This document shows, piece after piece, positions 1 to 35,550 of a stretch of 35,550 nt of DNA. The position numbers and the translations under genes were made by a program. Position 1 is the first letter of the stretch; every line of letters starts with the position of its first letter. The DNA lies in assembly GCA_903839465.1 (NCBI GenBank), contig CAIMCI010000284.1, positions 1 through 35,550 of the forward strand. The letters run 5' to 3'. The notes below the pieces were generated by a model, which was not told the DNA's origin, searched no databases, and saw only the letters and a program-made list of their open reading frames with translations. The DNA is from an uncultured Pseudomonadota bacterium (GTDB taxonomy: Bacteria > Pseudomonadota > Gammaproteobacteria > Steroidobacterales > Steroidobacteraceae).

Positions 1-112
1 AGGCCCAGTCGGGATTGAGCGCGTGCACGCCGAGGTAGACCGGGTAGGCGAGCAGCGCCGCGGCGAGCAGCGTGCCGATGATGGCGGCCGTGAAATACGC
101 GAGGGTCTTCAT
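1..112 (-). CDS. membrane protein, N-terminal fragment (cut by window edge)
   Basis: The first 37 residues of a protein on the minus strand are visible; the rest lies beyond the left edge. The start codon is the ATG at 112-110. After a short MKTLAYF start comes a hydrophobic stretch (roughly residues 5-28, TAAIIGTLLAAALLAYPVYL) that reads as a first transmembrane helix or uncleaved signal anchor. The helix with an embedded proline-tyrosine followed by a short polar loop resembles the first helix of CPBP (CAAX-type) intramembrane proteases, but no catalytic motif is within the window, so this is only a guess. It is divergent from the asparagine synthase-like gene that starts at 384. Confidence 0.55.
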   Translation of the reverse strand, partial: MKTLAYFTAAIIGTLLAAALLAYPVYLGVHALNPDWA

Positions 113-184
113 CGCCGGCAATGTAGTGCAGATCGCCTGCTGCCGCCATCCGCCGGCGGCGGGTGGCCGGTGGTTGGCCGGTGG

Positions 185-211
185 TTGGCCGGCGCGGGCG
201 AATGCTATGCT
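185..211 (+). promoter_or_regulatory. candidate promoter for the asparagine synthase gene
   Basis: An extended -10 element, TGCTATGCT (203-211), lies 15 bp downstream of a TTGGCC box at 185-190 that is part of a short 11-bp direct repeat (166-187). If used, transcription would start near 218 and leave a leader of about 165 nt before the ATG at 384. The leader contains a GC-rich hairpin around 239-261. The call rests on motif matching only; the -35 spacing is short, which an extended -10 could tolerate. Confidence 0.3.
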
Positions 212-383
212 CGGCACCTGAAAAACGACGCGACGCAGCCGGACCGCGGGTTCCCGTCCGGCCAGGATGGCAGCGCGTACCCAGTCGGGTGTGAAGTCCC
301 CATGGCAGAGTTCGCGCACAGTCCGACGCTGATCGCCGCACGGTGGCCGGCGGCGCCGTGCGCGACGACCGGGGCCCGCTAGG

Positions 384-2132
384 ATGTGCGGCATCGCCGG
401 CCTCGTCGGGCCCGCCGCCGAGGGCACGGACGCCGAGCGCATCCTCGCGCGGATGGTCGCGAGCCTCCACCACCGTGGCCCGGACGATCGCGGCATGCTC
501 GCCCTGCCGGGCGCCATGCTCGGCCACACGCGCCTGTCGATCCTCGACCTGTCCTCGGCCGGCCACCAGCCGATGCAGTACGGCGACTACACGATCACCT
601 ACAACGGCGAGATCTACAACTTCCACGAGTTGCGCCGCGAGCTCGGCGGCGAGTTCCAGTCCCATTCCGACACCGAGGTCCTGCTGCGGCTCTACGTGCG
701 GGACGGCGCACGCTGCCTCGAGCGCCTGAACGGCATGTTCGCCTTCGCCATCTGGGACGCGCGCAACCGGCGGCTGTTCGCCGCGCGCGACCGCCTCGGC
801 ATCAAGCCGTTCTTCTACACGGTCCGGGACGGCACACTGGCGTTTGCTTCCGAGATCAAGGCGCTGCGCGAAGTGCGCGCCTTTGCCGAGGACCCGGCGG
901 GCCTGCGCGATTACCTGACCTACGGCTACGTACCCTCGCCGTACACCGCGTATGCCGACCTCCTGCAGCTGCCGCCGGCCACGACGCTGACCTTCGAGGA
1001 CGGCAGGCTCACGACCGAGCGGTGGTGGGTGCCGTCCGCCGCCGTGCGCCCCGGCGATCCGCGCCGGACGAAGGAGGCGCTCGACGACTTGCTGGGTACG
1101 GTGGTCCGCGACCATGCGCTCGCCGACGTGCCGGTCGGCGTGTTCCTGAGCGGTGGCCTCGATTCGGCGACGGTCGCCTACTACCTCGAGTCGCCGCGCA
1201 CCTTCACGCTCGGCTTCGACGAGCGCGAGCATTCGGAGGCGGACGCGGCCCGCGCCGTCGCTACGCATCTTCGCACCCGGCACGCCGAACTCACCGCGTC
1301 GCGGACGGGCGTCGAGGAAGCGCTCGCGATCGTGCCGAAGCTCTTTGACGGACCGTTTTCGGACAGCGCCGCGTGGTCGAACTACCTGATCTCGGGGCTC
1401 GCCCGCGAGCAGGTGGTCGTGGCCCTGAGCGGCGAGGGCGGTGACGAGATCTTCTGTGGCTATCCGCGCTACTGGAAAAGCGCCGAAGGCGGCTCATCCG
1501 CGTGGGCGCGTTCGCTGCGCCACGTCCTGCCGCCGCTGTCGTCGCTCGCGCAGTCCGTGCAGCGCCGGGCGGTCGACGGCGCCGAACGCTTCTCGACCCG
1601 CGTCGGCCTGCTCAATGCGATGCAGTTCGACGCGCTCGTGCATCCGCGCCTGGCGCGTGACGGACGGGAACCCCTGTGGTTCTACCGCCAGCACTGGCGC
1701 GACGACCTGCCACCCGCCCAGCGCATACGCTGGCTGGACCTGCACACGAGCCTGCCCGAGGCGCTGCTGACAAAGGTCGACCGCACCAGCATGGCGCACT
1801 CGCTGGAGGTGCGCCCGCCGTTGCTCGACCACCGGCTGGTCGAATTCGCGCTCGGCATCGAGACGGGGCTCCTGATCGACGCCCCGAACCACACCGGCAA
1901 GACGATGGTGCGTGACCTCATGGCGCCCCGGCTGCCGGCGGGGCATCTCGGCCGGCCGAAGAAGGGCTTCGGCCTGCCGGTGCGGCGCTGGGTGCGGTCG
2001 CATCCGGACCTGCTGGCGGCGGCCAATCGCCGGCTGCTCGACCGGCAGATCCTGCGCCGGCCGGTGCCGGCCGACTTCCCCAAGGTCTGGGGCCTGCTCG
2101 CGCTCGACAGCTGGCTAGCGCAGACCGGCTGA
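384..2132 (+). CDS. asnB: asparagine synthase (glutamine-hydrolysing)-family amidotransferase
   Basis: A 582-residue class II glutamine amidotransferase fused to an ATP-pyrophosphatase synthetase domain. The start MCGIAGLVG places the catalytic Cys at position 2, and HHRGPDD and YNGEIYN complete the glutaminase site. The synthetase half carries the PPi loop SGGLDSA near residue 256 and SGEGGDEIF further on. The family makes asparagine from aspartate, ATP and glutamine, but many paralogues of this length sit in polysaccharide clusters and amidate sugar carboxylates or other acids. The neighbouring GT4 glycosyltransferase fits that second reading, so the substrate is open. The start is fixed by the family's invariant Met-Cys; the upstream GCCCGCTAGG is only a weak ribosome site. 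The 3' end overlaps the convergent glycosyltransferase gene by 18 bp. Confidence 0.9.
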   Translation: MCGIAGLVGPAAEGTDAERILARMVASLHHRGPDDRGMLALPGAMLGHTRLSILDLSSAGHQPMQYGDYTITYNGEIYNFHELRRELGGEFQSHSDTEVLLRLYVRDGARCLERLNGMFAFAIWDARNRRLFAARDRLGIKPFFYTVRDGTLAFASEIKALREVRAFAEDPAGLRDYLTYGYVPSPYTAYADLLQLPPATTLTFEDGRLTTERWWVPSAAVRPGDPRRTKEALDDLLGTVVRDHALADVPVGVFLSGGLDSATVAYYLESPRTFTLGFDEREHSEADAARAVATHLRTRHAELTASRTGVEEALAIVPKLFDGPFSDSAAWSNYLISGLAREQVVVALSGEGGDEIFCGYPRYWKSAEGGSSAWARSLRHVLPPLSSLAQSVQRRAVDGAERFSTRVGLLNAMQFDALVHPRLARDGREPLWFYRQHWRDDLPPAQRIRWLDLHTSLPEALLTKVDRTSMAHSLEVRPPLLDHRLVEFALGIETGLLIDAPNHTGKTMVRDLMAPRLPAGHLGRPKKGFGLPVRRWVRSHPDLLAAANRRLLDRQILRRPVPADFPKVWGLLALDSWLAQTG

Positions 2133-3137
2133 GCGGCGCGCGGCGACGAGTTCCTCGTACGCGGCGAGGATCTCGCGGGCGACGTTGCCGACCTCGTGCG
2201 GACGGAGATCGGGGCGCTGCCGCGGTGGCCGGGCCGCGACCAGGCGGCGGAGGGCGTCCGCCATCGCCGGCACGTCGTCGATCGGCACCAGCGTTCCCGG
2301 GTACTTCGCGAGGATCTCGCTCGGTCCCTGCGCGGCGGTGGCGAGCACCGGCGTGCCGGCATCGAGTGCTTCGAGAATGACCCGGCCCATCGGTTCGCTG
2401 CGCGACGGGCAGACGAAGAGATCGAAGCACGGGTAGTAGTCCTTGGCGTTCCGGCGAAAGCCGGTGAACGTGACCCGGTCGCCGGCGAGCGCCTCAAGCT
2501 TCGCCTTCTGGCTGCCGTCGCCGACCACGACCAGGTGCGCGCCAGGCGGCGAGGCCTCGAGGAAGGCGCGGATCAGCGTGTCGAAGCCCTTCGACTGCAC
2601 CAGGCGGCCGACGCCGCCGACCAGGAAGTCGGCAGGTTTCGCACCGCATTCCTCGCGCAGGCGGGCGATCTCGGCCGGCGCAGGCGGCGCGTGGGGCACG
2701 AGCGAGTTCGGGATCTCAAAGACGCGACCGCGGTAACCGGCGAGGTCGGCGCGCTGCCAGGCGGCGATCAGGATCAGGCCGTCCATCTGCAGAAACTGCG
2801 GACCGTTGACGCGAAGATGCAGCGTCGCCACCGTCGCGCAGTCCGGTGCCAGCCGGGCGAGGAGCCGGGTTGCCCGGCGCAGGTGGGCGTGGACAATCTC
2901 GGGCCGGAAGTCAGCGACCGCGCGCCGGAGGCCCCGGCCCGCGAACCAGTTGCCCACCTCGTAGACCTTCACCCGCGGATCGAGGAAGTCGACGATGCTG
3001 GCGCCGGACGGGCCGCGATGGCCGCGGCGGATGACGAGCGCCACGTCGTGCTCGCCGGCATGGGCGTTGCACGTCTCGGTCGTCGAGCGTTCCGTGCCGG
3101 CGAAGCCGCTCGACAGGCAGACGTGCATGATTCGCAA
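2115..3137 (-). CDS. glycosyltransferase, GT4 family
   Basis: A retaining GT-B fold glycosyltransferase of about 340 residues. The N-terminal Rossmann domain begins MHVCLSSGFAGTERST and contains the acceptor-side PEIVHAHLRR motif. The C-terminal domain carries GGVGRLVQSKGFD, VVGDGS and the nucleotide-sugar motif SEPMGRVILEAL, in which the two glutamates form the GT4 E-x7-E pair. No signal peptide or transmembrane segment is seen, so it is probably cytosolic or peripherally membrane-bound, acting in LPS or exopolysaccharide assembly. Start choice: an AGGGG ribosome site lies 7 nt before a TTG (3137) giving LRIMHV; the ATG three codons later (3128) is the alternative. The reading frame continues upstream but that part overlaps hemL on the same strand and is not family-like. 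Donor and acceptor sugars cannot be read from sequence. Confidence 0.87.
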   Translation of the reverse strand: MRIMHVCLSSGFAGTERSTTETCNAHAGEHDVALVIRRGHRGPSGASIVDFLDPRVKVYEVGNWFAGRGLRRAVADFRPEIVHAHLRRATRLLARLAPDCATVATLHLRVNGPQFLQMDGLILIAAWQRADLAGYRGRVFEIPNSLVPHAPPAPAEIARLREECGAKPADFLVGGVGRLVQSKGFDTLIRAFLEASPPGAHLVVVGDGSQKAKLEALAGDRVTFTGFRRNAKDYYPCFDLFVCPSRSEPMGRVILEALDAGTPVLATAAQGPSEILAKYPGTLVPIDDVPAMADALRRLVAARPPRQRPDLRPHEVGNVAREILAAYEELVAARRSAGLR

Positions 3138-3184
3138 CGCTATTCCCCTGGCAGGCGCCGGTCCGACGGTGCGCCGGGACCGCC

Positions 3185-4465
3185 TCAGACCCTGGCGAAG
3201 GCCCGCGCCGCGGCGGCGACCGTCGCGTCGATCTCGTCGTCCGTATGCGCGATCGAGATGAAGCCCGCCTCGAAGGCGCTGGGCGCGAGGTAGACGCCCT
3301 CGGCCAGCATGGCATGGAAGAAGCGCTTGAAGCCCTCCACGTCGCACTGCGTGGCTTCCTCGTAGGAGGTCACGGTCGGCCGGTCGGTGAAGAACAGGCC
3401 GAACATGCCGGGGACGTGGTTGGTGGCGAGCGGCACGCCGGCGGCGGCGGCGGCACCGCGCAGGCCGGTGACGAGCCGCTCGGTCCGGGCCGCGAGGCGT
3501 GCGTGGAAGCCCGGCTCCTCGAGCAGGCGCAGGGTGGTCAGGCCCGCGATCATCGCCACCGGGTTCCCGGACAGCGTGCCCGCCTGGTAGACGGGGCCGA
3601 GCGGGGAGATGTGGCTCATGATCTCGCGGCGGCCGCCGAACGCACCGACCGGCATGCCGCCGCCGATGATCTTGCCGAGCGTCGTCAGGTCGGGGCGGAT
3701 GCCGTACAGCGCCTGGGCACCGCCGAGGGCGACGCGGAACCCGGTCATGACCTCGTCAAAGATGAGGACGCTGCTGTGCTCGTCGCACAGGGCGCGCAGG
3801 GTCTCGAGGAAGCCGGGCACCGGCGGTATGCAGTTCATGTTGCCGGCGACCGGCTCGATGATCACGCAGGCGATGTCGCCGCCAAGCTTCTGAAAAAGCT
3901 CCCGGGCCCGGGCGGCGTCGTTGAACGGCAGCGTCAGCGTGTGCTGGGCGAGTTCCTTCGGCACGCCGGGCGAGGTCGGCACGCCGAGGGTCAGGAGCCC
4001 GGAGCCGGCCTTCATCAGGAGCGAGTCCGAGTGGCCGTGGTAGCAACCCTCGAACTTCACGATCTTGTCGCGGCCGGTGAAGCCGCGGGCGAGGCGGATG
4101 GCGCTCATGGTCGCCTCCGTGCCGGAACTGACCATGCGCACCAGCTCGATCGACGGCACCAGCCGGCAGACCTGGGCGGCCATGTCGGTCTCGATCGCGG
4201 TCGGCGCGCCGAACGACAGGCCGTGGGCGACGGTTTCCTGGACCCGGGCGATGACCTCCGGATGGGCGTGCCCGAGCACCATCGGGCCCCACGAGCCGAT
4301 GTAGTCGATGTAGCGGCGCCCCTCGGCCGACCACAGGTAGGGGCCGTTGGCGCGGGCGACGAAGATGGGTTCACCCCCCACGCCGCGGAAGGCGCGCACC
4401 GGCGAATTGACCCCGCCGGGGATGTATTTCTGGGCTTCGACGAACAGATCGTGGGATGTGGTCAC
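3185..4465 (-). CDS. hemL: glutamate-1-semialdehyde 2,1-aminomutase
   Basis: A 426-residue PLP-dependent aminomutase that converts glutamate-1-semialdehyde to 5-aminolevulinate in the C5 route to haem. Diagnostic stretches are [13 protein letters not shown] near the N-terminus, [35 protein letters not shown] and the PLP-lysine segment [18 protein letters not shown]. Length and motifs match the family closely. The GTG at 4465 is preferred because GGAGG lies 5 nt upstream and the protein then begins [12 protein letters not shown], as in homologues. It lies 90 bp behind the broken cpdA and 47 bp ahead of the glycosyltransferase on the same strand, so the three may be co-transcribed although their functions differ. 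Confidence 0.97.
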
Positions 4466-4529
4466 GGGTACCTCCGGGCGTGGAGTGTACTCAGCGGCCG
4501 GCGCGGCGGCCAATCGGGCGGGGCGGGGC

Positions 4530-4550
4530 GGCGCCGGCCCGGCCGGCGCC
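4530..4550 (-). terminator. GC hairpin after cpdA, possible weak terminator
   Basis: A perfect palindrome with two 10-bp arms (GGCGCCGGCC / GGCCGGCGCC) around a single C begins 5 bp past the cpdA stop. In RNA it would fold as an 8-bp stem with a 5-nt loop. Following it on the minus strand is a C-rich stretch and no U-run, so it is not a classic intrinsic terminator; it may be a pause site or a 3'-end stabiliser between cpdA and hemL. Confidence 0.35.
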
Positions 4551-4555
4551 CGCCC

Positions 4556-5354
4556 TCAGGCGCTTTGCGCGCGCAGCACCGGTTCGGCGACCGGCAGCCA
4601 GCCGACGGCGGTGGCGATCGAGCCGTCGGCGCCGAGCTCGAGGATCCGGAACCCCGGCGGCAGGCTGTCGATGGCGAAGCCGTCGATGCGCGGCCGGAAC
4701 TGCGCGCAGGTCGAGGGTGTGCCGTAGAGGGCGAGGGCGCCGCGCTGGCCGGCGTATTCCTGATGGACATGGCCCCAGATCACGGCCCGCGCCCGGCTGT
4801 GGCGGTCGAGGACCGCGAAGAACGCCTCGGCGTTGCGCAGCCCGACCTGGTCAAGCCAGTGGCTGCCCATGACGACCGGGTGGTGGTGCAGGCAGACGAG
4901 GGCGTGCTCGAAGCCCGTACCGCCGAGCAGGCCGTCCAGGCGCGCGAGTTCCGCCGCCGACAGCTCGCCGTCGGCGGCGCCGGGCAGGCGGGAGTCGAGC
5001 AGGACGATGCGCCAGGGGACCGTAGTCGGCGTGGCCGGTGAGCGTAAACGGCGGATCGGCGAGCACGAGGCGCATGGCCTCCGGCACGTCGTGGTTGCCG
5101 GGCAGGCAGTGGACGGTCTGGGGCAGGCTGCCGAAAACGTCGTAGAGGTGGCGGTACCCGGCGGGATCGTCCTGTACGAGATCGCCGGTCAGCAGGGTGG
5201 CGTCCCACTCGCCGACCCGCGCGCGGACTTCGGCCACGGTCGCGCGCAGCGAGTCCAGGGTCGCGATGCCGCGCAGCCGTCCGGCGGGATCGCCGAACAG
5301 GTGCGGGTCGGTGAACTGCACCAGCCGCACGGACTTCGAAGGTAGGTTGGTCAA
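4556..5354 (-). pseudogene. cpdA: cpdA-type 3',5'-cyclic-AMP phosphodiesterase, interrupted by a frameshift
   Basis: The two halves of one metallophosphoesterase lie in different frames. The first (from about 5354) carries the metal motifs FTDPHLFG, LTGDLVQDDP and LPGNHDVPEAM. The second (to 4556) carries CLHHHPVVMGSHWLDQ, the GHVHQEY metal ligands and the CpdA-typical TPSTCAQFRPR segment. They join if one base is removed from the run of four G (plus strand) at 5015-5018, restoring DYG-P-WRIVLLDSRLPGAADGE. The combined product would be about 265 residues, as in Escherichia coli CpdA, which hydrolyses cAMP. The start is probably the TTG at 5354 behind GGGAG. Either the gene is newly inactivated, or the base is a sequencing error in a short homopolymer. 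All catalytic motifs are intact, which favours an error or a very recent mutation. Confidence 0.85.
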
Positions 5355-5687
5355 GATCGGTTGCTCCCGCGGCGCGCCACCGGCGTCGCCCGTCCGCCTG
5401 CATGCGTTGGAGTGTGCCTTCGTCCTGAAGGTTCCTCGGTTCCGGTGCTGACAAAGTAGCAAAAGACGCCCGATTCGGACGGTGAACTGGTTCGATGGCG
5501 ACCGCCAGCAGGTGTGACGGATTCCGCCGATTTCCGGACGGTGACCGCGAGAAGTCAAATGGCCGGCCGGCGGGCGGCAGCGCCCCCGGCGCGGTCGAAA
5601 AAAGGGCCCCGGCATCGGGTGATGCAGGGGCCCCGGACTTGGCACTTCCAGGCAGGACCGGCCGACCGGTCCCGCCGCGGTCGCCGC
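5355..5687. other. intergenic region between ahcY and cpdA
   Basis: This 333-bp gap holds the ahcY terminator at 5598-5633 and, presumably, the promoter of cpdA on the minus strand. I see no gene-like frame in it: the open frames that cross it lack ribosome sites and family-like sequence. No convincing -35/-10 pair was recognised, so the cpdA promoter is not placed. Confidence 0.6.
5598..5633 (-). terminator. intrinsic terminator of ahcY
   Basis: Read on the minus strand, a hairpin with arms GGGCCCC-TGCATC and GATGCC-GGGGCCC (one mismatch, ACCC loop) at 5633-5604 is followed at once by six T (5603-5598). This is a textbook factor-independent terminator, 54 bp beyond the ahcY stop. It is the only clear hairpin-plus-U-run terminator I recognised in the window. 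Confidence 0.9.
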
Positions 5688-7100
5688 TCAGTACCGGTAG
5701 TGATCCGGCTTGAAGGGACCCGCCACCGGCGTGCGGATGTAGGCCGACTGTTCGGCCGTCATCGTCGTCAGTTCCACGCCGAGCTTCGCCAGATGCAGGC
5801 GTGCCACGTGCTCGTCGAGGATCTTCGGCAGCGTGTAGACCTTGTTCTCGTACTTGGCAAGGTTGGTCCACAGCTCGATCTGGGCGAGCGTCTGGTTGGC
5901 GAACGACGAGGACATCACGAAGCTCGGGTGGCCCGTCGCGCAGCCGAGGTTAACGAGCCGCCCCTCGGCGAGCACGATGATCCGCTTGCCGTCGGGGAAG
6001 ATGACGTGGTCGACCTGCGGCTTGATGTTTTCCCAGGTGTACTGGCGCAGGCTCGCGATGTCGATCTCGCTGTCGAAGTGGCCGATGTTGCAGACGATGG
6101 CGTTGTGCTTCATCTGCCGCATGTGGTCATGGTTGATGACCCGCAGGTTGCCGGTGGCCGTGACGAAGATGTCACCGTGCTGGACCGCGGTTTCCATCGT
6201 GACGACGCGGTAGCCGTCCATCGATGCCTGCAGGGCGCAGATCGGGTCGATCTCGGTGACCCACACCTGGGCCGACAGGGCCTTGAGTGCCTGCGCGCTG
6301 CCCTTGCCGACGTCGCCGTAGCCGGCGACCACGGCGATCTTGCCGGCGATCATGACGTCGGTCGCGCGCTTGATCGCATCGACCAGCGACTCGCGGCAGC
6401 CGTAGAGGTTGTCGAACTTCGACTTCGTGACCGAGTCGTTGACGTTGATGGCCGGGAACAGCAGCGAGCCGTCCCTCTGCATCTGGTAGAGGCGGTGGAC
6501 GCCCGTCGTCGTCTCCTCGGTGACGCCCTTGATGCTCTTGGCGAGCGAGGCGTAGAAGCCGGGGCGGGTGCGCAGACGCTGCTGGATCGCGGCGAAAAGC
6601 GCTTCCTCTTCCTCGTTGGTCGGCTTGGATATGACCGACGGATCCGACTCGGCGCGCAGGCCGAGGTGGACGAGCAGCGTCGCGTCGCCGCCATCATCGA
6701 GGATCATGTTGGCGACGGAGCCGTCGCCGAATTCGAAGATCCGGTGGGTGAATTCCCAGTAGTCGGCCAGCGTTTCGCCCTTGTAGGCGAAGACCGGGAT
6801 GCCGGCCTCGACGATCGCGGCGGCGGCATGGTCCTGGGTCGAGTAGATGTTGCACGACGCCCAGCGCACGTCCGCGCCGAGCGCCTTCAGCGTCTCGATC
6901 AGCACGGCGGTCTGGATCGTCATGTGCAGCGAGCCGGCGATGCGGGCGCCCTTCAGTGGCTGACGCGAGGCGTATTCCTCGCGCACCGACATCAGGCCGG
7001 GCATCTCCGTCTCGGCGATGGTGATTTCCTTGCGGCCGAAGGCGGCCTGTCCCATATCGGCGACGTGGAAATCTTTCGAAGTCTTCAGTACAGCGCTCAT
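5688..7100 (-). CDS. ahcY: S-adenosyl-L-homocysteine hydrolase (adenosylhomocysteinase)
   Basis: A 470-residue NAD-dependent enzyme that splits S-adenosylhomocysteine to adenosine and homocysteine, removing the product inhibitor of methyltransferases. Visible landmarks are [16 protein letters not shown] and the substrate segments [17 protein letters not shown] and [16 protein letters not shown]. The NAD-binding loop [16 protein letters not shown] lies near residue 258, and the C-terminus PFKPDHYRY is typical, with the tyrosine and lysine region that reaches the partner subunit. The length, including the roughly 40-residue insertion of bacterial long forms, is normal. The ATG at 7100 has AGAGGA six bases upstream. 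The gene follows metK on the same strand, carries an SAH riboswitch in its leader and ends with an intrinsic terminator, so it can be controlled separately from metK. Confidence 0.98.
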
Positions 7101-7125
7101 TCTCTATCCTCTCTGGATTTAAGAA

Positions 7126-7209
7126 TGGGCGCCGTTGAAATGTTCAAGCTGCCGAGCCTGACGTGGCACCCCCGTCAAGGTAGGTGCCAGCGCTGCAACG
7201 CCCCTCGGC
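7126..7209 (-). promoter_or_regulatory. SAH riboswitch (ahcY leader)
   Basis: The minus-strand leader of ahcY matches the known SAH aptamer layout. P1 is GCCGAG (7209-7204) with CUCGGC (7156-7151). The conserved GGGGCGUUGCAGCGCUGG follows. P2 is UGGCACC (7189-7183) with GGUGCCA (7170-7164), then comes the conserved GUCAGGCUCGGC. The 3' strand CAACGGCGCCCA (7137-7126) can pair back to GGGGCGUUG to form the pseudoknot. It ends about 25 nt before the ahcY start codon and just upstream of its ribosome site (AGAGGA). In characterised members SAH binding turns expression on; the closeness to the ribosome site suggests translational control here, since no terminator lies between aptamer and gene. 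The family is recognised from conserved sequence; the folding is by eye. Confidence 0.93.
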
Positions 7210-7230
7210 CGCCTGTATGGGGTTAACGGC

Positions 7231-8391
7231 TCAGCGTGCGTCCGCCTTCAGCGCCTTGGCCTTGTCAGTGCGTTCCCAGCGGAATTCCGGTTCGTGGCGG
7301 CCGAAATGCCCGTAGGCGGCGGTCGCCTCGTAGATCGGCCGCGCGAGGTCGAGCATCTGGCGCAGACCGTACGGGGTCAGGTCGAAGTGGCGGCGCACGA
7401 GCTGGGTCAGCCGCTCGCGGGACAGCTTGCTGGTGCCGAACGTCTCGACGGTGACCGAGGTCGGCTCGGCGACGCCGATCGCATAGGAGACCTGCACCTC
7501 GCAGCGGGCGGCGAGGCCGGCGGCGACGATGTTCTTGGCGACATAACGGGCCGCATAGGCGGCCGAACGGTCGACCTTGGACGGGTCCTTGCCCGAGAAG
7601 GCGCCGCCGCCGTGGCGGGCGAAGCCGCCGTAGGTGTCGACGATGATCTTGCGGCCCGTCAGGCCGCAGTCGCCGACCGGTCCGCCGATCACGAAGTTGC
7701 CCGTCGGGTTGATGTGATACTTGGTCTTCTTGTGCAGCCACTCGGCCGGCAGGGTCGGCAGGATGATCTCCTCCATGACGCCCTCGCGCAGGCGCTTGAG
7801 GCTGATCTCCGGTGAATGCTGCGTGGACAGCACCACGGCGTCGATGGCGACCGGCAGGTCGTTCTCGTAGCGGAACGTGATCTGGCTCTTGGCGTCCGGG
7901 CGCAGCCAGGTAAGCGCGCCGGCACGGCGGACATCGGCCTGGCGCTTGACCAGCCGATGGGCGTAGGTGATCGGGGCCGGCATCAGAACGTCGGTTTCGT
8001 TCGACGCGTAGCCGAACATCAGGCCCTGGTCGCCGGCGCCCTGCTTGCGGGGGTCCTTGCGATCGACGCCCTGGGCGATGTCGGGCGACTGCTTGCCGAT
8101 GATGTTGATCACCGCGCAGCTCGCGCCGTCAAAGCCCATCTCGGAGGAGTCGTAGCCGATGCGCAGCACCGTGCGGCGCACGAGCGCCTCGAGGTCGACC
8201 CAGGCCGACGTCGTGATTTCGCCGGCGATGATGGCGCAGCCCGTCTTGACGAGGGTCTCGCAGGCGACGCGGGCGTTCTTGTCCTTCGCCAGGATCGCGT
8301 CCAGCACGGCGTCGGAAATCTGGTCGGCGACCTTGTCCGGATGGCCCTCGGATACCGATTCGGAAGTGAAGAGGTAGGAGCCGCTGCTCAT
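7231..8391 (-). CDS. metK: S-adenosylmethionine synthetase
   Basis: A 386-residue methionine adenosyltransferase that makes S-adenosylmethionine from methionine and ATP. The N-terminus [20 protein letters not shown] contains the ATP-binding His-Pro-Asp-Lys. [12 protein letters not shown] is the family signature loop, and the later [20 protein letters not shown] is the phosphate-binding glycine-rich loop. Length matches the E. coli enzyme. The ATG at 8391 gives the conserved MSSGSYLF start; the possible ribosome site GCAGGA lies rather far (about 12 nt) upstream. It precedes ahcY by 130 bp, and the riboswitch fills most of that gap, so a transcript from metK would run through the aptamer. A GC-rich leader lies upstream. 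Confidence 0.98.
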
Positions 8392-8655
8392 CGTGATGAT
8401 ATTCCTGCAATAGTGCGGCGCGGAGGGCCGCGCGTTTATGTAGTTCGGCCCTGCCGGCATGGCGGATTCAGCCCGCCGGCGGCCTCGTCGGCCGTCCCCG
8501 CGGAGCCGCTGCGCCCTGCCGGCGGTAGCTCGCGGGCCCGACTATACCCGAAGTTTCATGCCGTTCGCCGCCCCAGCCGTTGCCCGAAAAGAACCCGGCT
8601 GCGACAATGGCGAATTAAGCCCGCCGCCCTCAAACCTTCGATCGCAAGGGGACCC
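8392..8655. other. divergent intergenic region metK / tkt
   Basis: This 264-bp region must hold promoters for both genes. On the minus strand TATAGT (8546-8541) is a possible -10 for metK with no good -35; it would leave a GC-rich leader of about 140 nt in which I recognise no known SAM riboswitch class. On the plus strand a better promoter lies at 8580-8608 (listed separately). No gene-like frame is convincing here. Confidence 0.45.
8580..8608 (+). promoter_or_regulatory. candidate promoter for tkt
   Basis: TTGCCC (8580-8585) and GACAAT (8603-8608) are separated by exactly 17 bp, a plausible sigma-70 pair. Transcription would start near 8615, about 40 nt before the tkt ATG at 8656. It could serve the whole tkt-gap-pgk-pyk run. 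Motif match only. Confidence 0.45.
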
Positions 8656-10668
8656 ATGCCCACACGCCGGCAGCTCGCGAATGCGATTCGCGCGCTAAGT
8701 ATGGACGCGGTTCAGGCCGCGAATTCAGGTCATCCGGGCATGCCGATGGGCATGGCAGATATCGCGGAGGTGCTCTGGAACGATTTCCTGCGCCACAGTC
8801 CGGCGAACCCGCGCTGGCCTGACCGCGATCGCTTCGTTCTGTCGAATGGCCACGGTTCGATGCTGCTCTACGCGGTCCTGCACCTGTCGGGCTACCCGCT
8901 GTCGCTCGAGGACATCAGGCATTTCAGGCAGATGGGCGCGCATACGGCCGGCCACCCGGAGCGCGATGCCGGCCTTGGCATCGAGACAACCACCGGCCCG
9001 CTCGGCCAGGGCATCGCCAACGCGGTGGGCCTCGCGCTCGCCGAGCGGCACCTGGCGGCCACCTTCAACCGGCCGGGCTTCGACGTCGTCAACCACCATA
9101 CCTACGTCTTCCTCGGCGACGGCTGCCTGATGGAAGGGGTTTCGCACGAGGCCTGCTCGCTGGCCGGCACGCTGGGCCTCGGCAAGCTGATCGCTTTCTA
9201 CGACGACAACGGCATATCGATCGACGGCAAGGTCGAGGGCTGGTTCACCGACGACACCCCGCGGCGCTTCGAGGCCTACGGCTGGCAGGTGATCCGCGGC
9301 GTCGACGGCCACGACCCGGAGGCGATCAAGCGGGCGGTGCGCAAGGCGCGCCGCGAGACCGGCAAGCCGTCGCTGATCTGCTGCAGGACCGTGATCGGCT
9401 TCGGGTCACCGGCCAAGGCCGGCACGAAGTCGGTGCACGGCGAGGCGCTCGGTGCCGCGGAAATCGCCGCGACCCGCGTCGCGCTCGACTGGCCGCACCC
9501 GCCCTTCGAGGTGCCGGCCGAGATCCGCGCCGGCTGGGACGCGCGGTCCAAGGGCAGGCGCCACGAGTCGAAGTGGAAGAAGCTCTTCAAGGACTACCGG
9601 ACGGCGCACCCCGAGCTTGCCGCCGAGTTTGAACGCCGCCAGGCCGGCAGCCTGCCCGACGGCTTCGCGGCGAGCGCGGCGGCAGCCCTGGCCGACGCCC
9701 ACGCCAAAGCGGCCAACGTCGCCACCCGGGCGGCCTCCCAGTCGGCCCTGAATGCACTGGCGCCCGCCTTGCCGGAGTGGATCGGCGGGTCGGCCGACCT
9801 GACCGGCTCCAACAACACCTGGCACGGCGCCTCGCGCGTGCTGACGGCCGCGGATCCTGCCGGCAATTACCTGCACTACGGCGTGCGCGAGTTCGGCATG
9901 GCCGCGATCATGAACGGCCTGGAACTGCACGGCGGCGTGCGCGCCTATGGCGGCACGTTCCTCGTCTTCTCCGATTACGCGCGCAACGCGATCCGCATGG
10001 CGGCGCTGATGCGCATCGGCTCGGTGTTCGTCCTCAGCCACGATTCGATCGGCCTCGGCGAGGACGGTCCCACCCATCAGCCGATCGAGCAGATCGCGAG
10101 CCTGCGCCTGATCCCGCACCTGACGCTGTGGCGGCCGTGTGACGCGGTGGAGACCTACGTCGCCTGGGCTGACGCCATCGCCCGCACCGACGGCCCGACC
10201 TGCCTCGCCCTGACGCGCCAGGCGCTGCCCGCCCAGCCACGCGATGCCGGCACCCTCGACCTCGTCAGGCGTGGCGGCTACGTGCTCGCCGAAGCTTCCA
10301 CCTCGGCGGACCTGATCCTCCTCGCCACCGGTTCAGAGGTTGCCGTGGCAATGGCGGCGCGCGCCAGCCTCGAGGCGGCCGGCATCGGCGTGCGGGTCGT
10401 GTCGATGCCTGCCACCCGGGTCTTTGACCACCAGGATGCCGCCTACCGGGCTACCGTGCTCCCCGCCGGCGTGCCGACCATCGCCGTCGAGGCGGGTGTC
10501 ACCGACGGCTGGTGGCGCTATGTCGGCGCGCGCGGGCGCGTGCTCGGCATCGACGAGTTCGGGCGCTCGGCGCCCGCCAGGGAACTTTTCCAGTACTACG
10601 GCATCGTTCCCGAGAACGTGGTCCGGATCGCGCACGAACTGCTCGGCAATTCGCCGCCCGCGCCCTGA
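8656..10668 (+). CDS. tkt: transketolase
   Basis: A 670-residue thiamine-diphosphate enzyme moving two-carbon units between sugar phosphates in the pentose phosphate pathway. The N-terminal domain has [24 protein letters not shown] and [14 protein letters not shown], plus the TPP/metal motif [13 protein letters not shown] near residue 155 and [10 protein letters not shown]. The pyrimidine domain has [17 protein letters not shown] and [16 protein letters not shown]; the C-terminal domain ends [18 protein letters not shown]. The ATG at 8656 ([20 protein letters not shown]) has AAGGGGA just upstream. The same frame stays open far upstream, but that part is antisense to metK and not family-like. 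It heads a same-strand run with gap, pgk and pyk. Confidence 0.98.
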
Positions 10669-10710
10669 TCTCAGGTGTTCTGATTTTCGCTGTCTATCCA
10701 GAGGTGTTTC

Positions 10711-11724
10711 ATGGCCATCAAAGTCGGCATCAACGGCTACGGACGTATCGGTCGCAACACGTTGCGCGCGCTCTATGAGAGCAAGCGCCAGGGCGAAATC
10801 AATATCGTCGCCATCAACGATCTGGGCGACGCGCAGACCAATGCCCACCTGACCCGTCACGACACGGCCCACGGCCGGTTTCCGGGCGAAGTGCACGTCG
10901 AGGGCGACTCGATGGTGGTCAACGGCGACCGCATCCGGGTGCTCGCCGAGCGCGACCCGGCGAAGCTGCCGTGGGGCGAACTGGGCGTCGAGTACGTGCT
11001 GGAGTGCACGGGGCTTTTCGCCACCAAGGAAAAGGCCGCCAAGCACATCGAGGGCGGCGCCAGGAAGGTCGTGATCTCGGCGCCGGCCGAGGGCCAGGTC
11101 GACGCCACGATCGTCTACGGCGTCAACCACGGCACGCTGACCTCGGCGATGCACGTCATTTCCAACGCCTCGTGCACGACCAACTGCCTCGCGCCTCTCG
11201 TGCAGCCGCTGCACCAGAGCATCGGCGTGGTCCACGGCATCATGACGACGATTCATTCCTACACCAACGATCAGGTGCTGACCGACGTCTTCCACAAGGA
11301 CCTGCGCCGGGCGCGGTCCGCGACGATGTCGATGATCCCGACCAAGACCGGCGCCGCGGCCGCGGTCGGCCTGGTGCTGCCGGAGCTGAAGGGCAAGCTC
11401 GACGGCTTTGCCGTGCGCGTGCCGACCATCAACGTCTCGCTGGTCGACCTGACGTTCACGGCCAAGCGTGCGACGACGGTCGACGAGATCAACGCGATCC
11501 TAAAGGGGGCCTCGACGGGCGCGCTCAAGGGCGTGCTGGCCTACAGCGATGGCCCGCTGGTGTCCGTGGACTTCAACCACGATCCGGCATCGTCGACCTA
11601 CGATGCGACGCTGACCAAGGTGATCGACGGCACGCTCGTCAAGGTCTGTGCCTGGTACGACAACGAATGGGGATTCTCCAACCGCATGCTCGACACGACG
11701 CTGGCGTGGTCGAAGGCCAAGTGA
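10711..11724 (+). CDS. gap: glyceraldehyde-3-phosphate dehydrogenase, type I
   Basis: A 337-residue phosphorylating GAPDH that oxidises glyceraldehyde-3-phosphate to 1,3-bisphosphoglycerate. The Rossmann start [16 protein letters not shown] is followed by AINDLGD, whose aspartate suggests NAD preference. The catalytic site [12 protein letters not shown] puts the nucleophile at Cys155 and the base at His182 ([10 protein letters not shown]). [16 protein letters not shown] near the end is diagnostic. Erythrose-4-phosphate dehydrogenase (Epd) is the nearest alternative, but position beside pgk and pyk favours GAPDH. The ATG has AGAGGTG upstream; 42 bp separate it from tkt. Its TGA lies 2 bp before the proposed GTG start of pgk, implying translational coupling. 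Confidence 0.96.
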
Positions 11725-11726
11725 CC

Positions 11727-12929
11727 GTGAACTCGCTAGGTGTCATTCGGATGCAGGATCTGGACCTGCGCAACAAACGTGTTCTGATTCGCGAGGATCT
11801 GAACGTACCGGTGACAGACGGCGTGATCACGAGCGACGCGCGTATCCGCGCTTCTCTGCCGACGATCCGGCTGGCCCTCGAGGCGGGGGCCCGGGTGATC
11901 ATCCTTTCGCACCTTGGTCGCCCGGCCGAAGGCAAGCCGGATGCGGCGAACTCACTCGGCGTGGTCGCCACGCGGCTGTCCGACCTGCTCGGCCGGCGCG
12001 TGCCGCTGGTCACGAACTGGCTCGACGGCGTCGAGGTCGCGGCGGGGGAGGCGGTCCTTTGCGAGAACGTCCGCTTCAACGTCGGGGAAAAGCAGGACGA
12101 CGAGGCGTTGGCGAAGCGCCTTGCCGCGCTCTGCGATATCTACGTGATGGACGCCTTCGGCACCGCCCATCGTGCCGAGGCGAGTACGCATGGCGTGGCC
12201 AGGTTCGCGCCGATCGCCTGCGCCGGTCCGCTGCTCGCACAGGAGCTGTCGGCGCTGAAGACCGCGCTGGAAAAGCCGGCGCGGCCGATGCTCGCGATCG
12301 TCGCCGGGTCGAAGGTGTCGACCAAGCTGACCGTGCTCGAGTCGTTGCTGGCGAAGGTCGATCGGTTGATCGTCGGCGGGGGCATTGCCAATACCTTCCT
12401 GCTCGCCCGCGGCCTGCCCATCGGCAAGTCGCTGGCGGAGCCCGACATGACAGATATCGCGAGGCGGCTTCTCGAGCATGCCGCCGCCAAGGGCATCGAG
12501 ATTCCCCTGCCAACCGACGTTGTGGTGGCCAAGGAGTTTTCCGCGACGGCCGAGGCCGATGTGAAAGCCGTCGCCGACGTCGCCGCGGACGACATGATCC
12601 TCGACATCGGTCCGGACACGAGCGATCGGTTCGCGAAGCTCATCGAGACGTCGGGCACCGTGGTGTGGAACGGGCCGGTCGGCGTGTTCGAATTCGACCA
12701 GTTCGGCGAGGGAACCCGCGGGCTGGCGCAGGCGATCGCGCGCTCGAAGGCATTTTCTCTGGCGGGCGGTGGCGACACGTTGGCCGCCATCGAAAAATAC
12801 GGCGTCGAGGACGGAATCTCGTACATCTCCACGGGCGGCGGCGCCTTCCTCGAGTTCGTCGAGGGCAAGACCCTGCCCGCCGTGGCGGCGCTGGTCGAGC
12901 GGGCGAAGGAAGCAAGGACAGCGACATGA
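11727..12929 (+). CDS. pgk: phosphoglycerate kinase
   Basis: Transfers phosphate from 1,3-bisphosphoglycerate to ADP. The N-terminal domain shows [43 protein letters not shown] and [14 protein letters not shown], all substrate-binding segments. The C-terminal domain shows [17 protein letters not shown] and the nucleotide motif [18 protein letters not shown], ending in the [13 protein letters not shown] loop. The start is uncertain. GTG at 11727 gives 400 residues and keeps the VIRMQDLDL lead-in that homologues show; ATG at 11751 gives 392 residues and has AGGTG 8 nt upstream. I prefer the GTG because residues before the ATG look conserved. The stop overlaps the pyk start as ATGA. Confidence 0.96.
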
Positions 12930-14380
12930 ACCACCACGGCAGCAGCCGGGCGCCCCGGCGCACCAAGATCGTCACCACCCTCGGCCCCGCCACCGACGAT
13001 CCGAAGGTCCTCGCCGACCTGATCCGGGCCGGCGCCGACGTGGTGCGGGTCAACTTCTCGCACGGCAAGGCACAGGATCACATCGACCGGATCCAGAAGG
13101 TCCGTGACGTGGCCGAAGGCGTCGGTCGGTACGTCGGCATCCTTGGGGACCTGTCCGGTCCGAAGATCCGTATCGAGCGCTTCGCTGCCGGCCCGATCAC
13201 GCTGGTCGAAGGCGATTCGTTTGCGCTCGATACGGCGCTCGCCAAGGACGCCGGCACCCACGACGTCGTCGGTGTCGCCTACGAGTCGCTGCCGCGCGAG
13301 GTCGGCGAAGGCGACGTCCTCCTGCTGAACGACGGGCTGATCGTGCTCGAGGTCACCGGTGTCAAGGGCACCCGCGTGCAGACCCGGGTCGTCTCCGGCG
13401 GCGAGTTGTCCAACAACAAGGGCCTGAACCGGCGGGGTGGCGGCCTCTCGGCCGGGGCGCTGACCGAGAAGGACTTCGAGGACATCGAGCTCGCCGCCCG
13501 GCTCGAGGTGGACTATCTCGCCGTGTCATTCCCGAAGAACGCCGAGGACATGAACGAGGCCCGCGAGCGCCTGGTGCGGGCCGGCGGACACGGCCGTCTG
13601 GTGGCGAAGATCGAGCGCGCCGAGGCGATCAAGCACCTCGAAAGCATCACCGAGGCATCCGATGCGGTCATGGTGGCGCGCGGTGACCTCGGCGTCGAGG
13701 TCGGCTACGCCGAGCTCACGGGACTGCAGAAGCGCATCATCCGCATGGCGCAGAAGAAGTCGCGCATCGTCATCACGGCGACGCAGATGATGGAATCCAT
13801 GATCACCAGCCCGGCGCCGACCCGCGCCGAGGTGTCCGACGTCGCCAACGCGGTCATGGACGGAACCGATGCCGTCATGCTGTCGGCCGAAAGCGCGGTC
13901 GGCAAGTACCCGATCCGCGCCGTCGAGGCGATGGCGCAGGTCATCGAGGGTGCCGAGAAGTACCAGGTCGAGTACAGCCGGCTGCGCGAGCGGATGGACG
14001 GGGCATTCCACGGCACCGACCAGGCGATTGCGATGGCCGTGATGTTCACCGCCAACCACATCGACGTGAAGGCGATCTTCGCGCTCACCGAGTCCGGGTC
14101 GACGACGCTGTGGATGTCGCGCGTGCGCTCGGACATCCCTATCTATGCGTTCACCCGCCACGAAACCACGCGCCGGCGGGTGACGCTGTGCCGCGGGGTC
14201 TACCCCGTGGCCTTCGACGTGACCCATACGAATCCCGAGATGCTCTATCCGTCGATCATGGCGCAGGCCGTGGAACTCGGCCTGTGCAAGCCGGGCGATT
14301 CGATCATCGTGACCAAGGGCGAGCTGTCCGGCGTATCCGGCGGCACCAACTCGATGAAGATCCTCAAGGTCAATATCTAG
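12926..14380 (+). CDS. pyk: pyruvate kinase
   Basis: A 484-residue enzyme making pyruvate and ATP from phosphoenolpyruvate and ADP. Motifs in order: [53 protein letters not shown], the active-site lysine in [31 protein letters not shown] and [19 protein letters not shown], then [20 protein letters not shown]. The C-terminal regulatory domain ends [15 protein letters not shown]. The start ATG at 12926 overlaps the pgk stop and has AAGGA upstream, so it is translationally coupled. Length and the C-terminal domain fit the proteobacterial PykA type. It is the last glycolytic gene of the run, followed 12 bp later by the acylase. Confidence 0.97.
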
Positions 14381-14392
14381 CGAGGTCCGGGC

Positions 14393-16774
14393 ATGGCGAG
14401 CGCGGTTACGTACCTGAAGCGGGCAGCGCTGGCGCTGCTGGCGGTTCTGGTTCTCGTGGTGGTCGCCGGCTACCTGACCCTGCGCGCGAGCCTGCCCAGG
14501 GTCGATGGCGAACTGAAGTTGCAGGGCCTTTCGGCCCCGGTGGTGATCGAGCGCGACACCGCCGGCGTGCCCACCGTTCATGGCGCCAACCAGGCGGACG
14601 TGACGCGGGCCCTTGGTTTCCTCCACGCCCAGGAACGCTACTTCCAGATGGATCTCCTGCGCCGTGTCTCGGCCGGGGAGCTCTCCGAACTCGTTGGCGC
14701 CGGCGCGCTCGAGGTCGACAAGCGGCATCGGGTGCACCGCTTCCGGTCGGTCGCCCGTGAGATCATGGCCCGCCTGTCCGCGGAGCAGAAGGGCGCGTTG
14801 CAGGCCTACGCCGATGGGGTCAACGCCGGTCTTGCCGCCCTTGGCGCGCGGCCCTTCGAGTACTGGCTCCTGGGCGTGCAGCCCGCGCCGTGGCAGCCGG
14901 AGGACTCGTTCCTCGTCGCCTACACGATGTACCTCGACCTCCAGGACACCGACGGCCACAGGCAGCTGCAACGGGAGCGGATCAAGTCCTACCTGCCGCC
15001 GGCAGCGTACAGCTTCGTGTATGGCGCGGTGCCCGAGTGGGAGTCGACGCTCGACGGCAGTCGCTCGCCCGTGGCGATACTGCCAACCGCCACCGAATAC
15101 GATTTGCGCAGCCGGACGACGCTCGACACGTCGCTGCCCGAGGCGGTCCGGCGGGATCTGGCCCTGATCGGCTCCAACAACTGGACGGTCAGCGGCACCC
15201 GCACCGCGACGGGCGCCGCCCTCGTCGCCAATGACATGCACCTCGGTTTCCGCGTGCCGACGATCTGGTACCGCGCGCGATTGATCGTCGACGATGCCGC
15301 GACGGCGCAGGATGCGACGGGCGTGACCCTGCCGGGCAATGCCGCCATCATCGCCGGCAGCAACGGGCACATTGCGTGGGGCTTCACCAACTCCTACGGC
15401 GAGTACCAGACCCTGGTGCGTCTGCATCCGGTCGAGGGCCGGCCCGGTTTCTATGCCACCGCTGGCGGAGCCGAGCCGCTGCGCGAGGTGAGCGAGGAGA
15501 TACGCGTCCACGGCGCGCCGTCGGTGACCGTCACGATCCGCGAGTCGCGCTTCGGGCCGGTCGTCGCCACGGACGCCGACGGCACGCCGGTCGCGCTCGC
15601 CTGGACCGCGCACAACCCGGAGGCGACAAATCTCGGGATTGCCCGCCTGGCCGTAACCCGCTCGGTGGCGGAGGCGCTCGATCTCGCGCCGGCGACCGGG
15701 ATGCCGGGCCAGAACCTCGCGGTTGGCGACGCGGACGGGCACATCGGCTGGACGATCATCGGCCGGCTGCCGCGACACGCGCCGACCGGCAGCCTGCCGC
15801 AGGAGTCGACCGACCCGAACGCCGGGCTGCAGGGCTGGCTCGAGCCCGCCGACTACCCGCGGATCATGGATCCCGCCGACGGCCTGCTGTGGACGGCGAA
15901 CACGCACGTGCTCGGCGGCCGTGGCGGCGAGCTGATCGGCGATCTTGGTTCGGACCGTGGCGCGCGGGCGCACCAGATCCATGACGATCTTGCCGCGATC
16001 AAGGTCGCCACGCCGAAGGACAGCCTCGGCGTGCAGCTCGACGATCGCGCCGTTTTCCTGACCCGCTGGAAGGAGTTGCTGGCCGCGACCCTGACCGACG
16101 CGGCGGTCAAGGCCGGTCCCGTGCGCGCTGCCGTGCGCGAAACGCTCGGCCACTGGAGTGGCCACGCGGCCGTCGACGATCCCGCCTACCGCCTCGTTCG
16201 CCGCTTCCGCGACGAGGTCGAGGCGCGGGTCTGGTACGCGCTCATCGCGCCGGTCCGGGCCCACGACCGGGACTACAAGTTCAGCATCCCCGAATCCTTT
16301 GAGGGGCCGCTATGGACCGTGATGCAGCAGCGACCCCTGCACCTGCTGCCGGCCGCCTACGCCGACTGGGATGCGCTGCTGCTCGAGGCGGTCGACGCGG
16401 CATCCGTGCTGCCGGCAGGTTGCGCGACGCTCGCCGGCTGCACGTGGGGCAGCGTGCACGCCACCCGCGTCACCCACCCGCTGTCGAAGGCGGTCCCGGC
16501 CCTGGCGAGCGTGCTCGACATGCCGACCGAGCTCATCCCCGGCGACGAGAACATGCCGCGCGTCATCGCCGGCTCCTATGGCGCGTCCGAACGGTTCAGC
16601 GTCTCGCCCGGCCACGAGGCCGAGGCGTATTTCCACATGCCGGGTGCGCAGAGCGGCCACCCGCTCTCGCCCTACTACCGCCTCGGCTTCGAGGCGTGGG
16701 TCCACGGCGAACCGACGCCGTTCCTGCCGGGAGCCCGCCGCTACGCGCTCACGCTGGCACCGCCGGCCCGCTGA
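14393..16774 (+). CDS. penicillin acylase-family (Ntn hydrolase) amidase, membrane-anchored
   Basis: A 793-residue member of the penicillin amidase / acyl-homoserine-lactone acylase family. Residues about 11-29 form one hydrophobic helix (ALALLAVLVLVVVAGYLTL), so the protein is probably anchored with its body in the periplasm. The alpha-chain region has VHGANQADVTRALGFLHAQE, the family's RDTAGVPT-like entry. The autocatalytic cleavage point is GSNNWTVSG, which makes Ser261 the N-terminal nucleophile of the beta chain. AGSNGHIAWGFTNSYGEYQ and the late GASERFSVSPG are also family features. Substrate may be an N-acyl homoserine lactone, a penicillin-like amide or another acylated amine; sequence alone does not decide. 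GAGGT lies 6 nt before the ATG. It is 12 bp after pyk and 33 bp before moxR, probably one transcript. Confidence 0.9.
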   Translation: MASAVTYLKRAALALLAVLVLVVVAGYLTLRASLPRVDGELKLQGLSAPVVIERDTAGVPTVHGANQADVTRALGFLHAQERYFQMDLLRRVSAGELSELVGAGALEVDKRHRVHRFRSVAREIMARLSAEQKGALQAYADGVNAGLAALGARPFEYWLLGVQPAPWQPEDSFLVAYTMYLDLQDTDGHRQLQRERIKSYLPPAAYSFVYGAVPEWESTLDGSRSPVAILPTATEYDLRSRTTLDTSLPEAVRRDLALIGSNNWTVSGTRTATGAALVANDMHLGFRVPTIWYRARLIVDDAATAQDATGVTLPGNAAIIAGSNGHIAWGFTNSYGEYQTLVRLHPVEGRPGFYATAGGAEPLREVSEEIRVHGAPSVTVTIRESRFGPVVATDADGTPVALAWTAHNPEATNLGIARLAVTRSVAEALDLAPATGMPGQNLAVGDADGHIGWTIIGRLPRHAPTGSLPQESTDPNAGLQGWLEPADYPRIMDPADGLLWTANTHVLGGRGGELIGDLGSDRGARAHQIHDDLAAIKVATPKDSLGVQLDDRAVFLTRWKELLAATLTDAAVKAGPVRAAVRETLGHWSGHAAVDDPAYRLVRRFRDEVEARVWYALIAPVRAHDRDYKFSIPESFEGPLWTVMQQRPLHLLPAAYADWDALLLEAVDAASVLPAGCATLAGCTWGSVHATRVTHPLSKAVPALASVLDMPTELIPGDENMPRVIAGSYGASERFSVSPGHEAEAYFHMPGAQSGHPLSPYYRLGFEAWVHGEPTPFLPGARRYALTLAPPAR

Positions 16775-16807
16775 GCCGACCCCGTTCACGAGATCAAGGG
16801 CGCACCG

Positions 16808-17662
16808 ATGAGCAATCCCCGTTTCACCGGCACCGAGCGCTATGTCGCGACCGATGACCTGACCCTGTCGGTCAATGCGGCCGTCACCCTCGGCAGGCCA
16901 CTGCTGGTGAAGGGTGAGCCAGGCACCGGCAAGACCCAGCTCGCCGAGGAGGTTGCGCTCGCGCTCCGCCTGCCGCTGTTCGAGTGGCACATCAAGTCCA
17001 CGACCAAGGCCCAGCAGGGGCTCTACGAGTACGATGCTGTCTCGCGCCTGCGCGATTCACAGCTGGGCGATGACCGCGTCAAGGACATCGGCAACTACAT
17101 CGTCCGTGGCCGCGTCTGGGAGGCGTTTCTCAGCGACGTCCAGCCGGTGCTCCTGATCGACGAGATCGACAAGGCCGACATCGAGTTCCCGAACGACCTG
17201 CTTCGCGAGCTGGACCGGATGGAGTTCTTCGTTTACGAAACCCGGGAGCTGGTGAAGGCGCGCCACCGGCCCGTCATCATCATCACCAGCAACAACGAAA
17301 AGGAACTCCCCGATGCGTTCCTGAGGCGCTGCTTCTTCCACTACATCCGCTTCCCCGATGCCGCGACCATGGAGCGGATCGTCGACGTGCATTTTCCCAA
17401 CCTGAAGCGGGACCTGCTGCGCGAGGCGCTGCAGTCCTTCTATGCGCTGCGCGAGGTCCCGGGCCTGAAGAAGAAGCCCTCGACATCGGAGCTCCTGGAC
17501 TGGATCAAGCTCTTGCTGGCCGAGGACATCCCGGCGGAGGCGCTGCGCGAGACGGATGCGAAGAAGATGATTCCGCCGCTGTACGGCGCCCTCCTGAAGA
17601 ACGAGCAGGACGTGCACCTGTTCGAGCAGCTGCTGTTCATGCACCGCAGGAATGCTCGTTAA
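16808..17662 (+). CDS. MoxR-family AAA+ ATPase
   Basis: A 284-residue AAA+ ATPase of the MoxR group, cytosolic chaperone-like ATPases that work with VWA-domain partners to mature or assemble protein complexes. Walker A is VKGEPGTGKTQLAEE near residue 37 and Walker B is VLLIDEIDKAD near residue 116. Sensor 1 is IIITSNNEKELPDAFLRRC, including the arginine-finger-like RR, and FHYIRFPD is MoxR-typical. The C-terminal helical lid (SELLDWIKLLL) is present. AAGGG precedes the ATG. The last 11 bp overlap the next gene, a VWA protein, which is the usual MoxR partner arrangement. The client is unknown; the adjacent acylase is a candidate by position only. Confidence 0.93.
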   Translation: MSNPRFTGTERYVATDDLTLSVNAAVTLGRPLLVKGEPGTGKTQLAEEVALALRLPLFEWHIKSTTKAQQGLYEYDAVSRLRDSQLGDDRVKDIGNYIVRGRVWEAFLSDVQPVLLIDEIDKADIEFPNDLLRELDRMEFFVYETRELVKARHRPVIIITSNNEKELPDAFLRRCFFHYIRFPDAATMERIVDVHFPNLKRDLLREALQSFYALREVPGLKKKPSTSELLDWIKLLLAEDIPAEALRETDAKKMIPPLYGALLKNEQDVHLFEQLLFMHRRNAR

Positions 17663-18833
17663 GTTCTTCCTCGGGCTGCGCGCGGCGGGCGTGCCCGTAT
17701 CGCCGACGGAGTTCCTGACGCTGCTCAAGGCCCTGGACGCCAGGGTAGCCAGCGGCTCGGTCGACGATTTCTACTGGCTGGGGCGCCTGTGCCTCGTCAA
17801 GGACGAGCGGCACTTCGACCGCTACGATCAGGTGTACGGCCGGTATTTCGAGGGCGTCGAGGCAACCTTCGCGGCGCTGGCGGAGGGGACCGTCCCGGCG
17901 CAATGGCTCGAATCGAAAGCGGCGCTGCTGCTGTCGCCCGAGGAGCAGGCCGCCATCCGCTCACTGGGCGGCTTCGAGGAGCTGATGCGTACGCTCGCCG
18001 AGCGGCTGTCCGAGCAGAAGGGTCGGCATGAGGGCGGCTCGAAGTGGGTCGGTACGCGCGGCAAGTCGCCCTTCGGCAACGACGGCTACAACCCGGAGGG
18101 TGTGCGGGTTGGCGGCGAGTCGAGGAACCAGCGGGCGGTCAAGGTCTGGGAGCGCCGCGAGTTCCGCAACCTCGACAGCGACGTGGAGCTCGGCACCCGC
18201 AACATAAAGCTCGCCCTGCGGCGGCTGCGGCGGTTCGCTCGCGAGGGAGTGCAGGATCAGCTCGACCTCGAGGGCACGATCGAGGCCACCGCGCGCAACG
18301 CCGGATACCTCGACCTCAAGCTCGTCGCCGAGCGGCGCAACGCGATGAAGGTCCTGCTGCTGCTGGACGTCGGCGGCTCAATGGATCCGTACGTGCGCTT
18401 GTGCGAGGAGCTTTTCAGTGCCGCCCGCGCCGAGTTCAGGCACCTGCGACAGTTCTATTTCCACAACTGCGTCTACGAGTCGCTGTGGGTCGACAACCGG
18501 CGCCGCCACAGCGAGCGCATGCCGACCTACGAGCTGTTGCGGACCTACGCGGGCGACTACCGGCTGATCATCGTCGGCGATGCGACGATGAGTCCCTACG
18601 AGATCAACCAGCCCGGCGGCAGCGTCGAGCACTGGAACGAGGAGTCCGGCGCGACGTGGCTGCGCCGTCTGTTCGCGGCCTTTCCGCATTCGGCCTGGCT
18701 GAACCCCCAGCGTGAGGATCGCTGGCAGTACACGCAGACGATCGGCATGACCCGCGAACTGCTGGAGGACCGGATGTATCCGCTGACACTCGCGGGCATC
18801 GACCGCGCCGCGCGGGAACTGCGCGGCCGCTAG
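17652..18833 (+). CDS. VWA domain-containing CoxE-like protein (MoxR partner)
   Basis: A 393-residue protein of the CoxE/VWA group. The N-terminal two thirds is helical and charged (MLVKFFLGLRAAGVPVSPTE start, then a Gly-rich KSPFGNDGYNPEGVRVGG loop). The C-terminal VWA domain begins MKVLLLLDVGGSMDPYV, where D-x-G-G-S is the first MIDAS element, and IIVGDATMSPYEI supplies a further acidic/threonine metal-binding site. No signal peptide or membrane helix is present, so it is cytosolic. The start ATG lies inside the end of moxR directly behind AGGA, suggesting coupled translation and a stoichiometric pair. Proteins of this pair type help insert metals or assemble complexes in other systems; the target here is unknown. 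It ends 8 bp from the convergent peroxiredoxin gene. Confidence 0.9.
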   Translation: MLVKFFLGLRAAGVPVSPTEFLTLLKALDARVASGSVDDFYWLGRLCLVKDERHFDRYDQVYGRYFEGVEATFAALAEGTVPAQWLESKAALLLSPEEQAAIRSLGGFEELMRTLAERLSEQKGRHEGGSKWVGTRGKSPFGNDGYNPEGVRVGGESRNQRAVKVWERREFRNLDSDVELGTRNIKLALRRLRRFAREGVQDQLDLEGTIEATARNAGYLDLKLVAERRNAMKVLLLLDVGGSMDPYVRLCEELFSAARAEFRHLRQFYFHNCVYESLWVDNRRRHSERMPTYELLRTYAGDYRLIIVGDATMSPYEINQPGGSVEHWNEESGATWLRRLFAAFPHSAWLNPQREDRWQYTQTIGMTRELLEDRMYPLTLAGIDRAARELRGR

Positions 18834-18841
18834 ACCGCCCG

Positions 18842-19402
18842 TCAGTGGCTGCCCTGCAGCTGGCGGATGTCGGCCAGCAGCGCCTTGGAGTGGGTCTTCG
18901 GATCGACGTCCGCGTAGTGCCTGGCAATGCGGCCCTTCGGGTCGATGACGAACGTCTCCCGCTTCGAGTAGCTGACGAGACCCGCCAGGCTCGACAGGAC
19001 GCCGTAGGCCTGCGCGGTCTTCTTGTCGCTGTCGGCGAGCAGCGGGAACGGCAGGTGCTGCTCGGCCGCGAACTTCGCGTGCGAACCGACGTCATCGAGG
19101 CTGATGCCGAGCACCACGACGCCGAGATCGCGAAAGGCGAAGATGTTGTCGCGGAATTCGCAGGCCTCGGTCGTGCAGCCCGGCGTGCCGTCCTTCGGGT
19201 AGAAATACAGCACCACCCACTTGCCCTGGTAGTCCGCCAGCCGGTGCACCTGGCCGGCCTGGTCGGCCAGCGCGAACGCCGGTGCGATGCTGCCGGTCGC
19301 CGGTGCGTCGGTGCCGCTGGCCGCGACGCAGACCAGCAGTCCCAGCAACGCAAGCAGCGGGCGCAGCCGGAAGCGCAGCGCAGCATTCACGAATTCGGGC
19401 AT
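18842..19402 (-). CDS. exported Bcp-type peroxiredoxin (thiol peroxidase)
   Basis: A 186-residue AhpC/TSA-family peroxiredoxin that would reduce H2O2 and organic hydroperoxides using thioredoxin-like donors. The active site YPKDGTPGCTTEACEFRD holds the peroxidatic Cys and a second Cys five residues later, the Bcp/PrxQ atypical 2-Cys arrangement. KRETFVIDPKGRIARHY is the usual C-terminal strand. Unlike ordinary cytosolic Bcp it begins with a signal peptide (RFRLRP, then LLALLGLLVCVAA), so it is probably periplasmic. The cysteine in that stretch lacks a good lipobox (Val at -1), so I do not call it a lipoprotein. AAGGAG lies 8 nt before the ATG at 19402. It is divergent from the patatin gene. 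Confidence 0.9.
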   Translation of the reverse strand: MPEFVNAALRFRLRPLLALLGLLVCVAASGTDAPATGSIAPAFALADQAGQVHRLADYQGKWVVLYFYPKDGTPGCTTEACEFRDNIFAFRDLGVVVLGISLDDVGSHAKFAAEQHLPFPLLADSDKKTAQAYGVLSSLAGLVSYSKRETFVIDPKGRIARHYADVDPKTHSKALLADIRQLQGSH

Positions 19403-19500
19403 TTCGGAAACTCCTTAGGATGAAAGGGCGACTCAGCGCACGGTCCGCAGGTAATGTTCCACGCCATGGGGCCGACGCTAAGTAACAGGACGGGACCGAA

Positions 19501-20700
19501 TTGAGCCCCGATGATGCCACGATGAATGCGGTAGCAGTGGACAGGCTGGCCGAAGGCGCCGAGCCCGCAGCCGTGCCCAAGGTCGGGCTGGTGCTGCCGG
19601 GCGCCGGTGCACGCAGCGCCTACCAGGTCGGCGTCCTCAAGGCATTGTCCGAATGGGTACCGCCATCGGCGCCGCTGCCGTTCCGGGTCCTGACCGGGAC
19701 CTCGGCGGGCGCGATCCTAAGCTGCGTGCTCGCCACGCACGCGGGCGAATTCCGTCGCGGTGCGGTCAACCTCGAGCGGGTCTGGCGGAATTTCCACGTC
19801 GACCAGGTGATACGGTCGGACGGCGGCACCATGCTGCGCTCCGGTCTGCGCTGGCTGACGGCGCTGCTGACCGGTGGCGCGGTGGTGCGCGCTCCCAACG
19901 CGGTCCTCGACACGGCGCCCCTGCGCGCGCTGCTCGAGCGGCACGTCAATTTCGCGCGCATCCGCTTCGCCCTCGATACGGGTCTCCTTGATGCGATCGC
20001 GATCAGTGCCTCGGCTTACCAGAGCGCGCGCTCGATCGCCTTCTACGAGAGCGCCCGGGAAATACCGCCGTGGCGGCGCGACTGGCGGCAGGGAATGCCG
20101 GCCGAACTCAGCCTCGACCACCTGATGGCGAGCGCGGCGGTGCCGTTCCTGTTCCCGTCGGTCGCCATGGATGGCGAGTACTTCGGCGATGGTGCCATGC
20201 GCCAGGTGGCGCCGCTCTCGCCGGCCATCCACCTCGGCGCCGACCGGCTGCTCGTGATCACGGTGCGCGAGGCGCGCCGGGCCTCGCCCGCCGCACCCGG
20301 CAACGGCGGGCCGCCGTCGATCGGCCACGTCTTTGGCTTCATGCTGGACACCCTCTTCCTCGACGGCCTGCAGGGCGACCTCGAGCGGCTCGAGCGCGAT
20401 AACCAGCTCGTCGCTGCCTCGTCTACCGGGGGCGTCGAGGTCCGCAAGGTCACGCCAATGCTGATGTCTCCGACCATCGATTTCGGCGAGATCGCCGAGC
20501 GGCACGCCGATTCGCTGCCGCGCAGCATGCGCTCCCTGATGCGGGTGCTGGGCGCCGACAACCATGCCGGGCGGCTGTTGCTGTCGTACCTGCTGTTCGA
20601 ATCGGGCTACACGCGCGAGCTCATCGCACTGGGCTACGCGGACGCCTACGAGCGTCGCGACGAGCTCATCGAATTCCTAGGCGCGCCCTTTGGCCGCTAG
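19501..20700 (+). CDS. patatin-like phospholipase
   Basis: A protein of about 399 residues with a patatin fold, acting as an esterase or phospholipase A-type lipid acyl hydrolase. The oxyanion segment [19 protein letters not shown] is followed by the nucleophile elbow LTGTSAGAI (Gly-x-Ser-x-Gly), and the catalytic dyad Asp lies in [18 protein letters not shown]. There is no signal peptide or clear membrane helix. The start is uncertain: TTG at 19501 with GGGA 5 nt upstream, or ATG at 19522, which lacks a good ribosome site; the conserved domain begins about 28 residues in, so both are possible. Its 3' end overlaps convergent rapZ by 24 bp. Substrate and role are not evident. Confidence 0.88.
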
Positions 20701-21549
20701 GGACGTGTGGCGGGCAATGACCTTGGGGTGGGCCGCGCTGAAATGGGCCCGCAGCTTCTCGACCAGATACACCGAACGGTGCTGGCCGCCGGTACAGCCG
20801 ATGGCAATGGTCAGGTAGCTGCGGTTGTTGCGCTGGTACTCGGGGATGCGGCGCGACAGGAACGAGATCAGGTCGTCGAGGTACTCGCGCACGCCGGCGT
20901 GCTGCTCGAGGAATTCGACGACCTTGGCGTCCAGGCCGCTCAGCGGCTGCAGCGTCGGATCCCAGTACGGGTTAGGCAGGGTTCTCGCGTCGAACACGAA
21001 ATCCGCGTCGCCGGGTATGCCGTGCTTGAAACCGAAGGATTCGAACATCATCGAGATCTCGCCGTCCTGGCGCTGCTCGACGCGGGCGCGGATGAGTTCG
21101 CGCAGCTCGTGCACGCTCGTTCTTGACGTATCCACGACGAGATCCGCTGCGTAGGACAGCGGCTCGAGCAGGCGGCGCTCCTCGCCGATCGCCTCGCGCA
21201 GGTCGACTCCCTCGCGGGTCAGCGGGTGGCGCCGGCGGGTCTCGCCGTAACGGCGCAGCAGCACGTACTCGTCCGAGTGCAGGTAGATCACGTCGCAGGC
21301 AATCCCGCTCTTGCGCAGGTCGCGCACGACGTTCGGAATCATCATCAGTTCGGCCGGTCGATTGCGCGCGTCGAGGCCGATGGCGGTTTTCGAGTAGATA
21401 TCCTCGGCGGTACGCACGGTGTGCGAAATGAAATCGTTCAGCAGTCCGGCCGGTATGTTGTCGATGCAGTACCAGCCGAGATCCTCCAGCATGCGCAGGG
21501 CAACACTCTTGCCTGAGCCGGACAGTCCGCTGACGATGATGACGCGCAT
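20677..21549 (-). CDS. rapZ: RNase adapter protein RapZ
   Basis: A 290-residue P-loop protein. The N-terminal kinase-like domain has Walker [10 protein letters not shown] (residues 7-15) and [15 protein letters not shown], with [23 protein letters not shown] further on. The C-terminal domain, which binds GlmZ/GlmY RNA in E. coli, shows [33 protein letters not shown] and [15 protein letters not shown]. In E. coli it guides RNase E to the glmS-activating sRNA and so tunes glucosamine-6-phosphate, the precursor of LPS and peptidoglycan, which fits this envelope operon. It is last in the kdsD-to-rapZ run, 101 bp after hpf; ptsN, which usually lies between them, is absent. It overlaps the convergent patatin gene. 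Confidence 0.97.
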
Positions 21550-21650
21550 GGTTTTACTGGCTTGGCTTCAGTTCCGCGCCGGGTCCCGGGGCACGTGGCG
21601 CCCGGGTTCCCGCCGCGGGGGTTGGTCGCGACGACGGGTCGCGTCCTTCG

Positions 21651-21974
21651 TCAGAGGCCGATCCGCCCCCGCTGGGCCTCGGCGGCATGGTGGTCGGTGC
21701 GCTTTTCCTTGTGCTTCTTGACCCGGCGGTCGAGCTTGTCGGCGAGCGAATCGATGGCGGCGTACATGTCGCTGTCGGTGGCGTCGGCATGGATGTTGCC
21801 GCCCGAGAGGTGGAGAGTCGCTTCGGCCTTGTGGGTGAGCTTCTCGACGCTCAGCACGCAATGGACGTCGAGTACGCTGTCGAAATGCCGGCTGATTCTC
21901 TCGAAGCGCTTTTCGACGTAGTTCTTCATCGAGGGCGTAACGTCCATATGAAGCGCGGTCACTGTCATCTGCAT
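21651..21974 (-). CDS. hpf: ribosome hibernation-promoting factor (short HPF)
   Basis: A 107-residue HPF/RaiA-family protein that binds the 30S decoding region and helps form inactive 100S ribosomes in starved cells. The fold begins MQMTVTALHMDVTPSMKNYVEKRF, followed by the conserved basic helix and HLSGGNIHADATDSDMYAAI, then LADKLDRRVKKHKEK, the RNA-binding basic helix. It lacks the C-terminal dimerisation domain of long HPF, so it is the short gammaproteobacterial type. AAGGAGA lies 6 nt before the ATG. It follows rpoN by 49 bp on the same strand, the classic rpoN-hpf arrangement. Confidence 0.95.
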   Translation of the reverse strand: MQMTVTALHMDVTPSMKNYVEKRFERISRHFDSVLDVHCVLSVEKLTHKAEATLHLSGGNIHADATDSDMYAAIDSLADKLDRRVKKHKEKRTDHHAAEAQRGRIGL

Positions 21975-22023
21975 GGTCAGTCTCCTTGATCGTCTCCGCC
22001 TCTGGATCGGCCGCTACGAGTTC

Positions 22024-23517
22024 CTAGTTGCGGGGCGGCGGCCGGCGCCGTTCGCTGGAAGGAGCAATGTTCATGGACTCACGGTACTTCGCCACGGTAC
22101 GGCGCGCTACCTTGACGCCCTCAGTACTTAACACGTCGGCGATGCGGCTGTCCGAGAGCGGCGCCTCGGGGCTCTCGGCCGCGATCAACTTCTTGATCTT
22201 GGCCCGGATGGCCGTCGAGGACAGTTCGCTGCCGTCGTTTCCGGCCACGTGACTGGAAAAGAAATACCGGAATTCAATTACGCCTCTCGGCGTGTGCATG
22301 TATTTCCCGGTGGTGACCCGCGAGATGGTGGATTCGTGCAGCTCGACCGCCTCGGCCACGTCGCGCAACACCATCGGCTCCATCGCTTCTTCGCCCTGGT
22401 TCAGGAACGCCGCCTGGCGCTCGACGATGCAGCGGGCGACCTTGAGCAGCGTTTCGTTGCGGATCTCGAGGCTGCGCAGCAGCCAGCGCGCTTCCTGCAG
22501 CTGGGTACGGAGGACCGCGTGGTCGGACGCACGGGTAACCATGCCGGCATAGGTCTGGTTCAGGCGCACGCGCGGCAGGGCCGACAGGTTGAGATCGACG
22601 ACCCAGCCTTCCGTGCCGCGCCGGACGTAGACGTCGGGGACGATATAGTCCGGTTCGCTGGGCTGGATGGTCGAGCCCGGCCGGGGGTGGCACGAACGGA
22701 CGAGGGCGAGCGCGACGCTCAGCTCCTCGTCGCTCGCGCGCAGGATGCGCCGCAGCGGCCCGTATTGCTGCTGGGCGACCAGTTCGAGGTGATGGCGGGC
22801 GATTTCCAGTGCCAGCGCGCGGCAGGGCACTTCCTCGCTCAGTTGCCGCAGCTGCAGTTCGATGCATTCGCGCACGGAGCGCGCGCCGACGCCGGCCGGG
22901 TCACAGGCCTGGACGTGGCCGAGCACCGCCTCGATTTCGGCGGGAGTCGCGGCGAAACCGGCACCGAGCGCCTCGTTCAGGTCCTCGACCGAATCCGTCA
23001 GGTAGCCGTCGTCGTTGATGCCGTCGACGATGACGCGGGCGATGGCCAGCTCGCGTTCACCGAGCCGGCCGAGTTCGAGCTGCCAGAGCAGGTGCTCGTG
23101 CAGGGACTCGCCGCTCCGGTCCGACAGCTCCATCGAGCGGTCGTCATCACCGTTCCAGGTCGACGCCTCGGCCGCCGGCGCACTGTTGCTCTCCCAGTCA
23201 TCCGCGGCGGCCTCGGCCGGTTCGCCGTCCGGATCGGCATCCGCGCCCGCCAGGGTCGCCTCGCTGAGCGGTTGCTCAGCAGCGTCCGCGGCGCCGGTCC
23301 GGGCCTCGAAGGCATCCGCCTCCAGGGCGGCGCTTTCCAGCGACTCGACCTCGTCGCCGTCGTCCTCGGCTTCGAGCATCACGTTCTGCTCGAGCGCCTC
23401 GCGCACCTGCTGCTGCAGCTCAAGCGCCGGCAGCTGCAGCAGGCGGATGGCCTGCTGCAGCTGAGGCGTCATGGTGAGCTGCTGGCCTAGGCGCAGCTGC
23501 AGGGACGGTTTGAGCAT
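22024..23517 (-). CDS. rpoN: RNA polymerase sigma-54 factor
   Basis: A 497-residue sigma-54. Region I is the glutamine/leucine-rich activator-responsive segment (SLQLRLGQQLTMTPQLQQAI, then LLQLPALELQQQ). Region II is an acidic low-complexity linker of about 80 residues rich in Glu, Asp and Ala. Region III holds the core-binding and helix-turn-helix parts (LHESTISRVTTGKYMHTPRG, then the GVIEFRYFFSSHV stretch). The RpoN box ARRTVAKYRE near the C-terminus reads the -24 element. The ATG at 23517 gives the usual MLKPSLQLRLGQQL start; the open frame continues to a TTG at 23580, but those residues are not family-like. It lies 63 bp after lptB and 49 bp before hpf. Confidence 0.97.
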   Translation of the reverse strand: MLKPSLQLRLGQQLTMTPQLQQAIRLLQLPALELQQQVREALEQNVMLEAEDDGDEVESLESAALEADAFEARTGAADAAEQPLSEATLAGADADPDGEPAEAAADDWESNSAPAAEASTWNGDDDRSMELSDRSGESLHEHLLWQLELGRLGERELAIARVIVDGINDDGYLTDSVEDLNEALGAGFAATPAEIEAVLGHVQACDPAGVGARSVRECIELQLRQLSEEVPCRALALEIARHHLELVAQQQYGPLRRILRASDEELSVALALVRSCHPRPGSTIQPSEPDYIVPDVYVRRGTEGWVVDLNLSALPRVRLNQTYAGMVTRASDHAVLRTQLQEARWLLRSLEIRNETLLKVARCIVERQAAFLNQGEEAMEPMVLRDVAEAVELHESTISRVTTGKYMHTPRGVIEFRYFFSSHVAGNDGSELSSTAIRAKIKKLIAAESPEAPLSDSRIADVLSTEGVKVARRTVAKYRESMNIAPSSERRRPPPRN

Positions 23518-23580
23518 AGGTACCGGACGCTGGGTGAGACTGTCGGGCCGCGACGCCTGACCGGCGCCGGGCGGGGGCAA

Positions 23581-24306
23581 CTACATCCTGAAATCCTGAC
23601 CCAAGTACACCTCACGCACCTGAGGATTTGCAAGGATCTGGTCCGCAGTTCCGGCGGCGATCACGCTGCCCTGGCTGACGATGTAGGCCCGGCCGCAGAT
23701 GCCGAGTGTTTCACGCACGTTGTGGTCGGTGATGAGCACGCCGATGCCGCGTTCCCGCAGGTGCTCGATGCTCGACTGGATGTCCGCCACGGCCAGCGGA
23801 TCGACCCCGGCGAACGGCTCGTCCAGCAGCACGAAGCGCGGTTCCATCGCCAGCGCCCGGGCAATTTCCACCCGTCGCCGTTCGCCGCCGGACAGGCTCT
23901 GGCCGAGGCTGTCGCGCAGATGGGCGACCTTGAGCTCGTCGAGCAGCTCCGCCAGGCGCTGCCGCCGGCCGTCGGCGTCCAGGTCGCGCCTCGTTTCGAG
24001 GATGGCAAGAACGTTGTCGGCCACCGACAGCTTGCGGAAAACGGAGGCTTCCTGCGGCAGGTAGCCGAGGCCGAGGCGCGCGCGCCGGTGCATCGACAGG
24101 CCCGTGACGTCGCGGTCGCCGAGCTCGATGCGACCTGCGTCACAGCTGACGAGGCCGACAATCATGTAGAAGGCCGTCGTCTTGCCGGCGCCATTGGGGC
24201 CGAGCAGGCCCACGACCTCGCCGGCACCGACCTCGATCGACAGGTCGCGAACGACCACCCGCGACTTGTAGCTCTTGGCGAGGCTGACCGCGCGCAGGGA
24301 GCTCAT
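23581..24306 (-). CDS. lptB: LPS export ABC transporter ATP-binding protein LptB
   Basis: A 241-residue ABC ATPase that powers extraction of lipopolysaccharide from the inner membrane with LptF/LptG (not in this window) and passes it to LptC. Walker A is [16 protein letters not shown] (P-loop residues 36-43), with the Q-loop region [16 protein letters not shown]. The ABC signature is [15 protein letters not shown], Walker B is [13 protein letters not shown] and the switch is [11 protein letters not shown], the usual LptB order and length. The start ATG overlaps the lptA stop by 4 bp, giving tight coupling of the lptC-lptA-lptB genes. Confidence 0.98.
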
Positions 24307-24926
24307 GGCGGCGTGCCGGGCGGCGGCGCGGCGGCCGGCGAGGGCGTGGCCTTCGGTGTGATCGTGATGTGCACGCGCTGGTCGGCCTGGTCCTGTGGAT
24401 TGGCGACCACGCGCTGATCGCGGATGCTGTACACCAGCGTCCGACCGTTGATTTCCCCGTCGTTGTAGGCGAGCCAGGCCTGATCCGACAGGCGGATGCT
24501 CTGGGCGTCGACATCGTAGTCGATGCGGCCGGCGTGGCCGCGGGCCGTGCCCTTCTCGCGCTTCTGCTCGAAGCGCGCCGGCGTGCCGATGATCACGGCG
24601 GTTGTCAGGATGCCCTTGCGGACCTCGACGACCGCGGAGTCGCTGTCCAGGGTCGCCCCGGTCATCGTGATGTGCACGTTGCCACGGAAATCCCAGCGGC
24701 TGTTGTCACCACTCAGGTCATCGGCGGTCGCCGTATCGGCCTCCACCGACATGTCGCCCTGCTGGATCTTCGCGTGCCGGAAGTGCGCTCCGGATTTCTC
24801 GTATTCGACGGACTGGGCATCGATCGAGATGGTCTGTCCCGGCCGTTCGGCAGGCGCAGCGGCGGCTGGCCCCATAAGCCAAAGGACACCGGCCGGGAGC
24901 AGCCAGAGGCCGCGACTAGCGGACAT
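24303..24926 (-). CDS. lptA: lipopolysaccharide transport periplasmic protein LptA
   Basis: A 207-residue periplasmic OstA-like beta-jellyroll protein that forms the bridge carrying LPS from LptC to LptD. A signal peptide is clear ([19 protein letters not shown], cleavage probably after the AAAA stretch near residue 24). The mature part has [43 protein letters not shown] and [20 protein letters not shown], typical repeated strands. The C-terminus is a Pro/Ala-rich tail of about 15 residues. It overlaps lptC upstream by 11 bp and lptB downstream by 4 bp. Confidence 0.95.
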
Positions 24927-25476
24927 AGCGACCCCGGACGTTCGACTCGAGGGCGAGCGTCTCGTGACCGAGGTCGGCGCGCATGCCGGTTCCGGACAGC
25001 ACGTTGGGGCCGAGTTCCATGCGCACCGGCGCCGTGGTCGTGGCCACCGAGGTGACGGTATCGAGTGCCAGGAGCGATGTACGGACCACCACCGGCGCGC
25101 GCTGCGCCACCGGCATGCCGGTAAGGACGACGTCGTCTGACAGCGAGATCACGCGCGCCCCCGGTGGCAGCCGGCCGTGCCTGGCCGTCAGCTTCCAGGG
25201 TGCGGTCGTGGCCGGAAAGTAGTCGACCTGCACGGGCTGCAGGGCGATCTCCTGGGTGGTGGCGTCCTGCTCGGCACGGGTGGTGGTGATCCGCACGTAG
25301 ACTCGGCCCGCGTCATCCGTCTGCTCGAGCAGCGCGTTCTGCAGGTAGTAGCCGGGCTGCGCGACCCGTCCGGTCTCGGGCGCGGCGACCTCCGTGTTTT
25401 CACTGCTGGCGAGCCACCAGCTGCCGGCCGCCGCCAGCACCAGGGCCAGCAGTAAAGGGCGCGAGCCTTGCTTCAT
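24916..25476 (-). CDS. lptC: LPS export ABC transporter periplasmic protein LptC
   Basis: A 186-residue bitopic protein with one N-terminal membrane helix (about residues 7-23, PLLLALVLAAAGSWWLA) and a periplasmic jellyroll that receives LPS from LptB2FG and hands it to LptA. Family features include YYLQNALLEQTDDAGRVYVR, ALQPVQVDYFPA, PPGARVISLSDDVVLTG and VLSGTGMRADLGHETLALES. The ATG at 25476 overlaps the kdsC stop (ATGA), fixing the start; a longer frame upstream is antisense or out of frame with kdsC and is rejected. The C-terminus overlaps lptA by 11 bp. Confidence 0.94.
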   Translation of the reverse strand: MKQGSRPLLLALVLAAAGSWWLASSENTEVAAPETGRVAQPGYYLQNALLEQTDDAGRVYVRITTTRAEQDATTQEIALQPVQVDYFPATTAPWKLTARHGRLPPGARVISLSDDVVLTGMPVAQRAPVVVRTSLLALDTVTSVATTTAPVRMELGPNVLSGTGMRADLGHETLALESNVRGRYVR

Positions 25477-25961
25477 ACCGGCTGTCCGGCCAGCAGCCAG
25501 TCGCAGATTTCCCGAACGGCGCCGTGGCCGCCCGGCAGCTGCGTGACGCGGCCGGCCGCGGCACGCACGCTCGGGTGCGCGTCGGCCACGGCGATGCCGA
25601 GTCCCGCGCGGACGATCAGCGGCAGGTCGGGCGAATCGTCGCCGACGCAGGCGACCGCCTCGGGTCCGATGCCGAGGGTCGCGCACAGTCCATCGAAGGC
25701 GGAACGCTTGTCGGCGCAGCCCTGGATGACATGGCGGATACCGAGCTCCGCGCAGCGCAGCGCGACCGCCTGCGACTCACGCCCGGAGATGACCGCAACC
25801 TCGATCCCGGCCGAGAGCACCGACTTGATGCCGAGGCCGTCGCGGACGTGAAACCCTTTCAGCTCCTCGCCGTTCGGGCCGTACCAGAGCCGGCCGTCGG
25901 TGAGCACGCCGTCGACGTCCAGGACGAGCAGTTTCACGGCCGGAGTTCCGGTCGGGTTCAC
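25473..25961 (-). CDS. kdsC: 3-deoxy-D-manno-octulosonate-8-phosphate phosphatase KdsC
   Basis: A 162-residue HAD-superfamily C0 phosphatase (no cap domain, works as a tetramer) releasing Kdo from Kdo-8-phosphate for lipid A-core synthesis. HAD motif I is LLVLDVDGVLTDGRL with the nucleophile Asp, motif II is AVISGRES, and motif III/IV is the lysine in CADKRSAF with CVGDDSPDLPLI. The start is a GTG at 25961 that overlaps the kdsD TGA as GTGA. It is slightly shorter than E. coli KdsC (188) because the N-terminus is short. The pairing with kdsD and the lpt genes is the standard gammaproteobacterial operon. Confidence 0.96.
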   Translation of the reverse strand: MNPTGTPAVKLLVLDVDGVLTDGRLWYGPNGEELKGFHVRDGLGIKSVLSAGIEVAVISGRESQAVALRCAELGIRHVIQGCADKRSAFDGLCATLGIGPEAVACVGDDSPDLPLIVRAGLGIAVADAHPSVRAAAGRVTQLPGGHGAVREICDWLLAGQPV

Positions 25962-26965
25962 ATCACACCCGCACGGATCAGGTCGTGGATGTTGAGGGCG
26001 CCCACGACGCGCTGCTCCGCGTCGACGACCACCAGCGAGGTGATGCGGTAGTCCTCGACCAGGCGCGCCGCATCGACGGCCAGAGCCTCCGGCCCGATGG
26101 TTCTGCCGCCCCGGGTCATCACCTCGGAAATCGCCGTGCCGTGCACGTCGATGCGCCGGTCCAGTGCCCGGCGCAGGTCGCCGTCGGTGAAGATCCCGCA
26201 GAGCCGGCCGTTGGCGTCAACCACCGTCGTCATGCCGAGCCCCTTGGCCGACATTTCCAGCAATCCCTCCCGGACGGACGTGGCCGGGCTGACGCGCGGC
26301 ACGGCATCGTCGCCGTGCATCACGTCGGCGACCCGCGTGAGCAGGCGCCGTCCGAGGCTGCCGCCGGGATGGGAACGCGCGAAGTCCTCTTCGGTGAAGC
26401 CGCGCATGCCGAGAAGCGCAACGGCCAGCGCGTCGCCCATGGCGAGCGTTGCGGTCGTGCTGGCGGTGGGCGCCAGGTTCAGCGGACAGGCCTCCTCCGC
26501 GACGCTGACATCGAGGTGCACCGTCGCCAGCCGCGCGAGGCTGGAGGTGTCGCTGCCGGTGAGGGCGACCAGCGGAACCGCCAGGCGGCGCAGGTACGGG
26601 ACGATGCCGAGCACCTCGGCCGTCTCTCCGGAGTAGGACAGGGCGACGACGACGTCACCGCCGGCGATCATCCCGATGTCGCCGTGATTGGCCTCGGCCG
26701 GGTGCAGGAAGAAGGCCGGGGTGCCGGTGCTCGCCAGCGTCGCGGCGATCTTGCCGGCGACGTGTCCGGATTTCCCCATGCCGGTAACGACCACCCGCCC
26801 GCTGGCGGCCAGCATCAGCCGGCACGCGGCCGCGAAACGGCCGTCAATGCGCCGGGTCAGCGCGGTCAGCGCGTTCGCCTCGATGCCAAGCGCCCGCGCG
26901 CCGAGGGCGATGACGGCCTCATCGCTGAGCGGCAGGCTGGGTGAGGGACGAGGCGAGGCAGTGAT
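25958..26965 (-). CDS. kdsD: D-arabinose-5-phosphate isomerase KdsD (start codon non-canonical or mutated)
   Basis: Interconverts ribulose-5-phosphate and arabinose-5-phosphate, the first committed step to Kdo. The SIS domain has VVVTGMGKSGHVAGKIAATL, FFLHPAEANHGDIGMI and ALSYSGETAEVLGI; two CBS domains follow (GMTTVVDANGRLCGIFTDGD and ITSLVVVDAEQRVVGAL). The first ATG is at 26815, but in-frame sequence upstream clearly encodes the family's N-terminal helices (LSDEAVIALGARALGIEANA, then ALTRRIDGRFAAACRL). No ATG, GTG or TTG lies between these and the in-frame TAA at 27055-27053. A CGGAG site (26976-26972) precedes GTC and ATC codons; I set the end at the ATC at 26965 (335 residues, E. coli 328). 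A CTG at 26935 is another option, and a start at 26815 would lose about 50 residues. Confidence 0.93.
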   Translation of the reverse strand: MTASPRPSPSLPLSDEAVIALGARALGIEANALTALTRRIDGRFAAACRLMLAASGRVVVTGMGKSGHVAGKIAATLASTGTPAFFLHPAEANHGDIGMIAGGDVVVALSYSGETAEVLGIVPYLRRLAVPLVALTGSDTSSLARLATVHLDVSVAEEACPLNLAPTASTTATLAMGDALAVALLGMRGFTEEDFARSHPGGSLGRRLLTRVADVMHGDDAVPRVSPATSVREGLLEMSAKGLGMTTVVDANGRLCGIFTDGDLRRALDRRIDVHGTAISEVMTRGGRTIGPEALAVDAARLVEDYRITSLVVVDAEQRVVGALNIHDLIRAGVM

Positions 26966-26997
26966 GACGATCTCCGGGCCGCGACGTGAACCGGGCC

Positions 26998-27003
26998 AAT
27001 AAT
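26998..27003 (-). promoter_or_regulatory. candidate -10 element for the kdsD operon
   Basis: TATTAT on the minus strand (27003-26998) lies about 20 bp before the CGGAG ribosome-site candidate of kdsD. A start near 26991 would give a leader of only about 25 nt. No good -35 is seen at 17 bp. The intergenic region to ibaG is otherwise unremarkable; on the plus strand TACACT at 27054-27059 is a weak possible -10 for ibaG-murA. Confidence 0.35.
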
Positions 27004-27116
27004 AGCCGTCTGCGCCAGCGCTTGGGCGACTGTTCCCAGCCCGGTCAATTCCTTACACTGTCCGGGTCATTCCGCCACGGCTCCCGTGGCAGCCACCCAA
27101 CGCGGGATTCCGACCG

Positions 27117-28635
<1,519 letters not shown>

Positions 28636-28650
28636 ATCGGTGCGGCCCGC

Positions 28651-29838
28651 TCAGGCGCGCGGCCGCTCGACGATCGGCACCGACGTCTCGAGGCGCCCGG
28701 CACCGGGCCGCAGGGCCTCGACCTTCACCTGCGAGCCGGGCTTGCGGCGTGCCACGTTGGCGAGAAAGGACTGGGTGTCGGTGATCGGCGCTTCGTCGAG
28801 GCGGGTGATGATGTCGCCCGGACGCAGACCCGCCGCCGGCGCCGGGCTGCCCTGGTAGAAGCCGCGGACCTGCACGCCGCGCACCGGCGTGCCACGGTTG
28901 TCGACCAGGTCCGCGGGCAGCGAGGCCACGCCGATGCCGGTCCAGCCGCGTATCACCCGGCCGCGGTGCTCGATTTCCGCGGTTACGCCTCGCACCAGAT
29001 TGACCGGGATCGCGAAGCCCACGCCCTCGATGCCCACCTGGCCGCGCAGTACGGCCGTGTTGATCCCGACCAGTTCGCCGCTCGCGGTGACGAGCGCACC
29101 GCCGGAATTGCCCTGATTGATCGCGGCATCTGTCTGGATGAAGTTCTCGAAGGTGGCAAGGCCGAGCGCGCTGCGGCCGGTGGCGCTGACGATGCCCTGG
29201 GTGACCGTCTGCCCGAAACCGAGCGAGTTGCCTATCGCGAGCACCACGTCGCCGACGCGCAGCTGGTCGGAGTGGCCCAGGGTCATCACCGGCAGGCGCG
29301 GCAACTCGACCTTCAGAAGCGCCAGATCCGTATCCGGGTCGCTGCCGACCAGCTTCGCCGGGCCGACGCGACCGTCGGCCAGCTGGACCTCGATTTCCTG
29401 GGCGTCCTTGATGACGTGGTGGTTGGTGGCGATATGCCCGGCCGCGTCCAGGATAACGCCGGATCCGAGGCTGCGGTCGACGCGCTGGCGGTATTCCGGC
29501 CAGACATCCCCGAACAGCGGCGCCAGCTGCTGCGGCAGCTGGCGTTCGATCACCACCCTGCGGGTGGCGATATTGACGACGGCGGGTGCGGCGCGGGCCA
29601 CGGCATCGGCATAGCTCAGCGTCGGACTGCTGTGCACCGGATCGGGGACCCCGCGGTCCGCGCCGGCACCCGCAGGCGCCACCGGCGGTGCTGCGGCAGC
29701 CGGCGCCGGTGCCGCCGGCACGGGCTTCGGTTCGCTGCCCAGAAGGCCGGGATGCCGGTAGACGAGAAAAAGCGCGGCGGCGAGGCCAAGGGCAACCCAC
29801 GGGCTGAGGAAGTTGAGTGCTCGCAGGATCCGGCGCAT
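28651..29838 (-). CDS. degS: DegS/AlgW-type membrane-anchored serine protease (HtrA family)
   Basis: A 395-residue HtrA protease with one N-terminal membrane helix (about residues 12-27, SPWVALGLAAALFLVY), a Pro/Ala linker of about 30 residues, a trypsin-like domain and one PDZ domain. The triad is His141 (ATNHHVIKD), Asp171 (DTDLALLKV) and Ser245 (NQGNSGGAL). The PDZ domain includes GVQVRGFYQGSPAPAAGLRP and GDIITRLDEAPI. One PDZ with a membrane anchor is the DegS/AlgW arrangement; in relatives this cuts the anti-sigma factor RseA/MucA when unfolded porins are sensed. No rseA or sigma-E gene is nearby. The long linker makes it about 40 residues longer than E. coli DegS. It is divergent from petA. 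Confidence 0.9.
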   Translation of the reverse strand: MRRILRALNFLSPWVALGLAAALFLVYRHPGLLGSEPKPVPAAPAPAAAAPPVAPAGAGADRGVPDPVHSSPTLSYADAVARAAPAVVNIATRRVVIERQLPQQLAPLFGDVWPEYRQRVDRSLGSGVILDAAGHIATNHHVIKDAQEIEVQLADGRVGPAKLVGSDPDTDLALLKVELPRLPVMTLGHSDQLRVGDVVLAIGNSLGFGQTVTQGIVSATGRSALGLATFENFIQTDAAINQGNSGGALVTASGELVGINTAVLRGQVGIEGVGFAIPVNLVRGVTAEIEHRGRVIRGWTGIGVASLPADLVDNRGTPVRGVQVRGFYQGSPAPAAGLRPGDIITRLDEAPITDTQSFLANVARRKPGSQVKVEALRPGAGRLETSVPIVERPRA

Positions 29839-29892
29839 GTCACCGCACAGTTTACCGGTGTTTGCCTATCTCTTGTCGCGGCTGCCGCTGTG

Positions 29893-29898
29893 TATAAT
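29893..29898 (+). promoter_or_regulatory. -10 element of the petABC promoter
   Basis: A perfect TATAAT lies between degS and petA. The best -35 candidates are CTCTTG (29870-29875, 17-bp spacer) or TTGTCG (29873-29878, 14-bp spacer), both imperfect. Transcription near 29905 would leave a leader of about 135 nt before the petA ATG. That leader contains a 12-bp perfect palindrome, CCAGGGCCCTGG (29971-29982). Confidence 0.5.
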
Positions 29899-30039
29899 GA
29901 GGGGTCCCGCGTAACGGTCGCCCGTTCTGTGAAACTGGAGCCGCGGCGGGTGCTTGCGCCGAATCCGGCCCCAGGGCCCTGGCAACGGCGCGGCGCCGAC
30001 GGGACCGGCAGCGGTTTTGGCACGGAGCAGGGGTGGACG

Positions 30040-30630
30040 ATGAGTGACGAGGTGGATCTGGGTCGTCGGCAATTGCTGACGAATGCAACCGCGCTGACCG
30101 GCGCCGTCGGTGTCGCCTTTGTCGCGACGCCCTTTCTGGCCTCGTGGAAGCCGAGTGCGCGCGCCAAGGCGCTCGGTGCGCCGGTCGAAATCGACATCGC
30201 CAAGCTCGAACCGGGCGCCATGCTGAAGGTGGAGTGGCGCGGCAAGCCGGTCTGGGTCGTGCGCCGCACCCCCGAGATGCTGGCGAGCCTGAAGACCTCC
30301 ACGCCGCTGCTGGCCGATCCGGAATCCGAGGCGTCCGACCAGCCGGCCTATGCCAAGAACCCGGCGCGGGCGTCCAACGCCGAATACCTTGTCGTCCTCG
30401 GCGTCTGCACCCACCTCGGCTGCTCGCCCGCTGCGAAGTTCACGCCGGGTGACGTCACCGTCTCCGCCGACTGGCCGGGTGGCTTCTACTGCCCCTGCCA
30501 CGGCTCGAAGTTCGACCTGGCCGGACGCGTGTTCAAGGGTGTGCCGGCGCCAACGAACCTGAAGATTCCGCCGTACAGCTTCCCGTCGCCGACGCGGATC
30601 GTGGTCGGCGCCGACGCGCAGAGCGCTTGA
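30040..30630 (+). CDS. petA: ubiquinol-cytochrome c reductase, Rieske iron-sulfur subunit
   Basis: A 196-residue Rieske protein of the cytochrome bc1 complex, passing one electron from quinol to cytochrome c1. The N-terminus has a twin-arginine-like pair (DLGRRQLLTNATALTGAVG) leading into an uncleaved membrane anchor at about residues 13-34. The [2Fe-2S] ligands lie in VCTHLGCSP (Cys123, His125, with disulfide Cys128) and CPCHGSKFD (Cys151, His154, with disulfide Cys153). The GPAP-like hinge loop is represented by VPAPTNLKIPPY. AGGGGT precedes the ATG at 30040. The open frame upstream is antisense to degS and not real. It is first in petABC. Confidence 0.97.
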   Translation: MSDEVDLGRRQLLTNATALTGAVGVAFVATPFLASWKPSARAKALGAPVEIDIAKLEPGAMLKVEWRGKPVWVVRRTPEMLASLKTSTPLLADPESEASDQPAYAKNPARASNAEYLVVLGVCTHLGCSPAAKFTPGDVTVSADWPGGFYCPCHGSKFDLAGRVFKGVPAPTNLKIPPYSFPSPTRIVVGADAQSA

Positions 30631-30638
30631 CCGATCCC

Positions 30639-30678
30639 ATCCGGTGACCGGGCGGCACGCCGTGCCGCCGTCGCCGGA
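30639..30678 (+). promoter_or_regulatory. stable hairpin between petA and petB
   Basis: GGCGGCAC (30651-30658) and GTGCCGCC (30662-30669) form a perfect 8-bp stem with a 3-nt loop, extended by TCCGG (30640-30644) and CCGGA (30674-30678). No U-run follows, and a strong ribosome site for petB lies about 45 nt downstream, so this looks like an mRNA processing or stabilising element within the operon and not a terminator. The function is inferred. Confidence 0.5.
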
Positions 30679-30736
30679 CAACTGATTGATGTTCGCGGTG
30701 GCCCCGTATCTGCCGGGCCGCACAGGAGAAGGACCG

Positions 30737-32005
30737 ATGGCCAGTAACGACAGCAGCACGACGCAGCCCAAGGGGCTGTACGGATGGATCTGTGCGCGCT
30801 TCCCGCTCGATTCGATGATGCGCGAGCATCTGACCGAGTACTACGCGCCGAAAAACTTCAATTTCTGGTACTTCTTCGGTGCGCTGGCCATCTTCGTGCT
30901 GGCGATCCAGATCGTCACCGGCATCTTCCTGACGATGAACTACAAGCCCTCGGCCACCGAGGCGTTCGCGTCCGTCGAATACATCATGCGCGACGTGGAG
31001 TGGGGCTGGCTGATCCGCTACCTGCACTCGACCGGCGCATCGGCGTTCTTCATCGTCGTCTACCTGCACATGTTCCGGGCGCTGATGTACGGCTCGTACC
31101 GTGCGCCGCGCGAGCTGCTGTGGGTCGTCGGCATGGTGATCTACCTCGCGCTGATGGCCGAGGCGTTCATGGGCTACCTGCTGCCCTGGGGCAACATGTC
31201 CTACTGGGGCGCGCAGGTCATCGTCAACCTCTTCAGCACGATTCCCTATGTCGGCGACTCGCTGGTCGAGTGGATCCGTGGCGACTACTTCATCTCGGAC
31301 ATCACGCTCAACCGCTTCTTCGCGCTGCACGTCATCGCGCTGCCGCTGATTCTCGTCTTCCTTGTCATCGCCCACATCCTGGCGCTGCACGAGGTCGGTT
31401 CGAACAATCCGGACGGCATCGAGATCAAGAAGACGAAGGATGCGCAGGGCCGGCCGCTCGACGGAATCCCGTTCCATCCGTACTACACGGTCAAGGACAC
31501 CTTCGGCCTCGGCATGTTCCTGATCGTGTTCTGCGGCATCGTGTTCTTCGCGCCGACGCTGAATGGCCTGTTCCTCGAGGCCCCGAACTTCGATCCGGCC
31601 AATCCGATGCAGACCCCGCCGCACATCGCCCCGGTGTGGTACTTCACGCCGTTCTACGCGATGCTCCGCGCCGTTCCGTCGATGTTCGGGACGCAGATCT
31701 GGGGCGTATTGGTGATGTTCGCGGCGATCGCGCTGCTCTTCTTCCTGCCCTGGCTCGACAAGTCACCGGTGAATTCGATCCGCTACAAGGGGCCGCTGAC
31801 GAAGTTCATGCTGGCCGTCTTCGCGGTCAGCTTCGTCGTGCTCGCGGTCTGCGGCATGAAGCCGCCGCAGGGTATCTACCCGACGCTTGCCCGCATCTTC
31901 ACCGTCACGTACTTCCTATTCTTCCTGCTGATGCCCTGGTATTCGCGCATCGACAGCACGAAGAGCGTTCCTAGCCGGGTGACCTACCATGACCATGAGC
32001 ACTGA
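30737..32005 (+). CDS. petB: ubiquinol-cytochrome c reductase, cytochrome b subunit
   Basis: A 422-residue, eight-helix cytochrome b of the bc1 complex, fusing the b6-like and subunit IV-like parts. Haem ligand pairs are visible: the histidines of HSTGASAFFIVVYLH are 14 residues apart, and those of HVIALPLILVFLVIAH are 15 apart. WGQ-like segments appear as LPWGNMSYWGAQVI. The quinol-oxidation motif is PVWY (residues 299-302), in place of mitochondrial PEWY. The hydrophilic loop HEVGSNNPDGIEIKK is typical of proteobacterial forms. AGGAGAAGGA directly precedes the ATG at 30737, the strongest ribosome site in the window. The 3' end overlaps petC by 17 bp. Confidence 0.98.
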   Translation: MASNDSSTTQPKGLYGWICARFPLDSMMREHLTEYYAPKNFNFWYFFGALAIFVLAIQIVTGIFLTMNYKPSATEAFASVEYIMRDVEWGWLIRYLHSTGASAFFIVVYLHMFRALMYGSYRAPRELLWVVGMVIYLALMAEAFMGYLLPWGNMSYWGAQVIVNLFSTIPYVGDSLVEWIRGDYFISDITLNRFFALHVIALPLILVFLVIAHILALHEVGSNNPDGIEIKKTKDAQGRPLDGIPFHPYYTVKDTFGLGMFLIVFCGIVFFAPTLNGLFLEAPNFDPANPMQTPPHIAPVWYFTPFYAMLRAVPSMFGTQIWGVLVMFAAIALLFFLPWLDKSPVNSIRYKGPLTKFMLAVFAVSFVVLAVCGMKPPQGIYPTLARIFTVTYFLFFLLMPWYSRIDSTKSVPSRVTYHDHEH

Positions 32006-32792
32006 GTTCGCGTCGATGAGCGCCTTCGCCAGGTTGTCGGCCGTTCTTGGCCGTGCCGCGGCGCCGGCCGTGCTGGCGCTTGGCCTCGCCGCGTCCGTGA
32101 CGGCAGTCGCCGGCGAGGGCGAATCCTTCCCGGCGGCGGGCAACGACGTGCGCAACAATGCCTCGCTGCAGCGCGGCGCCCGCAACTTCATGAACTACTG
32201 TTCCGGGTGCCACTCGGCGCAGTACGTGCGCTACAACCGGGTGGCGGCCGACCTGCATATCTCCGACGACGTGCTGCGCTCCAACCTGATCTTCAACCCG
32301 GACACGAAGAGCGCGGACGTGATCCGCTCGTCGCTGCCGACCGAAGATGCCAAGCGCTGGTTCGGCAACGCGCCACCCGATCTTTCCCTGATCGCTCGCA
32401 GTCGCGGTACGGCCTACATCAGCGCCTTCCTGAAGAGCTTCTACGTCGATCCGTCGCGGCCCACCGGCGTCAACAACCTGGTGCTCAAGGGCACGGCGAT
32501 GCCGCACGTGCTCGCCAGCCTGCAGGGCGTGCAGACGGCGGAGTTCACGACCGAGAAGGGCCAGATGGGCGACGTGGAGAAGTTCGAGAAGTTCGTGCTG
32601 ACCACGCCCGGCTCCATGACGCCTGCCCAGTACGACGAGTTCGTGCGTGACACGGTCAACTTCCTGGACTATATCGGTGAGCCTGCGCAGGTCCGCCGCC
32701 AGGACCTCGGTGTCTGGGTCATCCTCTTCCTGCTCGTGTTTGCCGGGTTCGCCTACGGCATGAAGAAGGAATACTGGAAGGACGTGACGTGA
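31989..32792 (+). CDS. petC: ubiquinol-cytochrome c reductase, cytochrome c1 subunit
   Basis: A 267-residue cytochrome c1. A signal peptide (PAVLALGLAASVTAVAGEGE) is followed by the haem site YCSGCHSAQYVRYNR (Cys71, Cys74, His75). The sixth ligand is probably the Met in LKGTAMPHVLA. The C-terminal helix LGVWVILFLLVFAGFAYGMK anchors it with the haem domain in the periplasm. The start could be ATG 31989, 31995 or 32016. I give the first, which overlaps the petB end by 17 bp; the last would give the most compact signal peptide. It passes electrons from the Rieske protein to soluble cytochrome c. Confidence 0.96.
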   Translation: MTMSTEFASMSAFARLSAVLGRAAAPAVLALGLAASVTAVAGEGESFPAAGNDVRNNASLQRGARNFMNYCSGCHSAQYVRYNRVAADLHISDDVLRSNLIFNPDTKSADVIRSSLPTEDAKRWFGNAPPDLSLIARSRGTAYISAFLKSFYVDPSRPTGVNNLVLKGTAMPHVLASLQGVQTAEFTTEKGQMGDVEKFEKFVLTTPGSMTPAQYDEFVRDTVNFLDYIGEPAQVRRQDLGVWVILFLLVFAGFAYGMKKEYWKDVT

Positions 32793-32799
32793 CCTGCCG

Positions 32800-32823
32800 C
32801 CAGGGCCGCTTGCAGGGCCCTGG
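32800..32823 (+). terminator. hairpin after petC
   Basis: CCAGGGCC (32800-32807) and GGCCCTGG (32816-32823) form an 8-bp stem with an 8-nt loop, 8 bp past the petC stop. No U-run follows, so it may only pause polymerase or protect the petABC mRNA 3' end; sspB begins 45 bp later. Its right half shares the 11-mer CAGGGCCCTGG with the palindrome in the petA leader. Confidence 0.4.
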
Positions 32824-32868
32824 AGCAGCCTCGGGCGGGGCTGGTCGCCACGCCCGGAGACCGCGTCC

Positions 32869-33252
32869 GTGACGTCGCGCCGGCCGTACCTGTTGCGCGC
32901 GATGCACGAGTGGATGACCGACAACGGCCAGACTCCGCACCTGGTCGTGCATGCCGATACCGAGGGTGTCGACGTGCCGCGCCAGTACGTGCGCGACGGC
33001 AAGATCGTGCTCAATGTCAGTTACGGGGCGACGGCTGCGCTGCTGATGCGCAACGATGCGATCACCTTCAGCGCCCGCTTCAACGGTTCGCCTTTCGACG
33101 TGCATCTGCCCATCCAGGCAGTGCTCGGTATCTATGCGCGCGAAACCGGTGAAGGAATGGTCTTCTCGGAGACCGACGGCGACCCGCCGCCGGCGCCAAA
33201 ACCGACCGGTACCGACGAGCCCAAGCGCCCGCAGCTCAAGGTGGTCAAGTAG
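32869..33252 (+). CDS. sspB: ClpXP protease specificity-enhancing factor SspB
   Basis: A 127-residue adaptor that delivers ssrA-tagged proteins to ClpXP. The substrate-binding domain shows SRRPYLLRAMHEWMTDNGQT, PHLVVHAD, VLNVSYGATAALLMRND and the AVLGIYARETGEGMVF strand. It is followed by a flexible Pro/Glu-rich linker and the short ClpX-docking tail KRPQLKVVK. The GTG at 32869 is preceded by GGAGA and gives the usual length. In many relatives sspA lies between petC and sspB; here only 76 bp separate petC and sspB. It ends 5 bp from the convergent lpoA-like gene. Confidence 0.96.
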   Translation: MTSRRPYLLRAMHEWMTDNGQTPHLVVHADTEGVDVPRQYVRDGKIVLNVSYGATAALLMRNDAITFSARFNGSPFDVHLPIQAVLGIYARETGEGMVFSETDGDPPPAPKPTGTDEPKRPQLKVVK

Positions 33253-33257
33253 CGCGA

Positions 33258-34367
33258 TCAGGGTCCCGGCAGCTGGCGCAACGTGCCGTCCGGCTGGATC
33301 TGTGCCCAATCGAGCGTGCGCTCGACGCGCCCGCCCGCGGCCAGCGTCAGGCGCCCGGTGTAGCCGGCCAGCGTGTCGCGGAAGGTCTCCGGCGACTTCA
33401 GCTCGTCGAGAATCCTGAACGCATCGGCGCCGAAGGCGTACAGGCGACTGCGGCGCCGGGTCCCCTCTGACCAGAGCGACTGGGCGTCGTCCCGCGCGCC
33501 CAGCGTCGCCGCATCACTGCCGATCATCCACGGCATGTCGGTGAAGATCAGGCCGTCCAGGTCCTGGTTGGCCGTCGGCGACGGCTCGTACATATCGGAG
33601 ATCGAGTAGATCGGCAGCTCGCCGGCGTAGTTGTACTTCAGCTGCGGCCGGATGAGCCGGCCCTGTACGGGCTGCCCGGCCATGAACAGGAAGCCGATCG
33701 AGTCGCGGCGGCGCGGCGAGAACTCGAGGGGAACGCCGACGGCCGCCACCAGCGCCCGGTGGCGGGCCCGACTGTCCTCGAAGCCGACCAGTTCGCTGAT
33801 CAGGCCCGAATAATCAGTGGTCGCCGGCGGATAGCTGCGGCTCGCGGCCAGAGTACCGCCACCGGCGGTGAACGCCGCCTGGAAGGCATCGAGCACGCGC
33901 TTGCCCCAGTCACCGGCCGGGATCAGCGCGACACCCGTGCGCTTGTCGGCGGCCAGCAGGCCGCGGGCAAGCTGGCGCGCCTCGTCTTCCGGCGCCAGGG
34001 CAAACTGGTAGTAGCGAGGCGCCGGCAACGTGCCGTCAGGCAGGAGGTTGAGGGCGAGCGTAATGGCCGATCGGTCGGCGACCGGCAGGGTCGCGGCGAC
34101 GTCTTCCTTGGTCAGCGGGCCGACGATGAAGGCGGGCGCGGCAGCGCCCGCTTCCTGATAGACCGCCGCCGCGCCGCCGCGCGCCGTGTCGCGGACCTGG
34201 AGGCGCGGGCGGAGTTCAGGATCGACCGCGAAGTAAGCGGACAGGAAGCCGTCGCGAACCGCCTCGCCCGCGGCGCCGTTGCGGCCGGAGAGCGGCAGCA
34301 GCAGGACGACGAGCGGACGTCCCGGGGCGCCGAGAGTCGGTGTGGAGACGAGAGCAGGATCGCTCAT
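33258..34367 (-). CDS. LpoA/LppC-like protein, C-terminal periplasmic-binding-type domain only
   Basis: A 369-residue protein matching the C-terminal half of LpoA (LppC/YraM), the outer-membrane lipoprotein that activates penicillin-binding protein 1A. Features include VVLLLPLSGRNGAAGEAVRD, FIVGPLTKEDV, ALNLLPDGTLPAPRYYQFAL, GVALIPAGDWGKRVLDAF and FLFMAGQPVQGRLIRPQLKY, all of the type I periplasmic-binding fold. The N-terminal TPR-like domain and, more strikingly, any signal peptide or lipobox are missing. The protein starts MSDPALVSTPTLGAPGRP, and an in-frame stop lies 12-15 bases before this ATG, so no leader can be added in frame. Either it stays in the cytosol, or the 5' part has been lost or altered. 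Divergent from rsmI, the same pairing as in E. coli. Confidence 0.85.
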   Translation of the reverse strand: MSDPALVSTPTLGAPGRPLVVLLLPLSGRNGAAGEAVRDGFLSAYFAVDPELRPRLQVRDTARGGAAAVYQEAGAAAPAFIVGPLTKEDVAATLPVADRSAITLALNLLPDGTLPAPRYYQFALAPEDEARQLARGLLAADKRTGVALIPAGDWGKRVLDAFQAAFTAGGGTLAASRSYPPATTDYSGLISELVGFEDSRARHRALVAAVGVPLEFSPRRRDSIGFLFMAGQPVQGRLIRPQLKYNYAGELPIYSISDMYEPSPTANQDLDGLIFTDMPWMIGSDAATLGARDDAQSLWSEGTRRRSRLYAFGADAFRILDELKSPETFRDTLAGYTGRLTLAAGGRVERTLDWAQIQPDGTLRQLPGP

Positions 34368-34515
34368 GGACGTGCTCGGTTATCGGGTTCGCCAAAGGCC
34401 AAGAATAGCGGCTTGCGGCCGCCGCTGCTCGCCGGTGCCGCGTTGCGTGCGGCAGGGCCACGGTGCAGGATCGGCGTCGTGCCCGCGGTCCGGGTGCGAT
34501 CGGGGGGTGGCGGAC

Positions 34516-35391
34516 GTGACGACGGTGGTTTCCGGCATTCTCTATATAGTCGCGACGCCGATCGGCAACCTCGCCGACATTTCCGCCCGCGCGCGCGACA
34601 CGCTGGGGGCCGTCAGCCGCATTGCCGCCGAGGATACCCGGCACACCGCGCAGCTGCTGCGGGCACTGGGTCTGGAAAAGCCGCTGCTGTCCCTGCACGA
34701 ACACAACGAGCGCGAGCGCACGGCCGCTCTCATCGGCGAGCTGCTGAACGGCGACAGTCTGGCGCTGGTGTCCGATGCGGGAACACCGCTGGTCGCCGAC
34801 CCCGGCTTCGCGCTGGTCCGGGCCGCGCAGGAGGCCGGCATCCGCGTCGTGCCGATACCGGGTGCCTGCGCGGCGATCGCGGCGCTGTCGGTCGCCGGGC
34901 TCGCCACGGATCGCTTCTGTTTCGAGGGATTCCTGCCGGCGAAGTCCGTGGCGCGCCGGGCGCGCCTCGACGGCCTCAAGGGCGAGCAGCGGACGCTGGT
35001 CTTCTACGAAGCACCGCATCGCATCGCCGAAACGCTGGCGGACCTGCTGGCCGTGTTCGGCAATCGCCGGGTGGCCGTTGCGCGCGAGCTGACCAAATTG
35101 CACGAGACGGTCTACCACGGCGATCTCGCGGCGCTCGCGGCGCAGGCCGAGGTCGACCCCGATCTGCGTCGCGGCGAGATCGTGGTGGTCGTGGACGGTG
35201 CGGCGGAGGCGTCGGATGACGGCGCGGCGGAGCTAGAACGGCTGCTACGCGCGCTGCTGGCCGACCTGCCCGTCTCAAGGGCGGTCGACATCGCGGTCGA
35301 AATCAGCGGCGCCCGCCGCAACGTGGCATACCGGACGGCGTTGCGCCTCGATACCGCCCGCAGCGGCGGGGACGCGCCGGATGGCGCTTGA
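34516..35391 (+). CDS. rsmI: 16S rRNA (cytidine(1402)-2'-O)-methyltransferase RsmI
   Basis: A 291-residue tetrapyrrole-methylase-fold enzyme that 2'-O-methylates C1402 of 16S rRNA in the P site. Motifs: LYIVATPIGNLADIS, IAAEDTRHTAQLLRALGL, LHEHNERE, LVSDAGTPLVADPGFALVR, VVPIPGACAAIAALSVAGL, FCFEGFLPAKS and VFYEAPHRIAETL, then VARELTKLHETVYHG. The start is taken as GTG 34516 (VTTVVSGILYIVATPIG) with GGGGG upstream; a GTG at 34507 is equally open. The longer upstream frame is antisense to lpoA and not family-like. rnpB follows directly, its likely promoter overlapping the rsmI stop. Confidence 0.97.
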   Translation: MTTVVSGILYIVATPIGNLADISARARDTLGAVSRIAAEDTRHTAQLLRALGLEKPLLSLHEHNERERTAALIGELLNGDSLALVSDAGTPLVADPGFALVRAAQEAGIRVVPIPGACAAIAALSVAGLATDRFCFEGFLPAKSVARRARLDGLKGEQRTLVFYEAPHRIAETLADLLAVFGNRRVAVARELTKLHETVYHGDLAALAAQAEVDPDLRRGEIVVVVDGAAEASDDGAAELERLLRALLADLPVSRAVDIAVEISGARRNVAYRTALRLDTARSGGDAPDGA

Positions 35392-35416
35392 GGCGGCCGG
35401 GGATTCGGCTTAAGGT
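35388..35416 (+). promoter_or_regulatory. candidate rnpB promoter overlapping the rsmI stop
   Basis: TTGAGG (35388-35393), which includes the rsmI TGA, and TAAGGT (35411-35416) are 17 bp apart, with the predicted RNA 5' end 7 bp downstream. Spacing is ideal although the -10 is imperfect. Confidence 0.55.
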
Positions 35417-35422
35417 GCTTGC

Positions 35423-35550
35423 GGGAGTCGGCTAGGCAATCGCGCCCGGCACACCACCTGGCATGGATGCGGGTGATGTCGGGTGAGGAAAGTCCGGGCT
35501 CCATAGGGCAGGGCGCCAGGTAACGCCTGGGGGGCGAGAGCCCACGGAAA
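35423..35550 (+). ncRNA. rnpB: RNase P RNA (bacterial class A), 5' part, cut by window edge
   Basis: The catalytic RNA of RNase P, which trims tRNA 5' leaders. The sequence opens GGGAGTCGGCTAGGCAATCG (P1/P2 start). The conserved region GAGGAAAGTCCGGGCTCCAT (P4/CR-I) is near-identical across bacteria, and AGGGCAGGGCGCCAGGTAAC with GCCTGGGGGGCGAGAGCCCA is the P5-P8 region. The 3' half lies beyond the right edge. The 5' end is placed by comparison with E. coli rnpB and the promoter spacing, accurate to a few bases. Placement behind rsmI is common in gammaproteobacteria. Confidence 0.97.

Follow-up and report, generated by a model that had tools for sequence, protein, structure and literature searches.

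Which codon starts translation of kdsD when no standard start codon stands at the conserved N-terminus of its product? The question arises at a locus in an uncultured member of the Steroidobacteraceae, within a window (the whole stretch of DNA analysed) of 35,550 nucleotides, where kdsD, whose product acts early in lipopolysaccharide synthesis, appears to use the rare start codon AUC. The features on which the argument turns are the following.

25958-26965, minus strand: kdsD coding sequence as proposed (AUC to stop), 335 codons plus stop
26963-26965, minus strand: proposed kdsD start ATC (AUC); same aligned codon in 3/3 genus members, strongest Shine-Dalgarno (SD) pairing of ten near-cognates
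26972-26976, minus strand: SD site CGGAG, 6 nt 5' of the ATC; predicted duplex -6.6 kcal/mol
26999-27004, minus strand: -10-like hexamer TATTAT (script-checked); like hexamers near the start in 141/197 kdsD loci
27053-27055, minus strand: in-frame stop TAA upstream of kdsD (script-checked)
26813-26815, minus strand: first standard in-frame kdsD start, ATG; its use would delete a conserved N-terminal region

The kdsD frame lacks a standard start codon at its conserved N-terminus

By script check, the kdsD frame runs for 79 codons without ATG, GTG or TTG between its upstream TAA (27055-27053) and its first ATG (26815). An earlier sequence-only reading of this DNA had claimed that kdsD has no standard start where its conserved N-terminus begins; the claim is borne out, since the KdsD-like region lies inside this clear stretch, and the coordinates which that reading gave for CGGAG, for the ATC at 26965 and for TATTAT (27004-26999) were found correct by script. 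The same frame also contains a GTC at 26968 (script check) and a second ATC, at 26971, which directly adjoins CGGAG.

The product is a predicted arabinose-5-phosphate isomerase, KdsD, of the KpsF/GutQ family. It passed the model TIGR00393 (KpsF/GutQ subfamily) with 362.7 bits against a cut-off of 203.7, and a query started at 26968 matched the NCBIfam KdsD equivalog NF008141 from query residue 23, over model positions 16-328 of 328, with 408.2 bits, below the strict 505-bit cut-off. Gene order and family matches agree on the cluster kdsD-kdsC-lptC-lptA-lptB-rpoN, with kdsD as its first gene, as had been proposed. No Rfam match was found in 26600-27500.

We compared 213 kdsD loci (201 distinct, including the window), drawn from the family and from beyond it, mostly from genomes with gammaproteobacterial titles. 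A standard start was present in codons -72 to -44, counted from the GMGKSGH motif, in 198 of the 201 distinct kdsD 5' regions, G001, a member of the same genus, being counted among the 198 through its GTG; the three exceptions were the window, its nearest sister genome G002 and locus L125, truncated at the end of its contig.

KdsD-like sequence precedes the ATG at 26815. The sequence-only reading had offered an N-terminally shortened enzyme as one way out, and this ATG is indeed the first standard start, and a protein begun there still scores 383 bits against the KdsD model, also below the 505-bit cut-off of NF008141. Such an enzyme, however, would lose the residues aligned to model positions 16-44, together with the alignment of the N-terminal region to the solved isomerase chain 2xhz, which runs from 2xhz residue 16. 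Codons -48 to -12 before GMGKSGH have dN 0.22 and dS 1.25 between the window and G002, and the region that would be lost is for this reason taken as coding and under purifying selection; moreover, the 198 of 201 loci retain a start 5' of the position of this ATG. Translation from the ATG at 26815 is therefore very improbable. Decay of kdsD would also account for a lost start codon, which is its usual first step, but the frame stays open throughout its 335 codons, and codons -11 to +149 give dN 0.09 and dS 1.05 (window versus G002). A genome search returned a single strong kdsD match and no second one, so the gene probably must be expressed, and we consider decay the least probable of the readings weighed here.

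An ATC codon is conserved at the same place in the genus

The genome set held three members of the genus, all draft assemblies: the window's genome (G000), G001 and G002. In an ungapped comparison, kdsD of G002 (locus L003) was 81% identical to that of the window and kdsD of G001 (L004) 74-75%. Alignment of the start codon against these close relatives, a check that the sequence-only reading had suggested, placed ATC at the same codon in both: ATC followed by AC stands at codon -61 before GMGKSGH in 3/3 genus genomes, with the ATC 13 codons 5' of conserved S/T-D residues in all three. Within an 84-column block, 18 columns were common to the three genomes, in runs of 1, 1, 1, 3, 6, 1, 2, 2 and 1; CATCAC, six columns long, was the sole run above three. 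Shuffles gave a run of at least six in 0/20,000 cases and an identical codon at the place of the ATC in 15/20,000. The 13-codon tail that starts at the ATC (dN 0.78, dS 0.58, window versus G002) looks unconstrained as protein, and yet ATC-AC is kept. In the 14 codons 5' of the ATC, window and G002 shared 33% of bases and 7% of same-frame residues, a low identity as expected if coding begins at the ATC. This conservation comes from one small clade of three genomes.

The sequence-only reading had also named a point mutation or a sequencing error. Loss of a normal start from the window's sequence through a base-calling or assembly error fits a draft genome of 421 contigs in which another gene of the same window, cpdA, is split between frames at a run of C near 5017 and may itself carry an assembly error. 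Against this, the same ATC, with no standard start anywhere in the expected zone, recurs in the separately assembled G002, and ATC is present in G001 too. Because ATC is kept in the sisters, while in 198/201 loci the zone contains a standard start, neither a sequencing error nor a shortened enzyme is likely; on this alignment an AUC start is more likely real and inherited than a sequencing error, and an error confined to the window is less credible even than the shortened enzyme.

The same alignment holds the main weaknesses of the AUC reading. G001 has a standard codon, GTG, two codons 3' of its ATC, with the same SD site 13 nt from the GTG, and a TAG stop four codons 5' of the ATC; this GTG could serve as the kdsD start instead. 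G002 has an in-frame ATG 15 codons 5' of the ATC, within a TATGAT hexamer and with an SD duplex of -5.7. The start codon might, then, differ by species, being the upstream ATG in G002, GTG in G001 and another near-cognate in the window, where CTG at -29 (-6.3) and ATC at -43 (-5.6) have SD-like pairing. We regard this as unlikely: it leaves the ATC at one aligned codon in 3/3 genomes unexplained; the G002 ATG lies within a -10-like hexamer of a type present in most relatives and is thus probably 5' of the transcript; and the window codons at -43 and -29 are inside the conserved domain, the former being GTC in G002. In G001 (L033), 5' of the kdsD ATC, a short out-of-frame reading frame with an ATG was also seen by eye, extending over the kdsD start region.

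The conserved ATC follows Shine-Dalgarno-like sites

SD-like sites precede the ATC in each genus member: CGGAG at a spacing of 6 nt in the window, GGGGGA at 7 in G002 and AGGA at 7 in G001. The predicted duplexes, computed with an assumed 16S tail, were -6.6 (window), -8.6 (G002) and -4.0 kcal/mol (G001); the 198 loci with standard starts had a median of -3.1 kcal/mol. A duplex of -6.6 was reached by 17/184 ATG loci; that of G001 is ordinary, being reached by 57/184.

The ATC at 26965 had the strongest SD pairing of all ten near-cognate codons in the window's kdsD frame. Initiation at AUC or CUG had been suggested for this gene, and the evidence separates the two: the AUC gains from the ATC kept in 3/3 genus members and from the SD-like sites, whereas the CTG nearest the N-terminus, at -51, has no SD pairing (0.7 kcal/mol), and a CUG start was rejected. 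The ATC at 26971, adjoining CGGAG, was likewise rejected, with pairing of just -1.7.

Promoter-like hexamers lie close to kdsD starts

In the neighbouring genus g23 (eight loci: L114-L119, L123 and L132), the leader ends at an ATG in 7/8 and at a GTG in 1/8; this codon sits about 30 nt 3' of a TATGAT or TATCAT hexamer. More widely, a TATNAT or TANAAT hexamer was found at most 60 nt from the chosen start in 141/197 loci, where mononucleotide shuffles gave an expectation of 6.5. The nearest hexamer ended 6-8 nt 5' of the start codon in 57 of those 141 loci, which suggests that some members of the family make kdsD transcripts that are leaderless or nearly so. Hexamers so placed before a kdsD ATG can be seen, for example, in L009, L012 and L122.

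Other genes of the lineage have candidate non-standard starts

In the window's genome and in G001, infC begins ATC-TCA, preceded by GGAGG and by a stop codon two codons 5' of the ATC, and infC of G144 (genus g23) likewise begins with ATC after GGAGG; a search for infC in G002 did not find it. Three further genes are candidates for non-standard starts.

L285 3192-3677, minus strand (also L352 and L353): trmL, candidate CTG start with an SD site 5' of the CTG
L285 near 1728 and L410 near 11987, plus strand: gpsA, no standard start near the N-terminus, conserved CTG
L263 7712-8351, plus strand (also L317 and L318): pgsA, no standard start in the 25 codons 5' of the N-terminus

In trmL, which a genome search found in 38/45 genomes, CTG replaces the first ATG in 3/3 genus genomes, with no standard codon back to the upstream stop. 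This CTG is at the family's first-residue position (residue 2 matches model position 2), and its SD duplexes are -6.6 (G000), -7.3 (G001) and -10.9 (G002). In both readable genus genomes the gpsA CTG overlaps the stop of the preceding gene (CTGA), 12 codons 5' of an aligned GAA/GAT. For pgsA, which overlaps the apparent end of what we take to be uvrC, no standard codon occurs in the 25 codons 5' of an aligned CCN-AAY in 3/3 genus genomes, unlike G144, which has GTG there. The gene pcnB was rejected as a second case and not counted, a candidate standard TTG being seen by eye near its N-terminus in three genomes.

A survey of coding frames with closed 5' ends flagged 12 of 481 in this genome (648,077 bases); an earlier version had given 21 positives of 447. 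Judged by eye, three of the 12 lacked a standard start (trmL, pgsA and kdsD), one was a frameshift (cpdA), L290 was undecided and seven were unconvincing. G001 gave 5 flagged of 344 frames in 383,431 bases, one judged genuine (gpsA), and the control G144, whose codon model was seeded with that of G000, gave 10 of 509 in 740,000 bases, one judged genuine (infC). The survey was partial, covering non-random stretches judged by eye with a small difference between genus and control, and it misses cases: infC and gpsA of this genome and trmL and pgsA of G001 lay inside surveyed stretches, unflagged. As for the frameshift, cpdA (cAMP phosphodiesterase; window 4556-5645, minus strand) passes between two frames at the run of C, with the junction near 5017, which points to an assembly error or to a broken gene.

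These cases suggest more non-standard starts in the genus (trmL CUG, gpsA CUG). A genus-wide relaxation of start-codon selection, in which core genes besides infC would have fixed non-standard starts (AUC on kdsD, CUG on trmL and gpsA, with pgsA lacking a nearby standard start), perhaps through an altered initiator tRNA, IF3 or P site, is a tentative idea that we hold possible, if doubtful. No initiator tRNA was found among the 33 (G000) and 34 (G001) distinct tRNA genes in the scanned stretches; tRNA-Ile and tRNA-Trp were likewise not found there, so assembly gaps or unscanned places are the likely reason. One tRNA-Met was found in each of G000 and G001, presumably the elongator, judging by its first base pair.

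Proposed initiation at AUC and its significance

AUN codons are read weakly by the initiator tRNA and selected against by IF3, and a strong SD site can offset this. We consider it most likely, with good though not full confidence, that kdsD starts at the AUC at 26965 as follows. A short leader would be transcribed from the putative TATTAT promoter; its CGGAG would position this codon in the P site of the ribosome; and the usual initiator tRNA would read it with a third-position mismatch, inserting formyl-methionine. By analogy with other non-canonical starts, KdsD expression would then plausibly be low, as the sequence-only reading had suggested, and IF3 might modulate initiation.

If true, conservation of AUC on the enzyme that opens Kdo synthesis would make kdsD a natural example of envelope synthesis limited by translation, and a genus-wide pattern would offer a natural system for studies of start-codon fidelity. 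Gene finders limited to ATG, GTG and TTG would truncate such proteins.

Comparison with known systems

The infC gene, encoding IF3, starts with AUU in E. coli. In Staphylococcus aureus its start is AUA (PMC13009471). Like kdsD, infC combines a strong SD site with a non-canonical AUN codon, and ATC is the first codon of infC in this lineage; infC differs in being autoregulated by IF3, kdsD being a metabolic gene. We know of no feedback on kdsD through IF3. E. coli pcnB reportedly has an AUU start (Binns and Masters, in 2002). It is a chromosomal gene other than infC that is limited by a weak start, as proposed for kdsD, but the codon and the gene are different, and pcnB of the genus has the candidate TTG in 3/3 genomes.

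To our knowledge, AUC has seldom been described as a natural start codon. In S. aureus, ribosome profiling showed that ccpN (AUA) and cvfC1 (AUU) have conserved non-canonical starts with extended SD pairing, and in poor medium reporters reached about 10% of the AUG level (PMC13009471). The kdsD start shares the conservation and the SD pairing; those genes differ in belonging to Firmicutes, in their codons and in having profiling data, the kdsD start being proposed from sequence. In the archaeon Staphylothermus marinus, the probably essential gene for ribosomal protein L12ae has no valid start codon, and alignment led to the proposal of an ATC start (PMC2678158), as for kdsD, but in a single archaeal genome, whereas the kdsD ATC is kept in three genomes behind SD-like sites. 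Two other reports describe a disrupted gene copy in Neisseria whose ATG has changed to ATC (PMC10210955) and an engineered mutant (PMC10303841). The proposed AUC of kdsD resembles these known non-canonical starts and would join them; the genus-level pattern would be the newer part.
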